From SAR92 clade bacterium H231 (lineage in GTDB: Bacteria; Pseudomonadota; Gammaproteobacteria; Pseudomonadales; Porticoccaceae): DNA of 64,000 bases. A model generated the notes under the pieces. The model saw only the letters and a list, made by a program, of their open reading frames with translations, did not search any database and was not told the origin of the DNA. The DNA is taken from positions 620,001 to 684,000 of the forward strand of contig JAOALC010000001.1 of assembly GCA_025153775.1 (NCBI GenBank), read 5' to 3'. The position numbers and the translations under genes were made by a program. Within the stretch, counting starts at the first letter, position 1. Every line of letters starts with the position of its first letter. Below, piece by piece: positions 1 through 64,000 of the stretch.

Positions 1-174
1 CGGTTGTGACGCTATTGCAAAAAATATTGTTCAGATGTTTTGTTCCCATGATTAAGTCACATCAATTTAGAAAAACTCCTATGCCTAAAGTGAGTTTTGC
101 CGTTGAGTCTTGGCCAGCTAGAGCGTCCTTTAGTATTTGCGGTTATTCCTTTAGTAGTAGAGAGCGACAGTACC

Positions 175-1593
175 ATGCTAAATAACCAATCAAAGACGCA
201 ACTTACCAACGGTACCCTGATCGTTTATGGGGGCTTGGCCTTACCCCTGGCTATTGCCGAACTGCCGATTATTCTTTATCTACCGGCCTTTTATGCCAAA
301 GAAGTCGGTTTAAGTATCGGTATGGTAGGGCTGGTTTTTTTGTTGGCTCGGTTATGGGATGGAATTTCTGACCCCATAATCGGAACATTATCAGACCGCA
401 CTGCTTCACGTTTTGGTCGGCGCAAACCCTGGATAGCTGCAGGTACACCAATATTTATGGCGGCGGCCTGGTGTCTTTGCAACCCTCCTGCAAAGGTTGA
501 ACTATCCTATCTTTTCCTCTGGGCGATCTTGTTTTATACCGCGCAAACCATTATCAAAATACCCTATTGGTCGTGGGGTGCCGAGCTCTCTGCAAATTAT
601 GAGGAACGAAGTAAAGTCACCGGTTTTCGGGAAAGTGGTGGCATGATTGGCAATTTGATCGTGGCGGCTGCGCCCTTACTGTTGTTACCCAGCGATGCAC
701 CGGTTCGCGATGTCTTATTGTTGATCTCAATACTGCTTGTCGTATTAATTCCTATCACAGCGGTACCACTTACTATAGTTATAAAGGATCATAGCCCCAT
801 TGCCAGGTCCAGGCTTAACGTAATTAAGGTATTTAAAGACTTATGGCAAAATGGCCCAATGAAACGTTTCCTTATGGCCGTAGGATGTCTCTACATTAGT
901 TTAGGTGTGATCAATTCCATCGCTATCTTTTTAATTGATATAGGATTTGGTTTGCCCGGTGCATTCTTTTCGCTGTTTTTTACTCAATATGTCATCGCTA
1001 TTTTGGTGGCGCCGCTATTGGTGAGATTAGCCAGTAGGGTCGGTAAGCATGTTGTATTGGCTGGAGCTATTGCGCTCTTAATTCTGGCAAGCCTTGCCGC
1101 TTTTCTCTTTCCAATGGGTAATTACCTCCTAATATCCGCTTTTATGTGTGTTCTGGGGGTTGTATTTTCCTGTCTACTTATTTTGCCTGCTTCGATTCTT
1201 GCCGATATTGTCGACTATGATACAGCTAGGTCTGGTGAAGAGCGTACCGGCATTTATATGGCGGCATTGAATCTGGTCTTTAAGCTGGGACTGGCGTTAG
1301 GAGTAGGAGTTGCCTATGGTTTTCTGGATATTATAGGTTTTGATGCCGCTGCTGCTACCCATACTGCCTATGATGTGCTGGTCATAAGAATCACTTTCTC
1401 CGGTATTAACTCAGTGCTATTGATTCCCGCTATTTTAATACTGTGGAAATTTCCTATTACCAAAAAGGTGCAGCAGGAACTGCGGCAAAAAATTAGAATC
1501 AATGCCAAAAATAGCAAACGGGACCCTAAAAGTAACTTCACTCAGTTATCCACTAAGCCGATGGCAACCCCGTTGTTACCGGACAATGGCTAA
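175..1593 (+). CDS. GPH-family (MelB-like) MFS cation symporter
   Basis: This is a polytopic inner-membrane transporter with about 12 hydrophobic segments. It carries the glycoside-pentoside-hexuronide family signature in loop 2-3 (RLWDGISDPIIGTLSDR followed by RFGRRKPW). GPH proteins usually import sugars or related small molecules with H+ or Na+; the substrate here cannot be read from sequence. The open frame extends up to a TTG at 97, but the ATG at 175 (MLNNQSK) is preferred because family homology and the first membrane segment begin just after it; the resulting product is 472 aa. It opens a tightly packed plus-strand run, with an M81 peptidase starting 12 bp downstream, so it probably imports the substrate of that pathway. 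The family call is strong; the substrate and exact start are inferred. Confidence 0.85.
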   Translation: MLNNQSKTQLTNGTLIVYGGLALPLAIAELPIILYLPAFYAKEVGLSIGMVGLVFLLARLWDGISDPIIGTLSDRTASRFGRRKPWIAAGTPIFMAAAWCLCNPPAKVELSYLFLWAILFYTAQTIIKIPYWSWGAELSANYEERSKVTGFRESGGMIGNLIVAAAPLLLLPSDAPVRDVLLLISILLVVLIPITAVPLTIVIKDHSPIARSRLNVIKVFKDLWQNGPMKRFLMAVGCLYISLGVINSIAIFLIDIGFGLPGAFFSLFFTQYVIAILVAPLLVRLASRVGKHVVLAGAIALLILASLAAFLFPMGNYLLISAFMCVLGVVFSCLLILPASILADIVDYDTARSGEERTGIYMAALNLVFKLGLALGVGVAYGFLDIIGFDAAAATHTAYDVLVIRITFSGINSVLLIPAILILWKFPITKKVQQELRQKIRINAKNSKRDPKSNFTQLSTKPMATPLLPDNG

Positions 1594-1605
1594 GCTGCAA
1601 AAACG

Positions 1606-3102
1606 ATGAAAATTTTTTCTGCCTGCTTGGCCACAGAAACCAATACCTTCTCACCGATCCCCACTGGGATAAATGATTTTACGCAAGTACGCCCAACAGA
1701 TATTGCCAACGGCAATGCTTCCTTTGATGAAATTCCACCACTAGGTTTATGGGAGAAAATGGCACGATCCAGAGGCGACGAATTTGTATTCTCATTATTT
1801 GCTTTTGCGCAGCCTTCCGGTTTAACCACCCGAACTACCTATGAACGGTTGCGGGATGAATTGCTCGATAGTCTTCGTGCTGAAATGCCAGTGGATATTG
1901 TGCTACTGAACCTTCATGGTGCCATGGTAGCCGACGGCTATGAGGATTGTGAAGGGGATATTATTGAACAGGTTAGAGCCATTGTTGGCCAAGACGTTGT
2001 GATCGCCGTTGAGCTGGATCTGCATTGTCATTTGTCAGAAAAAATGGTTTCGACCGCCGACCTGATGATTACCTATAAAGAATATCCCCATGTGGATATC
2101 AATGCGCGAGCCGAAGAACTATTTGACTTAGCGATTGCTATACAACAAAAAAAGATTCAGCCCACCATGGTCCTGTATGACTGTCGTATGATGGGTATGT
2201 ACCCAACGAATACAGCCGCAATGCGCCGATTTATTCACGTAATGACCGCAGCAGAACAGCAAGATGCGGTGCTATCGGTGTCCTTTGGCCATGGCTTCCC
2301 TTTTGGGGATGTGCCGGATGCGGGAGGAAAAATGCTGGTGGTTACAGATAATAACCCCGCCTTAGCCCAGAAAATTGCCCAGTCGTTAGGACAACAAATT
2401 TTTGCACTGCGTGAGCAAATCAATTTTCCCTGCTTGCCTCTGGACGAGGCGTTATCGCAAGCCAACACCCTATCCATTGATAGCCAAAAACCTATTGTGG
2501 TTGCTGATCAATCCGATAATCCCGGTGGTGGCGCACCTGGCGATGCCACCTATACCTTGGCCTGGCTATTAAAACATCAAATACAAAATGTGGGTATGGC
2601 GATCTTCTATGATCCGCAAGTAATCAAACTGGCTCTAGCTGTCGGAGAGGGTTCCCGATTGACTATCCGCTTCGGCGGTAAACTCGGGCCTACCTCCGGT
2701 GACCCACTGGATCTTGAAGTGACTGTTATTGCTATACAGCGAGACTACCAACATCGCTTTCCACAAATTGATTTGGAAACCAGTAAAGAAAGCGACCCGG
2801 TGTATTGGCCCATTGGCGATGTAGTGGCACTGCACTGCCAAGGTATCGATATCCTTGTGGGTAGCAAAAGGGCGCAATGTTTTTCTCCCTGTATCTTCAG
2901 CGATTTGGGAATTAACCCAAAGGAAAAATCATTGCTCATAGTGAAATCTGCACAACATTTTTATGGCGCCTTTGCCCCTATTGCCAGTGACGTCATCTAT
3001 ATGGCGGCACCGGGGGCAGTCCCGCCCATGATGCAGCAGATTCCCTATCAGAGAATGCGCACCGATAACAAATACCCCTGGGTAGATAATCCTTTTGTAT
3101 AA
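1606..3102 (+). CDS. M81 family metallopeptidase (MlrC-like), copy 1
   Basis: The 498-aa cytoplasmic protein belongs to the M81 / MlrC (microcystinase C) family. The N-terminus has the family ETNTFSP motif at residues 11-17. Putative zinc ligands are visible as His104 (LHGAMV), Asp138 and His140 (ELDLHCH) and His162 (EYPHVD), and the C-terminal M81 domain has the DQSDNPGGGAPGDAT loop. Characterised MlrC cleaves linearised microcystin fragments, but most family members have unknown substrates and some act on amides or ureides. It lies 12 bp after the transporter and 21 bp before a beta-lactamase-family gene, so it is probably co-transcribed with both. A close paralogue is at 8807-10333. The family is certain; the substrate is unknown. 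Confidence 0.9.
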   Translation: MKIFSACLATETNTFSPIPTGINDFTQVRPTDIANGNASFDEIPPLGLWEKMARSRGDEFVFSLFAFAQPSGLTTRTTYERLRDELLDSLRAEMPVDIVLLNLHGAMVADGYEDCEGDIIEQVRAIVGQDVVIAVELDLHCHLSEKMVSTADLMITYKEYPHVDINARAEELFDLAIAIQQKKIQPTMVLYDCRMMGMYPTNTAAMRRFIHVMTAAEQQDAVLSVSFGHGFPFGDVPDAGGKMLVVTDNNPALAQKIAQSLGQQIFALREQINFPCLPLDEALSQANTLSIDSQKPIVVADQSDNPGGGAPGDATYTLAWLLKHQIQNVGMAIFYDPQVIKLALAVGEGSRLTIRFGGKLGPTSGDPLDLEVTVIAIQRDYQHRFPQIDLETSKESDPVYWPIGDVVALHCQGIDILVGSKRAQCFSPCIFSDLGINPKEKSLLIVKSAQHFYGAFAPIASDVIYMAAPGAVPPMMQQIPYQRMRTDNKYPWVDNPFV

Positions 3103-3123
3103 AATAGAAAACTGGGAACAACC

Positions 3124-4527
3124 ATGGTAGAAGTTAGATTAGCACCGGATATACTAAAAAATTTCCAAGGTTATATCGAGCAGGTACAAAAGCAATATAA
3201 TGTTCCCGCACTGTCAGTTGCTATCCTATTCAATAACAAACGCTATAGTGCTACTAGCGGAGTGCTCAACCTAGACACTGGTGTTGAAGCCACCAGCGAC
3301 TCAATTTTCCAAATCGCTTCCATTTCAAAGGTATTTACTGCCTCGCTGATTATGCAACTAGTGGATGAGGGAAAGCTACTGTTAGATGCCCCGGTAAAGC
3401 AGTATTTACGTGACTTTAATTTGGCCGATTCTGCAACAGCAGAAAAGATTACCGTCGCTCAATTGCTTAACCATACTAACGGCATCCCCGGTGACTTTAT
3501 TGGCAATAATTCTTACACCGAACAAAATCCGCTTGCGCGCTATGTGGATCGTTGCAGTGCTCTTTACCTGATACATCCTCCAGGAGAAAGATACTCCTAT
3601 TCCAATGCCGCCTACAATATCGCCGGGCGATTGATAGAAGTTATTTTAGGCACCACTTGGTTTGATGCCATTGAAGAAAGAATTTTTAAGCCGCTTGGGA
3701 TGAAGCAGGCCGTGGCACATCCATCGCAAGTGATAAAACATCGTGTCGCTTTGGGGCATGTCCCTAATACAGATAATGAAAAACCATGGTCGGTATCTCC
3801 CGACTGCTACTTTCCTATCTGCTGGGCACCTTGTGGCTCAGTATTAACGCTATCGGCATCGGATTTAATTACCTTTGCCGAGGCCCATTTAAACGAGGGG
3901 CGAACACAAGCCGGTTTGTCGTGGTTGTCACCCACATCAGTCAAGCTTATGCAGCAAGCCCAAACTCCAATGCCATCTTATTCCTATATGTCTAACACCC
4001 ATTGCGCCCTGGGTTGGCACTTAACAAAGGAAAAAAATACTGTGGTTGTGGGCCATTTTGGAACGGGTCCGGGACAAAAATCCATGTTGCAGTTAGTGCC
4101 GGAGAATAAGCTCGCTATAGCCGCACTCCACAATTCAACCAATGCCGACCTACTGCCAGCATTGTTAGCCAAGCTATTATCGGACTTGGTTAATATTCAA
4201 CTGCCTGAGATCACTGCAAAACCAGGATTAGCAAAATCTATGAGCTTAGAGCCTCTAGTTGGACGATATGAAAGTAGCCTAAGTGCCTTTGTTGTGTCGC
4301 TGAATAAAGGTGAATTGAGCATAACTTACATGCTTTTCAAACAAGCACCTGAAGAAACGGAACGTTGGAGTTTAAGCCCTATCGATAACGACACCTTCTT
4401 GGCTTATAACGAAATAGGTGAGCCGGGATTAACCTTATCATTTCTCGATTTCGACCCATTAGGAAAGCCAACCTATCTTTATTGTATGGGACGACTAATA
4501 CCGAAAGTTAAAGGTGAATATCAATGA
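3124..4527 (+). CDS. Serine hydrolase, beta-lactamase / class C family (MlrB-like fold)
   Basis: The 467-aa protein is a penicillin-binding-protein-like serine hydrolase. The catalytic SxxK is Ser66-Ile-Ser-Lys69, the Tyr-x-Asn motif is Tyr159-Ser-Asn161, and a KTG-equivalent His-Phe-Gly-Thr-Gly starts at residue 311. No signal peptide is seen, so it is probably cytoplasmic and acts as an esterase, amidase or D-aminopeptidase rather than a resistance enzyme. MlrB of the microcystin pathway belongs to this superfamily, and the gene sits directly after an MlrC-like gene. The C-terminal ~100 residues look like a small extra beta domain. It overlaps the next gene by 4 bp (ATGA), implying translational coupling. 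Superfamily is firm, substrate unknown. Confidence 0.88.
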   Translation: MVEVRLAPDILKNFQGYIEQVQKQYNVPALSVAILFNNKRYSATSGVLNLDTGVEATSDSIFQIASISKVFTASLIMQLVDEGKLLLDAPVKQYLRDFNLADSATAEKITVAQLLNHTNGIPGDFIGNNSYTEQNPLARYVDRCSALYLIHPPGERYSYSNAAYNIAGRLIEVILGTTWFDAIEERIFKPLGMKQAVAHPSQVIKHRVALGHVPNTDNEKPWSVSPDCYFPICWAPCGSVLTLSASDLITFAEAHLNEGRTQAGLSWLSPTSVKLMQQAQTPMPSYSYMSNTHCALGWHLTKEKNTVVVGHFGTGPGQKSMLQLVPENKLAIAALHNSTNADLLPALLAKLLSDLVNIQLPEITAKPGLAKSMSLEPLVGRYESSLSAFVVSLNKGELSITYMLFKQAPEETERWSLSPIDNDTFLAYNEIGEPGLTLSFLDFDPLGKPTYLYCMGRLIPKVKGEYQ

Positions 4528-5327
4528 TGAACTCATTAGCTGATAAAACGGCACTCATCACCGGTGCTAGTCAGGGTATTGGTAAAGGTATTGCCTGCGA
4601 ATTGGCAATTGCGGGCGCCAATATTGTCATTACCTATTTTGATAACCCCACAGATCATGAGAATGCTGAAAGCACCATTGCGCAAATACAATCATTAGGT
4701 GGAAACGCGATCGCAGTCCCTGTTGATGTTACTCAGGAAACGTCAATAAAACAGTGTGTAGAGTTAACAGTCTCCCACTTTTCAGGTCTGGATATCCTTA
4801 TCAATAATGCCGGTGTCATGCAGCAAACAAAGGGTTTACACACCCTTGTGGAAGAATTCAGTCGTTGCCATACTATCAATATCAATGGTACCTGGCGTAT
4901 GGCCATAGCGTGTGCGCCCCATTTAAAAGCTTGCGGTGAAGGCCGAATTATCAATATTTCATCCGGGGCTGGGCGCCGTGGGTCGGCTGACCTTCCCGCG
5001 TACAGCGCCTCAAAAGCGGCAATGATCAGTCTGACCCAATCCCTTGCGCTTGCCTTGGCCCCTGACAACATTACCGTGAACACGCTTTGTCCTGGTGTTA
5101 TCTGGACACCCATGTGTGAAACATTCGCGCGGCTGATGGAAGGAACAGACAGTGAAAGTGCTGTTAACAGAGAAAAATTTATACAAGACATTAAAGAAAT
5201 CATACCGCTACAACGCCCTCAAACTGCCGAAGACATTGGTCATGCTGTGGTTTTCTTTGCGTCTTCTGGTGCAAAAAACATAACAGGACAAGCGTTAAAT
5301 ATCGATGGCGGCATCAATATGAATTAG
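4524..5327 (+). CDS. SDR family NAD(P)-dependent oxidoreductase
   Basis: This 267-aa classical short-chain dehydrogenase/reductase has the Rossmann TGASQGIG cofactor loop at the N-terminus, the NNAG motif, a catalytic Ser in SSGAG and Tyr-x-x-x-Lys as YSASK. The C-terminus (GQALNIDGG) is typical of FabG-like members. It overlaps the upstream hydrolase by 4 bp and is followed 13 bp later by a second SDR frame, so both are part of one operon. It probably oxidises or reduces a hydroxyl/keto intermediate of the catabolic route; the exact substrate is not readable. Confidence 0.9.
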   Translation: MMNSLADKTALITGASQGIGKGIACELAIAGANIVITYFDNPTDHENAESTIAQIQSLGGNAIAVPVDVTQETSIKQCVELTVSHFSGLDILINNAGVMQQTKGLHTLVEEFSRCHTININGTWRMAIACAPHLKACGEGRIINISSGAGRRGSADLPAYSASKAAMISLTQSLALALAPDNITVNTLCPGVIWTPMCETFARLMEGTDSESAVNREKFIQDIKEIIPLQRPQTAEDIGHAVVFFASSGAKNITGQALNIDGGINMN

Positions 5328-5382
5328 CGGTGAAATCATCGTGTGCCGTACAAAAATAGTTGAGAGTAAGGAAAAACATCCT

Positions 5383-6132
5383 ATGGGCAAGCTATACCAA
5401 AAAAATGCGGTGATCACCGGTGGCAGTCGCGGCATCGGAGCCGCTATTGCCAGAGCCTTTGTTGGAGAAGGTGCGACAGTTTCCATTATTCACTACAACG
5501 ATCATACCAACGCTGAGAATACACTGAACCAACTAAAGCAAATTAATCAACATTGCCTCAGCTTTAACTGTGACATCACACGTCAAGACCAAGTTTACAA
5601 CGCGATTGAAGCAATTCGCCAGCAGCATGGTGCAATAGATATTCTGGTCAATGGGGCGGGTATTGCCGAGGGTGATTTAATTGAAAAGGTATCGCTGGAT
5701 CAGTGGTCTCGCGTACTGAATACCAATCTAACGGGCGCATTTATAGTCACCCAAGCCTGTTACCCTGATATGAAAGAAAAGCAATGGGGTCGAATTATCA
5801 ATATCAGCTCACAAATGGCATTTTCCGGTGGGGTAGGCGCCTCAGTCTATTGTGCAGCTAAGGCCGGATTAGTCGGTTTCACACGCGCCCTTGCAGTGGA
5901 AGCCGCACCCTTCGGTGTGCTGGTCAACAGCATTGCCCCCGGTGCCACTATGACGCAAATGCTTAAGGACTGTGGCGAAAAATTTATGACGGATAAGTTG
6001 AAAGCAATACCTCTGGGACGCTTTGGAACACCGGAAGATATTGCGCCCACAGCTGTCCTGCTTGCTTCAGAAGATGGTGCTTTTTTTGTTGGGCAAACCT
6101 TATCACCGAATGGTGGTGATGTTTTCAGATAA
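5383..6132 (+). CDS. SDR family NAD(P)-dependent oxidoreductase (FabG-like)
   Basis: A 249-aa FabG-like SDR, with cofactor loop TGGSRGIG, a slightly altered NGAG in place of NNAG, and catalytic YCAAK. The frame is open from a GTG at 5341, but the ATG at 5383 (MGKLYQKNAVITGG) is chosen because it gives the usual short lead before the Rossmann strand and is preceded by an AAGGAAA stretch. It differs clearly from the SDR immediately upstream, so the pair is not a recent duplication and they probably act on different intermediates. The next gene begins about 30 bp downstream. Confidence 0.88.
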   Translation: MGKLYQKNAVITGGSRGIGAAIARAFVGEGATVSIIHYNDHTNAENTLNQLKQINQHCLSFNCDITRQDQVYNAIEAIRQQHGAIDILVNGAGIAEGDLIEKVSLDQWSRVLNTNLTGAFIVTQACYPDMKEKQWGRIINISSQMAFSGGVGASVYCAAKAGLVGFTRALAVEAAPFGVLVNSIAPGATMTQMLKDCGEKFMTDKLKAIPLGRFGTPEDIAPTAVLLASEDGAFFVGQTLSPNGGDVFR

Positions 6133-6160
6133 AACCAGGTTTTGGTTATTAGTGAAAACC

Positions 6161-7096
6161 ATGAATGACAGTGAGGTGAAAGTGAAGCTGGATCATAAGC
6201 GGGATTTTATCGGCTATGGAGAAACACCACCCGACCCACAATGGCCGAATGGTGCGCGGCTGGCATTGACGATTGCGATCAATTATGAGGAAGGCGCTGA
6301 AAGCGCTATTCCTAATGGTGATGATTATTCTGAAACCTATTTGTCAGAATCGATGTCTTTGACACAACCACCGGTTGGCTACCGTGACTTGAGCGTTGAA
6401 TCCATCTATGAATATGGTAGTCGCGCCGGTATCTGGCGGTTGATAAGACTACTCACTGAGCGTGAGATGCCCGCCACTGTTTGGGCGGTGGGACAGGCTA
6501 TAGAAAAGAACCCACTACCCATTATTGCTATGGCAAAGGCAGGATTTGAAATTGCCAGTCACCATTACCGCTGGATCAGCTATTATGTGATGTCCGAACA
6601 GGAAGAGCGAAACCATCTTAAGCGTGCAATCGCGGCCATTAAAGAAACTGTTGGAACCCGACCACAGGGTATCTACGCCGGTCGATACAGTCTTAACACA
6701 CGACGCTTGATCGTTGAGGAGGGAGGCTTTCTTTACGATTCAGATGCTTATGGTGACGATTTACCTTATTGGACAACCGTGTCAGGTAAGCCACATTTAA
6801 TCATTCCTTCCATGCTGGACAATAACGATTTCCGTTATGCGCATTTCTCCGGTTGGGCGACAGGCGATGACTTTTTTAACTATAACAAAGCTACCTTTGA
6901 TCAGTTATACCAAGAAGGCGCTCAATCTCCCAAGATGATGACTATAGCTTTACATGGCCGCTTAAGTGGAAGACCTGGTAGGGCACATGCCGTTGCACGG
7001 TTTCTGGACTATATCAAAAGCCATTCCGATGTGTGGGTATGCACAAGGCAGCAAATGGCTGAGCATTGGTATAAATATCATTCACCTAACCTCTAA
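6161..7096 (+). CDS. PuuE-like polysaccharide deacetylase-fold amidohydrolase
   Basis: The 311-aa product belongs to the NodB/polysaccharide deacetylase superfamily, most like the PuuE (metal-independent allantoinase) branch. It has the PuuE-style start RDFIGYGETPPDPQWP, then NYEEGAE, the ASHHYRW motif, EGGFLYDSDAYGDDLPYW and the late ALHGRLSGRPGRA motif. PuuE opens the cyclic ureide allantoin, so this enzyme may open or hydrolyse a cyclic amide or ureide. No neighbouring purine-catabolism genes are seen, which argues against plain allantoin use. The frame extends upstream into the SDR gene; ATG 6161 (MNDSEVK) is the first start that clears that overlap and sits about 10 residues before the conserved region. 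The start is moderately sure. Confidence 0.82.
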   Translation: MNDSEVKVKLDHKRDFIGYGETPPDPQWPNGARLALTIAINYEEGAESAIPNGDDYSETYLSESMSLTQPPVGYRDLSVESIYEYGSRAGIWRLIRLLTEREMPATVWAVGQAIEKNPLPIIAMAKAGFEIASHHYRWISYYVMSEQEERNHLKRAIAAIKETVGTRPQGIYAGRYSLNTRRLIVEEGGFLYDSDAYGDDLPYWTTVSGKPHLIIPSMLDNNDFRYAHFSGWATGDDFFNYNKATFDQLYQEGAQSPKMMTIALHGRLSGRPGRAHAVARFLDYIKSHSDVWVCTRQQMAEHWYKYHSPNL

Positions 7097-7149
7097 CGTT
7101 CACGAGACGTATTTATGCAAAACTACCATTTACTAATCAGTTTATTCTG

Positions 7150-8799
7150 GTGCTCGCTGAATCGTCGTCGGCGACAAATGCCATGATTTATTCCCCCTTA
7201 AGTGTTCCGTCAATCATTCGTTTTGCGGCCGAGAACCACAGTGATCAAGAGATTGTTTCTCGTTTAAATGGCGGAGCTATGCATCGATATTCCTATGCGG
7301 ATTGTTACCAACGCATTGCCAAACTGGCGAATGCTCTGCAAGCGTTAGGCGTAACGAAGGGCGATGTTGTTGGCACAATCGCCTGGAACAGCTACCAGCA
7401 TGTCGAACTTTACTACGCCATTTCCGGTATCGGTGCAATTTGTCATACGATCAACCCGCGTATGGGAGCAGACCGATTAGCCTGGGTAGTGGCCCATGCG
7501 CAAGATAAGCTGGTGTTTTTTGATTCCCAGTTTTCATCAATGATTGATGCCGCTGGTACGATCAACAGTGTCAACCACTGGATTGCCCTTGAGGCGGACA
7601 GCAAAAAGAACTGGCTACCGCCGCACTCGGTCAAGCCATTGTTCTATGAAACATTGATCAATGAGCAACGCTCAAATATTGATTGGCCCGATCTGGACGA
7701 AAATACAAGCTGCGGTCTCTGTTACACCTCCGGTACAACCGGTAAACCCAAAGGAGTCTGTTATACACATCGTTCTACCGTGCTCCATGCCATGGCTATC
7801 TGTATGACCGATGTCCTGGGCCTCAGTGCCATGGAGACGATTTTGCCGGTGGTGCCTATGTTTCATGTCAATGCCTGGGGCCTGCCCTATGGGGCGCCCA
7901 TGTCAGGTGCCAAGCTGGTACTGCCCGGTCCAATGCTGGATGGCGAAAGCCTCGCTAACCTGATCGACCAGGAAAATGTGACCTCCGCTTATGGAGTGCC
8001 CACGGTCTGGATGGGCTTATTAGATTATCTGGACCGTACCGGCCGACAGCTCCCTAGCTTAAAGCGGTTGGTTAGCGGTGGTTCGGCGGTCTCTGGCGAT
8101 ATGCTGCAGCGCTTTCGGGAGGATTACGGAGTTACTGTGATTAATGCCTGGGGCATGACCGAGACCAGCCCGGTGGGTACCGTCAATATGCCCAAGCAGC
8201 GATCTCAAAATATAAGCCAAGCGGAGTCTGATGCACTGGCACTTAAACAGGGGCGCGGGGTGTTTGGTCTAGAGATGCGACTGGCCGATACAGAGAACCG
8301 TCCCTTGCCCCGCGATGGCCAGGCCACCGGCGAACTACAGGTGCGCGGACATTGGGTTACCGAGGGCTATCTGCATCAAGCAGATTTGGATGCCCTGACC
8401 GAGGACGGTTGGTTTCGCACCGGCGATATTGCCAGTATCGACCCGCAAGGCTATATGCATATCAGCGACCGAGCCAAAGATATGATCAAGTCCGGTGGTG
8501 AGTGGATCAGTTCGATTGAACTAGAAAATGCGGCCCTGTCACACCCGGGTGTTGCTCAGGCAGCGGTGATTGCTGTGCCACACCCCAAGTGGCAAGAGCG
8601 GCCACTATTGATCGCCTGCCGCTCGCAAACGGATGCTATTGCAGCAACCGACCTGCGTGATTATGTGGCTACCCAGTTGGAGAAGTGGATGGTGCCGGAT
8701 GCGGTGGAGTTTATCGACGAGATGCCTCTGGGTGCTACGGGGAAAATCGATAAGGTGCAGCTCAGAAAAATATACCAGGATTACCGATTGAAAGAGTAA
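7150..8799 (+). CDS. Acyl-CoA ligase (AMP-binding, fatty-acyl-CoA synthetase type)
   Basis: An ANL-superfamily ligase of 549 aa that would activate a carboxylic acid to its CoA thioester with ATP. Visible motifs are the P-loop [11 protein letters not shown], the A5 motif WGMTETSP, the A7 motif GWFRTGDIA and the C-terminal lysine in GATGKIDK. Overall layout matches medium/long-chain fatty-acyl-CoA ligases of the AlkK type. The GTG at 7150 gives the full frame; ATG 7183 (MIYSPLS) is an alternative start. It is placed between the PuuE-like hydrolase and the second M81 gene (7 bp gap), so it probably activates an acid released by the hydrolases. Confidence 0.9.
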
Positions 8800-8806
8800 C
8801 GCGCTA

Positions 8807-10333
8807 ATGAAAATATTCTCTGCATGCCTTGCGACTGAAACCAATACGTTTTCTCCAATCCCAACCGGGCAGAATGATTTTTTTACGGTCCTAAATGACG
8901 ATATTGTGATTGGTGCACACAACTTTGACGAAATTCCTCCATTTGCACTTTGGCATAAAAAGGCTTTGGCGAGAGGTGATGAGTTTATATTCTCCTTGTT
9001 TGCCTTTGCTCAGCCATCCGGTTTAACTACAAAAACCGCATACCAAACCTTACGCGATGAAGTGTTGACCGAGCTACAAATAGCGGGTCCAGTAGACATT
9101 GTTCTGCTATATCTCCATGGCGCTATGGTAGCTAATGGTTACGACGATTGTGAAGGTGATCTTCTCTACAAGGTCCGGTCAATAGTAGGCCCTGAAGTTG
9201 TTATCGCGGTTGAACTGGATCTGCACTGCCATCTCAGTGAACAGATGCTCAAGCAATCCGATATTATTATTACCTTCAAAGAGTACCCTCATGTGGATAT
9301 CGATGCTCGCGCGGAAGAACTTTTCAATCTGGCAATTGATACACAGCAGAAAAAATGTGGTCCCACCATGGCGATGTACGATTGCCATATGATGGGTATG
9401 TATCCTACTACAACGCGAGAGATGCGGGGTTTTATTGCCGCCATGACGGAAGCTGAGCAGCAAGAAGGTGTTTTGTCTGTCTCTTTTGCACACGGTTTTC
9501 CCTTTGGCGATGTACCCGAAGCCGGCGGCAAAATTCTAGTGGTGACCGATAATAATATACCGTTGGCAAAATCCCTAGCCAAAACATTAGGTCGGCAGGT
9601 TTTTGCCCTGCGCCACGGGATTGGTTTTCCTACATTGCCTCAGGAAGAGGCAATGACCCGGGCGACATCAGCCATCGCTCTTCGAGGATGTTCGACCACT
9701 GCAAATGAAAGTGAACAAAAACCAGTTGTTATAGCGGACCAATCCGATAACCCCGGGGGTGGTGCACCAGGTGATGCTACTTACACACTCGCCTGGCTAC
9801 TGGAACATCACATACAGAATGTGGGGATGGCTATTTTTTATGATCCCCAAGTCGTCAGGCTGGCGCAGGCTGCTGGCGAAGGAGCGCAGTTATCTATTCG
9901 CTTCGGCGGTAAGCTGGGGGTTACCTCAGGCTCGCCGTTGGATATTGATGTAACGGTGGGCATGATCAAAGAAAACTACCAACATCGCTTTCCGCAAATT
10001 GACCCAGCAACTTGTCAAGAAAGCAAACCGGTCTACTGGCCAGTGGGAGATACAGTCGCTCTACATTGCCAGGGTATTGATCTCATTGTGAGCAGCGAAC
10101 GAAGTCAATGTTTCTCGCCCTGTATCTTTGGTGACTTTGGCATTACGGCAAAGGAAAAATCACTATTGGTCGTCAAATCAATCCAGCACTTTTATGGCGC
10201 TTTTGCACCGATTGCCAGCGAGGTGATTTATATGGCAGCGCCAGGTGCCGTGCCGCCCATCGTGCAGCAAATCCCCTATAAACGCGTTAATACTGGTGAC
10301 ATGTATCCGTGGATAGATAGCCCATTGTTATAA
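8807..10333 (+). CDS. M81 family metallopeptidase (MlrC-like), copy 2
   Basis: The 508-aa paralogue of the gene at 1606-3102 aligns nearly end to end. The metal-binding set is identical in position: His104, Asp138-Leu-His140 and His162. The main difference is an insertion of about ten residues (around residues 286-296, GCSTTANESE) just before the DQSDNPGGGAPGD loop. Two intact MlrC-type enzymes in one cluster suggest two related amide bonds, or a heteromer. It begins 7 bp after the acyl-CoA ligase, so it is probably translated from the same transcript. Substrate unknown. Confidence 0.9.
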   Translation: MKIFSACLATETNTFSPIPTGQNDFFTVLNDDIVIGAHNFDEIPPFALWHKKALARGDEFIFSLFAFAQPSGLTTKTAYQTLRDEVLTELQIAGPVDIVLLYLHGAMVANGYDDCEGDLLYKVRSIVGPEVVIAVELDLHCHLSEQMLKQSDIIITFKEYPHVDIDARAEELFNLAIDTQQKKCGPTMAMYDCHMMGMYPTTTREMRGFIAAMTEAEQQEGVLSVSFAHGFPFGDVPEAGGKILVVTDNNIPLAKSLAKTLGRQVFALRHGIGFPTLPQEEAMTRATSAIALRGCSTTANESEQKPVVIADQSDNPGGGAPGDATYTLAWLLEHHIQNVGMAIFYDPQVVRLAQAAGEGAQLSIRFGGKLGVTSGSPLDIDVTVGMIKENYQHRFPQIDPATCQESKPVYWPVGDTVALHCQGIDLIVSSERSQCFSPCIFGDFGITAKEKSLLVVKSIQHFYGAFAPIASEVIYMAAPGAVPPIVQQIPYKRVNTGDMYPWIDSPLL

Positions 10334-10448
10334 GCAAGTTTCGATGATTGTGAAGCTTAAAGATCCACGGTTACCAATATCAAAAAGCCGCCTTGGTCTG
10401 GTGCAATGCTCAAGCAGTTGGTGGTCGTTTAGTTAAAGGAGTATGTAA

Positions 10449-12194
10449 GTGTTAAATTTAAATAAAATTAATATTGTTAACTTGATCGCAATGATGCTGA
10501 TTGTTACGGCTTGTGTTGATTCTCAACACTTTCAATCAGAGAGTAAACCGATGGCCTTCTACGTTCAGAGTGGCGCATCACACGATGGAGATGGGAAAAC
10601 GTATGACAATCCGTTTTCCAGCTTGCAGCAAGTTGAGCGAACTTCTGGACCAGGGGACTTCATATATGTCATAAAAAATGGGATAGAAATACTAGATGGA
10701 GGGATTGTTCTGAAACCTGGCCAAAAACTTATTGGTATGGCTTCTAAGGGAGAAAAGTCCGTTGTTAATTCAGCGGTCCGTATAAGTAACTCAACCTTTG
10801 AAAATGACGGAGTTGTTATCAAGTTATCCCATAATAATGAAATATCGGGCATTGAAATAACCTCCAGGCATGGGAATGGCATTGCTGGAATCGATTTCTC
10901 AGGGGCAAACATCCATGACAATGTATTTACCCGACTACCTACTAATGAAACCGATCAAGATGATCCAGTCTGGTCAATTTTCTTAGACCTCAAATTCGGA
11001 ATTACCTCAGATGTCTTAGTATCTGGCAACCTGTTCAAAAACAGTAACAGGCTAGGTGGTGTCATGGTCGCACAGAGTGGAGACAGTAATGGAAATTATC
11101 GATTTGAGAGCAACACCTATGTAGATATCGGGCACGGTATGCACTTCAATGTAAGTGATACTAGCAACATTTCCGTACGAGTACTAAAAATGACTGCCGA
11201 AAATATAAGCACCGATGGGAAAAGATGTAATTTGTTTGACGAATCCTGTCGCCAAATAGGTGCTGGTATAACTGTCCGTCACAGCAAAAATAGTATTGGC
11301 TCTTATGGTTTTTCAGAAAATAAATTCAATCGCTTGGAGGGGAATGCAATGATTGTTTGGAGCAGAGATAGCAGCTATGTTGAAACAAACATTTCAAACT
11401 GCTACGCAAACAATATAGGTGTTGGAAACAATAACTCCGATAGTATTGGTCCGGGATTGTCAGGTGATTCTGAACAGATATGGACAGTTCAAAATTATCA
11501 TTACAAGAACACAGATCAAGTTGGGCTTACGGCTTCCAATACGGCGTTAGAAGCTATTTTATACCCGAAAGACAGCTTTTTTCCACTACCGTGCGATGGT
11601 TGTAAACTTACGCTAAAAATAGTCGACAGCCTATTCGAAGATTTAAACGCGATGGCCGGTATTCAATTTGTCAATTGGGGTACGAACGGTACGATGGACG
11701 TGGAAGTTAAAGATACGAAGCTGGTTTTTCGTTCAGCGATATTTGACCATCCTAAGTTGTCATCTAGTAACCTAATACCTGGTAGATATACTTCCGGTAT
11801 TCAGTTTATTCCGGCTTTCGAGCAAGGCATCGATAACCGATCTAGTCTGAAGGTAGAAAACACTGAGGTTGATTCTGCCGGCTTTGGGCTGACGATTATT
11901 GATATTGGCTTGAGCCATTCTGTTGTCGATTTTGGTGGCGGTGATCTAGGTAGTGCGGGTGGTAATCGGATCACTAATAGCAAACGCGCAGAAGTATTGG
12001 TCGTAAATGCTAATCCTGCCGATAAAAACAGCTGGATCGGTAAAAAAGTGTTCTGGGGAGGTAATGAGCCTAGAATCGAGTATCGATATACGGAGATTAG
12101 TAAGACAACAGACGTTGAGGATAAATTGCCGGAAGACTCGGCTTTAACGCATCAAACGGCGAGCAAGTTCGACTATTCACCTGCATTGAGGTGA
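10449..12194 (+). CDS. Lipoprotein with right-handed beta-helix (pectate-lyase-like) fold
   Basis: I do not recognise a named family for this 581-aa protein. It has a lipoprotein signal with lipobox IVTAC near residues 18-22, then a DUF1565-like segment (YVQSGASHDGDGKTYDNPFSSLQQV) followed by repeated short beta-coil units rich in Asn, Ser and Gly. This is typical of right-handed parallel beta-helix proteins such as polysaccharide lyases or surface adhesins. No catalytic motif is identifiable. The start is a GTG with a good Shine-Dalgarno (AAAGGAG, about 7 nt upstream). It reads as more AT-rich than its neighbours and has no obvious link to CoA chemistry, so it may be an insertion into the cluster. 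It is probably anchored in the outer membrane. Confidence 0.7.
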   Translation: MLNLNKINIVNLIAMMLIVTACVDSQHFQSESKPMAFYVQSGASHDGDGKTYDNPFSSLQQVERTSGPGDFIYVIKNGIEILDGGIVLKPGQKLIGMASKGEKSVVNSAVRISNSTFENDGVVIKLSHNNEISGIEITSRHGNGIAGIDFSGANIHDNVFTRLPTNETDQDDPVWSIFLDLKFGITSDVLVSGNLFKNSNRLGGVMVAQSGDSNGNYRFESNTYVDIGHGMHFNVSDTSNISVRVLKMTAENISTDGKRCNLFDESCRQIGAGITVRHSKNSIGSYGFSENKFNRLEGNAMIVWSRDSSYVETNISNCYANNIGVGNNNSDSIGPGLSGDSEQIWTVQNYHYKNTDQVGLTASNTALEAILYPKDSFFPLPCDGCKLTLKIVDSLFEDLNAMAGIQFVNWGTNGTMDVEVKDTKLVFRSAIFDHPKLSSSNLIPGRYTSGIQFIPAFEQGIDNRSSLKVENTEVDSAGFGLTIIDIGLSHSVVDFGGGDLGSAGGNRITNSKRAEVLVVNANPADKNSWIGKKVFWGGNEPRIEYRYTEISKTTDVEDKLPEDSALTHQTASKFDYSPALR

Positions 12195-12374
12195 CCATTC
12201 CTTTTGATGTGTACCGTGGCTGATATTGAAAATCTTTTTATCAGACTACATCGATCTAATCCTGACAATGACCCGGATCATAAACCTTATTTTGAGAAGG
12301 AAAACTAAATATAAACAAGTCATGCTACCACTTGACGCCGGGTATTATCATTGGTCTCCCACAGCCGATGTTAA

Positions 12375-13439
12375 ATGGCTATAAGGGTGTCTAATCGTAC
12401 TTTGAGCAGTGCATTCCTGCATGCTTTTTTGGCCGGTGTTAAACACAAAGGCCATAAACTCAACAGCATTCTTCAATATGCTGATATTGAACTAGAGGCC
12501 ATCAATAACCCTAAAACCACTTTCGATGGCGTTCAGCTTCAACGCCTAATAATTGCCATTACAGATCATCTAGATGATCTCTATTTAGGCTTTGTCAAAG
12601 ACCGCTATAAACCGGTCTTAAACTACGCAGTCATGAACATCGCCTGCGGTAGCGAAACATTGGGGGAGAGCATCCGCGCCCGCATTGGCCTGCGTGAATC
12701 CATCCGCGACGATGTGCACTACGAATTTAAAATAGATAAACAGGCCCGTTCATTTTGCCTGTCCTTAACCGGTTTTGAGATGGTGGAGGGCGTTGACCCT
12801 CACCTGTTCTACTGGTTGCGATTAAGCACCATCTATCGCTATCACTCCTGGTTAATCGGCCGGCGTATTAAATTAGATCATATCGACTTTGCCGGCCCGG
12901 CCCCGAGTCACTATGGCAAATCACCGCTGCCCCATTTGGCCATGTTTGACTGTGAGGTGCGTTTTGATCAGGCACAGACCGCCATCTATTATGATAACCA
13001 ATACCTGAGCCAGCCGATTATTCGCACCGATAGAGAAACCCTGCAAGGGATTGCCATCGAGCATTATGACGATTGGCTTGAGGTACCCGGCAGTGATTTG
13101 AGTATGACCCGTCAGGTAGAGCAGGCCCTATCCCGCTTGCAAGATGAGGGAGTATTTCACCCGACAACAGAACAGGTGGCGAAAGCACTGAGTATCACTC
13201 CACGCAGCCTTCGTAACCAACTGACACGTGAGAATACAAGGTTCCAAGGGATAAAAGCCCAGATTCGAAAGCAGTCTGCCATAAACAAACTGTTGGCCAG
13301 TTCCCTGCCAGTATCAGCGGTGGCCGATGCGCTGGGGTTTTCAGAGCCGGGGGATTTCTCACGCAACTTTAAACGCTGGACCGGCTTATCGCCAACCGAA
13401 TATCGGGCTAAATATGCCAAGTCAGAATCTAAGCCCTAA
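12375..13439 (+). CDS. AraC family transcriptional regulator
   Basis: The 354-aa regulator has an N-terminal arabinose-binding-type ligand domain (about residues 20-210) and a C-terminal AraC double helix-turn-helix (about 245-345, with SVSAVADALGFSEPGDFSRNFKRWTGLSPTEYR as the second HTH and signature, split here only for reference). This architecture (OruR/ArgR-like) usually senses a small molecule and activates neighbouring catabolic genes. It is the only regulator seen in the 27-kb block, so it probably controls the genes on either side. The shared 42-bp motif upstream of 13599 and 21731 is a candidate binding site. Confidence 0.9.
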   Translation: MAIRVSNRTLSSAFLHAFLAGVKHKGHKLNSILQYADIELEAINNPKTTFDGVQLQRLIIAITDHLDDLYLGFVKDRYKPVLNYAVMNIACGSETLGESIRARIGLRESIRDDVHYEFKIDKQARSFCLSLTGFEMVEGVDPHLFYWLRLSTIYRYHSWLIGRRIKLDHIDFAGPAPSHYGKSPLPHLAMFDCEVRFDQAQTAIYYDNQYLSQPIIRTDRETLQGIAIEHYDDWLEVPGSDLSMTRQVEQALSRLQDEGVFHPTTEQVAKALSITPRSLRNQLTRENTRFQGIKAQIRKQSAINKLLASSLPVSAVADALGFSEPGDFSRNFKRWTGLSPTEYRAKYAKSESKP

Positions 13440-13471
13440 ACAAAATAAACCCTGAGTTTGCCAATTGCAGG

Positions 13472-13513
13472 CTGTCAACAATGTTAAGTAATGGCACAGG
13501 TTTTCCCATGGGC
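13472..13513 (+). promoter_or_regulatory. Shared 42-bp motif, copy A (candidate operator/promoter)
   Basis: The segment begins CTGTCAACAATGTTAAGTAA and ends CCCATGGGC. It aligns without gaps to positions 21631-21672, matching at 32 of 42 positions by hand count. It lies about 85 bp upstream of the AtuA-family gene and just after the AraC regulator. A conserved block of this length in two intergenic regions of the same cluster is likely to be a regulator or RNA polymerase site; which one is inference. Confidence 0.5.
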
Positions 13514-13598
13514 CATAGCGCCCCAGCCTCAGATAATAAGCAACATATAAATTACCACGCCGAGCGCCACTGTTATACCAGCACCTCAGGAAACGGTT

Positions 13599-15437
13599 AT
13601 GTCACAGCCATCAACAACCAGATCATCGAATAGCCTCCGAATCGCCAATTGCAGTGGCTTTTATGGCGATAAGCTGTCTGCCGCCCGGGAGATGGTGGAA
13701 GGGGGCCCCATTGATGTATTAACTGGTGATTATCTGGCCGAGCTCACTATGGCTATCCTGCAGCGCAAACGGGAGGCAGATTCTGAAGCCGGGTATGTGG
13801 GCACCTTTGTTAAGCAGGTCAAAGAGGTGATAGAGCAGTGCCTTGCCCGCAAGATAAAAATTGTCAGTAATGCCGGTGGCCTTAACCCTCAAGGCTTGGC
13901 CAAGGCCATAGAGGCAATGTTAGTTGAGTTAGGCCTTAAGGCTAACGTGGCCTATATCACCGGCGATGATTTAATGCCCCGGCTTGGCGACTTGCTTGAC
14001 GGTGGGGAAGCCCTGGCTCACCTTGAAACCGGTGAAGCCTTTGCCGATTGCGAAAGTTCGGCTCTCACGGCCAATGCCTACCTGGGCGCCTGGTGTATTA
14101 AAGAGGCGCTAGATCAAGGCGCCGATATTGTGATTTGCCCCCGGGTGACCGATGCTGCTTTGGCGATCGGTCCGGCCGCCTGGCATTTTAACTGGCAACG
14201 CGATGAATATGATGCTTTGGCAGGGGCACTGGTGGCCGGCCACCTGATTGAATGTGGCCCCTCTGTGGCTGGAGGCAACTACGCCTTTTTTGAAGAGGTG
14301 CCTAGCTTTCACAATATGGGTTACCCCATTGCAGAAATTACCGCTAATGGAGACTTCACCCTAAGCAAACATCCCGGCACCGGGGGTCTGATCTCGGTGG
14401 GTACAGTCACCGCCCAGCTGCTCTATGAAACCCATAAACCGGCTTACCTTAATCCGGATGTGATCGCCCATTTTGATACAGTGCAACTCACCCAGGTAGG
14501 GTCAGATCAAGTGAAGGTCAGTGGCTGTCGTGGCTCCAGTCCACCGGGTAGCCACAAAGTCTGCATCAATACCCACGGCGGTTACCGCAGCGCGGTGGAG
14601 CTGATGATCACCGGATTGGATATTGAAGCAAAAGCTCAATGCTTTACAGAGGTGCTATTTAAAGCTTTGGGCGGGCGAGAGCAGTTTGATCAGGTAACCG
14701 AAGAACTTATTCGCACTGATAAAGCCAACCCCAATAGCAATGACGAAGCTACGGCGGTATTACGGCTCAGCATCACTCATCAAACCAACAATCAGGCGCT
14801 TAAGGCATTTCCGCGCAAGGTAACCGAACTGGCACTGGCCAACTACCCCGGGTTCTATAACAGGCCTGCCACTATTCCTACCGGAGCCCTGATTAAACAT
14901 TGGCCAGCATTGATAGATAGCGCCTGCATCACCGAAAAGGTGCATATCAACCAGACTGAGCTCACTGTGTTGCCCACTAGCCAGCTTAAACAGATAGCTA
15001 AGGTCAGCTATAAGACCCCAGCTTACGATATTCCCGTACCACCCGATGGCCCCCTAACAGAGATCGAGTTCGGGCGTTTGTACGGTGCCCGTTCGGGGGA
15101 TAAGGGTGGCTGTGCCAACCTGGGTGTTTGGGCCAAAACCGATAGCGCCTATCAATACCTCTATCACAGTCTCAGCGTCGAGCGACTAAAAGAACTCTTA
15201 CCTGACACCAAAGAATACAAAATAGAGCGCTATGCACTGCCCAATATTAAGGCCCTAAACTTTTATATTCATGGGCTTTTGGGCGATGGCATAGCCGCCA
15301 GTACCCGCACTGATGGGCAGGCGAAATCATTGGGGGAATGCTTAAGAGCCAAGCGTATTGGAGTGCCGGTAGCGTTGAGAGGGGAGTGTAAAAATTCTTT
15401 AATTGATCTTGGAGATAAGAATGAAAGAGCAGACTAA
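13599..15437 (+). CDS. AtuA family protein (DUF1446, acyclic terpene utilisation)
   Basis: The 612-aa protein matches the AtuA family: an N-terminal DUF1446 domain starting LRIANCSGFYGDKLSAA with the conserved GDYLAEL and ICPRVTDAAL segments, and a C-terminal AtuA-like domain (about residues 490-595) with RSGDKGGCANLG. AtuA belongs to the citronellol/geraniol (acyclic terpene) catabolic cluster of Pseudomonas, but its biochemical role is unresolved and homologues occur in many CoA-dependent acid degradation clusters. It starts from ATG 13599 and overlaps the amidase gene at its 3' end by 17 bp. The family is firm; a link to terpene degradation is only suggestive since atuCF carboxylase genes are absent here. 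Confidence 0.88.
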   Translation: MSQPSTTRSSNSLRIANCSGFYGDKLSAAREMVEGGPIDVLTGDYLAELTMAILQRKREADSEAGYVGTFVKQVKEVIEQCLARKIKIVSNAGGLNPQGLAKAIEAMLVELGLKANVAYITGDDLMPRLGDLLDGGEALAHLETGEAFADCESSALTANAYLGAWCIKEALDQGADIVICPRVTDAALAIGPAAWHFNWQRDEYDALAGALVAGHLIECGPSVAGGNYAFFEEVPSFHNMGYPIAEITANGDFTLSKHPGTGGLISVGTVTAQLLYETHKPAYLNPDVIAHFDTVQLTQVGSDQVKVSGCRGSSPPGSHKVCINTHGGYRSAVELMITGLDIEAKAQCFTEVLFKALGGREQFDQVTEELIRTDKANPNSNDEATAVLRLSITHQTNNQALKAFPRKVTELALANYPGFYNRPATIPTGALIKHWPALIDSACITEKVHINQTELTVLPTSQLKQIAKVSYKTPAYDIPVPPDGPLTEIEFGRLYGARSGDKGGCANLGVWAKTDSAYQYLYHSLSVERLKELLPDTKEYKIERYALPNIKALNFYIHGLLGDGIAASTRTDGQAKSLGECLRAKRIGVPVALRGECKNSLIDLGDKNERAD

Positions 15438-16935
15438 TTCGATAATCAATAGACGAACATTTTTATCTCTCGCTAGCTCAGCTGTAGCAGCTTACTCGCT
15501 ACAGCCACTCTCTTTGCTAGCGAAGCCCATAGCGCCTGAGGACTTAACAGGACTAACTATTCAAGAAGCTGCGGAATTGGTGCGGAGCCAGCAGGTTTCT
15601 CCGGTTGCATTGACTAGAGCCTGCCTTGCCAGAATAGAAAAATACAATCCCATTCTCAATGCCTTTATCACAGTTACGGCAAAACAAGCGCTTGCTCAGG
15701 CACATACAGCGGAGAAAGAAATCTCCCAAGGGAAATGGCATGGGCCGTTGCACGGTATCCCTATAGCATTAAAAGATAATATTGACACTGCGGGTATCCG
15801 CACATCGGCGGCAAGCGCTGTTTTCGCTGACCGAGTACCGACGGAAGATGCAGAAGTTGTGAGGCGATTAAAGGCCGCCGGTGCAGTTTTTCTGGGTAAA
15901 TTAAACATGCATGAGTTTGCCTGGGGTGATAGCTCAGTGATTAGTTATTGGGGGCCGGTGCATAACCCGTGGGATGTGGATTTTGAGACCGGAGGATCAT
16001 CAGGAGGGTCTGCAGCGGCAGTGGCTGCCGATCTTTGTTTTGGCGCCTTAGGTACTGACACTGGTGCATCTATCAGGTTGCCTGCCGCACATTGCGGTGT
16101 GGTGGGATTAAAACCGACTTTCGGTCTGGTCAGTAATCGAGGAACTATACCGGCCAGCGATTCATTTGATCATGTTGGCCCTTTATGCAAAACAGTCGCT
16201 GACGCGGCATTGATGTTGCAGGCAATAGCGGGGCACGATCCGGCATGGTCTAGATCAAAAAACATTCCAATCCCAAACTATGGCTTAGCATCGACTGTTT
16301 CTACTAAGCAATTTCGAATAGGCATTCCACGTCCCTTTTTCTACGATGGCCTGGATTCAGAGGTGGAACGTGTCATTAATGAGGCGTTGAAAGTCGTCTC
16401 CTCGTTATCGGCCAGTATGAAGGATGTTAACTTTCCTGCCGATACGCTTTATGAATATGGTGCGCTAGGTGCAGAGGGTATGGCTTTTTATCGCCCCTAT
16501 CTGGCAAAGGCCAGGGTACTTGCGCAACCGGCATACCGTAAAGCATTCGCCGAAAACATAACTCACGCAAATGCGGAAGATTACGTTTTAACCCGGAAAC
16601 AACTATTTAAAAAGCGCAGAGAGATTGGACGTTTTTTTGATGACATCGACTTGCTGGTTACGCCCACATTACAGCGTCCTCCCCGTACCATAAAAGAACA
16701 AATTGAAAGAGCAAACTCTGAAAAACCTTACCCACCGGAGCTACACAATACAATGCCGTTTAATGTATTTGGAAACCCAGCTATTTCTGTGCCCTGTGGA
16801 TTTACAAAAAGTGGTTTGCCGATAGGCTTGCAAATAGCCGGTGCTCCCATGGCAGAGGATAAGGTGTTGGCGTTAGGCTTGGCCTTTGAGCAGAGTACTC
16901 AATGGCACTTGAAAAAGCTAAAGCTTAAGTCGTAA
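15421..16935 (+). CDS. Amidase signature family protein with Tat-type N-terminus
   Basis: The 504-aa amidase has the Ser-cisSer-Lys arrangement: Lys in IALKDNIDTAG, the Gly/Ser-rich GGSSGGSAAAVAA loop, and the nucleophile region GTDTGASIRLPAAHCG (usual GGS replaced by GAS). The N-terminus NRRTFLSLASSAVAA is twin-arginine-like, followed by a hydrophobic stretch, so export to the periplasm is likely. ATG 15421 is chosen because GGAG lies 6 nt upstream; the longer TTG start at 15403 has no such support. It overlaps the AtuA gene by 17 bp. It would hydrolyse a C-N amide bond, perhaps the first extracytoplasmic step of the pathway. Confidence 0.87.
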   Translation: MKEQTNSIINRRTFLSLASSAVAAYSLQPLSLLAKPIAPEDLTGLTIQEAAELVRSQQVSPVALTRACLARIEKYNPILNAFITVTAKQALAQAHTAEKEISQGKWHGPLHGIPIALKDNIDTAGIRTSAASAVFADRVPTEDAEVVRRLKAAGAVFLGKLNMHEFAWGDSSVISYWGPVHNPWDVDFETGGSSGGSAAAVAADLCFGALGTDTGASIRLPAAHCGVVGLKPTFGLVSNRGTIPASDSFDHVGPLCKTVADAALMLQAIAGHDPAWSRSKNIPIPNYGLASTVSTKQFRIGIPRPFFYDGLDSEVERVINEALKVVSSLSASMKDVNFPADTLYEYGALGAEGMAFYRPYLAKARVLAQPAYRKAFAENITHANAEDYVLTRKQLFKKRREIGRFFDDIDLLVTPTLQRPPRTIKEQIERANSEKPYPPELHNTMPFNVFGNPAISVPCGFTKSGLPIGLQIAGAPMAEDKVLALGLAFEQSTQWHLKKLKLKS

Positions 16936-17036
16936 GGGCAGGTGATTGAATATTGAGACATAGCATGGACGGCAAAAATGGCGTAATGCTTTTTTGTTTG
17001 TACCTAGATAACTTAATTCTGTGAGGAAAAATTATT

Positions 17037-17978
17037 ATGGACCTTGAATTGTTAGTAGACCCTGAATATCAAGACCTTTATAAAAATACTCAAAAAATAG
17101 ATATTTCAAATAGAAAATGGGTCGATGAAGCGAAGAAGAAACAAGCACTGGAACCGCCCATTGAAGGTGTTGATGTTACTTATCACACTATCACAGGTGC
17201 TATGGGTGAACCCACAATCAAACTGCGCATTCATCGGCCCACTGAATTGCAAGGAGAGCTGCCCGTGCTCTTGTATGTCATGGGGAATGGCTTTCTCTTT
17301 ATGGGAATTGACGAAGTCGACATCAGTGCAAGGTGGATGGATGGGTGGGCAAAAGAAATTGGTTGCACTTTTATCGTTGTCAATCATCGCCTACCTCCTG
17401 CGGCTAGGTTTCCAGGCTTATTGGAAGATTGTTACAGTGCTTATAAATGGGTAATTGCAAATGCCAAGAAACTTGAAATTGATACTAGTCGAATTGCAAT
17501 AGGCGGAGGGGGGTCGGCAGGTGGTTTGGTGATTGCAATGATGCTTCTTGCCAGAGACCGTGCTGAGGATCAATTTATTTTTCAGCTTATCGAAGGCGCT
17601 CAAATGGATAATCGAGGTATCACGCCGTCAAGCCGAAGGGTAACGGATAAAAGAACTTGGCATCGCGAAGTTAACGAGTTGTCATGGTCACTTTATTTGG
17701 GTGGCGATATCGAGAATCAAAAAAATCCGTACGCAGTCCCTGCCTTAGTTGATGACTTTACTGGTTTTCCTCCAGCTTATATTGCAGTAGGTGATTTGGA
17801 TTTATTCGTTGATGAAACTATTGAATATGCGCAAAAGTTAATGCGCGCAGGTATACCCACTGAACTTCATGTTCTTCCCGCGGCACCACATGCGTTTATG
17901 TTTACCCAAGATACCTATCTTTCAGCAAAAGCCAAGCGAGAATACATTGAAGTGTTGAAACGGGCATTTGGATTGTAG
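17037..17978 (+). CDS. Alpha/beta hydrolase, HSL (type IV esterase)-like, atypical oxyanion motif
   Basis: The 313-aa protein has the alpha/beta-hydrolase fold of the hormone-sensitive-lipase group: the HRLPPAARFPGLLEDC segment, a nucleophile elbow GGGSAGG (usual GDSAGG), an acid residue in VGDLDLFVDE and a His in APHAFM. The HGGG oxyanion motif expected around residues 80-90 is replaced by YVMGNGFLFMG. The triad therefore looks intact but the oxyanion hole is unusual. AGGA 10 nt before ATG 17037 supports the start. It probably hydrolyses an ester or lactone in the same pathway, although loss of activity or another reaction is possible. Confidence 0.8.
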   Translation: MDLELLVDPEYQDLYKNTQKIDISNRKWVDEAKKKQALEPPIEGVDVTYHTITGAMGEPTIKLRIHRPTELQGELPVLLYVMGNGFLFMGIDEVDISARWMDGWAKEIGCTFIVVNHRLPPAARFPGLLEDCYSAYKWVIANAKKLEIDTSRIAIGGGGSAGGLVIAMMLLARDRAEDQFIFQLIEGAQMDNRGITPSSRRVTDKRTWHREVNELSWSLYLGGDIENQKNPYAVPALVDDFTGFPPAYIAVGDLDLFVDETIEYAQKLMRAGIPTELHVLPAAPHAFMFTQDTYLSAKAKREYIEVLKRAFGL

Positions 17979-18165
17979 TCTTAATCTACGTCGATAAGTT
18001 AATTCTTGATTGCTAAAAAGTGCTAAAACAGCAACTTATTCAACCTTTTGGGATTTAAGATGTAGAGCTTAGCTGTTGAAATAACCTGCTCTATTTATAA
18101 ATGGAAGCTGAAGTGGCAATTCATACTGGCAACGGGTTTTGAGTAACATTCGAGAGTGACAACTT

Positions 18166-19020
18166 ATGAACATTGCTGAGAGTACTAAGATTCATGGTCT
18201 AATAAAAGATTATATCGGCAGCACCTTACTTCTGAGCTACCAGCCACCAGTATTAACTATCACTTTAAACCGACCAGAAAAACACAATGCCTTAAATCAA
18301 ACCATGGTAGATGAGTTGCTTGCCGTTTTTGTCGAAATTGCTGAAATGCGCAGTGTTCGCGCAGTGATACTGCGCAGCAAGGGTAAGCACTTTTGTGCCG
18401 GTGGGGATATTGGTGGTATGCAGGACGGCAGTCAAACAAACGAAGCCCACAAACAACAGATACGCACGATTAATCGTCGCTTTGGTGAGCTATGTACGGT
18501 TGTCAATGCCGCTCCACAGGTAGTGGTGGCGGTGTTACAGGGTGCCGTGATGGGTGGTGGCTTGGGGCTGGCCTGTGCCGCAGATATAGCCATTGCCGAT
18601 CAACAGGCGACATTTTCAATGCCAGAAACCAGTCTTGGTGTAGTTCCCGCACAGATAGCGCCGTTTGTGATGCAGCGCATCGGCCAGAGCCAGACGAGGC
18701 GCTTGGCACTGTTAGGTGAACGCATTAAGGGCGAAGAAGCCTTGCGAATTGGTCTGGTGCATATTGTCACCCACAGTGAAGAGGAAATGCAGTCGGAGTT
18801 GCACAAGGTAGTGAGCTATATCAAATGCTGTGCGCCAAAAGCCAATGCAACGACCAAACATCTGCTGCAGAGTCTGGGCGGTGCAATCGATAACGCGACT
18901 ATAGACAGCGTGCTGGATCATGGTGCGGATGTGTTTGCAGAGAGGCTGTTTAGTGATGAGGGAAAAGAAGGGACAGCGGCTTTTATTGAGAAACGAAAGC
19001 CGTCTTGGACAACTGACTAA
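18166..19020 (+). CDS. Enoyl-CoA hydratase/isomerase (crotonase family)
   Basis: The 284-aa crotonase-family enzyme shows the NRPEKHNALN start, the first oxyanion loop KHFCAGGDI and the second in GAVMGGGLGLACAADIAIAD. The catalytic Glu corresponding to Glu144 of rat crotonase is replaced by Gly in GGGLGLA, whereas the second Glu (MPETSLG) is kept. This pattern is seen in isomerases and in some methyl- or isohexenyl-glutaconyl-CoA hydratase-like members, so simple trans-2-enoyl-CoA hydration is not assured. It heads a run with the CoA-transferase 29 bp downstream. Confidence 0.87.
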   Translation: MNIAESTKIHGLIKDYIGSTLLLSYQPPVLTITLNRPEKHNALNQTMVDELLAVFVEIAEMRSVRAVILRSKGKHFCAGGDIGGMQDGSQTNEAHKQQIRTINRRFGELCTVVNAAPQVVVAVLQGAVMGGGLGLACAADIAIADQQATFSMPETSLGVVPAQIAPFVMQRIGQSQTRRLALLGERIKGEEALRIGLVHIVTHSEEEMQSELHKVVSYIKCCAPKANATTKHLLQSLGGAIDNATIDSVLDHGADVFAERLFSDEGKEGTAAFIEKRKPSWTTD

Positions 19021-19049
19021 CAATATTATATTCACAGGAGCAGATAACT

Positions 19050-21578
19050 ATGACAGAAAATAATGAGTACTGTGGCCCGCTTGCAGGCCTCAATGTTATC
19101 GACTTCGGCCACTACTATGCTGGCCCTATGGTTGGCATGCTTTTGGCAGATCAAGGTGCCAATGTGATTCGTATTGTTAGACCAGGTGAGCCTGAATTGC
19201 CTAGCCAGCAGTACCGATTACTCAATCGCAATAAAAAGCTGTTAACGCTCGATCTAAAAACAGAAGAGGGGAAAGCACAGGCCCTCTCCCTAATCGAAAA
19301 AGCCGATGTGGTTATTGAAAACTTTCGGCCTGGCGTCATGAAACGACTGGGTTTGGATTATGCCAGTCTGAAGGCAGACAATCCTGGACACGTTTATTTG
19401 TCCTTGCCGGGGTTTGCCTCGACGGATGCAGAACGTTCACATATTCAAGCCTGGGAAGGTGTTCTTAGCGCAGCAGCGGGTGTTTATACTATGCCCAATC
19501 TACTTCGGTCTATTCTGAAATTTCCTCCTGTCTATAGCTCAATCCCCCAGTGTTCCATGTATGGTGCAATGCATGGTGTGGTGGGGATTATGGCAGGACT
19601 TATTGCTCGAAAAGAGCACGGTCATGGTACGGTTATCGAAACGCCATTGGTGGATGCCGGTTTGTCCGGATTTATCATGGATTTTCAGTATTCGATGCTG
19701 CCTCTTGGCCCATGGGCGCCAGATCTAAGGTTGCCAGAGGCACTAGAACACCTTATCTATTCTCCTGAAGATAATAACGATGAACAGATCAAGAAACTTA
19801 AACGGGCCCAGTTATCAACGGCTTTTGTCGGTACTCCCTGTACCCGTTTTCACACCTGCTTAAATGGTCGTCAGATATTACTATTCCCGATGTGGGACGA
19901 CGAGCAGTTTGTGAAACGAATGCTCAAAGCGATGAATATTGATACACAGCTAATGCGAAAGGGATTCGTCACTGTCAGCCCCTGGCAAAACCCTGGGTTG
20001 GACAATAATATTTGTGATTGTAATAACCTCAGCACAGATAAAAGAGCGCGTCTTACAAAAACAATTGATGATGCTTTTTTGACCAAAACTGCCCACGAAT
20101 GGGAGGAAATATTTCAGCGAGCACGAGTGCCTGCCGCCATGGTGCGTACAAGGCAGGAGTGGATGGCTTTGCCGTCTTTGTCGGAATCTGGTGTTTTCAC
20201 CACAATGACAAAAGGCAAGTCGACTTTGATTGTTCCTGGTCGAGTAGCGCACGTAAGTAGTTCGCCCAGTCAAGCGAAAGAAGATTTAAACAACACATAT
20301 GAAGAAGCAGAGTCTATTACGGTAAAGGAGGCCAGTGAATTATTTGGTCATTGTATTGATTTCAATGTTTCGAAATCTAACTCTCCATCACTTAGCAAGG
20401 GCGAATTGCTACGTGGCTTGAAAGTGCTTGATATGAGCAGTCTCTTTGCTGGTCCGGCGGGTGCTTATTTTTTGGCGGGGTTTGGTGCCGAGGTTATCAA
20501 AGTCGATCCATGTAGTCCTACTCCTCCGGGTCCGCAGCGAACATTCTTCCCAGGTAAACGAAGCATCGTGACAGATATGAAATCAGCGCCAGGTCAAGAG
20601 GTGCTGTCGCGGTTAGTATCGGAGACTGATATCGTATTGCACAACTGTCTGGGTGAAGCTGCCAAACGTCTTGGCGTCACACATAAACAGTTAGGCAAAA
20701 TCAACCCAAATATAATAACGGCCCAATTTTCAGCCTACGGGGGCACCTCTCGCGGCGGCATAGAGGGGCGGCAAGGTGTTGAACCGTTGTTACAGGCTGC
20801 CAGTGGTCTAATGGCGCACTTTGGTACGCGGGAGTCCCCGCAATACCATGGCATGGTCGCCGCTGCCGATTGTATCGGGGGCCTTGCCCTGGCGTTTTCT
20901 GCGCTACTGGGCGTTTATCAGCGGCAGCTGACCGGTCAGGCGGGAGAGGTGCGTACCTCCCTAGCTCAAGCGACTAATTACTACCAGCTTCCTTGGATGA
21001 TTGACGAGAATGGTAACAGTCAGTGGGAGGCTCCATCTGGTCAATTTGCACTTGGGGAAGACGCATGGCGGCGACTTTACGCCTGTCGAGATGGTTGGAT
21101 CTATGTAGCGACCACCGACACACATGCGTCAGATTTTTTTAAAACAGTAACGCAACAATCTACGAGTAGTACAGCAGCATTAGAAACGGCGTTTGCCGAG
21201 CAGAGTTGTAGGCACTGGTTAACGACATTATCTGCCGCCGATATTGCCTGCCATCAGGTGTTAGATGCTAATGATATTTATAGACGTAATGTACGTCACG
21301 TTGCGAAGGAAGATGCAGACGAAAGGGCCGCTTGCGCAAGTGAGTTATTGAGTTGGGACAACTCTGACTTTGGTTACCCTATTTATTTATTAGCCCCAAA
21401 TTGCGTACGCGTTGGTGAAAGTAACACATACAGGCGACTGGGAAAAACGCCGATTTTGGGTGAGCACACTACAGAGATACTAGAAGAGTTGGATTACAGT
21501 AAAAACGACATCGAAGAATTAATTGAACTTCAAATCGCTTATCAATATACATCTGACATCTCTCTAAATAAGGCCTAG
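19050..21578 (+). CDS. Double-domain type III CoA-transferase (CaiB/BaiF), fused
   Basis: At 842 aa this is about twice the length of a family III CoA-transferase because two CaiB/BaiF domains are joined: domain 1 about residues 9-420 (LAGLNVIDFGHYYAGP) and domain 2 about 452-830 (RGLKVLDMSSLFAGP). The catalytic Asp of the formyl-CoA transferase SMQDAV motif is present in domain 1 as Asp202 (TPLVDAG) but is Gln640 in domain 2 (TSLAQAT). The enzyme would move CoA between carboxylates. Family III enzymes are interlocked dimers, so the fusion may be an asymmetric pseudo-dimer with one active site. It is co-directional with the hydratase before it. AGGAG about 14 nt before the ATG supports the start. 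Confidence 0.88.
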   Translation: MTENNEYCGPLAGLNVIDFGHYYAGPMVGMLLADQGANVIRIVRPGEPELPSQQYRLLNRNKKLLTLDLKTEEGKAQALSLIEKADVVIENFRPGVMKRLGLDYASLKADNPGHVYLSLPGFASTDAERSHIQAWEGVLSAAAGVYTMPNLLRSILKFPPVYSSIPQCSMYGAMHGVVGIMAGLIARKEHGHGTVIETPLVDAGLSGFIMDFQYSMLPLGPWAPDLRLPEALEHLIYSPEDNNDEQIKKLKRAQLSTAFVGTPCTRFHTCLNGRQILLFPMWDDEQFVKRMLKAMNIDTQLMRKGFVTVSPWQNPGLDNNICDCNNLSTDKRARLTKTIDDAFLTKTAHEWEEIFQRARVPAAMVRTRQEWMALPSLSESGVFTTMTKGKSTLIVPGRVAHVSSSPSQAKEDLNNTYEEAESITVKEASELFGHCIDFNVSKSNSPSLSKGELLRGLKVLDMSSLFAGPAGAYFLAGFGAEVIKVDPCSPTPPGPQRTFFPGKRSIVTDMKSAPGQEVLSRLVSETDIVLHNCLGEAAKRLGVTHKQLGKINPNIITAQFSAYGGTSRGGIEGRQGVEPLLQAASGLMAHFGTRESPQYHGMVAAADCIGGLALAFSALLGVYQRQLTGQAGEVRTSLAQATNYYQLPWMIDENGNSQWEAPSGQFALGEDAWRRLYACRDGWIYVATTDTHASDFFKTVTQQSTSSTAALETAFAEQSCRHWLTTLSAADIACHQVLDANDIYRRNVRHVAKEDADERAACASELLSWDNSDFGYPIYLLAPNCVRVGESNTYRRLGKTPILGEHTTEILEELDYSKNDIEELIELQIAYQYTSDISLNKA

Positions 21579-21630
21579 TTATTGTCTTTAGTTAATTCTA
21601 CATCCCCAGGTGATACTGCATAGTTGACCC

Positions 21631-21672
21631 CTGTCAAAACTGTTCAGTAATCGCGACGGTTCTGCCATGGGC
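21631..21672 (+). promoter_or_regulatory. Shared 42-bp motif, copy B (candidate operator/promoter)
   Basis: This is the partner of 13472-13513. It begins CTGTCAAAACTGTTCAGTAA and ends GCCATGGGC, matching copy A at 32 of 42 positions without gaps. It lies about 60 bp upstream of the acyl-CoA ligase start at 21731. Its recurrence in front of two operons suggests shared control, possibly by the AraC-family protein at 12375. Confidence 0.5.
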
Positions 21673-21730
21673 AGTAATCGCAGCCCCTAGTAATCTCAAT
21701 TAGACATACTCAAGTGAGGTCCATAGTCTT

Positions 21731-23290
21731 TTGGAAACCCTACCCATACAGGTCAATCAACAAAGTCAGCAGGCCGCAGAGCTTATGGTTCGTGGGCGTG
21801 ACCTTCCCTGGCTATTGGCGCAATGGGTCGAGCGTCAGCCAGATAAGGTATTTCTTATCTGGGCGGCTAATCCGGGGGACAGCTTCTGTGATGGTGCCGA
21901 CCGCCAATGGACCTATGCCCAATTTGATGATGCGGTTAGGCGTGTAGCGCAGGGCTTGCAGTCTTTAGGCGTAAAGCAGGGTCAACGTCTATTGATCCAT
22001 ATGGAAAACAGTCCTGACTTTTTGATTACCTACTTTGCTTGTGCACTGTTAGGTGTTGTTTCGGTATTGACCAATACTCGTTCTGTGGCCCGAGAGCTAC
22101 AAGGCAATGTGGCCCTAACCGAGGTGGTGGGGGTAGTCACCCAAAGGTCGTTTCTGCCTTTATTTGATGACATATATGATCTGTCCTTTGTTGTTGCAAG
22201 TGACACTTTGCTTGAGCATGACCTCTTGACCGCTTCTCGGCCTGTTAATCCCCACTGTGATCTGCGTGTGCAGTTTACTAGTGGCACCACTGCCGAGCCA
22301 AAGGCAGTTCTCTCAACCCATGCCAATGCGATTTATGCGGCCCAGCAAACCGCATTGGGTTATGGCCTTAACAACAGTGATATCTGCCAAGTCTTTGTAC
22401 CGCTATTTCATACCAATGGCTTGTCCACACTGGTGACCAGTACGCTGTGGGTCGGGGGAACAGTACTGCTGCAACGAAAGTTTTCTGCCAGCTACTTCTG
22501 GCCACCGGCGCTTAAATACGATGCCACTTGGACCTGTTTGCCTGGCGGTGCGTTTTTTATTCAAGCACTGCGGCAGTACCCGGTGCCGGAGCATCAGTTT
22601 CGATTTTGGATTGTTAACTGCAGCTCTGAATTGGCTGAGCACTTTGGTATCACCCGTCGGGAGCATTGGGGTATGACTGAAATGATTACCCTGCCGATTT
22701 TGCATGATCCCCATCATCCCTGTCCCGAAGGCAGTATTGGTCGACTGGCTGCGGGCATTGAGATTGCAATTAGCAATGAGCAGGGAAAGCCCTGTTTGCC
22801 GGGGGAGGTGGGTGCATTATTGGTGCGGGGCATACGAGGCGTGACACTTTTTAAAGAATACCTTAATAACCCAGAGGCAACCGCCAATAGCTTTGATAAG
22901 GACGGTTGGTTTATCACCGGTGATCGAGTTTACGCTGATGCTGAGGGCTATCTTTTTTTTGCAGATCGTGAGAAGGACCTGCTAAGGGTGGGTGGGGAGA
23001 ACGTCGCGGCCTCTGAAATAGAAGCGGTGATTTACCAAACTGGCTGGGTGAGTGAATGTGCGGTGGTAGGTCAGCAACACCCTATGTTAGATGAAGTACC
23101 AGTGGCTTTTGTCAAGGTGAATAAGCATGCTCCTGGCGACATAAAGAATCGGTTAATTGATCATTGCCGGAAAAACCTGGCGGATTTTAAAGTCATTAGA
23201 GCGGTGCATATTGTGGAGGGTTTTCCACGAGCGGCTCTGCAGAAAATTGCGAAATACCAATTGTGCGAGCAGCTAGTAAAAACCCAATAA
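21731..23290 (+). CDS. AMP-dependent acyl-CoA ligase
   Basis: The 519-aa ANL-superfamily ligase has the P-loop as VQFTSGTTAEPKAVLSTH, with Ala where the usual Gly-Lys-Pro begins, A5 as EHWGMTEM, A7 as GWFITGDRVY, A8 as REKDLLRVGGENV, and the C-terminal Lys in AALQKIAKYQL. Its style resembles crotonobetaine/carnitine-CoA ligases, which also pair with CaiB-type CoA-transferases. The start is uncertain: TTG 21731 gives METLPIQV with GAGG about 11 nt upstream; ATG 21785 would remove 18 residues. It follows the candidate operator and precedes an MFS gene, so acid uptake and activation are plausibly co-expressed. Confidence 0.85.
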   Translation: METLPIQVNQQSQQAAELMVRGRDLPWLLAQWVERQPDKVFLIWAANPGDSFCDGADRQWTYAQFDDAVRRVAQGLQSLGVKQGQRLLIHMENSPDFLITYFACALLGVVSVLTNTRSVARELQGNVALTEVVGVVTQRSFLPLFDDIYDLSFVVASDTLLEHDLLTASRPVNPHCDLRVQFTSGTTAEPKAVLSTHANAIYAAQQTALGYGLNNSDICQVFVPLFHTNGLSTLVTSTLWVGGTVLLQRKFSASYFWPPALKYDATWTCLPGGAFFIQALRQYPVPEHQFRFWIVNCSSELAEHFGITRREHWGMTEMITLPILHDPHHPCPEGSIGRLAAGIEIAISNEQGKPCLPGEVGALLVRGIRGVTLFKEYLNNPEATANSFDKDGWFITGDRVYADAEGYLFFADREKDLLRVGGENVAASEIEAVIYQTGWVSECAVVGQQHPMLDEVPVAFVKVNKHAPGDIKNRLIDHCRKNLADFKVIRAVHIVEGFPRAALQKIAKYQLCEQLVKTQ

Positions 23291-23310
23291 GCGGCAAGGA
23301 GCAAATAACA

Positions 23311-24987
23311 ATGACAGTAACTTCAGAAACAGTATCGACCTCCACGGCGGAGTCCAACTCTGATCAAAAAATTGCGGCAGATAAATCGGCTGTCGTGGAT
23401 GGGCCCTATGCAAAATATGTACTGGCCGTGCTGGTAATAGTGGGTATTTTTAGCTATATCGACCGGCAGATCTTTGCGATTCTTGCCGAGGCGATTAAGG
23501 CAGACCTACAGTTATCCGATGGTGATCTGGGGTTTTTATTTGGTACCGCCTTCGCGGTGTTCTACGCGGTATTTGGTATCCCGCTCGGGCGCCTGGCAGA
23601 TAGTTGGTGTCGTACTAAACAGATTTCACTTAGTCTTGGCTTCTGGAGCATCATGACCGCGCTGTCGGGTCTAACAAAAAGTTTCTTGCCCTTGGCGGTT
23701 TGCCGCTTTGGGGTGGCTGTAGGTGAAGCTGGCGCTAATCCTGCAGGCTTGTCGCTTCTTCACGATTACTTTTCACCCAAGGTCCGTACCACGGTGATAG
23801 GAATTTATGCCTCTGGTCCTGCCATTGGTGGAGGGCTTGGCTTATTTTTAGGCGGTGCGATTCTGGGTGCCTGGAGCAATGCCTGGCCTGATCCGAGCCT
23901 TGCGCCTTTTGGTCTTAAAGGCTGGCAGGCTGCCTTTATGGTGGTGGGGCTGCCGGGGCTTTTACTATCGTTATTGATCTGGACCCTGAAGGAGCCAGCG
24001 CGGGGTCAAGCCGACATCCCTCTAAAAATACCGACACAAAATCTGACGACTAATCTGTCTACAGTTCGTCCTCTACAAAATTTGCTTCGAGAATTTATGC
24101 CAATGCTGCCTATTGTCAATCTGTGGTTGCTAAAGCGTGTAGGCGGGGGATCAAAATCCCAACTATTGAATTTGGGTGTGGGTCTTCTTATTGGTTTAGC
24201 TGCTAGCACCTTGATAAAGCTGACAGGGGAAACGCTGCAATGGCTGGCCCTGGGGATTGGCTTCTACTGTGTTTTCTCTTGGGCGCAGGTTCTGCTATGC
24301 CGAGATCGAGTATGTTTTAGTTTAATTTTTCGGTGTAAAACCGTGCGTTATCTCTATTTGTTTTTTGGTTTGAGTTTCTTTGCTTCTTCAGCAGTGGGCT
24401 TTTGGATGGTGCCTTGGTTTCAGCGCTATTTTGGAGCAAGTGCGGCGGATGTGGGGATAATAATCGGCTTAGGTAGCGCCTTGGGTGCACTAATCGGCGC
24501 GATATTGAGTGGCGTCCTGTCCGATTGGCTGCGCCAGTATACTCAACGGGGTAAGTTGTATGTGGCGTTAGGTGGAACCATGCTCTGGTTTTTACTTGTA
24601 ATCATATTCCTGTTCTTTGTAGAGAACCTGTTTGTGGCTTATACCACTAGTCTCTGTAGTGGATTAGTGTGGTGCATGATGCCAGCTCCGGTGACATCAA
24701 CCATTAACGATCTAATGCTTCCCCGTACAAGGGCGGTGGGTTCGGCGCTATTAATATTGGCCATGAGCTTTTTAGGTATTGCGCTGGGGCCCTACTGTGT
24801 TGGGCTATTTAGTGACGCCTTTGTGGAGACCGGTGTCGACAGCGGCGACGCGCTGCGCTATGCCATGCAGTTATCACTTATTGTAGCCGTTGTCGCTCTG
24901 GGGTTTCTTATTCTCGCGGTTAAGCATGTTGTTGCGGATGAAAATTCCTTATTAGAGCGAGCGCGAGCACTGGGTGAGGATATTTGA
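23311..24987 (+). CDS. MFS transporter, spinster-like family
   Basis: A 558-aa membrane protein with about 12 segments and spinster-type MFS motifs: GIFSYIDRQIFAILAEAIK in TM1, GRLADSWCRTKQ in loop 2-3, and RFGVAVGEAGANPAG in TM4-5. Such transporters in Proteobacteria often sit in clusters for aromatic, steroid or other organic acid degradation. ATG 23311 is preferred over the upstream frame start at 23263, which lies inside the ligase gene; AAGGAG precedes it by about 10 nt. There is a large central loop between TM6 and TM7. It is probably the uptake (or export) system for an acidic intermediate. Confidence 0.87.
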   Translation: MTVTSETVSTSTAESNSDQKIAADKSAVVDGPYAKYVLAVLVIVGIFSYIDRQIFAILAEAIKADLQLSDGDLGFLFGTAFAVFYAVFGIPLGRLADSWCRTKQISLSLGFWSIMTALSGLTKSFLPLAVCRFGVAVGEAGANPAGLSLLHDYFSPKVRTTVIGIYASGPAIGGGLGLFLGGAILGAWSNAWPDPSLAPFGLKGWQAAFMVVGLPGLLLSLLIWTLKEPARGQADIPLKIPTQNLTTNLSTVRPLQNLLREFMPMLPIVNLWLLKRVGGGSKSQLLNLGVGLLIGLAASTLIKLTGETLQWLALGIGFYCVFSWAQVLLCRDRVCFSLIFRCKTVRYLYLFFGLSFFASSAVGFWMVPWFQRYFGASAADVGIIIGLGSALGALIGAILSGVLSDWLRQYTQRGKLYVALGGTMLWFLLVIIFLFFVENLFVAYTTSLCSGLVWCMMPAPVTSTINDLMLPRTRAVGSALLILAMSFLGIALGPYCVGLFSDAFVETGVDSGDALRYAMQLSLIVAVVALGFLILAVKHVVADENSLLERARALGEDI

Positions 24988-25067
24988 AACTTGTGAATCA
25001 AATTGGCAGATTTGAGTTATTCAGCTAAGCAGCAAAATATTTTTTTGGAATCAGGAAAGCAGTCATA

Positions 25068-25865
25068 ATGAAAACCCTTTTCACCATTAAAAACAAAGTC
25101 GCCATCATCACCGGCGGCTCCCGCGGTATCGGCGCAATGATCGCCCGCGGTTTTGTCGAAAACGGCGCCCGGGTTTATATCACTGCCCGCACTGAAGAGA
25201 CTTGCGCAGCCACAGCAGCTGCTCTGTCTCAATATGGCGAATGCATCGCTATCCCCGCTGATCTATCGACCCTTGAGGGTATTGGTGAGTTTGTTAAAGC
25301 CTTCAGTGCAAGAGAAGAGAAGCTGGATATTCTGGTCAACAACGCAGGTTTTATGAAACCCCGCCAGGAGTTCAGTGAACTCAGCGATGCCATTGAGCAC
25401 TTCGGTGAGTCTGATTGGGACCGGACCATGGATATTAACCTGAAGGCGCTGTTTTTTCTTACGCAACAATTATTGCCCGCCTTAAAACAGGGGGCACAGT
25501 TTGATGCGCCGGCCCGCGTGATTAATATAGCCTCCAATGCAGGGATGATTCCTCCCCATCGTCATACGGATTATGCCTATACCTCTAGTAAAGGGGGCGT
25601 GATTAATCTCACCCGCCATTTGGCCATGAGTCTTGCCGATGCTCATATCACCGTTAACACATTGTCACCTGGGCTGTTTGCTACCGAGATGAGCAAAGAG
25701 ATTATCGAACAGCGTGGTGATGTATTTGCGCAGTCTATCCCGCTGGGGCGACTTGGCAGGGCGGAAGATATTGCCAGTGCGGCGATCTACCTGGCCTCAC
25801 CCGGCGGTGCCTGGTTGACTGGGGTAAATCTCCCGGTTGATGGGGGCAATGTGGTGAAGCGTTGA
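25068..25865 (+). CDS. SDR family NAD(P)-dependent oxidoreductase (RhlG-like)
   Basis: The 265-aa classical SDR has TGGSRGIG, NNAG, a Ser in NIASNAG and catalytic YTSSK. The central region (DWDRTMDINLKALFFLTQ) and length resemble the RhlG/gluconate dehydrogenase-like group. AGGAAA lies about 11 nt upstream of the ATG. It is followed 58 bp later by the carboxylesterase gene, with an intrinsic terminator after that gene, so the two probably form the last transcription unit of the catabolic block. Confidence 0.88.
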   Translation: MKTLFTIKNKVAIITGGSRGIGAMIARGFVENGARVYITARTEETCAATAAALSQYGECIAIPADLSTLEGIGEFVKAFSAREEKLDILVNNAGFMKPRQEFSELSDAIEHFGESDWDRTMDINLKALFFLTQQLLPALKQGAQFDAPARVINIASNAGMIPPHRHTDYAYTSSKGGVINLTRHLAMSLADAHITVNTLSPGLFATEMSKEIIEQRGDVFAQSIPLGRLGRAEDIASAAIYLASPGGAWLTGVNLPVDGGNVVKR

Positions 25866-25923
25866 TGCAGTGGCTAAGCCGATCTCTTTTTTTTATATTA
25901 ATGATTAATAAGGTTCTGTCAGG

Positions 25924-27606
25924 ATGACAATAATATCGAGTAGTAAAGTATCCCCCGAACCCATGGATACGCTGGTGGAAACACCTCAGGGTAAATTGCT
26001 GGGCGAAACTGCTAGCCCTGATAACAGTATTCGTGTGTTTAAAGGCATTCCCTATGCGTTGCCACCGGTGGGCAATCGCCGATGGGCGCCGCCGGAGCCT
26101 GTGGGCGCTTGGTCGGGTATAAGATCGGCTAAAGCCTTTAGCCCCCAGGCGATGCAAGCAACTATGCCCGATACCTTTAATATGCCCCTGAGGGAGAGCA
26201 GTGAGGACTGTTTATATCTGAATATATGGACGCCCGCTAAAGAAGCTTGCGCCAATGAGTTGGATAAGCATACCCCACATAAAAAATTGCCGGTTATGGT
26301 GTGGATCCACGGCGGTGCCCGGCGCTGGGGTAATGGTGAAATTGATGGAGTGCCTCTGGCCAGTAAAGGGGTGGTGGTGGTCTCGTTTAATTACCGGGTT
26401 GGGTTATTTGGTTATCTTGCCCACCCTGAGCTTAGCGCTGAATCGCCCCAGGGTTCTTCTGGCAATTATGCGATTCTCGATCAGATTCAGGCGCTGAAAT
26501 GGGTGCAGGATAATATCGCTGCCTTTGGTGGAGACGCGGATAATGTGACTATATTTGGTTGTTCCGCCGGTGGGGCCAGTGTGCATGGGTTGGTGGTGTC
26601 GCCTTTGGCCAAGGGGTTGTTTCATAAAGCCATTGCTGAGAGTGGCTCGCTGTATTTTCCCTGCCGGGGCCTGTCACAACCACTTTTAGAGGCGCAGACC
26701 GGGGAAGCCTTAGGGCTGGATTTTATGCAAGACGCTGGGGTCAATTCGTTGGAGGAGTTGCGTAATCTGCCAGCGGACCAGCTGGTGCAGGTTGCGGATA
26801 CCGTGAGTAAGGGTAGCTTTTACAAATACCTGGATGAAATTGTTGATGGCTGGGTGATACCGGACCAGCCTTTGATGATTAGCCGACGGGGTGAGCAAAA
26901 CCCGGTATCGGTGATGGCCGGCTGTACTGCTAATGATGGCAGTGTGGTGGCGCTTTTAGGCTATGCCGCCGATATGCCCGATACCGCCGCGGCCTATGAA
27001 ACTGAAATTAAAAAACGCTATGGTGATTTGGCTGAGGCGTTTTTAGCCCAGTACCCGGCCGATACTATTATTGACTCCTGTTATAACGCCCTGCGCGATC
27101 GCGCGTTTGGCTGGGCATCGGAGAGCTGGGTACGCCATGGGGCAGCGGTGGGAGCCTCGGCTTATCTCTATCACTTTGCCCATATTCCGCCTCATGGACA
27201 TGTGAGCTCGCCGGTTCCCGGTCGTAGTCAAGAACGGGAGGAGGGGGCTGCCCATGGTGCTGAGCAGCTGTACGTTTTAAACGATCTGATAAGCCATCAG
27301 CTTAGCGCAGAGTATCCGCCGACGCCGGATGATGTTGTTATGGCTGAGATCATGTCTGATTATTGGGTGGCCTTTGCTAAAACGGGGCGGCCTGAGGTGG
27401 AGGGTTTGCCCAGCTGGCAGCCCTATACAGATGCGGCTCGGCATTATATGCGCTTTGAGGATGCCGGTGCTCACCCGGGTGTAGGTTTGTTTCCGGGGAT
27501 GTGGGAATTGATGGAGGAGGATGTGAACCGTCGCCTGACGCTGTCGGGTGCGGGGCGGGATTATTATGCGGTGGGGGTTTCTTCGCCGGTATTGCCAACC
27601 AGCTAG
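25924..27606 (+). CDS. Type-B carboxylesterase/lipase family protein
   Basis: The 560-aa esterase starts with the family pattern TPQGKLLG, then FKGIPYALPPVGNRRW, EDCLYLNIW and the oxyanion motif WIHGGA. The nucleophile elbow reads FGCSAGGAS rather than the usual GESAGG, so Cys takes the Glu position next to the serine. The His comes late in GAAHGAEQLYV. No signal peptide is visible, so it is probably cytoplasmic. Type-B enzymes hydrolyse carboxylic esters and sometimes amides. It ends the cluster, just upstream of an intrinsic terminator. Confidence 0.88.
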   Translation: MTIISSSKVSPEPMDTLVETPQGKLLGETASPDNSIRVFKGIPYALPPVGNRRWAPPEPVGAWSGIRSAKAFSPQAMQATMPDTFNMPLRESSEDCLYLNIWTPAKEACANELDKHTPHKKLPVMVWIHGGARRWGNGEIDGVPLASKGVVVVSFNYRVGLFGYLAHPELSAESPQGSSGNYAILDQIQALKWVQDNIAAFGGDADNVTIFGCSAGGASVHGLVVSPLAKGLFHKAIAESGSLYFPCRGLSQPLLEAQTGEALGLDFMQDAGVNSLEELRNLPADQLVQVADTVSKGSFYKYLDEIVDGWVIPDQPLMISRRGEQNPVSVMAGCTANDGSVVALLGYAADMPDTAAAYETEIKKRYGDLAEAFLAQYPADTIIDSCYNALRDRAFGWASESWVRHGAAVGASAYLYHFAHIPPHGHVSSPVPGRSQEREEGAAHGAEQLYVLNDLISHQLSAEYPPTPDDVVMAEIMSDYWVAFAKTGRPEVEGLPSWQPYTDAARHYMRFEDAGAHPGVGLFPGMWELMEEDVNRRLTLSGAGRDYYAVGVSSPVLPTS

Positions 27607-27938
27607 GCCATTTTGTTGCGCACTGTTTTTCAATGATTGACCTTACTGCCGGCCGAGCAGCCAATACGCACCTGCGTCGTCACCTTATGCTAGAGATCAA
27701 GTCAGCGTTAGATAGCCGCAATCTGACTCAGGTAGAAGCCGCCACAGCGCCCTATGGCGCTTTTTTGGTTTTTGGAGTAGGGGTGGAGTTTGTTCGGTAA
27801 TTTATTTGATATTAAAGGTAGGGTTTTTAGCTCGCACGAAGTCTTACTACGAGTTACCGAAAGATTTCTGTAAAAACTTTTACATTTCGCAGTCTTCCTG
27901 AAGTCAAAATTAATTATTTTATATCTAGGAATATCGCT
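27607..27938. other. Intergenic region at cluster end
   Basis: The 332 bp hold an intrinsic terminator at 27746-27766 and otherwise no convincing gene. An open frame runs through 27501-27800 on the plus strand but overlaps the esterase in another frame, lacks a ribosome-binding site, and resembles nothing I recognise. The sequence becomes AT-rich after about 27800, which marks the border to the accessory region. Confidence 0.6.
27746..27766 (+). terminator. Intrinsic terminator after the carboxylesterase
   Basis: The stem AGCGCC / GGCGCT encloses a CTAT loop and is followed by a run of five to six T. It lies 140 bp after the esterase stop and closes the catabolic block. Confidence 0.75.
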
Positions 27939-28229
27939 ATGGTCAGATCAACTTATTGGAGAAATAAACGGAATACGAGTGAGCGCACCTGCAGATGCGG
28001 GACATGGAAACAACACTGGCTTAATCGGACTGGCCAGAGATGGCCATTGTCCTGCACAGTTGATGGATGCAGCGGTCTTGCGATATTAGGTGCCCATATT
28101 GTGAATGATGACGGGGTTGAAAGAATTGTTCCCATGTGTAATAGCTGCAATCAGTCGGACATCGAGTTCCAGTTGAAACAAAATATCGCAACCTCCAACG
28201 CAGTTGCGGATAACAATTGTCATGCTTAA
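27939..28229 (+). CDS. Small Cys-rich protein, HNH/treble-clef-like, unknown function
   Basis: The 96-aa protein carries Cys18-x-Cys20, a His-containing WKQHW segment, Cys39-x4-Cys44, GAHI (His53) and a late VPMCNSCN with Cys67-x2-Cys70. The GAHI to CxxCN spacing resembles the core of HNH-type treble-clef zinc proteins, with Asn where the last His would be, so nuclease activity is uncertain. TAGGAA lies 11 nt before the ATG. It is 30 bp upstream of a SIR2-like gene on the same strand, so a two-gene unit is likely. Similar small proteins exist as unnamed families; I can assign no function. Confidence 0.65.
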   Translation: MVRSTYWRNKRNTSERTCRCGTWKQHWLNRTGQRWPLSCTVDGCSGLAILGAHIVNDDGVERIVPMCNSCNQSDIEFQLKQNIATSNAVADNNCHA

Positions 28230-28259
28230 CGGAATCGCCCTTAGCCTGAAACATATTCT

Positions 28260-29567
28260 ATGAGTAACTTATTAATAACGGGTGCAGGGGTTGATAAAAC
28301 GGCAGGAATTGAATTTCCCCTTGCCGAAAGACTGCTCCCTGAGCTTTATAGTTTTATAAAAGGCGAGGGGGCAGGTTTTGAGAAAGAGGTTAGAGCCGCC
28401 ATCCCTGGACTGCGGTTTGATTTTACTAAGTTTATTAATGCCGAAATTGACGCTATTACCAGTAAGGATCAAGAAGAGCTTCGCAAGATTGTTGATATAG
28501 TCAAAACTGCCATCGAGACTATTGATGATCCAGACTCTCTGCTATCAAAGCGTGGTCATGTTATTGCAACCTTGTTTGATAAAATGGCGTCTATTCAAGA
28601 ATCCAGCCAAATTGATGATACAACCCATTTATTAATTCAAGAAGCTTTCGGCGAGGAATATGCGGAGAGTGATTTTGTAATTGACATGCATAAGGTCTCT
28701 TTGTCAGATACATTCAAAACTATATTAAAGACAACATTGCGAGAGAGTCTTGAGGATTCAAATCCTGTTTCTGATGCAATGGCCTCTCACTTGTTGGATA
28801 TTGAGCAATTATTGATACAGCAATTTTTAGGTTTTTATTCAGGTAGGCCCTTTATTGTTAAACAATATATCTATATTTCATGGTGTCTTTGGGGTTTTTT
28901 GGTCACCAAACAACAGGAGGTGCTTAGGTCATCTGCAGCCTTAGAGATGCCGTTTTACGCTGATTTACCTGAAGATTTATCAGCGATAACATTAAATTAT
29001 ACGACGTTTTTGAAAAATCATGTCGCAGGAGAAGTTATCCACTTTCATGGTGGCCTTGCGGAATATGTGCGAATGGATACTCGTCAGTTGTTACCGATTG
29101 AAAATATTTCAAAGCTCAATATTATTGAGTTCGCCCGCAATCAGATTTCACCAAATCTTGATTTTTCTCAGAGTAACGTATTTGACCAAAAACATGTTAT
29201 TCCTTCTTTGGTTCCGCCACTAAAACTAAAGCCTGTCCTATCACATAAGTATATTGACCTATGGGCAAGAGCCTCTCTATTAGTTAGAGAAGCAGAAAAA
29301 ATAGTGGTGATTGGTTATTCGTTTAATAATGCCGATGAGCATTTTAATGATATTTTGCGCAACGGAGGTGACAAACAGTATGACATTGTTGCACCTGACG
29401 CTCACTCTGATAGATTTATCAGGCGAATGGGAAAAGTCTTTAGTATCCCGGCAGACAATCTTGTTAGCACAATTATTGGTGGTCTGAATGCTAAGTCGGC
29501 GGGTAGAGTTCGTTTAATTGCTGCTCGTGCTGATGAAATAGACATTAAGACCTTGTTGAGTGGCTAA
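28260..29567 (+). CDS. SIR2-like domain protein, possible antiphage NADase
   Basis: The 435-aa protein has a SIR2-like NAD-binding pattern: LLITGAGVDKTAGI at residues 4-17 (canonical GAGxSxxxGIP, with Asp for Ser), TLNYT with Asn246, a FHGG segment with His261 and His263, and the closing helix-strand AEKIVVIGYSFNNADEHF (about 345-362). The long insertion (about 30-230) replaces the usual zinc module. Stand-alone SIR2-like proteins of this shape are often NAD-depleting effectors of abortive-infection systems. It is flanked by a small Cys-rich gene upstream and non-coding DNA downstream. Family assignment is moderately firm; the defence role is inference. Confidence 0.7.
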   Translation: MSNLLITGAGVDKTAGIEFPLAERLLPELYSFIKGEGAGFEKEVRAAIPGLRFDFTKFINAEIDAITSKDQEELRKIVDIVKTAIETIDDPDSLLSKRGHVIATLFDKMASIQESSQIDDTTHLLIQEAFGEEYAESDFVIDMHKVSLSDTFKTILKTTLRESLEDSNPVSDAMASHLLDIEQLLIQQFLGFYSGRPFIVKQYIYISWCLWGFLVTKQQEVLRSSAALEMPFYADLPEDLSAITLNYTTFLKNHVAGEVIHFHGGLAEYVRMDTRQLLPIENISKLNIIEFARNQISPNLDFSQSNVFDQKHVIPSLVPPLKLKPVLSHKYIDLWARASLLVREAEKIVVIGYSFNNADEHFNDILRNGGDKQYDIVAPDAHSDRFIRRMGKVFSIPADNLVSTIIGGLNAKSAGRVRLIAARADEIDIKTLLSG

Positions 29568-30008
29568 TATTGAAAGGTAGTTTGAGTCTGTTCAGAATTT
29601 TGTGTGAGTCCTATAATCTTGAAAAGAGGAGAGACACATATCAAAGTAATCCGACTATAACAAAGCCCTGGAAGCCATTCAGATATAGCCACCTTAGTCA
29701 CCAAAATCTTGCCAAGGGCCACCTCTTCTCAAAACTTCCTTCATTGTCTATCAATCCTCCCTAGCCGTATTACCGGCTCAATCAAACCCAGCCCTCCAAA
29801 ATAATGCCTTTTGCGCGCCCCCAGACATTTTGCATTTGGGCCAGCGCACAGCCTGCCCCAAAAGTCTCTGCAACGCCCCCCTAAACAGCTACGCTTACCT
29901 TAGGCCCAAGCGTGCCTTGCCTCCGTTATTCCGCTCTGAAGACCAAACGTGCTCACGAGTTAAGTCAGCCCTCTAACTCCTTGTTGTTAACCAAACCAGG
30001 AGACTAAT
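29568..30008. other. Gene-poor region between SIR2 gene and 173-aa gene
   Basis: No convincing gene is seen in these 441 bp. A 64-codon frame at 29570-29764 has a poor start and no family resemblance. The plus strand becomes strongly C-rich between about 29740 and 29930, unlike both neighbours, but I found no clear terminator or repeat. Confidence 0.5.
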
Positions 30009-30530
30009 ATGCCCTCTCAAAACCTCGTGTCAGGTGTGCTAACTGACGAATCCCTTAACACCAACCTTGCAGCTATCAAGCAGTTAGAAAGTAGCATGGA
30101 TTTTTTAATCTCACTCAGCCCCGAGCAGCGCAAGCGCACCGCCAAACTGCGGGCTAACCATGTGGACTTTGTGCATCAGATGCGCGCGGTCTGCAACCAG
30201 AACCCAGACTTTTTACCGCGCCAGTTTGACCTTGCAGAATTTGACCGCGACGTGGCCCTAAGTACCCAGTTGGAACAGGTGGCCTCTGCCGTGACTCAGC
30301 TGGCTCAGCAAATAGAAGACACCATTTTGGGTGTGCGCAGTGATATGTATGTGAGCGCCCTGGAAGTCTATGGCTACCTTAAAGTAGCCAGAGAAGGCGA
30401 TGGCTTGGATGTTCACCGCCGCGAGCTGGGCCGCTTCTTTAAAAAGGGCAGCTCTGACAGCAGCCAAGATGAAGACATCATCACCGATATCGACACCATC
30501 ACCGGCGGCTTGCCCGGCCCGGCGCTCTAG
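30009..30530 (+). CDS. Hypothetical protein, helical, unknown family
   Basis: The 173-aa protein is acidic and largely alpha-helical with no signal peptide or membrane segment. It has a PEQRKRTAKLR segment near residues 38-48, a middle FDLAEFDRDV, and a long helix ending with YGYLKVAREG. It resembles a widespread family of ~170-aa bacterial proteins of unknown function that I cannot name. AGGAG lies 7 nt before the ATG, a strong ribosome-binding site. It ends about 40 bp before a 21-bp repeat array, and this adjacency is its most notable context. Confidence 0.65.
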   Translation: MPSQNLVSGVLTDESLNTNLAAIKQLESSMDFLISLSPEQRKRTAKLRANHVDFVHQMRAVCNQNPDFLPRQFDLAEFDRDVALSTQLEQVASAVTQLAQQIEDTILGVRSDMYVSALEVYGYLKVAREGDGLDVHRRELGRFFKKGSSDSSQDEDIITDIDTITGGLPGPAL

Positions 30531-30567
30531 GCTGGGCACTATAACCCTGTGTTGCATTACCCCAATG

Positions 30568-30905
30568 GCCATGTCGCGAGTATCAACAGCCATGTAAATG
30601 ATATGGCTGGCCATACAAATTACATAGCTGGCCATGTAACTTACATAGCTGGCTATGCAAAGAGTATGGCTGGCTATGTAAAGAGTATAGCTGGCTATGT
30701 AAAGAGTATAGCTGGCTATGCAAAGAGTATGGCTGGGGTATGAAAGTTACATAGCTGGCCATGTAAATTACATAGCTGACTATGCAAAGAGTATGGCTGG
30801 CCATGAAAAGAGTATGGCTGGCCATGAAAAGAGTATGGCTGGCTATGTAAAGAGTATGGCTAGGGTATGAAACTTACATAGCTGGCTATGTAAAGAGTAT
30901 GGCTT
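30568..30905. repeat. Array of about sixteen 21-bp tandem repeats with palindromic junctions
   Basis: Sixteen imperfect units (the first one degenerate) run head to tail; fourteen are 21 bp and two (30736-30757, 30863-30884) are 22 bp. At each junction an inverted repeat ATAGC-TG-GCTAT or its variant ATGGC-TG-GCCAT occurs, with G-T-type intermediates. Between junctions the spacer is either GTAAAGAGT-like (type A) or a palindromic ATGTAA-N-TTACAT-like form (type B). Two six-unit blocks (30631-30757 and 30758-30884, 127 bp each) repeat the order B-A-A-A-A-B. The 21-bp spacing equals about two helical turns, so the palindromes fall on one face of the DNA. It does not look like a CRISPR, since there are no unique spacers. 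Confidence 0.9.
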
Positions 30906-31071
30906 TTGTTGGGGGCTGTGCACTGGGCCCATCAGGTTTGTGCGCTGTTTCCTTGCTAGCCCAAAGTGCAGTTTTACAGCGCAGCCATTAATGCTTTACC
31001 AACATAAATTATGTAGAGTCCATCAGGAAAATCCATGCCTGACAGACTATGCTTAACCACAGGACACCAAT

Positions 31072-31593
31072 ATGCGTATAGGCGCAATGTCCACTAAAAC
31101 ACCACTGAGCTGCATGCCCAGCCACAGGGCAAGCCAATCAGAGATGCATGCTCAGGCGCCGGCCCAGGCTGGGGCCTGCGAGCTGGGCAACAATAAAACC
31201 CACTGCGCTGAGGCGCAGGCCAAGACAAGGCAGGACACAGAGATGCAAGATGCAACACACATTGCCACCCAAATACCCGACTGGTTGCGGCCCTTGCAAA
31301 AAACCATTGTCTGCGGCGCCGCGGCCATTATTGTCACCCTGGTGGCCGTACCTCTGTGGCTGTACGAAGAGGGCAAAGGCTCGCTGGTACGGCTGGAGCA
31401 TAAAATAGATAGCACCGCCACTAAGGTTGAGGCTATGAACAACGAAGTGCACCAATTAAAGAGCACCATGGTGCCCAGCAACGCCGCCCTAGACCAAAGG
31501 CTAATCAACCTGGAAGCCCAGGTAGACCACAGCGCTCAATCCATTAGCCGCGTCGAGGGCTCATTGGAAACAGTTATTTCGTTGTTGGAATAG
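31072..31593 (+). CDS. Hypothetical membrane-anchored coiled-coil protein
   Basis: The 173-aa protein has an extended polar N-terminus rich in Ala, Gln and Cys, one membrane segment near residues 78-98 (TIVCGAAAIIVTLVAVPLWLY), then a helical, probably coiled-coil region (HKIDSTATKVEAMNNEVHQL and onward) to the C-terminus. No family is recognised. AGGA lies about 9 nt before ATG 31072; a second in-frame ATG follows after five codons. It lies just beyond the 21-bp repeat array, facing the same way as the gene before it. Confidence 0.6.
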   Translation: MRIGAMSTKTPLSCMPSHRASQSEMHAQAPAQAGACELGNNKTHCAEAQAKTRQDTEMQDATHIATQIPDWLRPLQKTIVCGAAAIIVTLVAVPLWLYEEGKGSLVRLEHKIDSTATKVEAMNNEVHQLKSTMVPSNAALDQRLINLEAQVDHSAQSISRVEGSLETVISLLE

Positions 31594-31865
31594 TGCGCCT
31601 TCAGCTAAACCCCAAGCAACCCTTAGGCCAGTAGCGCAGTTAGGTCTAACCCCTGTGCATATTGAAGCAGAGACCGCATAAGAAGGGGTGAGGGTTAGAC
31701 ACTTTGTTTATCTGGATAAATTATCTCGGAAACCAGTCTGTTTCTGGACTATGGTTACTCTTAATAGATAAAAATCGAATGAATTTGCACTAGGAGTTGA
31801 GGGAGCTCTATTAATTTAGTCAGCGCTAATGAATTAGATATTTAACGAACTTAGAGGTTTAGCAA

Positions 31866-32084
31866 ATGGATAGATTTATTGTTAACAAAAACGAGCAAGC
31901 TAATGGTGATCATGAAGTTCACAATGTAACTAAGGGATGTTCCTACATGCCAGATTATGTGAATCAAATAGACTTAGGTTTCCACGATTCTTGTCGTGGT
32001 GCTGTTGCCAAAGCTAAGAGCGATTGGCCCAATGAAAAGATTGATGGTTGCTATTACTGTGCGAATGAGTGTCATACAAGCTAA
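31866..32084 (+). CDS. Small conserved hypothetical protein with C-terminal Cys motif
   Basis: The 72-aa protein begins MDRFIVNKNEQANGDHEVHN and ends with GCYYCANECHTS; Cys25 (KGCSYMP) and Cys43 are also present, giving a possible metal or disulfide site. I recognise the pattern as a small, widespread bacterial family of unknown function in which these Cys and the HEVHN segment are conserved. AGAGG precedes the ATG by about 10 nt. Confidence 0.7.
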   Translation: MDRFIVNKNEQANGDHEVHNVTKGCSYMPDYVNQIDLGFHDSCRGAVAKAKSDWPNEKIDGCYYCANECHTS

Positions 32085-32142
32085 AGAAAAAGCAGTGGGT
32101 TTGCCCAGCCCAGGGATGGGGCCTAACCTATAGGGATGCCGT

Positions 32143-32580
32143 ATGACGAGAAGACCTAAAGCGCTATCAAAACATGACCGGTTTGATTCAGATCGATCAA
32201 CGAATATATACGATGTTTTGATTAGAATAGTCGATGCACTGTATAACCTAACAAACAATGGGAACATTTTTGGCGTCGTCATATTGTTTGGTTTCGGTTT
32301 CTTGGTCTATTTGATCGAAAAAGTGTCACAGAGCTTTTTGGAAGCCACTATAATCCAAATATTATCTCAGGAGATGTTTTATATTTTTCCCCTTGGATTG
32401 GCATTGTCGATAAGCGTTACAGCTAATGTTTTGCAAGCGAAATACTACAAGAGTCATATAAGAACGTTAACTGCGACCCGCAAGGAACTGATTCATGGTC
32501 TAGAATCAGGTCAAATGAAACATCTCACTATGGAAACTACGAGTGGGATTGATCCTCTGGAGATAGGCGATGACTGTTGA
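32143..32580 (+). CDS. Hypothetical membrane protein, two TM segments
   Basis: The 145-aa protein has two hydrophobic segments, about residues 43-60 (IFGVVILFGFGFLVYLI) and 77-98 (MFYIFPLGLALSISVTANVL), and a polar C-terminal tail. No family is recognised. AGGGATG precedes the ATG. It overlaps the next gene by 11 bp, so the two are probably translated together and may form a membrane complex. Confidence 0.65.
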   Translation: MTRRPKALSKHDRFDSDRSTNIYDVLIRIVDALYNLTNNGNIFGVVILFGFGFLVYLIEKVSQSFLEATIIQILSQEMFYIFPLGLALSISVTANVLQAKYYKSHIRTLTATRKELIHGLESGQMKHLTMETTSGIDPLEIGDDC

Positions 32581-33148
32581 ACCAATTATTGTATTTAATA
32601 TTTTGATTACCCTTATAGCTTTGTGGGTTGCTATGGCAGTTAATGCAAAGTTCCTGCAGCCAGTACTTTTGAATAAAAAACGCTTTGCTATTTATGAATT
32701 AAGAGATCGTCTTGCACTGCTGGCCATGAGAGGCGTTGTTGATGAAATGTCGGAGGAATACAGAACGCTAATTACCCTGATAAATGGAACGCTCTGCTCC
32801 ACCAAAGGTTTCCGAATTACCGAATTTCTCAATATGCATGCGGCCATCTATAGAGATAAAGCTATGATGAAACATATTGATAGCATTCTGGAGAGGATAC
32901 ACAACGAAGATATGCCGCTGGAATACAAGGATTTAGTGGCTCAATTTTTCCGCCATGCCAGAGATATTTATAAGCATAAGATATGGGGGCTAAAAGTTAC
33001 TTTGTGGCCCATTTTAGTGTTCTTCTCTGGCCTAGCGAAAATAATTAGTAGTGCACTTATCATAAAGAAAGGGCTGGCGAATCAATTGGATAAGATGAAG
33101 AACACCGAGCATAAAATGGAGGAGAATATTGCACGGCTGGTCACCTAG
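32570..33148 (+). CDS. Hypothetical membrane protein, partner of preceding gene
   Basis: The 192-aa protein has an N-terminal membrane segment (about residues 5-25), a charged helical middle region (KKRFAIYELRDRLALLAMRG onward), and a second hydrophobic stretch near 143-165 (KVTLWPILVFFSGLAKIISSA is split across it). The C-terminus is again charged. No family is recognised. GGAG at the end of the upstream gene serves as ribosome-binding site. It ends 35 bp from the convergent GH3 gene. Confidence 0.65.
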   Translation: MTVEPIIVFNILITLIALWVAMAVNAKFLQPVLLNKKRFAIYELRDRLALLAMRGVVDEMSEEYRTLITLINGTLCSTKGFRITEFLNMHAAIYRDKAMMKHIDSILERIHNEDMPLEYKDLVAQFFRHARDIYKHKIWGLKVTLWPILVFFSGLAKIISSALIIKKGLANQLDKMKNTEHKMEENIARLVT

Positions 33149-33183
33149 GGATATTTTTGAAAAGCCCGGTATTGTTACGACTG

Positions 33184-35907
33184 CTAATTACTTACCGAAA
33201 GCCTAATCCAATTCAGATTCCAAGAAGGCCCCAGCGCATTAATCCGCAGCACCTGCTCCCCAGCTTGCAAATCAACGGTCGCACTCTGTGTTACCCAGTT
33301 CTGCCAGCCGCCGGTATTGGGTACTGATTGGCGGTCTATCTCTGTGCCATTAATCAGTGTTGCAAAGCCGCTGCTGCCTACGTCGCTGGCCACGCGGTAT
33401 TCGATTAGGTAACTGCCGGGGGTCTGTACATCTATGTTGTACTGCAGCCAGTCGCCGGTATCCACATAGCCAATATTTCTGCCGCCGCCGGTGCCGCCGC
33501 CGCTGTCGGTGGAGGCTTCGGTTTGGATGCCGTTCATGGCGGCATAGAGTTCGGCTTCTATGGTGCCGGGCACTGAGAACACTACGTCGGATTGGCCGCC
33601 GCCACTGCCGGAGGTGTCTAGGTTGTCGCCCAAGCTGTCTGTGTCTTGGTAGGTTAAACCAAAGCCGTAGGCAAACAGTGGGTCGTAGGTGCTGTCGTTG
33701 CGGTTGACTGCCAGCTGGTCGGCGCTGTTGGGCCAGGAGAACGATAGCTTGCCGCTAAAGTCATGGTGAGTGGCGCCGGCGGGAGTTTTGAATATTACAT
33801 CGGCTACGCCTGCGCCTTCGGTGCCTGGCAGCCAGGCGGCTACAAAGGCGTTGGAGGCGTTAAGCTCGGCATTGACCCACAGTGGGCGCCCGGTGAGGAA
33901 GATGGACACTACGGGGATATCCTGGTCGCGCAGTGACTGCAGCAGGGCCAAATCGGATTTGTTGCCTGGTTGATATTCCAGGCTGTTTAAATCGCCTACG
34001 CCCTCGGCATAGGGCGACTCACCAAATACCACTATGGCCACATCTGGGGCAGTGCCAGTAAAGCTGCCGTTGGCGCTTAGGCTGGTGGTGCCGCCTGCGG
34101 CATTTACCGCGGACTGTATACCGGCATAGATGGAGGTGGCGCCGGGAAAGTTGCTGTTGCTATTGCCGGTACCTTGCCAGGTAATGGTCCAGCCGCCGCT
34201 CTGCTGGCCGATATTGTTGGCGCCACTGCCGGCTACCAGTACATTGGCGTTGGGGGCTAGGGGTAAAATATTATCGCTGTTTTTAAGCAGCACCAGAGAT
34301 TCGCGAACCGCTTGGCGGGCTATGGTGCGGTGGGCCGCTGCGCCTATTAGTGTGCTGTTGTTGGCGTGGGTGCGCTCTGAGGGTTTTACTTTGTCGGCAA
34401 AGCCGGCGCGCAGTTTAACGCGCAGAATGCGGGTGACCGCATCGTCAATACGGGATAGGGGAATGGTGCCGTTCTCTACCTGGGCTATGGTATTGGCAAT
34501 AAATGACTGCCAGGCAAAGGGCACCATTATCATGTCCACACCGGCCATAATGGCCTGGGCGCACTCTGCGTCACCACAGCCTGGCACCTGGCCATGGCCG
34601 TTCCAGTCGCCTATCACAAAGCCATCAAAACCCATCTGTTGCTTTAATACATCGGTGAGCAGGTATTGGTTGCCATGGAGTTTGGAGCCATTCCAGCTGT
34701 TGTAGGAGGCCATTACGGTCTGGGCGCCAGCGGCTAGGGCGGTGAGGTAGCCCTGGCCATGGATATCCCGCAGCTCCGCTTCGGTGACTACGGTATTGCC
34801 CTGATCCACACCGTTCTGGGTGCCGCCGTCGCCAATAAAGTGTTTGGCGGTGGCTATTACATGGCCGGGGCCAAAGCGGTCGCTGCTATCACCCTGCAGG
34901 CCGGTAACAATTTCTCCGGCATAGGCTTTGACGATTTCTGGGTCTTCTGAATAGCCCTCGTAGGTGCGCCCCCAGCTGTCGTTGCGCACTACGGCCAGGG
35001 TGGGTGCAAACACCCAATCAATACCTGTGGCCGCCACTTCAAGGGCTGTGGCTTCGCCAATTTGGCGCATTAGGCTGGGGTTGTTGGCTGCACCCAGACC
35101 AATGTTGTGGGGGAAAATAGTCGCGCCAATCACGTTATTATGGCCATGCACTGCGTCTGTGCCCCAGATCAGGGGTACGCCTACGCCGCCGTCGCTGGTG
35201 TCTGTGCTGGCTTGGTAGTAGCTATCGGCCAGGTTAACCCAGTCGGCCAGGCTGGAGTTTTTGCCATTGGGCCAGGATCCGCCGCCATTGAGTACGGAGC
35301 CAAGGTTATAGTCACGCACCTGGGCTGCGCTCACCTCGCTAATTTCGGCCTGCACCATCTGGCCCACTTTTTCGGCCAGAGTCATTTCCGCCAAAATAAT
35401 CGCCACTGCTGCATCTACATCTTCGGTGACCACAGAGTTTACCGCGGGCCAGCTAAAGGCGGTGCTATCGGCAATGACCTCTATGGTAACTGTAGCTGTG
35501 GCACTGTCGCCATCGGCATCCACTACTGTGTAGGTGAAACTATCGCTGCCGCTGTAGCCGCTATTGGGGGTATAGGTAGCGGTGCCATTGGCATTGACGG
35601 CTGCAGTGCCATTGGTGGCCGCGCTATCAAGGCTGTAGGTTACTGGGGTGTCTTCTAGGCCGCTGTCATTAGCGCTTATATCTGCGTTTAGCGCTGTGTC
35701 TTGGTCAATGGTAAAACTGTCGTCAACGGCGACGGGGGTATTGTCTGCCGGGGTTGGCGTTGGGGTTGGTGTGGGAGCTGCTGATCCGCCACCGCCACCG
35801 CCACCGCAGGCACTCAAGGAGGTCGCTATAAATACTATGCCAACAGTCCGGCGGATACTGGCTAGGTTAAGTAGTGATTTATGGCTGTTATTTGATGGTG
35901 TTTTCAC
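33184..35907 (-). CDS. Modular GH3 beta-glucosidase lipoprotein with CBM6
   Basis: The 907-aa protein has a lipoprotein signal (SLSAC, Cys34), a seven-Gly stretch and a Pro-Thr linker, a cadherin/VCBS-like Ig domain (about 57-145), then GH3 N-terminal (about 155-490) and C-terminal (about 530-765) domains, and a CBM6-type carbohydrate-binding module (about 775-907, IEAELYAAMNGIQTEAS). The nucleophile is Asp434 in FVIGDWNG and the substrate-binding KHFIGDGG is at 355-362, as in exo-beta-glucan glucohydrolases of the ExoP type. It is probably exposed on the outer membrane and releases glucose from plant or algal beta-glucans. It reads convergently with the preceding genes. Confidence 0.9.
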   Translation of the reverse strand: MKTPSNNSHKSLLNLASIRRTVGIVFIATSLSACGGGGGGGSAAPTPTPTPTPADNTPVAVDDSFTIDQDTALNADISANDSGLEDTPVTYSLDSAATNGTAAVNANGTATYTPNSGYSGSDSFTYTVVDADGDSATATVTIEVIADSTAFSWPAVNSVVTEDVDAAVAIILAEMTLAEKVGQMVQAEISEVSAAQVRDYNLGSVLNGGGSWPNGKNSSLADWVNLADSYYQASTDTSDGGVGVPLIWGTDAVHGHNNVIGATIFPHNIGLGAANNPSLMRQIGEATALEVAATGIDWVFAPTLAVVRNDSWGRTYEGYSEDPEIVKAYAGEIVTGLQGDSSDRFGPGHVIATAKHFIGDGGTQNGVDQGNTVVTEAELRDIHGQGYLTALAAGAQTVMASYNSWNGSKLHGNQYLLTDVLKQQMGFDGFVIGDWNGHGQVPGCGDAECAQAIMAGVDMIMVPFAWQSFIANTIAQVENGTIPLSRIDDAVTRILRVKLRAGFADKVKPSERTHANNSTLIGAAAHRTIARQAVRESLVLLKNSDNILPLAPNANVLVAGSGANNIGQQSGGWTITWQGTGNSNSNFPGATSIYAGIQSAVNAAGGTTSLSANGSFTGTAPDVAIVVFGESPYAEGVGDLNSLEYQPGNKSDLALLQSLRDQDIPVVSIFLTGRPLWVNAELNASNAFVAAWLPGTEGAGVADVIFKTPAGATHHDFSGKLSFSWPNSADQLAVNRNDSTYDPLFAYGFGLTYQDTDSLGDNLDTSGSGGGQSDVVFSVPGTIEAELYAAMNGIQTEASTDSGGGTGGGRNIGYVDTGDWLQYNIDVQTPGSYLIEYRVASDVGSSGFATLINGTEIDRQSVPNTGGWQNWVTQSATVDLQAGEQVLRINALGPSWNLNWIRLSVSN

Positions 35908-36041
35908 GGCTTATGGGACCCCTTAAATGATGCGGGTATCCTTGACTAAGGGTGGAGGTAAATAAATAGGTTTGAGATGGTTGGTACTGAATTGGAGCTG
36001 AATGGGTTGTAGCAGTTTATCCTTGATTAATTTCTGGCAAC

Positions 36042-36073
36042 AAAAAGCCCCACTCAATTGAACGGGGCTTTTT
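36042..36073 (-). terminator. Intrinsic terminator after acnB
   Basis: The stem AAAAAGCCCC / GGGGCTTTTT encloses a 12-nt loop and ends in a T-run on either strand. It lies about 75 bp downstream of the acnB stop on the minus strand and upstream of the GH3 gene, so it mainly insulates the two. Confidence 0.8.
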
Positions 36074-36079
36074 ATGGCC

Positions 36080-36141
36080 TGTCATTTCGACCAGAGAAAA
36101 AGCTGCCTGAGATCCTTCGATGCTTTGCATCTCAGGATAAC
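36080..36141. repeat. REP-like intergenic repeat, copy 1
   Basis: The segment starts TGTCATTTCGACC and ends GATCCTTCGATGCTTTGCAT-CTCAGGATAAC. It belongs to a commonly seen class of intergenic bacterial repeats that fold into a hairpin with GATCCTTCG / CAGGATAAC ends. Related copies lie at 38956-38983 and 58102-58137. Confidence 0.6.
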
Positions 36142-36148
36142 TGGAACT

Positions 36149-38770
36149 TTAAGCTCCAGTTACCTCAACAATCTGCTGCGCGGCAATCAACTTGCCTTCC
36201 TCAGCGGACTTCTGGAATGACTCAATCTGATCGAAGTTCATATAGCGATAAACCTCTGCCGACATTGAATCAATCTTGCTGGCGTATTCCATATACTCGG
36301 CTACGGTTGGCAGTCGACCTAAGATACCACCGACTGTTGCCAGTTCTGCAGATGTCAGATAAACATTGGCGCCATCACCCAAACGGTTGGGGAAGTTACG
36401 AGTAGATGTCGAGAGGACAGTAGCACCGGCTAATACACGTGCCTGGTTACCCATGCACAGTGAGCAGCCAGGCATCTCTGTGCGCGCGCCGACTTTGCCG
36501 TAGATATTGTAGTAGCCTTCTTCCATCAGCGTGTGGGCATCCATACGGGTGGGCGGGCAGATCCAGAATCTGGAATCTACTGAGCCGGCTTGGTCGAGCA
36601 GTTTGCCGGCGGCGCGGAAGTGGCCAATATTGGTCATGCAGGAGCCGATAAAGATTTCGTCGACCTTATCGCCGGCCACTTCGGAAAGCAGCTTGGCATC
36701 ATCTGGGTCGTTGGGGCAGCAGACGATGGGCTCTTTGATATCCGCCAGATCAATTTCGATAACGGCAGCGTATTCTGCGTCGGCATCGGCTTCCATTAGT
36801 GTTGGCTCGGCCAACCACTCTTCCATCTTGCGGACACGACGCTCTAATGTGCGCACGTCGCCATAGCCTTCGGCAATCATCCAGCGCAGCAGCGTAGCGT
36901 TGGATTTCAGGTACTCGGCAACGGAATCTTCGCTTAACTTGATGGTACAACCTGCAGCTGAACGCTCGGCTGAGGCATCGGATAATTCAAAGGCTTGCTC
37001 AACGGTGAGGCTTTCGATGCCTTCGCCTTCAATTTCTAGAATACGACCACTGAAGAAGTTCTTTTTGCCTTTCTTCTCTACGGTTAGTAGACCTTCTTTA
37101 ATACCGTAGTAAGGAATGGCATGTACTAAGTCGCGCAGTGTAATACCGGGCTGCATTTTGCCTTTAAAGCGCACCAGTACTGACTCGGGCATATCCAGTG
37201 GCATAACGCCGGTTGCGGCTGCGAAAGCCACTAGGCCGGAACCGCCGGGGAATGAAATACCCATGGGGAATCTGGTGTGGGAGTCGCCACCGGTACCTAC
37301 GGTATCTGGCAGTAACATACGGTTTAGCCAGCTGTGAATAATGCCGTCGCCGGGGCGTAGGGATACGCCGCCACGATTCATAATAAAGTCGGGCAGGCTG
37401 TGTTGAGTGTCTATATCAACGGGCTTGGGGTAGGCCGCTGTGTGACAGAAAGACTGCATTACCAGGTCGGTTGAGAAACCCAGGCAAGCCAGATCTTTCA
37501 GTTCATCTCTGGTCATGGGGCCGGTGGTGTCTTGTGAACCCACAGTGGTCATCTTTGGCTCGCAGTAGGTGCCGGGACGGATGCCGTCGGTGCCACAGGC
37601 TTTGCCGACCATTTTCTGAGCCAGGGTAAAGCCAGCATCGGAAACTATAGGAGCGGTGGGGTGACGGAAGACCTCTGAAGGGGGCAGACCCATATGCTCG
37701 CGAGCACGCTGAGTGAGGCCACGACCAATAATCAGGTTGATACGACCATCGGCTTGAACTTCATCCAGAATCACTTCTGACTTGTGCTCGAACTCGGAAA
37801 CCAGGTCGCCCGCTTCGTTAAGAATTTTGCCTTCGTAGGGGTAGATGGTAATCACATCGCCATTGGCAATATTGTCTACTGGGGCTTCAAACACTAGGGC
37901 GCCAGCATCTTCCATGGTGTTAAAGAAGATAGGGGCTACTTTACTGCCGAAACAGATGCCGCCGGAGCGCTTGTTGGGTACGCCGGGCATATCTTCACCG
38001 AAGAACCAAAGCACGGAGTTTGTAGCTGACTTACGAGATGAGCCTGTTCCAACCACGTCACCTATAAAGGCTACGGGCAGGCCGCGGGCTTTGAGCTCGT
38101 CGATCTGAGTCATGGGGCCAGTGACGCCGTGCTCTTCTGGGTGCATGCCGTCGCGGGTCATTTTAAACATGGCGCGGGCATGCAGTGGGATATCTGGGCG
38201 CGACCAGGCGTCCTGTGCGGGGGAGAGGTCATCGGTATTGATTTCGCCTGTGGCTTTAAACACGGCAACTTTGATGCTCTGAGGTACGGCATCGTTGCTG
38301 GTAAACCATTCGGCATCGGCCCAGCTTTGCATTACGGCTTTGGCATCTGTATTGCCTGAATCGGCTTTTTCTGCCACATCGTGGAAGGCATCAAACACTA
38401 ATAATGTGCTTTTTAGTTCTTCGGCGGCTTGGCTTGAGAGTTCTGCATCGTCAAGCAGGGCAACCAGGGTCGCTACGTTGTAGCCACCGTGCATATTGCC
38501 GAGCAATGTGACTGCGGCGCTGCGATCGATCAGGGGGGAGGAAGCTTCGCCATTGACAATAGCGCTTAAAAAGCTGGCCTTTACATAGGCGGCTTCGTCT
38601 ACCCCTGGGGGTACGCGGTTGGCAATCAGGTCGAGCAGAAATTCTTCTTCACCAGCTGGTGGGTTTTTCAGTAGCTCGACTAGGCCGGCAGTCCACTCTG
38701 GGTCCAGTGGCTTGGGGGGAATATTCTGTTGGGCGCGTTCTGCGACATGGGCGCGATAGGCTTCTAGCAC
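36149..38770 (-). CDS. acnB: Bifunctional aconitate hydratase 2 / 2-methylisocitrate dehydratase
   Basis: The 873-aa enzyme converts citrate to isocitrate in the TCA cycle. It begins with VLEAYRAHVAERAQQN, close to E. coli AcnB, and has the AcnB-specific N-terminal HEAT-like domain (PPAGEEEFLLDLIANRVPPGVDE). The Fe-S cysteines are in GSCMTNIGHF and GCSLCMGN. The frame continues upstream to 38821, but the GTG at 38770 is chosen since AAAGGAG lies 9 nt before it and homology begins exactly there. It is transcribed away from miaE and ends before an intrinsic terminator. REP-like repeats flank it on both sides. Confidence 0.95.
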   Translation of the reverse strand: MLEAYRAHVAERAQQNIPPKPLDPEWTAGLVELLKNPPAGEEEFLLDLIANRVPPGVDEAAYVKASFLSAIVNGEASSPLIDRSAAVTLLGNMHGGYNVATLVALLDDAELSSQAAEELKSTLLVFDAFHDVAEKADSGNTDAKAVMQSWADAEWFTSNDAVPQSIKVAVFKATGEINTDDLSPAQDAWSRPDIPLHARAMFKMTRDGMHPEEHGVTGPMTQIDELKARGLPVAFIGDVVGTGSSRKSATNSVLWFFGEDMPGVPNKRSGGICFGSKVAPIFFNTMEDAGALVFEAPVDNIANGDVITIYPYEGKILNEAGDLVSEFEHKSEVILDEVQADGRINLIIGRGLTQRAREHMGLPPSEVFRHPTAPIVSDAGFTLAQKMVGKACGTDGIRPGTYCEPKMTTVGSQDTTGPMTRDELKDLACLGFSTDLVMQSFCHTAAYPKPVDIDTQHSLPDFIMNRGGVSLRPGDGIIHSWLNRMLLPDTVGTGGDSHTRFPMGISFPGGSGLVAFAAATGVMPLDMPESVLVRFKGKMQPGITLRDLVHAIPYYGIKEGLLTVEKKGKKNFFSGRILEIEGEGIESLTVEQAFELSDASAERSAAGCTIKLSEDSVAEYLKSNATLLRWMIAEGYGDVRTLERRVRKMEEWLAEPTLMEADADAEYAAVIEIDLADIKEPIVCCPNDPDDAKLLSEVAGDKVDEIFIGSCMTNIGHFRAAGKLLDQAGSVDSRFWICPPTRMDAHTLMEEGYYNIYGKVGARTEMPGCSLCMGNQARVLAGATVLSTSTRNFPNRLGDGANVYLTSAELATVGGILGRLPTVAEYMEYASKIDSMSAEVYRYMNFDQIESFQKSAEEGKLIAAQQIVEVTGA

Positions 38771-38955
38771 TGGGTGCTTCTCCTTTAAAAATTTGTGGGA
38801 TTCGACAGCGCTTTTGAGCACTGGATTCGGGTCGGGATTGTACGTGAATCTGTAGTTTATTTACAGAATATTCAGTTATAGCCATTATTCCCTAGCAGAA
38901 GGTTATAATGGCGGCCTGGGCGGGCGCTGTGATATCGAGCGCGGCTAACTATCTA

Positions 38956-38983
38956 AGAGATTCGTCGCGATGCTCAGGATAAC
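38956..38983. repeat. REP-like intergenic repeat, copy 2
   Basis: A shorter copy related to 36106-36141, reading AGAGATTCGTCGCGATG then CTCAGGATAAC. It lies in the acnB/miaE divergent intergenic region. Confidence 0.5.
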
Positions 38984-39027
38984 AGCAAATCCAGTATTAC
39001 CACTAACAACACAGACAGCTTAGATCT

Positions 39028-39663
39028 ATGACTATTGCTCTAAAACAATCCGCCACCCATAGTGCTCTGCTGGAAATTCAGGCCTTTTTACCCTGTGCCA
39101 CCCCAGATCAATGGTTGGAAAATGCTCTGGATAACCAGGCGCTGATGCTGATTGACCATGCCAACTGTGAGAAGAAGGCCGCCAGCACTGCACTGAATCT
39201 TATCTACCGCTACACAGATAATTTTGAACTGTTAAATAAAATGTCGCGCCTGGCCCGGGAGGAGATGCGTCACTTTGAGCAGGTGATAGCTATTATGAAG
39301 CGCCGTAATATCGCCTATCAACATATCTCGGCCTCTCGCTATGCGGCTGGTATGCGTGAGCTGGCGCGGCCCAATGATCCTGGCAAACTGGTGGATATGC
39401 TGGTGATTGGCGCCTTTATTGAGGCGCGGTCCTGCGAGCGCTTTGCGCGCTTGGCGCCCTATTTAGATGATGAACTGAAGGCCTTTTACACTTCGCTGTT
39501 AAAGTCGGAGGGGCGGCATTACCAAGACTATTTAAAGCTGGCTAAAAAGGCAGCGGGGGATCAGGGTATTGATGATCGCATTGCGTTGTTTGCGGAATGC
39601 GAGCAGCGGTTAATTGAGCAGCCGGATACGGAGTTTAGGTTTCATTCTGGGCCTCTGAGCTAA
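39028..39663 (+). CDS. miaE: tRNA-(ms2io6A)-hydroxylase
   Basis: The 211-aa non-heme diiron monooxygenase hydroxylates the isopentenyl group of ms2i6A37 in tRNA. Diiron ligand motifs are visible as REEMRHFEQV (residues ~86-95), EARSCERF (~131-138) and SEGRHYQDY (~154-162), and the length matches the family. It is divergent from acnB with 257 bp between them. No partner genes for this pathway (miaA, miaB) are in the window. Confidence 0.92.
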   Translation: MTIALKQSATHSALLEIQAFLPCATPDQWLENALDNQALMLIDHANCEKKAASTALNLIYRYTDNFELLNKMSRLAREEMRHFEQVIAIMKRRNIAYQHISASRYAAGMRELARPNDPGKLVDMLVIGAFIEARSCERFARLAPYLDDELKAFYTSLLKSEGRHYQDYLKLAKKAAGDQGIDDRIALFAECEQRLIEQPDTEFRFHSGPLS

Positions 39664-39770
39664 CTGGCTGGCTGGATGGCGTTTTTTGCCTACCTGATAG
39701 GGGTACCGGCTTTCTGGGTTTATGGGTATATCATGATCTTGCTTTAGTCGGCTAACGTATGTTTGTGTCT

Positions 39771-39806
39771 GGTTTCTAAAATGGTTTCTAAAATGGTTTC
39801 TAAAAT
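39771..39806 (+). repeat. Three exact 12-bp tandem repeats at a gene start
   Basis: Three perfect copies of GGTTTCTAAAAT follow one another across the start region of the DUF885 gene. Because the unit is a multiple of three it adds Met-Val-Ser-Lys steps without shifting frame and provides alternative ATG codons at 39781 and 39793, before the ATG at 39808. Confidence 0.85.
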
Positions 39807-39807
39807 A

Positions 39808-41613
39808 ATGCTTTCTTTAAATACTCTTGTAAAACGCGGTTTATCCCTTGCTGCTCTCGCTCTATTGGCGTTTGTGGCTGCCTGCACTCCCAATGAACCT
39901 AAGCCAGCTGGCGAGATCTTCGACGAACTCTTTATGGAGAGCCTGAGAGAAAGCCCGGAATATATGGCCTATCTGGGCATGCGCGAACGCTATGATGAAT
40001 GGAATGACTATTCTCAGGCCTCATTTGATCGCAGCGTTGCCATGAGCAAAGACCAACTGGCTCGCCTGCGAGCGATAGATGCCGAGGGCCTGGATAAATC
40101 AGAGGCTCTGAGTTTGACTCTGTACAGCCAGCGCCTGGAAAATGGTCTGGCCGACACTCAGTGGCGCTATCATGGCTACCCGGTGAATCAGATGTTTGGT
40201 GTGCACTCCAGCATTCCCAGCTTTTTGATAAACCAGCATTTAATTGCCAATAAGGCCGAGGCTGAGGCCTATATTGCCCGGGTGCGCGCTGTGCCCGAGG
40301 TGCTGAGCCATGTGATTGAGGATTTAAATATCCGCGCTGATCAAGGCATTATCGCCCCCAAGTTTGTATTCCCTCACAGCATTCGCGATAGCCAGAATAT
40401 TATTGCTGGTATTGGTGATGATGCTGGGGCTGAGCAAAATCCGCTGGTGGAAGACTTTAAAGCCAAGTTAGATAAGCTTGAGCTGGATGACAGCCTGAGA
40501 GCAGATCTGCTGGCCCAGCTTAATCAGGCCCTGGCAGAGCAGTTTGCGCCGGCTTACCGGGAGCTAATTGTCACCCTGCAAGCCCTGGGCGAGCGCTCTG
40601 AAGGCAACTTTGGGGTCTGGAGCCTGCCCAATGGCGCTGCTTATTATGCCAATGCCCTGAAGCGTATAACCACCACGGATATGACGCCAGATCAAATTCA
40701 TCAGCTGGGTCTGGATGAGGTTGCCCGCATTCAGGACGAGATGCGCGGCATTATGCTGCAGGTGGGCTTTGAAGGTGATCTGCAGGCTTTCTTTGAGTTT
40801 ATGCGCAGCGACCCGCAGTTTTATCTACCTGATACAGATGAAGGGCGTCAGGCCTATTTGGATGAGGCGGCTCGAGTGATTGACGAGATGGAAGGGCGCC
40901 TAGATGAGCTGTTTTACTCCAAACCCAAAGCTAGGGTAATGATTAAGGCCGTTGAGGCTTTTCGTGAGAAGTCTGCGGGCCGGGCCTTTTACCAGCGCCC
41001 TGCGGAAGATGGTTCGCGGCCTGGCACTTACTATGCCAATCTCTACCGTATGCAAGATATGCCCACCTATGATCTAGAGGCGCTGGCTTACCATGAGGGT
41101 ATTCCCGGGCACCATATGCAGGGTACGATTTCTCAGGAGCAACAGGGCCTGCCCATGTTCCGCCGCCATGGTGGCTACACCGCCTATTCAGAGGGCTGGG
41201 GGCTGTACTCGGAATATATTCCCAAAGAGATGGGGCTCTACAGCAACCCCTATTCAGACTTTGGCCGCCTGAGCATGGAAATTTGGCGAGCCTGCCGTCT
41301 GGTAGTGGATACTGGCCTGCACCACAAGCGCTGGACCAGGGAGGAGGCTATTGATTACCTCACCGCTAATACCTCTAGCTCTGTGGTAGCCAATACCAAG
41401 GCAATTGAGCGCTATATGATTATGCCCGGCCAGGCTACGGCCTATAAGGTGGGTATGCTCAAGATACTGGAGCTGCGCGAAAAAGCCCGCACTGCACTGG
41501 GCGATCAGTTTGATATCCGCGGCTATCACGAGCTGGTACTCAGCAGTGGTGCTGTGCCGCTGAATGTGCTGGAAACTCTGGTTGATGACTGGGTGGTTGA
41601 GACTCAGGGCTAG
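39808..41613 (+). CDS. DUF885 family lipoprotein (putative metallopeptidase)
   Basis: From ATG 39808 the product is 601 aa. A lipoprotein signal runs from LVKRGLSLAALALLAFVAAC, with lipidation at the Cys of VAAC, so it is probably anchored in the envelope. The body is DUF885, a gluzincin-like family; the putative zinc site is the HEGIPGHHMQ motif, with a later GWGLYSEY segment that usually supplies the Glu ligand. Family members are thought to be envelope or secreted peptidases but function is not settled. The start is ambiguous because three 12-bp repeats upstream give in-frame ATGs at 39781 and 39793, and no clear ribosome-binding site is seen. It is convergent with gltA. Confidence 0.85.
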   Translation: MLSLNTLVKRGLSLAALALLAFVAACTPNEPKPAGEIFDELFMESLRESPEYMAYLGMRERYDEWNDYSQASFDRSVAMSKDQLARLRAIDAEGLDKSEALSLTLYSQRLENGLADTQWRYHGYPVNQMFGVHSSIPSFLINQHLIANKAEAEAYIARVRAVPEVLSHVIEDLNIRADQGIIAPKFVFPHSIRDSQNIIAGIGDDAGAEQNPLVEDFKAKLDKLELDDSLRADLLAQLNQALAEQFAPAYRELIVTLQALGERSEGNFGVWSLPNGAAYYANALKRITTTDMTPDQIHQLGLDEVARIQDEMRGIMLQVGFEGDLQAFFEFMRSDPQFYLPDTDEGRQAYLDEAARVIDEMEGRLDELFYSKPKARVMIKAVEAFREKSAGRAFYQRPAEDGSRPGTYYANLYRMQDMPTYDLEALAYHEGIPGHHMQGTISQEQQGLPMFRRHGGYTAYSEGWGLYSEYIPKEMGLYSNPYSDFGRLSMEIWRACRLVVDTGLHHKRWTREEAIDYLTANTSSSVVANTKAIERYMIMPGQATAYKVGMLKILELREKARTALGDQFDIRGYHELVLSSGAVPLNVLETLVDDWVVETQG

Positions 41614-41635
41614 ATACCCAAAAGCTATAGGCAAT

Positions 41636-41663
41636 AAAAAAGGCAGCTAAGGCTGCCTTTTTT
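41636..41663. terminator. Bidirectional terminator between DUF885 gene and gltA
   Basis: The stem AAAAAAGGCAGC / GCTGCCTTTTTT with a TAAG loop has a T-run on both strands and sits between two convergent genes, so it serves both. Confidence 0.9.
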
Positions 41664-41680
41664 GTGCGCTGGACTAACGC

Positions 41681-42967
41681 TTATCTATCTTCAACCGGCG
41701 TGTAGTCGCGAATATCTGCGCCTGTGTAGAGCTGACGTGGACGACCTATGCGGTAAGGGTGTGTAATCATTTCGTTCCAGTGGCTTATCCAGCCTACGGT
41801 GCGGCCTGTGGCGAAGATAACAGTAAACATCTCTACAGGAATACCCAGAGCTTTCAGAATAATACCTGAGTAGAAGTCTACGTTGGGGTAGAGCTTCTTG
41901 GAGACAAAGTACTCGTCTTCCAGGGCAATTTTTTCCAGCTTCTTGGCCAGACGGAACAGTGGGTCATTTTCCAGGCCCAGCACTTCAAGCACTTCGTCGC
42001 AGCTTTCGCGCATCACAGTGGCGCGTGGATCATAGTTCTTGTAGACACGGTGACCAAAGCCCATCAGGCGGAAGGGGTCGCTCTTGTCTTTGGCTTTGGC
42101 AATAAACTCTTCGATATTGTCTTCATGGCCAATCTCTTCAAGCATATCCAGTACGGCTTCGTTAGCACCGCCATGGGCAGGTCCCCAGAGTGCAGCAATA
42201 CCAGCGGCAATACAGGAGAATGGGTTAGCGCCAGTTGAGCCAGCTAAACGCACTGTGGATGTAGAGGCGTTTTGCTCATGGTCTGCGTGCAGCAGGAAGA
42301 TGCGGTCCATAGCGCGGGCTATGGCTGGCTCTACCTTGTAGGGTTCGCAGGGGGTGCCAAACATCATATGCAGAAAGTTCTCTGAATAAGACAGGCTGTT
42401 ATCTGGGTAGATAAAGGGCTGACCGCTAAAGTGTTTGTGACACATGGCCGCAATGGTCGGAATTTTGGCAATCAGGCGGTGAGCAGAGATTTTGCGGTGC
42501 TCTTCGTTAGTGATATCCAGTGAGTCATGGTAGAAAGATGACATGGCACCCACCACACCACAGAGCATTGCCATTGGGTGAGCGTCGTAGCGAAAGCCAC
42601 TGATAAACTGCTCAACAGAACGGTTGACCATGGTGTGATATTTAATGGTGGTTTCAAACTCTGCCTTCTGTTCTGCATTGGGTAGTGCACCCTCGAGCAG
42701 CAGGTAGCAGGTTTCTAGATAGTCTGATTTTGCAGCTAACTCTTCAATGGGATAGCCCCTGTGCAACAGTACGCCTTTGTCTCCGTCGATATAAGTAATA
42801 TCGGATTGACAGGCCGCTGTGGCGGAAAACCCTGGGTCGTAGGTGAACACACCATGGCTGCCAAGGGTACCTATATCGATTACATCTTGCCCTCTGGTGC
42901 CTTTAAGAATTGGCAATTCGATGGGTGCTGCGCCGTCGATACTTAGGGTTGCTTTGCGATCAGTCAT
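41681..42967 (-). CDS. gltA: Citrate synthase (type II)
   Basis: The 428-aa enzyme condenses acetyl-CoA and oxaloacetate to citrate. Catalytic residues are visible in [25 protein letters not shown] and the Asp of NVDFYSGI. The N-terminal domain ([19 protein letters not shown]) marks the long Gram-negative hexameric type, which is normally allosterically inhibited by NADH. It is divergent from sdhCDAB across about 420 bp, the same layout as in Pseudomonas. Confidence 0.96.
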
Positions 42968-43388
42968 ACTGGGTCCTCAGAAATACTTACATGGGATGGG
43001 GATAAAAATGCGACTGCAATCATAGATGTTCAGCCAAAATTGTCAACTTAAACCCAAGGGTGAAATCTCTCAAACAGCCTGCTAGCAGGGGTTGACAGGT
43101 GTGGGAGATAGCGGCTATTCACTGCTCGAATGCCTATTTTACAAAATTTAGCCTATGCTGCGCCCCGCTAGATTTTATGCGAACCCTGAGTCACTAAAAC
43201 CCTGTGGTTTATTAGTTTTTTGAATCGGATATATAGTTTTTGTGAATTGAATTTAGGCTTGCAGCTAACTATACTGCGTCGCCATCAAACAGCCGGTCTG
43301 AGCATTACCATCCTGGCTCTGATCGTTTATGAGTTTATTTAAATCCATTTCCGTTGATGCGGATCATCTTATTAAGGTACTACCTGCC
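42968..43388. other. Divergent gltA / sdhC promoter region
   Basis: The 421 bp between the gltA start and the likely sdhC start hold no gene. The region is AT-rich near sdhC and contains the promoter candidate at 43247-43275. A TTGACA hexamer also lies at 43092-43097 but without a good -10 partner. Confidence 0.6.
43247..43275 (+). promoter_or_regulatory. Candidate sigma-70 promoter for the sdh operon
   Basis: A -35 hexamer TTGAAT (43247-43252) and a -10 hexamer TATACT (43270-43275) are separated by 17 bp, a consensus-like arrangement. It is upstream of sdhC and in the right orientation. This rests only on pattern matching. Confidence 0.4.
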
Positions 43389-43766
43389 GTGGATAAAAAA
43401 AGACCAGTCAATTTAGATATTGGAACAATCAAGCTTCCAATCACTTCCTATGTTTCGATTCTGCACCGAGTATCTGGTGTGATTATGTTTTTTGCCGTGG
43501 CTATTTTTCTGTGGATGCTGGAGAGCAGCCTGGCCTCAGAGCAAAGTTTTAATGAGCTGGGTGGGCTGCTGAGCAACCCGATTTGTCAGTTTATTATCTG
43601 GGGCAGCCTTGCAGCGCTGGCCTATCACGCTATTGCTGGTATCCGTCATCTGATTATGGATTTTGGTTTTGGTGAAGACTCATTTTATGCGGGACGCAAC
43701 AGCGCCTGGGCAGCTTTGGTGCTGTCGGTGGTTGTGATCGCTCTGATTACCTGGTGGATTCTATAA
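43389..43766 (+). CDS. sdhC: Succinate dehydrogenase cytochrome b556 subunit
   Basis: SdhC is one of two membrane anchors that bind heme b and ubiquinone in complex II. The motif KRPVNLDIGTIKLPITSYVSILHRVSG is typical of SdhC N-termini, and three membrane segments follow, with the heme-ligand His in AYHAIAGIRHLIMD. The open frame starts at ATG 43329, but GTG 43389 (VDKKRPVNL) is preferred: AAGG lies about 11 nt before it and the 125-aa product fits the family length, whereas the 20 extra residues resemble nothing. Its stop overlaps the sdhD start (TAATG). Confidence 0.9.
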   Translation: MDKKRPVNLDIGTIKLPITSYVSILHRVSGVIMFFAVAIFLWMLESSLASEQSFNELGGLLSNPICQFIIWGSLAALAYHAIAGIRHLIMDFGFGEDSFYAGRNSAWAALVLSVVVIALITWWIL

Positions 43767-44134
43767 TGGTTACTACAGTTACTAGCCTGGGCCGCAGCGG
43801 CCTGTCGGATTGGATGATCCAGCGTATCAGCGCCTGGGTAATGACAGCTTATCTTGTGTTTATAGTTGCCTACTTTATCGGCAACCCTGACCTGAGCTAT
43901 GGGCAGTGGGCAGAGTTAAATAGCTCTCTGCCTATGCGTATGTTTAGCCTGATCACCATACTTAGTATCGCGGCTCATGCATGGATTGGCATGTGGTGTG
44001 TTCTAACGGATTATATTACCGTCAGATTGATTGGGCCAAAGGCCACTGCAATCCGTATCTTTTTTCAACTGGGCATGATTGCAATTACCTTGCTCTACGT
44101 GATCTGGGCTATCGATATCCTCTGGGGAATTTAA
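43766..44134 (+). CDS. sdhD: Succinate dehydrogenase membrane anchor subunit
   Basis: The 122-aa second anchor of complex II has three membrane segments and the family motifs SGLSDWMIQRISAWVM (TM1 start) and AHAWIGMWCVLTDY (heme and quinone region). ATG 43766 overlaps the sdhC stop codon, so the two are translationally coupled; the longer frame from 43754 lies in sdhC. Confidence 0.92.
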   Translation: MVTTVTSLGRSGLSDWMIQRISAWVMTAYLVFIVAYFIGNPDLSYGQWAELNSSLPMRMFSLITILSIAAHAWIGMWCVLTDYITVRLIGPKATAIRIFFQLGMIAITLLYVIWAIDILWGI

Positions 44135-44138
44135 CTAA

Positions 44139-45911
44139 ATGGCTAACATTAAAACGATGAGTTTTGATGCCGTAATCGTCGGTGGTGGCGGTTCTGGTAT
44201 GCGCGCTGCACTTCAGCTGGCGCAATCTGGTTATAAAACAGCAGTAATTACCAAAGTATTTCCAACTCGCTCCCACACAGTATCTGCCCAGGGCGGTATT
44301 ACCTGTGCGATTGCCAGTGACGATCCCAATGATCAGTGGCAGTGGCATATGTATGACACTATTAAAGGCTCTGACTATATTGGTGATCAGGAAGCCATTG
44401 AATATATGTGCCAGACTGGTCCAGAGGCTATTTTTGAGCTGGAGCATATGGGTCTGCCTTTCTCCCGTACCGAAGAGGGTCGTATCTATCAGCGCCCATT
44501 TGGTGGTCAGTCTAAAGACTTTGGCAATGGCGGCCAGGCGGCGCGCACCTGTGCGGCGGCGGACAGAACCGGCCATGCACTGCTGCACACTCTGTATCAG
44601 GGCAACCTGAAAAACGAGACCACATTCCTCAATGAATGGTATGCGGTGGATATTGTTAAGAATGCTGATAATGCCGTGGTTGGTGTTGTGGCAATCAATA
44701 TAGAGACTGGTGAAACTGTCTATGTGAAATCTAAGGCTACTGTGTTCGCTACCGGCGGTGCAGGGCGTATCTATGCCTCTACTACCAATGCTCATATCTG
44801 CACCGGCGACGGCGTGGGTATGGCACTGCGCGCGGGCTTCCCTGTGCAGGATATCGAGATGTGGCAGTTCCACCCCACAGGTATTCACGGTGCAGGTACT
44901 CTGGTAACAGAGGGTTGTCGTGGTGAAGGTGGTTATCTTATCAACAAAGATGGCGAGCGCTTTATGGAGCGTTATGCCCCCAATGCTAAAGATCTGGCTG
45001 GCCGCGATGTGGTTGCCCGCTCTATGGTGTTGGAGATTCTTGAAGGCCGCGGCTGTGGCCCGGATGGCGACCATGTATATCTCAAGCTGGATCATCTGGG
45101 TGAGGATACATTGAATGCCAAGCTGCCCGGTATCCTTGAGCTCTCGCGTACCTTTGCCCATGCAGACCCAGTAAAAGAGCCTATTCCAGTGGTACCTACC
45201 TGTCACTATATGATGGGCGGTATTCCCACCAATGTTGATGGTCAGGCACTGACCATTGATAAAGACGGCAATGACCAGGTTATTGAAGGCTTTTATGCCT
45301 GTGGTGAAGCGGCCTGTGTCTCTGTGCACGGGGCTAACCGTCTGGGCGGCAACTCGCTGCTGGATCTGGTGGTCTTTGGTCGCGCCTCTGGTATGTTTAT
45401 TGAGAAGCAGCTGCGTGAAGGTATTAACCTTAAAGAGGCCAGCGAAGCGGATATTGAAGCTGCTATGGTTGGCCTCAACCGCATCAACAACTCGGCAGGT
45501 GGCGAAAAAGCTTCAGTGCTGCGTGCTGAGCTGCAGACCATTATGCAGAACTACTTCGGTGTATTCCGCCGCGGTGACTTTATGAAAGAGGGCATTGACA
45601 AGCTCAATGCTCTGCGCCCACGCATTGAAAATGTGGCGCTGGAAGACAAGAGCAATGCCTTTAATACGGCCCGTATCGAAGCGCTGGAGTTGCAGAACCT
45701 GTTTGCCACTGCAGAGGCTACGGCTATTGCTGCTGAGGGTCGCACAGAGAGCCGCGGTGCTCACGCTCGCGAAGATTTCCAAGAGCGCGATGATGAAAAC
45801 TGGTTGTGCCACTCGGTGTATTTCCCCGAGAGCAAGACTCTGGGCAAGCGCGGTGTAAATTTCACGCTGAAAACTCGCGAAGCTTTTGAACCTAAAATCC
45901 GTACCTATTAA
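44139..45911 (+). CDS. sdhA: Succinate dehydrogenase flavoprotein subunit
   Basis: SdhA (590 aa) oxidises succinate to fumarate using covalent FAD. The dinucleotide fold reads [15 protein letters not shown], the FAD-linked His is in [11 protein letters not shown], and the active-site region shows [11 protein letters not shown] and an Arg in [19 protein letters not shown]. Length is normal for the family. It begins 4 bp after sdhD. Confidence 0.97.
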
Positions 45912-45928
45912 TAGGGGCTGACTGAATT

Positions 45929-46633
45929 ATGTTGAATGTAAGTATTTATCGCTACAACCCAGAAGTGGACTCTGAGCCTTATATGCAAGATTTTAAGGTG
46001 GATACCCAGGGCAAAGATGTGATGGTTCTGGATGTACTGGAAAAGTTAAAAACAGAGGACCCAACCCTGACATTCCGCCGCTCATGTCGCGAGGGTGTCT
46101 GTGGTTCCGACGGTGTGAATATCTCTGGCAAGAATGGCCTGGCCTGTATCACACCTCTCTCAGAGGCGGTGAAGGGCAATAAGCTGGTGATTCGCCCGCT
46201 GCCCGGTCTGCCGGTGATTCGTGATCTGGTGATTGATATGAGCCAGTTCTACGCTCAGTACGAGAAGATTCAGCCCTATATGATTAACAATAACCCGGCG
46301 CCTGCCATCGAGCGACTGCAGTCTCCGGAAGAGCGTGCCAAGCTGGATGGTCTGTACGAGTGCATTCTCTGTGCCTGCTGTTCAACGGCTTGCCCATCGT
46401 TCTGGTGGAACCCGGATAAGTTTATTGGCCCATCCGGCCTGTTGCAGGCCTATCGCTTTTTGGCGGATAGTCGCGACACGGCCACCGAAGAGCGCCTGGC
46501 TAACCTGGATGACCCCTTCAGTGTGTTCCGTTGCCACGGCATTATGAACTGCGTGCAGGTCTGTCCAAAAGGGTTGAATCCCACCAAAGCCATTGGCCAT
46601 ATTCGAAGTATGTTGATCAGAAGCGCAACTTAA
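45929..46633 (+). CDS. sdhB: Succinate dehydrogenase iron-sulfur subunit
   Basis: SdhB (234 aa) passes electrons from FAD to quinone. It has the [2Fe-2S] ligands in SCREGVCGSDG, the [4Fe-4S] motif CILCACCSTACPS and the CHGIMNCVQVCPKGLNP segment that binds the [4Fe-4S] and [3Fe-4S] clusters. It ends the sdh unit and is followed by an intrinsic terminator. Confidence 0.97.
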   Translation: MLNVSIYRYNPEVDSEPYMQDFKVDTQGKDVMVLDVLEKLKTEDPTLTFRRSCREGVCGSDGVNISGKNGLACITPLSEAVKGNKLVIRPLPGLPVIRDLVIDMSQFYAQYEKIQPYMINNNPAPAIERLQSPEERAKLDGLYECILCACCSTACPSFWWNPDKFIGPSGLLQAYRFLADSRDTATEERLANLDDPFSVFRCHGIMNCVQVCPKGLNPTKAIGHIRSMLIRSAT

Positions 46634-46670
46634 TGATCAGATAAGCCTGAATTGCTAGGCTAAAACCCCA

Positions 46671-46698
46671 AACGGCCAGTTTTTACTGGCCGTTTTAG
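46671..46698 (+). terminator. Intrinsic terminator between sdhB and sucA
   Basis: The stem AACGGCCAG / CTGGCCGTT encloses a loop of six T/A bases and is followed by a short T-run. It may end the sdh transcript or only reduce read-through into sucA. Confidence 0.75.
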
Positions 46699-46768
46699 TA
46701 AATGCAGTTTAGAATACCCGCGTTCGAAATTTGCCTAATACACAGTATTTATACGGGGAACATCAGCA

Positions 46769-49603
46769 ATGCCTGAGGGCTTAATGGAGCAATTTTTACG
46801 CTCCTCCCACTTTTCTGGTGGAAACGCTGCATACATTGAAGAACTCTACGAAACCTACTTGCACGAGCCCAATAGCGTGCCAGAGGAGTGGAGTAGCTTT
46901 TTCGACTCCCTACCGCGCACCAATGGATCAGTTACTCCTGATATTTCCCACGCCACCATTATTCAGCACTTTGAACTGCTGGGTCGTCGCCAGGCGCGCC
47001 CAACTCCGGCTCCAGGCTCAGGTGGTATACACCTTGAGCACGAGCGCAAGCAGGTTAAGGTTGTTCAGTTAATTAGCTCCTACCGCTTTCGCGGTCATCA
47101 GAAAGCCAGCCTAGACCCGCTGGGGCTGATGGTTCGTGAAGATGTGCCAGATTTAAATCTGCACTTCCATGGCTTGACCGACGCGGACTTAGATACCACC
47201 TTTCAGACCAGCCCACTGTATATGGGCAAGCCCGAGGCAACTCTGCGCGAGATTGTCGAGACACTGGAAGAGACTTACTGCGGCCATCTGGGCCCAGAAT
47301 TTATGCATATCACCAGCTTTGCTGAGAAGCAGTGGCTGGCCCAGCGCTTTGAGTCTGTGCGCTCCAAGCCCACCTATGGTGATGAGGCCCGTATTGATGT
47401 GCTGAGCCGCCTTACTGCAGCTGAGGGGCTGGAGAAGCACCTGGACTCCAAGTATCCGGGCACCAAGCGCTTTGGTCTTGAGGGGGGCGAGAGCCTGATT
47501 CCACTGCTCGATTGCCTGGTGCGTCGCTCTGGGGAATACGGCTGCAAAGAAATTGTAATGGCCATGGCCCACCGTGGCCGGCTTAATGTCTTGGTGAATA
47601 TTCTGGGCAAAAACCCTGCCGAGATGTTTGAAGAATTTGAAGGCAAGCGCCTGGTTAACACCAGTGGCGATGTGAAATACCACCAGGGCTTCTCATCCAA
47701 TGTGATGACTCCCGGGGGTGAGGTGCATATGGCGCTGGGCTTTAACCCGTCGCACCTGGAGATTTCCTGCCCGGTGGTGATTGGCTCTGGCCGCGCCCGC
47801 CAGGATCGTCGCGACGATGCCAGCGGCGAGAAAGTAGTGCCTATTCTGATGCACGGTGATGCGGCCTTTGCCGGTCAGGGTGTAGTGATGGAAACCTTCC
47901 AGCTCTCCCAGACTCGCGCCTATAAAACTGGCGGCACTATTCATATTGTGATCAACAACCAGGTTGGCTTTACCACTAGCCGCCAGGATGATGCGCGCTC
48001 CACTGAATACTGCACAGATATTGCCAAGATGGTGCAGGCGCCTATTCTGCACGTGAATGGCGATAACCCGGATGCGGTGATGTTTGCGGCCATGCTGGCC
48101 ATGGACTACCGCTATGAGTTTGGCAAAGATGTGGTAATTGATCTGGTTTGTTACCGCCGTCGCGGCCACAACGAGACCGACGAGCCGTCGTCTACCCAGC
48201 CGCTGATGTACGACATTATTCGCAAGCACAGCACCACCAGAACCCTGTATGCCCAGAAACTCGTAGCCGAGGGAGTGGTAGAGCAGGATCAGGCCAATGA
48301 AATGGCCAATGAATACAGAGCCAGCCTGGATAATGGCGACTTTGTAGTGCACAACCTGGTGCGCGAGCCGGACACCACTCTATTTGTTAATTGGGAGCCT
48401 TATTTGGGCCACGATTGGCGAACCCCTTCGAGCACTGGCTTGGATATCAAGCAGTTGCAAGAGGTTGCGGCAAAGATAACCAGTATTCCCGACGGCATCC
48501 AGGTGCAGCGTCAGGTGGCTAAGATTTACGATGACCGCCGCAAAATGGCTGGCGGTGCCTTGCCTCTCAACTGGGGTATGGCTGAGCTTCTGGCTTATGG
48601 CACCCTGTTGGATGAGGGCTATCCGATCCGTATTACTGGCCAGGATGTGCGCCGGGGTACCTTCTCGCACCGTCACGCGGTGGTATTTAATCAAAAAGAT
48701 GGCGAAGCCTATCTGCCAATGGCTCATCTGGCCGATGATCAGCCGCGCTTTGATATCTATGACTCAGTGCTCTCGGAAGAGGCGGTACTGGCCTTTGAAT
48801 ATGGCTATGCCACTACAGCGCCCAAGGGCCTGATTATTTGGGAAGCTCAGTTTGGCGATTTTGCCAATGGTGCCCAGGTGGTGATCGATCAGTTTATTGC
48901 CAGTGGTGAGCACAAATGGCAGCGCCTGTCTGGCCTGACCATGATGTTGCCCCACGGGTTTGAAGGGCAGGGGCCAGAGCATAGCTCTGCCCGCTTAGAG
49001 CGCTTTTTACAGCTCTGTGCAGAGCACAATATGCAGGTGGTAATTCCTACCACTCCGGCGCAGATTTTCCATCTGCTGCGTCGCCAGGCTATTCGTCCCA
49101 TGCGCCGCCCGCTGGTGATTATGAGTCCCAAATGGATTCTGCGTCACAAGCTGGCCACCTCTTCTCTGGAAGAGCTTGCCAATGGCGAGTTCCACAATGT
49201 GATTGACGACCAGCTAGAGCCCGCTGAGGTCCGCCGTGTGGTGCTCTGCTCTGGCAAGGTTTATTACCATCTGCTGGAAGAGCGCCAAGAGCGCGGTATA
49301 GATGATATTGCTCTGATTCGCCTGGAGCAGCTGTATCCGTTCCCGGACGACGAGCTGGAAGATATTCTGCGCCCCTACAGCAATATAGAAGATATTATCT
49401 GGTGCCAGGAAGAGCCCATGAACCAGGGTGCCTGGTATAGCAGTCAGCACCATATGCGCCATGTTATACAGCACCTAAAACCTGAATTACACCTTAGCTT
49501 TGTGGGTCGCGAAAGTTCAGCGGCACCGGCGAGCGGGTATATGTCTGTTCATTTAGAAGAGCAGAAGCAATTTATTAATCAAGCACTCACAATCGACTCT
49601 TAA
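46769..49603 (+). CDS. sucA: 2-oxoglutarate dehydrogenase E1 component
   Basis: SucA (944 aa) is the thiamine-diphosphate-dependent E1 of the 2-oxoglutarate dehydrogenase complex. The N-terminal segment YIEELYETYLHEPNSVPEEW binds E2; central motifs include MAMAHRGRLNVLVNI, the ThDP/Mg region GDAAFAGQGVVMET with NNQVGFTTS, and the C-terminal FSHRHAVVF region. Length is typical. The next gene, sucB, starts 16 bp downstream. GGGGA precedes the ATG. Confidence 0.97.
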   Translation: MPEGLMEQFLRSSHFSGGNAAYIEELYETYLHEPNSVPEEWSSFFDSLPRTNGSVTPDISHATIIQHFELLGRRQARPTPAPGSGGIHLEHERKQVKVVQLISSYRFRGHQKASLDPLGLMVREDVPDLNLHFHGLTDADLDTTFQTSPLYMGKPEATLREIVETLEETYCGHLGPEFMHITSFAEKQWLAQRFESVRSKPTYGDEARIDVLSRLTAAEGLEKHLDSKYPGTKRFGLEGGESLIPLLDCLVRRSGEYGCKEIVMAMAHRGRLNVLVNILGKNPAEMFEEFEGKRLVNTSGDVKYHQGFSSNVMTPGGEVHMALGFNPSHLEISCPVVIGSGRARQDRRDDASGEKVVPILMHGDAAFAGQGVVMETFQLSQTRAYKTGGTIHIVINNQVGFTTSRQDDARSTEYCTDIAKMVQAPILHVNGDNPDAVMFAAMLAMDYRYEFGKDVVIDLVCYRRRGHNETDEPSSTQPLMYDIIRKHSTTRTLYAQKLVAEGVVEQDQANEMANEYRASLDNGDFVVHNLVREPDTTLFVNWEPYLGHDWRTPSSTGLDIKQLQEVAAKITSIPDGIQVQRQVAKIYDDRRKMAGGALPLNWGMAELLAYGTLLDEGYPIRITGQDVRRGTFSHRHAVVFNQKDGEAYLPMAHLADDQPRFDIYDSVLSEEAVLAFEYGYATTAPKGLIIWEAQFGDFANGAQVVIDQFIASGEHKWQRLSGLTMMLPHGFEGQGPEHSSARLERFLQLCAEHNMQVVIPTTPAQIFHLLRRQAIRPMRRPLVIMSPKWILRHKLATSSLEELANGEFHNVIDDQLEPAEVRRVVLCSGKVYYHLLEERQERGIDDIALIRLEQLYPFPDDELEDILRPYSNIEDIIWCQEEPMNQGAWYSSQHHMRHVIQHLKPELHLSFVGRESSAAPASGYMSVHLEEQKQFINQALTIDS

Positions 49604-49618
49604 AGCAGGAATAGATTA

Positions 49619-50818
49619 ATGGCCATCGAAATTAAGGCACCCACTTTCCCAGAATCTGTGCAAGAAGGCACATTGGCAACCTGGCACAAAAACGTTGGCG
49701 ACAGCGTAACCCGCGACGAACTTATTGTTGATATCGAAACCGACAAGGTAGTTCTCGAGGTGGTTGCACCTGCCACAGGAACTCTGACTGAGATACTTAA
49801 AGCTCAGGACGATATTGTGCTCAGCAATGAAGTGATTGCGCGCATCGAAGAGGGCGAGGCAGCCCAGCCTGCAGCGGCTCCAGCGGCGAAAAAGGAAGAA
49901 GCGGACATCCAGGTGGCAGAGTCACTGGTTAATCCAGCGGCCAAAAAGCTTGCTGATGAGCGTGATATTGATCTATCACAGGTCACTGGCACCGGCAAAG
50001 GTGGCAGAATTACCAAAGAAGATGTGGTGAATTTCACCCCAGCTGCTGCGCCTGTAGCGGCCAGTGCAGCGCCTGCTGCGGCAGCCCCTGCGGACGACGC
50101 CATGCCAGCAGGTGAGCGAGTTGAGCGCCGAGTGGCCATGACCAGAATGCGCACGCGCATTGCAGAGCGCCTGTTGGATGTGACCCAGAACACTGCATCT
50201 CTGACTACATTTAATGAAGTGGATATGTCGGCCCTGATGGGGCTGCGCAAGCAGTATCAGGACGAATTTACCAAGACCCACAATGGCACCAGACTGGGCT
50301 TTATGGGCTTCTTTGTAAAAGCTGCAGTAGAGGCTCTCAAGCGCTTCCCGCTGGTGAATGCCTCAATTGATGGCAATGATATTGTCTACCATGGCTTTCA
50401 GGATATAGGTGTAGCAGTGTCTACAGATCGCGGCCTGGTAGTGCCTGTGCTGCGCAATGCAGAAAACATGAGTATTGCTACTGTAGAGAACAGCATCGGT
50501 GACTATGCCGGCAAGGCGCGGGATGGCAAGCTAAGCATTGAAGAGATGACTGGTGGCACCTTTACCATTACCAATGGTGGCGTCTATGGGTCATTGCTTT
50601 CAACGCCGATTATTAACCCGCCCCAGACAGCAATTTTGGGTATGCACACTATTCAGCAGCGTCCGGTAGCGGTCAATGGTCAGGTAGAGATACGTCCTAT
50701 GATGTATCTGGCGCTGTCCTATGATCACCGCCTGATCGATGGCAAGGAAGCGGTACAATTCTTGGTTACGATTAAGCAGTTAATCGAAGATCCAGCTAAG
50801 ATTTTACTTGAAATTTAA
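49619..50818 (+). CDS. sucB: Dihydrolipoyllysine-residue succinyltransferase (E2)
   Basis: SucB (399 aa) is the core of the 2-oxoglutarate dehydrogenase complex. It has one lipoyl domain with the lipoylated Lys43 in ETDKVVLE, an Ala/Pro/Glu-rich linker, a peripheral-subunit-binding domain (about 103-140, [13 protein letters not shown]), a second Ala/Pro linker, and the catalytic domain with [13 protein letters not shown] near the C-terminus. It sits between sucA and lpd. Confidence 0.97.
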
Positions 50819-50848
50819 CACGTAAGTTATTGATAAATAGGTATTTAA

Positions 50849-52288
<1,440 letters not shown>

Positions 52289-52313
52289 GCCCAGTTAACA
52301 ATACCTTTTAACC

Positions 52314-52331
52314 CCCGGGCGCTAGCCCGGG
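52314..52331. other. GC-rich hairpin between lpd and sucC
   Basis: A perfect 7-bp stem CCCGGGC / GCCCGGG encloses GCTA. There is no T-run, so it is not a standard terminator. It may stabilise or process the long suc transcript. Confidence 0.5.
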
Positions 52332-52368
52332 CAACCATCCATCCGAAAGATTTAACGGGAAGAGAAGT

Positions 52369-53535
52369 ATGAACCTGCACGAATATCAGGGTAAGCAGCT
52401 ATTTGCTGAGTACGGACTGCCAGTGTCTAAGGGCATTGCTGCAGAGACCGCACAGGAAGCAGCAGCTGCTGCCGATACCATTGGCGGTGACAAATGGGTT
52501 GTTAAGGCCCAGGTGCACGCTGGTGGCCGAGGTAAAGCTGGTGGCGTAAAGCTGGTTAGCTCCAAAGCCGAAATCGAAGAGTTTGCCAACCACTGGTTGG
52601 GCAAAAACCTGGTGACCTACCAGACAGATGCCAATGGTCAGCCGGTCAGCCGTATTCTGGTTGAGACCTGCACCGATATTGACCAAGAGCTGTATCTGGG
52701 CGCTGTGGTCGATCGCGCGACTCGTCGTATTATCTTTATGGCCTCCACCGAAGGCGGTGTTGAGATCGAGAAGGTTGCAGAAGAGACTCCCGAGAAAATC
52801 CTAAAGGCGATTATCGACCCTCTGACAGGCGCACAGCCTTATCAGGGCCGTGATCTGGCCTTTAAACTGGGCCTTAAAGGGGTTCAGATTAAGCAGTTTG
52901 TGCAGATCTTTATGGGTCTGGCCAAAATGTTTAAAGAGAAAGACTTGGAGCTGTTGGAGATTAACCCACTGGTTATCACCGACGAAGGCAATCTGCACTG
53001 TTTGGATGCCAAGGTGATTATAGATGGCAACGCGCTGTACCGTCAGCCCGCTATCAAAGCTATGCACGATCCCTCCCAGGAAGATGCCCGTGAAGCTCAT
53101 GCGGCCTCATTTGAGCTGAACTATGTGGCTCTAGACGGCAATATTGGTTGTATGGTCAACGGCGCTGGCCTGGCTATGGGTACTATGGATATTGTGCACC
53201 TGCACGGTGGTTCTCCCGCTAACTTCCTCGATGTAGGCGGCGGCGCAACCAAAGAGCGTGTGGTTGAAGCCTTTAAAATTATTCTCTCTGACAGCAATGT
53301 TAAAGCGGTACTGATCAATATCTTTGGCGGTATTGTGCGCTGTGATCTGATTGCCGATGGTGTGATTGGTGCAGTTGAGGAAGTGGGCGTAAAGATTCCA
53401 GTGGTTGTTCGCCTTGAGGGTAACAATGCTGAACTGGGTACTAAAAAGCTGGCCGAATCTGGTCTGGCTATTATTGCTGCAACCAGCTTGACGGATGCCG
53501 CGCAACAAGCTGTTAAAGCCGCAGGAGGTAACTAA
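52369..53535 (+). CDS. sucC: Succinate-CoA ligase, beta subunit
   Basis: SucC (388 aa) is the ATP-grasp nucleotide-binding subunit of succinyl-CoA synthetase. It begins [18 protein letters not shown], typical of the family, and contains [16 protein letters not shown] and LEINPLV. It ends one base before sucD, which has a strong AGGAGGT site inside the sucC end, so the two are coupled. GGGAAGAG precedes its own ATG. Confidence 0.97.
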
Positions 53536-53536
53536 T

Positions 53537-54409
53537 ATGTCTATCTTAATCAATGCTGACACTAAGGTTATCTGCCAGGGTTTTACGGGCGGGCAGGGTA
53601 CCTTCCACTCAGAGCAAGCGCTTGAGTACGGTACTAAAATGGTTGGTGGTGTAACCCCAGGTAAGGGCGGCACTGAGCATCTGGGTCTGCCGGTATTTAA
53701 TACTGTTGCAGAGGCTGTGGAAGCCACAGGCGCAGAGGCCTCGGTTATCTATGTTCCTGCACCATTTTGTAAAGATTCTATTCTTGAAGCGGCTAACGCT
53801 GGCTTAAAGCTGGTTGTCTGTATTACTGAAGGCATTCCTACTCAGGATATGCTGGATTGTAAGGTTGTTTGCGACACTTTGGGCGTGCGCCTTATTGGAC
53901 CCAACTGCCCAGGCGTTATCACTCCAGGCGAATGCAAGATCGGCATTATGCCCGGTCATATCCATCTGCCCGGTAAAGTGGGTATCGTTTCCCGTTCAGG
54001 TACTCTGACTTACGAAGCGGTTAAGCAGACTACTGACTATGGTTTTGGCCAGTCTACTTGCGTAGGTATTGGCGGCGACCCGATCCCAGGTTCTAGCTTT
54101 ATCGATATTCTCGAGCTATTTGAGAAAGATCCAGCTACCGAGGCCATTGTTATGATCGGTGAGATTGGTGGTACTGCAGAAGAAGAAGCAGCGGCCTATA
54201 TTAAAGCCAATGTTACCAAGCCAGTTGTGTCTTATATTGCTGGTGTTACTGCACCTGCTGGTAAGCGTATGGGCCATGCTGGTGCGATTGTTTCTGGTGG
54301 TAAAGGTACTGCAGATGAGAAGTTTGCGGTGCTGGAAGATGCTGGTGTTAAGACAGTTCGCAGCCTGGCTGATATTGGGGCTGGCTTGAAAGAAATTACT
54401 GGTTGGTAA
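53537..54409 (+). CDS. sucD: Succinate-CoA ligase, alpha subunit
   Basis: SucD (290 aa) binds CoA and carries the phosphohistidine. It begins [18 protein letters not shown] and contains the CoA-binding GGVTPGKGG and the phospho-His motif [12 protein letters not shown]. The frame extends upstream to 53495 within sucC, but ATG 53537 after AGGAGGT fits the family. It closes the TCA run and is followed by an intrinsic terminator. Confidence 0.97.
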
Positions 54410-54430
54410 GTTCTTTAAGGCAATTTAAAG

Positions 54431-54455
54431 AAGCGGCTTTCGGGCCGCTTTTTTT
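54431..54455 (+). terminator. Intrinsic terminator after sucD
   Basis: The stem AAGCGGC / GCCGCTT with a TTTCGG loop is followed by five T. It ends the suc operon about 20 bp after the sucD stop. Confidence 0.9.
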
Positions 54456-54544
54456 ATGTCTTGGGTTTTGTGCGGCGGTTGTTCTAGCCATGCTGTTATT
54501 TTGAGGGTTAGGAGAGATATCTCTTTAGCTGGTGCCGAGCCCCC

Positions 54545-54701
54545 ATAGTCCCTGCCAGTGCCCTTGCGATCGGTCCCATGGGTACAGGTATTTTCAGCGT
54601 TCAGACAACTCGCTTCGCTCAGACAAGTCTTCTCTCAATCTGAAAATACCTGCACCCATAAACGGGCCCTGATTGATCGCAAGGACACTGGCAGGGACTA
54701 T
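54545..54701. repeat. Long inverted-repeat element (157 bp)
   Basis: The left arm (54545-54597) starts ATAGTCCCTGCCAGTG and ends GGTATTTTCAG; the right arm (54640-54701) is its near-perfect reverse complement apart from a short extra segment (about 9 bp). The outer part (CCCTGCCAGTG..CCTTGCGATC) and the inner part (ACAGGTATTTTCAG / GCAGGTATTTTCAG) match strongly. The 42-nt loop contains CTCGCTTCGCTCAGAC. It encodes nothing and lies in the 368-bp gap between sucD and the trmK-like gene; it may be a MITE- or REP-type element or a structured RNA. Confidence 0.75.
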
Positions 54702-54777
54702 TTGAGTTTGTTATCGACGATCTAGATTAGACGCTTGCCAGTGGCCGGTAGCAGTATGGTTTGGATAACGGGTTTGC

Positions 54778-55503
54778 TTAGCTGGCGGGCAATAGAGTAG
54801 ATGCAGTTGTTGGGTGCTGACCTGTCTGGCTTATTGAGTCTCGCAATAGCTCGTAGCGTTTAATAATTGGTAGGAACTGCGCTGGGTCTTTTTTGGCTTT
54901 TTGCTGATAGTGGCCGACGGCTCTGTGCCAGTAATCCCTATGCACTGGGTCGGCCCAGTTCCACATCTGTTGGCCGGTTTCTACTAGGGGTTGATCGGCG
55001 CTTTTAGACAGATAAATGGCTTCGTAAAAACGGTTTTTATCAAAAACTATGCGTTCCTCTCTGAGCCTGTAGCCCTGATTAATCAATGCCTGGCGCACGG
55101 CGTAGTTGCCATGGACGGAGCAGATGAGCAGATCAAAAACGGTGTCTGGAGCTGAGGCGCAGAGGCTGTCGATAAACTCAATAGTCTGGTGGGGGCCAAC
55201 CCCGGCTATGATAAATAGCTGGGACTCTTGGGCTGGTACCTGGATATTTTTGATATCGTCGCATCGCACCTGATAGCTGTATTGGTCTTGGGGGAAGTCT
55301 AGGGCTAGCTTGGTAGCCAGCGCAGCCATAATATTTTCAAGCAGGTCTACAAATATTACCTGGTCAGCGCAGCGCTCTTTAAGCAGGCGCATACCTAGAT
55401 GCCCGTGATCGCAGCAGCAGTCCCAAATGGTGCTGTAGGAGGGTTGGATCATGGCTGCCAAATGGTCCAGTCGGCTGCCGGGTCGGATAAGTCTTTTGTT
55501 CAT
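54778..55503 (-). CDS. TrmK-like tRNA (adenine-N1) methyltransferase family protein
   Basis: The 241-aa SAM-dependent methyltransferase belongs to the TrmK / COG2384 family, which methylates N1 of A22 in tRNA in Gram-positive bacteria; the role in gammaproteobacteria is less clear. The SAM-binding motif reads WDCCCDHGHLGMRLL, and the core has IIAGVGPHQTIEF followed by the LICSVHGNYAVRQAL segment. The start MNKRLIRPGSRLDHLAAMI is typical. It is 49 bp downstream of the monooxygenase gene on the same strand. Confidence 0.82.
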   Translation of the reverse strand: MNKRLIRPGSRLDHLAAMIQPSYSTIWDCCCDHGHLGMRLLKERCADQVIFVDLLENIMAALATKLALDFPQDQYSYQVRCDDIKNIQVPAQESQLFIIAGVGPHQTIEFIDSLCASAPDTVFDLLICSVHGNYAVRQALINQGYRLREERIVFDKNRFYEAIYLSKSADQPLVETGQQMWNWADPVHRDYWHRAVGHYQQKAKKDPAQFLPIIKRYELLRDSISQTGQHPTTASTLLPAS

Positions 55504-55552
55504 GGCTAGGGTCGATATTCAACAGAGGGCTGCGGAGCAGTCAGTTAGCCTT

Positions 55553-57013
55553 TTATACAGCAGTAAAATGCAAGACTCCATCAGAGTCTATAGGCTTGCC
55601 AAACAGCGCCCGTTCTTTGCGGAAATTCTGGCTGTTTACCCAGGGGGCCTGATCACCCTGTCTGGGTTGCAGATGCATACTGCGCTGCATATAGCCCGCC
55701 GGGAAGTCGGCTATCCAGTCTTTGGTGGGCATGTCTTTTAATGATTCTGGTACCAGAGGTACCATTTTGGTGGTCTGGGTGCCGCTCATATGGTTGAGGG
55801 ATCGGCATATCCATTCGGCGGCCAAGTCGGCGCGCAATGTCCAGGAGGCGTTGATATAGCCAAAGACGCTGACCATATTGGGCACATCAGAAACCATTAG
55901 CCCCTTGTAGGTTGTTTTGCTGGAGAAGTCTATAGCTTCGCCATCTACAGTAAATGTGGCGCCGCCCATCACCAATAGTCTTAAGCCAGTGGCACTGACA
56001 ATAATATCTGCCTCTAGATGCTCGCCGGTTTCCAGCTCGATACCGTTCTTGGTAAAGCGCTTAATATGCTCGGTGACCACATTGGCGCCGCCGCTGTTAA
56101 TGGCGTTGAACATATCTTCATCGGGCACCAGGCAGAGGCGTTGGTCCCAGGGAAAATACTTGGGGGTAAAGTGCTTGTCGACATTGTAGTCTTTGCCCAG
56201 CTTCTTGCGCACCTCGCCAATAAAAAAGCTTTTGGCGACTTTGGGAAAGGCTTGCGACATCTTAAACAGCACTTCCTGAAACAGAACATTTCTGGCCCGC
56301 GTAATGGCATAGGCCCAGCTTGCCGGCAAGATTTTACGCAGACCATTGGCAAACCAGTCTTCGGAGGGGCGGGTAACCACATAGGTGGGCGAGCGCTGCA
56401 GCATGGTGACCTGCTTGGCTTTGTCGGTCATGGCGGGTAGCAGGGTCATGGCCGTGGCACCAGAACCAATAATCACTACCTGCTTGTCTTGATAGTCCAG
56501 GTCTTTGGGCCAGAACTGTGGGTGAACAAGCGTGCCTTTATAGGCATCCACCTCGGGGAACTGGGGATCATGGGGTTGATCGTAGTTGTAGTAGCCGGCA
56601 CACATATAGAGAAAGTTGCAGGTCATTTGCACTAGCGCATCGCTATTATCTTGGCGTATATCCAATGTCCACAAGGACTGCTTTGAGCACCAGCTGGCGC
56701 TGATTAACCGGTGGCCGTAGCGAATATGCTGCTCGATATTATTTTCTGCCGCAGTCTCGCGCACATATTTGAGAATAGCGGGGCCATCGGCAATGGCTTT
56801 TTTGCTTTCCCAGGGCTTAAAGCTATAGCCTAGGGTGTGCATATCACTGTCGCTGCGGATGCCGGGGTAGCGGAACAGGTCCCAGGTGCCGCCCATAGCC
56901 TGGCGTGACTCCAGCAGCAGATAGCTGCGATTCGGACATTTGTCGCTCAGGTGGTATGCAGCACCAATACCAGTTAGGCCAGCGCCCACAATAATAACGT
57001 CTCTGTGTTCCAT
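55553..57013 (-). CDS. Flavin-containing Baeyer-Villiger-type monooxygenase
   Basis: The 486-aa flavoprotein has two Rossmann motifs, IVGAGLTGIGAAYHL at the N-terminus and IIGSGATAMTLLPA in the middle, and between them the fingerprint YKGTLVHPQFWP, which matches the Baeyer-Villiger consensus FxGxxxHxxxWP. It resembles the EthA group. Such enzymes use NADPH and O2 to insert oxygen next to a ketone or to oxidise heteroatoms. It is 2 bp downstream of an SDR gene on the same strand, so an alcohol-to-ketone-to-ester/lactone sequence is plausible. Confidence 0.9.
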   Translation of the reverse strand: MEHRDVIIVGAGLTGIGAAYHLSDKCPNRSYLLLESRQAMGGTWDLFRYPGIRSDSDMHTLGYSFKPWESKKAIADGPAILKYVRETAAENNIEQHIRYGHRLISASWCSKQSLWTLDIRQDNSDALVQMTCNFLYMCAGYYNYDQPHDPQFPEVDAYKGTLVHPQFWPKDLDYQDKQVVIIGSGATAMTLLPAMTDKAKQVTMLQRSPTYVVTRPSEDWFANGLRKILPASWAYAITRARNVLFQEVLFKMSQAFPKVAKSFFIGEVRKKLGKDYNVDKHFTPKYFPWDQRLCLVPDEDMFNAINSGGANVVTEHIKRFTKNGIELETGEHLEADIIVSATGLRLLVMGGATFTVDGEAIDFSSKTTYKGLMVSDVPNMVSVFGYINASWTLRADLAAEWICRSLNHMSGTQTTKMVPLVPESLKDMPTKDWIADFPAGYMQRSMHLQPRQGDQAPWVNSQNFRKERALFGKPIDSDGVLHFTAV

Positions 57014-57015
57014 GC

Positions 57016-57948
57016 TTATGCAGTCCCTTTAACGGCCTCTTCGCTGCCTTCGACGGGCATGCCTTTTATGGGCTTTTTATTGCGCAGCAAGGTCAGGGGT
57101 AGAGTGAATAATGGAAACAGTATCTCATAGTGCATGGGGGTTAGGCGCTGGCATAGATCCATTAGCTTGGCATCTGTGCCGACCATAATGCGGCTGCGAT
57201 TATTGCGCACGCCATTAAGAATAATCTGCGATGCGCGGCTGGCATGCATGCCATTGTTGCGGAAGAAAGCAGCCAGTTCCTCCTGGCTATTGCCAAGTCC
57301 CATTACCTTGCCCACCAGGCGCTCCATGGAGCTGGCAGATTCTTCGCTTTTGTTCATGCGCGCATTGGTAACAATATTAGTGCCTATATGACCTGGATGT
57401 ACGCAGTGAATCTGCACATTGCTGCCTTTCATTTCTTTGGCCAGGCACTCGGTAAAGCCGCGCACGGCAAATTTGGCGGTGTGGTAGACCGACTGTCGCT
57501 GCAAAGCAATCATGCCAAAGATAGAAGAGGTATTGATCAGAGCGGCTTCTGGGCGGGTTTTTAAATGGGGTAAAAAGGCGCGACTGGAGTTGATAACAGC
57601 CTGCAGATTGATATTAAACACCCAGTCCCAGTCATCTTCAGAGAGGTCTTCAAAGGTGGAATCAACGGTTACCCCAGCATTGTTAAACACCAGATCAACA
57701 GCCCCATGCTGGGCAATTACTTGCTCGGGCAATGCTTCAACTGCGGCTTTATCGGCCACATCCAGTATATGGCTGCTGACCTTTACATTGTACTCGGCCA
57801 ACATGGCCACAGTTTCGGCCAGAGTAGCTTGATTGATCTCACAGGCGGCTATATTGGCCCCAGCTTTGGCTAGCAGTATGGCCAAATAGCGCCCCATGCC
57901 TGAGCCTGCGCCGGTAATTACGGCAACTTTATTGGAGAAGTTTTTCAT
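57016..57948 (-). CDS. SDR family NAD(P)-dependent oxidoreductase
   Basis: The 310-aa SDR has TGAGSGMGRYLA, NNAGVTVDS, a Ser in NTSSIFG and catalytic YHTAK. The C-terminal extension (about residues 245-310) is hydrophobic and basic, as in SDRs that act at membranes on lipophilic alcohols. It is upstream of and nearly abuts the Baeyer-Villiger-type monooxygenase, to which it could deliver a ketone. Confidence 0.88.
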   Translation of the reverse strand: MKNFSNKVAVITGAGSGMGRYLAILLAKAGANIAACEINQATLAETVAMLAEYNVKVSSHILDVADKAAVEALPEQVIAQHGAVDLVFNNAGVTVDSTFEDLSEDDWDWVFNINLQAVINSSRAFLPHLKTRPEAALINTSSIFGMIALQRQSVYHTAKFAVRGFTECLAKEMKGSNVQIHCVHPGHIGTNIVTNARMNKSEESASSMERLVGKVMGLGNSQEELAAFFRNNGMHASRASQIILNGVRNNRSRIMVGTDAKLMDLCQRLTPMHYEILFPLFTLPLTLLRNKKPIKGMPVEGSEEAVKGTA

Positions 57949-58101
57949 TGGATTTGCCCCTTTTTTTATTATTCTGATGTCTATTGCCTGGGCGCCTCTG
58001 TTTAGGCAGATAAGGCAGCATCTTTAATCTATATCCTACTACAATTGAATATATCTGACTGAGAATCTTATTGACTGCGGGGTCAGGGTGGAACCCATAA
58101 A

Positions 58102-58137
58102 AAGATCCTTCGGTTCGCTGCGCTCTCTCAGGATAAC
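58102..58137. repeat. REP-like intergenic repeat, copy 3
   Basis: This copy reads AAGATCCTTCGGTTCGCTGC then GCTCTCTCAGGATAAC. It shares both ends with the copies at 36106-36141 and 38956-38983. It lies in the 238-bp gap between the SDR gene and imuC; nothing else is seen there. Confidence 0.55.
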
Positions 58138-58186
58138 CGGCTGGGAGGTGACATTGAGCGCGGGGAGTGATGGGAGCCTGAATTTA

Positions 58187-61100
58187 CTACCTAAAATTCC
58201 GCGATTTGATCTCTACACCATCAGTGCTTTGCTTGTCGATACGAGACAGCAATTCAGAGCAATCCGTTAACTCCTGGGCAATTACATGCACCACGGCGCC
58301 GTCGGTTTCTACCACACCTTTGACCATAAGCAGCTGGGCTTTTAATAATGCCTGCCGGCAGTTTTTCTGTACGTTTTGCCAGACCACCACATTGCTGTTG
58401 CCGGTCTCATCTTCCAGGGTTAAAAACACCACGCCAGAGGCGGTGCCCGGGCGCTGTTTGCCGGTGACTAATCCGGCGATGCGCACAAAGCGGCGGTGGC
58501 CCAGTTCGGCTAAATCTGCATGGCGTTTGCATTGGCGGAAAATGGGAAACTGTTCTCTGAGTAATTCCATGGGGTGGCGGCCCAGAGATAATCCGGTGTG
58601 GCTGTAGTCGGCATAGAGGTTTTCGGTTTCGCTTGGGGTTTGCAAGCGGACCTGCTCTGGCTCAGGTTGCTGCAATAGGCTGGCGCTGCTGTCGATTACC
58701 AGTGCCTGCCAATGGGCTTGGCGGCGGTTTTCGGTGAGGGATTTCAGGGCGCCGGCGCTGCTGAGCTGGCTGAGTTCGGCCCGAGACAGGTTGGTGCTGT
58801 TGGTGAGTTGGGCGATGGTTTTAAACTGGCGGTGGCTGTTAATTATTTTTTGGGCAGTGCTAAAGGCTAAGCCTTTGATTAGCCTCAAGCCGAGTCTCAG
58901 GGTTGGGTTGCCGCTGTCACCCTCTAGGCTGTGGTCCCATTGGCTGGAGAGCACATCTATGGGCTGGACTTTTATATTGTGGCGCTGGGCATCCTGTACT
59001 AGCTGGGAGGCGGAGTAAAAGCCCATGGGTTGGCTATTTAAAAGGGCGCAGTAAAAGGCGGCGGGGTAATGGCATTTTAACCAGGCGGACACATAGGCCA
59101 GCAGCGCGAAGCTGGCGGAGTGGGACTCGGGGAAACCATAGACTCCAAAGCCCTGTATCTGACGAAACAGTCGTTCGGCAAAGTCTAGGTCGTAGCCTCT
59201 GGCCAGCATGCCGTCGATAAGCTTTTGTTTAAAGCCGAGCAGTTCGTTGTTGCGTTCGGAGTTTTTGCCCCAGCTGGCCATGGCGCGGCGCAGTTGGTCG
59301 GCTTGACCGCCACTAAAGCCTGCGGCCACCATGGCCAGGCGAATCACCTGTTCTTGGAAAACGGGAATACCCAGAGTGCGCTCCAGCACGGCTTTGATTT
59401 CTGGGTGGGGGTAGCTGACCTGCTCTAAACCCTGGCGGCGTTTTAGATAGGGGTGCACCATACCGCCCTGTATGGGGCCGGGGCGCACTATGGCAATTTC
59501 AATCACCAGATCATAAAAACAGCGGGGTTTAAGCCTGGGCAGCATGGCCATCTGGGCGCGGGATTCAATTTGAAATACGCCAACGCTATCTGCCTGACAC
59601 AGCATATCGTAGGTGGCGCTGTCTTCTTTGGGTATAGCCTGCATGCAGAGGTCGATGCCCTGATGGCCGCGAATAAGATCAAAGCAGCGATGGATGGCGG
59701 TGAGCATGCCCAGGGCCAGAATATCGATTTTTAGCAGGCCCAGTGCTTCTATATCTTCTTTGTCCCACTGGATCACGGTGCGGTCGGGCATGCTGGCATT
59801 TTCTACCGGTACCAGGGTGCTGATGGGACTTTTGGTGATAATAAAGCCCCCCACATGCTGGGAGAGATGGCGGGGGAAGCCGAGTATTTCTTGCAAGAGG
59901 TTATAGAAGTGTTCGGCCATGGTGCCTCTGGCACCGGCTTTTTCAAACTGCGCTTGCAGATCGGTGCTGCGGTCCCACCATGAGAGGGATTGGCTGAGTT
60001 GCTCTATAAACAGTGGGTCCAGGCCCAGAGCTTTGCCCACATCGCGAATGGCGCTGCGGGGTCTGTAGGTAATAACAGTGGCGGCCAGTGCGGCGCGTTC
60101 GCGGCCGTAGCGCTGGTAGATATATTGAATCACTTCTTCGCGGCGCTCGTGTTCAAAGTCGACATCGATATCCGGGGGTTCATTGCGCTCGGTGGAGATA
60201 AAGCGCTCAAATAATAATGACACCTGATCTGGATTCACTTCGGTGATAAACAGACAGTAACAGACCACCGAGTTGGCGGCGGAGCCGCGGCCCTGACAGA
60301 GAATATGGCGGCTGCGGGCAAAGGCGACCAGGTCGTGCACTGTGAGGAAATAACATTCGTATTGCAGCTCGGCAATAACTTTAAGCTCGTATTCAATCTG
60401 CTGGCGAACTGTTGCTGAGGGGCCCTGGGGCCAGCGTTTTTCTATTCCTTGCTCGGTTAAATACCGCAGTTGCTCGGCCGGAGTTAGATGCTGGGGTACT
60501 ACGTCATTGGGGTACTGGTAGCGCAACTCTTCCAGACTGAAGTCACAGCGCTGGGCTATATTAATGGTTTCTGCTAGTAGGGCGGCGGGGTAGAGCTTTT
60601 CAAGATGGGGCAGGCTGCGCAGGCGGCGCTCGGCATTGGGGAAGCGTCGATCCCCCAGCTCCATTACGGAGCAGCTATGGCGAATGGCGGTTAATGTGTC
60701 CTGCAACATTCGGCGCTCTTTACTGTGCATATGCACATCGCCGCAGGCGACCATGGGCAGTTGCCATAGGGCGGCGAGATTGCGGTAGTAATAATATTGG
60801 TGGGTCTCATTGCCATCGAGCAGGTGCTCGACACCAATCCACAGGCGCTGTTTAAACCAGTAGCTCAGCCGTTCACCCACCTCATGGTCTGGCTCCAGAT
60901 CGCCGCTGGGCAACCAGATTAGTAAGCTGTTGGGCAGGTTGCCGCTGAGGTCTGTCCACTTTAATTGGTACTCGCCTTTGCTGCTGCGCCTGCGAGCTGT
61001 GGTAATTAATGCGGAGAGTTCGGCATAGGACTGGCGATTGCTGACCAGAATAATTAGGCGCTGGCCCTCTAGGCGGAACTCGCTGCCAACAATTAGCTGC

Positions 61101-61276
61101 AGGCCGTAATCTTGGGCTGCTACATGGGCTTTTACCACGCCTGCTAAGGAGCATTCATCGGTAATTGCCAGGGCGCTATAGCCAAGCGCACTGGCAGTGC
61201 GGACTAATTCCTGAGGGTGGGAAGCCCCGCGCAGAAACGTAAAGTTGCTGACGCAGTGAAGTTCGGCATAGGCCAT
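58187..61276 (-). CDS. imuC: Error-prone DNA polymerase (DnaE2 / ImuC)
   Basis: The 1029-aa protein is a C-family polymerase alpha subunit of the DnaE2/ImuC type used in SOS mutagenesis. It has the N-terminal PHP domain (AYAELHCVSNFTFLRGASHP), the polymerase active site PDIDVDFEHERR, a tandem HhH region near residues 800-870, and a C-terminal OB fold (VRIAGLVTGKQRPGTASG). It lacks the C-terminal tau-binding extension of replicative DnaE, as expected. A perfect LexA box lies 31 bp upstream. imuA and imuB, which usually precede it, are not next to it. Confidence 0.95.
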   Translation of the reverse strand: MAYAELHCVSNFTFLRGASHPQELVRTASALGYSALAITDECSLAGVVKAHVAAQDYGLQLIVGSEFRLEGQRLIILVSNRQSYAELSALITTARRRSSKGEYQLKWTDLSGNLPNSLLIWLPSGDLEPDHEVGERLSYWFKQRLWIGVEHLLDGNETHQYYYYRNLAALWQLPMVACGDVHMHSKERRMLQDTLTAIRHSCSVMELGDRRFPNAERRLRSLPHLEKLYPAALLAETINIAQRCDFSLEELRYQYPNDVVPQHLTPAEQLRYLTEQGIEKRWPQGPSATVRQQIEYELKVIAELQYECYFLTVHDLVAFARSRHILCQGRGSAANSVVCYCLFITEVNPDQVSLLFERFISTERNEPPDIDVDFEHERREEVIQYIYQRYGRERAALAATVITYRPRSAIRDVGKALGLDPLFIEQLSQSLSWWDRSTDLQAQFEKAGARGTMAEHFYNLLQEILGFPRHLSQHVGGFIITKSPISTLVPVENASMPDRTVIQWDKEDIEALGLLKIDILALGMLTAIHRCFDLIRGHQGIDLCMQAIPKEDSATYDMLCQADSVGVFQIESRAQMAMLPRLKPRCFYDLVIEIAIVRPGPIQGGMVHPYLKRRQGLEQVSYPHPEIKAVLERTLGIPVFQEQVIRLAMVAAGFSGGQADQLRRAMASWGKNSERNNELLGFKQKLIDGMLARGYDLDFAERLFRQIQGFGVYGFPESHSASFALLAYVSAWLKCHYPAAFYCALLNSQPMGFYSASQLVQDAQRHNIKVQPIDVLSSQWDHSLEGDSGNPTLRLGLRLIKGLAFSTAQKIINSHRQFKTIAQLTNSTNLSRAELSQLSSAGALKSLTENRRQAHWQALVIDSSASLLQQPEPEQVRLQTPSETENLYADYSHTGLSLGRHPMELLREQFPIFRQCKRHADLAELGHRRFVRIAGLVTGKQRPGTASGVVFLTLEDETGNSNVVVWQNVQKNCRQALLKAQLLMVKGVVETDGAVVHVIAQELTDCSELLSRIDKQSTDGVEIKSRNFR

Positions 61277-61306
61277 AGGTTATACAACTGCTATTGAGAA
61301 TAAATA

Positions 61307-61322
61307 CTGTATATATAAACAG
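61307..61322 (-). promoter_or_regulatory. LexA (SOS) box upstream of imuC
   Basis: The 16-bp site CTGTATATATAAACAG matches the gammaproteobacterial LexA consensus CTGT-N8-ACAG exactly, including the AT-rich centre. It is 30 bp before the imuC start codon, so it should repress imuC until DNA damage. Confidence 0.9.
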
Positions 61323-61386
61323 TATAAGCCTAGAGCGTTTGTATTGCCACCATGGTGTTGCTATTGAGTGCTGCTATTGAGCCTTG

Positions 61387-63126
61387 TTATGCAGGGCAAT
61401 TGGTAATCCATACTGTTTGATAGGGCTGCATAGGCAACTGGGCATTGGGCGTGCAGGGTTGCCCGCTGATAAGATCCTGCCACTGTTCATTGTCGATCAG
61501 ATTGATATCTGCCAGAGATAAATGCTGCACCTGGTTGCTGATATTACTGATGCAAAAAATACTCTGTTGACGATCCAGGCTCTGGCGCCAAAAGCCAAAT
61601 AGCTGGTCACCCAGATGCAGGGTGAACTGAGTGGCGTTGGGGTGAAAGGCAGTTTGACGACGGCGTATCTTAAGTAGCTGCTTAAGCTGGTTATAGACCT
61701 GGTGGTGACTACTGTCTTGATCGGCTAGCTTGGTTTCGAGTTGCTGGTAGTCCCACTGGTGTCGATTAATCGCCCGGTTATGGCCGCTATTTTCGACTCT
61801 CTGATGGTCGTTGCGGGTGCCCACTAGGCTGTGAATATAGATGGCTGGAATACCTTCCAGTGCCAGCATAATGGCGTGGGCACAGATAAAACGCTGTAAT
61901 CCTAGATCGTCCGCACCCTGCACTGTGCCCTGCAGGGCATCAAATAATGAGATATTAATTTCGTAGGGTTTGCTGCCGCCATGGTCCAGTGCGCGCCAGG
62001 ATACATGGCCGCCAAAACCCTGCATGGTGGTGACCAATGTATTGATCTCTGTATCACTGAGCAGGCCCTCGGCTGGTCTTAAACCTATGCCATCGTGGGA
62101 GGCGACAAAGTTAAAGTAGGTAGTGCCGTTGCGCGCTGGCGGCATGCTCATCATCCATTGCTTGAGATAGACGCAGTTGCCTGTAACCAGGCTGTTGACC
62201 AGCAGAGGCGGCAATGAAAAGTTGTAGACAGAATGGGCCTCGTCGGCATTGCCAAAGTAGCTGAGATTCTCTCGGTTGGGAATATTGGTTTCAGTAATAA
62301 TAATGGCGTCGTGCTGAGCCTGTTCGATGAGGGTTCGAAATAGGCGCACCATTTCATGGGTTTGGGGTAGGTTTAGGCAGTCGGTGCCGAGCTCTTTCCA
62401 CAGAAAGGCAATGGCGTCGAGACGGAAAATACCCACGCCATTGTCCAGATACTGTTTGATAATGCTAACAAATTGCTTGAGTACTTCTGGGTTGCGAAAG
62501 TTTAAATCGACTTGGTCATGGCTAAAGGTGCACCAGACATATTGGGTGCCTGTGGAGGTCTCGATTTCCCGCAGCAGATCATTGGTGCGCGGTCGCACCA
62601 CGGCGCTTAGGTCATCCTCTGGGCTGGCGGTATAAAAGAAATTATGCCCTGGGTCGCGACCCTGTTTAAAGTTTTCAAACCAGGGGCTGCGAGCGGAACA
62701 GTGGTTTACTACCAGATCTGCCATTAACGAGTAGTTGCTGGCGATGGTATTGATATGACTCCAGTCACCCAGAGATTCGTTGACGCTGGAATAGTCTAAT
62801 ACCGAAAAACCATCATCGGAGGTGAAGGGGTAGAAGGGCAGAATATGCACGCCACTAATTGAGCTGCGCAGATATTTATCCAGAAAGCGGTTGAGGGTTT
62901 GTAGCGGCTTTTCACCCTCGGCCAGCACTGAGTCGCCATAGGCAATCACCAGGCTGTCGGTTTGGTCCCAATGGTTGATATTGCGATTTTCAATCACCTC
63001 TTTGTCGCTGAGACCCATCAGTTCGATTAGTTCATCAGCAAAGTTTTTGACGTTGCTGAGTTCGCCGTCTTGGTAGATAGCCGCCAGGTGCCTCTCTACC
63101 TGTATCTGTAATTTATTTTGCGCCAT
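61387..63126 (-). CDS. GH13_18 phosphorylase, probably glucosylglycerate phosphorylase
   Basis: The 579-aa protein belongs to the sucrose-phosphorylase-like GH13_18 subfamily: [19 protein letters not shown] near residue 95, the nucleophile Asp in [16 protein letters not shown], the acid/base Glu in [11 protein letters not shown], and the stabiliser Asp in [11 protein letters not shown]. Within GH13_18, the neighbouring glucosyl-3-phosphoglycerate synthase points to glucosylglycerate as substrate, releasing glucose-1-phosphate and glycerate. It starts 2 bp after the synthase stop, so they are coupled. Sucrose or glucosylglycerol are alternatives. Confidence 0.85.
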
Positions 63127-63128
63127 GG

Positions 63129-64000
63129 TTAAGAAAACTCTGCATTGTCAGCTTCTACGGCTTCAACTAGCTGTTCAAAGATATCGGGGATAGCACTGAC
63201 AACTCGGTTCCAGCTGGGAATAAAGGGCCGCTCCATAGGCACATTAAAAAACACTTCGCCGGCTTTAATAATGTTCTCGGCAAACATTTCTACGGCTTTT
63301 TCCTCTTCGTGAATATCTAAGGTCAGGCCATTCATAATGGCGTCGTTATGGCAGTTTTCTACGGTGTCTAGCGCCAGCCGGTAGTAGGTTGCCTTTAATG
63401 AGCGAAAAGCTTCGGTACTAAATACTTCGCCCTGGGTGGCCAGTTTACGAAACAGCGCCTTGGCTATGTCGATAGACATTTTAGATAGACCGTCGCAGTC
63501 ATTATCCAGGCTGAGTTTTTGATGTTTGTGATCATAGTTGTCGGCAATATCCACCTGGCAGAGTCGGTTGCTGGCATAGTTGCGATACATCTCGGAGAGC
63601 ACACCAATTTCTAAACCCCAGTCGCTGGGGATGCGAATATCGTTGAGAACGTCGCGGCGAAATGAAAACTCCCCAGCCAATGGGTAACGGTAGCTATCCA
63701 TATAGTTTAGATAGTCTGTATGGCCAACGGTTTTTTTCAGCGCGCGTAAAAGGGGCGACACTAAAAGTCTTGATACTCTGCCATTAATTTTGCCATCGGC
63801 CACTCGCGCGTAATAGCCTTTGCAGAACTCATAGTTAAATCTGGGATTGGCCACAGGATAGATCAACCGGGCTAAAAGCTCGCGGTTATAGGTGGTGATA
63901 TCGCAGTCGTGCAGTGCCACAGATTCGGCTTTGTTGGAGGCTAAGGTGTAGCCCATGCAGTACCAAACATTGCGGCCCTTGCCTAACTCTTTGGGGGCCA
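63129..64000 (-). CDS. gpgS: Glucosyl-3-phosphoglycerate synthase (GT81), partial
   Basis: The 5' end lies beyond the window; the frame stays open to base 64000 with no start needed inside, and the residues before the internal Met (KGRNVWYC) belong to the family. GpgS transfers glucose from NDP-glucose to 3-phosphoglycerate, the first step of glucosylglycerate synthesis. Visible GT81 features are [11 protein letters not shown] (the DxD metal motif as DCD), [19 protein letters not shown], and the PLAGEFSF and [13 protein letters not shown] segments. It is coupled to the GH13_18 gene; together they would make and recycle a compatible solute made under salt stress or nitrogen limitation. Confidence 0.92.

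Follow-up and report, generated by a model that had tools for sequence, protein, structure and literature searches.

A 21-bp palindromic array and the gene of an unnamed helical protein recur together in several bacterial groups

What is a regular array of palindromic units doing next to a gene without an assigned function? In the window, by which we mean the whole 64-kb stretch of DNA analysed here, such an array lies 3′ of the gene for a 173-aa protein. The features referred to below are as follows.

30568..30905, no strand assigned: array of 21-bp palindromic units (Tandem Repeats Finder core 30589-30904; palindromicity above the column-permuted null, p 0.02).
30009..30530, + strand: gene of the 173-aa protein, a divergent member of an unnamed helical family (24-38% identity to 66 relatives).
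29806..30957, + strand: approximate block common to the second own-genome copy (C1 ~400.4-401.2 kb), from blastn segments and alignment.
29838..29864, no strand assigned: left arm of an inverted repeat around gene and array (27 nt, 78% complementary).
30903..30929, no strand assigned: right arm of this inverted repeat, pairing with 29838..29864.

The head-to-tail array described in an earlier note on this DNA is real, since Tandem Repeats Finder (TRF) reports 15.0 copies of a 21-bp period at 30589-30904. Between 30603 and 30889, the palindrome claimed for each junction is present in 11 exact copies of ATRGCTGGCYAT and in one copy with a single mismatch; two further copies, at ~30729 and ~30856, are disrupted, and the local step there is 22 bp, not 21. 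The spacing of ATRGCTGGCYAT is 21 bp except for two 43-bp gaps, each with one disrupted unit inside. In the unit alignment, the core steps are likewise 21 except for two, and degenerate units at the edges step by 18-19 bp. With at most one mismatch, ATRGCTGGCYAT has 14 matches in the full 64-kb window against 2.1 expected (100 shuffles, largest 6). Each unit contains two palindrome centres, the TG centre already recognised in the earlier note and the centre of the GTAA-TTAC spacer. Elsewhere in the window, a perfect 12-bp direct repeat with 3.1 copies (TGGTTTCTAAAA) lies at 39770-39806.

The matched differences between palindrome arms had been taken as covariation. At the two variable arm positions of the 11 exact units, the pairs are A-T (4), G-C (3), A-C (2), and G-T (2), with a Fisher p of 0.57. 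Over all arm positions, Watson-Crick cells number 84 against 83.2 in shuffles, and changes on both sides number 7 against 6.9. The arm covariation in the window array is thus not significant.

A second array is present in the same genome at C1:400820-401170, 250 kb away, and is 86% identical over 351 bp. The blastn segments of the shared block start at window positions 29805 and 30218 and end at 29864 and 30956. The second copy keeps a short 5′ flank and the 3′ part of the gene (96% protein identity, residues 71-173), and the 5′ part of the gene is gone. The units are re-ordered between the two arrays. This second array argues against a collapsed or mis-assembled repeat, without excluding it. 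Exact matches to TATRGCTGGCYATG occur in the own genome in these two arrays only. A regulon of scattered sites was rejected, since exact matches to the degenerate 14-mer are confined to the two arrays. Outside them, 15 array 14-mers with one mismatch were found against 3 for a reversed control pattern, a slight excess.

Searched against a class sample of 369 genomes (own genome included), the window protein matched 12 places in 4 other genomes, and TRF found a 21-bp-period array near the gene at 9 of these 12 loci. A 7-row profile on a phylum sample of 398 re-found one class-sample genome and gave one marginal new match, and a 67-row profile on the class sample matched 5 others, two of them borderline. 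The borderline matches G104 and G404 have no 21-bp TRF array; a third borderline match is G499 (E 9.4e-4). Four closer members, aligned as the query against 84,980 species genomes, gave 107 relatives, of which 80 were kept. These belong to Lysobacterales, Betaproteobacteria, and Verrucomicrobia, and their hosts include Pseudoxanthomonas, Lysobacter, Luteimonas, Rhodanobacter, Tahibacter, Ralstonia, Burkholderia, Aquabacterium, Accumulibacter, Zoogloea, and Verrucomicrobia, among others.

At these loci, the gene and a 21-bp period are linked. Lags of 14-35 bp (22 lags) were compared in the two 700-bp flanks of the gene, with 74 stretches at least 850 bp away as controls. Lag 21 ranked first at 64 of the 80 relatives' loci against 11 of the 74 control stretches, counts that do not represent independent events, since many of the 81 loci (the 80 and the window) are related. 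In the control stretches, lags 24 (15) and 30 (13) outrank lag 21. Lag 21 led by more than 0.10 at 38/80 loci and in 1/74 controls. Seven extra loci (L109-L114 and L163), two of which, L112 and L113, repeat the genes of L024 and L097 from the set of 80 relatives, gave a clear lag 21 in four cases, a narrow one in L112, a tie with another lag in L163, and none in L110. By a stricter rule, 50 of the 81 loci have a clear array and 31 do not; in some of the latter the gene is near a contig end (L029, L033, L051, L085), and in others it is not. The 50 arrays contain 565 unit steps; a length of exactly 21 bp was measured for 462 of them, 22 bp for 50, and 20 bp for 20.

Of the 50 arrays, 24 are upstream of the gene and 26 downstream. 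On the protein tree, which left out proteins shorter than 125 aa or containing X, detected upstream arrays occupy the Ralstonia branch and two Lysobacterales branches, and downstream arrays are found elsewhere, including the window lineage. The detected side is uniform inside the main protein branches, and the side labels require 21 changes on the tree against 37.4 in shuffles. The idea that the array always follows homologues of the 173-aa gene thus holds for the linkage itself, which exceeds the controls, but not for the "always follows", given the upstream branches and the 31 loci with no clear array.

The window gene encodes a divergent member of an all-helical protein family that has no name. 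AlphaFold2 (AF2) predicts an all-helical structure with one 52-residue helix for both the window protein (mean pLDDT 84.3) and the L097 protein of Pseudoxanthomonas daejeonensis (mean pLDDT 89.5), and in Foldseek neither model matched the PDB at E ≤ 0.001 (best E 2.9 and 0.58, respectively). For annotation, the window protein was combined with 66 of the 80 relatives into a set of 67 members; the other 14 were left out of the family alignment as truncated, X-containing, or near-copies. Pfam gave no convincing family in this set (no model in more than 3 members, best E 0.0064), and each NCBIfam model was matched by at most 2 members (best E 0.0065). With PADLOC, the most widely matched model, found in 5 members, was a Cas3 model (best E 4.2e-5). 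A rescan of 10 chosen members gave one Cas3 match at E 0.032, and we read the Cas3 matches as probably due to chance. A sequence search of the PDB also gave no convincing match (best E 0.32). Among 18 chosen pairs, dN/dS was 0.04-0.35 in 17 and 0.59 in one, and these values indicate that the family protein is maintained by purifying selection. A second 173-aa ORF lies 3′ of the array at 31072-31593, with a weak ZapB match (E 0.00048, under the curated cut-off) and further weak matches to coiled-coil families.

The array and the 173-aa gene recur together in several bacterial groups, and we consider the chances about even that they are two parts of one unit, a cognate protein-array pair whose protein would multimerise on inverted half-sites, one per helical turn. 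The array would be a double-stranded DNA site with short half-sites in alternating (inverted) orientation, which at a spacing of ~10.5 bp would share one face of the helix. The small all-helical product of the adjacent gene may bind the half-sites in dimeric or multimeric form and line up along the array. Contacts between neighbouring protein subunits would set the 21-bp geometry, and the protein and the half-site sequence would drift jointly. Since the period is fixed and the sequence drifts, the subunit spacing seems to be the constrained quantity. That some arrays precede the gene and others follow it speaks against a simple operator and against a 3′ UTR element. The layout predicted in the earlier note, resembling a phased protein-binding array that belongs to no known class of element and adjoins a gene of unassigned function, is supported. 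Candidate roles of the complex are to anchor or organise a region of DNA, to control its own expression, or to maintain itself. A bolder version, possible but less probable, is an undescribed cis-trans module that spreads between phyla, in which a helical protein of new fold polymerises on an array of conserved geometry and fast co-evolving sequence, each copy being a private pair that organises or marks its locus.

The comparison of the 50 arrays reveals what is kept and what changes. The unit sequence differs widely from locus to locus, and the period is constant. Palindromicity exceeds the column-permuted null (p ≤ 0.05) in most arrays tested, 31 of 50, and is not significant in the other 19. 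The common unit of 32 non-redundant arrays, after 18 of the 50 were dropped as near-duplicates, is a faint motif of approximately RRGCTCnnAGCYYnGCnnGC; unit rows with more than 6 gaps were left out of both tests. The shared-motif score is 1.65 against a null of 0.99 ± 0.03 (maximum 1.05 in 20 nulls; 12 restarts for the data and 4 for the nulls). Thus, of the palindrome and spacing whose conservation was in question, the relatives keep the 21-bp spacing but not the letters of the 12-bp palindrome.

Arrays and proteins diverge together. Array similarity correlates with protein identity (rho 0.27, against at most 0.165 in 500 permutations), most strongly among closer proteins. Below 70% identity, rho is 0.22 with a highest permutation of 0.217, and below 50% identity it is 0.164, which is less than the highest of 500 permutations (0.205). 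In 15 of 17 chosen cross-species pairs with close proteins, array similarity is 0.64-0.93; the outliers are L057/L068 (83% protein identity, array similarity 0.38) and L097/L100 (86% and 0.47). Eight pairs of paralogues within one genome span array similarities from 0.24 to 0.90 (column-permuted mean 0.30).

Such outliers, with close proteins and unlike arrays, are what would be expected if the array were a satellite-like repeat in concerted evolution that merely accompanies a fast-spreading gene. Its units would arise by slippage and unequal recombination, and the gene would use only an ancestral array fragment, or nothing of the array. The fast turnover of the arrays, with units re-ordered between the two own-genome copies, and the 31/81 loci without a clear array also fit this explanation. 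However, neutral repeats should neither hold to a period of 21 bp in two phyla and in sequences unlike one another nor have a motif in common, and we regard a satellite as unlikely.

The distribution of gene and array raises the alternative of a small self-spreading element, with gene and array as its body and the array as a recombination or recognition site. In favour of mobility, a search of 55 other genomes around the window, 34 from its own genus, gave no homologue of the 173-aa gene; gene and array are doubled in the own genome, and the family matches 8 places in genome G228. Nor is any gene neighbour common to more than 6 of the 80 loci (largest cluster 6/80), where neighbours were clustered among themselves and Pfam was applied to six window neighbours only. 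Gene and array are often duplicated jointly. Several G228 copies lack the 5′ part and keep the array side, as in the second own-genome copy, and copy C105 keeps the gene part with no array. Among the G228 loci (L104-L108, L126-L130, L140), five copies share an identical internal stretch that breaks the reading frame. In these five, the second part begins behind a GGGGAGGT stretch. The split gene may now be two ORFs, or it may be dead yet still duplicated.

Against such an element, the ends of the G228 copies are ragged with differing boundaries, and terminal inverted repeats are not general. A flanking inverted repeat reaches z > 3 in just 2 of 49 loci, the window being one of the two, and a DNA transposon was rejected on these grounds, although the window itself has the inverted repeat. 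No transposase, integrase, or relaxase was recognised in the family protein by Pfam or NCBIfam. Two queries against 50,697 phage records and two scans of viral contigs gave no family match; among 72,556 plasmid records, two queries matched the same single record and a third query none. A self-spreading element is thus quite improbable. A relative annotated as a hypothetical protein lies on the Thiodictyon plasmid pTs417 (L163, 3001-3468), between a gene for a pyruvoyl-dependent arginine decarboxylase on one side and one for pyruvate kinase on the other.

The same palindromes could act as RNA, with the array transcribed as a chain of hairpins that is bound by the protein or controls the gene, in a layout like that of type III toxin-antitoxin systems. 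The window array alone gives some reason for this, since it folds far above shuffles on both strands and better in sense (-155 versus -113 kcal/mol in antisense; z -11.3 versus -8.7; excess over shuffles ~-57 versus ~-42). Its G.T count is not raised (20 versus 20.6 in shuffles). Matched changes are also in small excess: pooled over the 50 arrays, changes on both sides number 265 against 220 ± 10 in shuffles that ignore the relatedness of units, and 15 chosen array pairs have 27 compensated changes against ~16 expected. This modest excess is compatible with a symmetric DNA-binding partner, and one-sided changes in the same pairs outnumber compensated ones by 197 to 27.

Selection for sense hairpins should give more G.T than A.C and better folding in sense, and neither holds family-wide. 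In 4094 arm cells of the 50 arrays, G.T occurs 396 times (412 expected) and A.C 381 times (388 expected), and the one-sided changes of the 15 pairs include 54 G.T and 52 A.C. The folding excess is better in sense in 20 of the 50 arrays (Wilcoxon p 0.34, 20 shuffles each). The side of the gene on which the array lies also differs between branches. Rfam gave no match at E ≤ 1 in window 27-34 kb, and at gathering scores it gave two matches in 12 further loci, neither on the array. Since the strands do not differ across the 50 arrays, the RNA-hairpin chain offered as an alternative in the earlier note is disfavoured, and we judge a structural RNA to be quite improbable as well. The two Rfam matches lie in the flanks of L036 (658-742) and L054 (1295-1384) and are to sRNA-Xcc1 and C4 antisense RNA.

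That the array codes for repeated heptapeptides, similar to PARCEL elements, is hardly credible and was rejected: 21 bp equal 7 codons, 44/50 arrays have an end-to-end open frame when insertions in the unit alignment are left out, and 43/50 raw arrays are open against 27 expected from base shuffles, but stops, at least 3 per frame, occur in all six frames of the window array. A period-preserving null gives 40.0 ± 2.6 open arrays, so that 44 is not clearly commoner, open frames number 39 on either strand, and 22-bp units break the frame.

The proposed cognate protein-array pair can be compared with known systems. In plasmid centromeres (ParR/parC and the omega/parS heptads), iterons, and the met boxes of MetJ, arrays of iterated binding sites lie beside the gene of their binder. 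The present unit resembles them in combining a small protein gene with tandem, short, partly palindromic, and helically phased sites. In contrast to them, it has no recognised partner ATPase or Rep protein, is mostly chromosomal, occurs in several unlike copies in some genomes, and does not conserve its site sequence. No known DNA-binding domain was recognised in the family protein. In hhalign, the 67-member profile gave a probability of 0.2% (E 0.23) against 8 RHH_1 ribbon-helix-helix domains, two of which are identical, and one of the 67 members matches PF21432 (56B_RHH) at E 0.16; membership of the ribbon-helix-helix class was rejected on the profile. An iteron with a Rep protein was rejected, since no initiator family is among the Pfam and NCBIfam matches listed for the 67 members.

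Type III toxin-antitoxin systems of the ToxIN kind also have one protein gene with a tandem-repeat array close by. The present arrays differ from them in lying on either side of the gene, in their 21-bp palindromes, in the all-helical models, and in the lack of family-wide selection on an RNA strand. The ToxN-like fold is beta-rich; an endoribonuclease of this fold was rejected on the two AF2 models, both predicted to be all helix and with no PDB match at E ≤ 0.001. REP/BIME elements with REP-associated transposases are palindromic repeats linked to a gene, as is the array. However, the present repeats are tandem and mostly of exactly 21 bp, their own-genome copies are confined to the loci of the gene, and the protein has no transposase match.

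The nearest idea is that of PARCELs, which differ in unit length and coding nature. They have 75-nt units that code for 25-residue repeats inside ORFs (PMC2996958). As with the present arrays, their tandem palindromic repeats have a patchy distribution suggesting horizontal transfer, whereas the arrays here have 21-bp units and show no coding sign by stops and frame tests. No description of a unit of gene and 21-bp array was found in the open-access literature searched. No described class fits the features tested.

What emerges is an unannotated protein family tied to a DNA element with a 21-bp rhythm. Since the letters of the array change and the rhythm persists, ordinary similarity searches are unlikely to see the element. 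The unit is small and self-contained, with one gene and one array in two phyla, and is thus directly testable. If the protein does line up on the array, the family would offer a large natural set of co-evolved pairs of protein and DNA, with selection acting on geometry and not on sequence.
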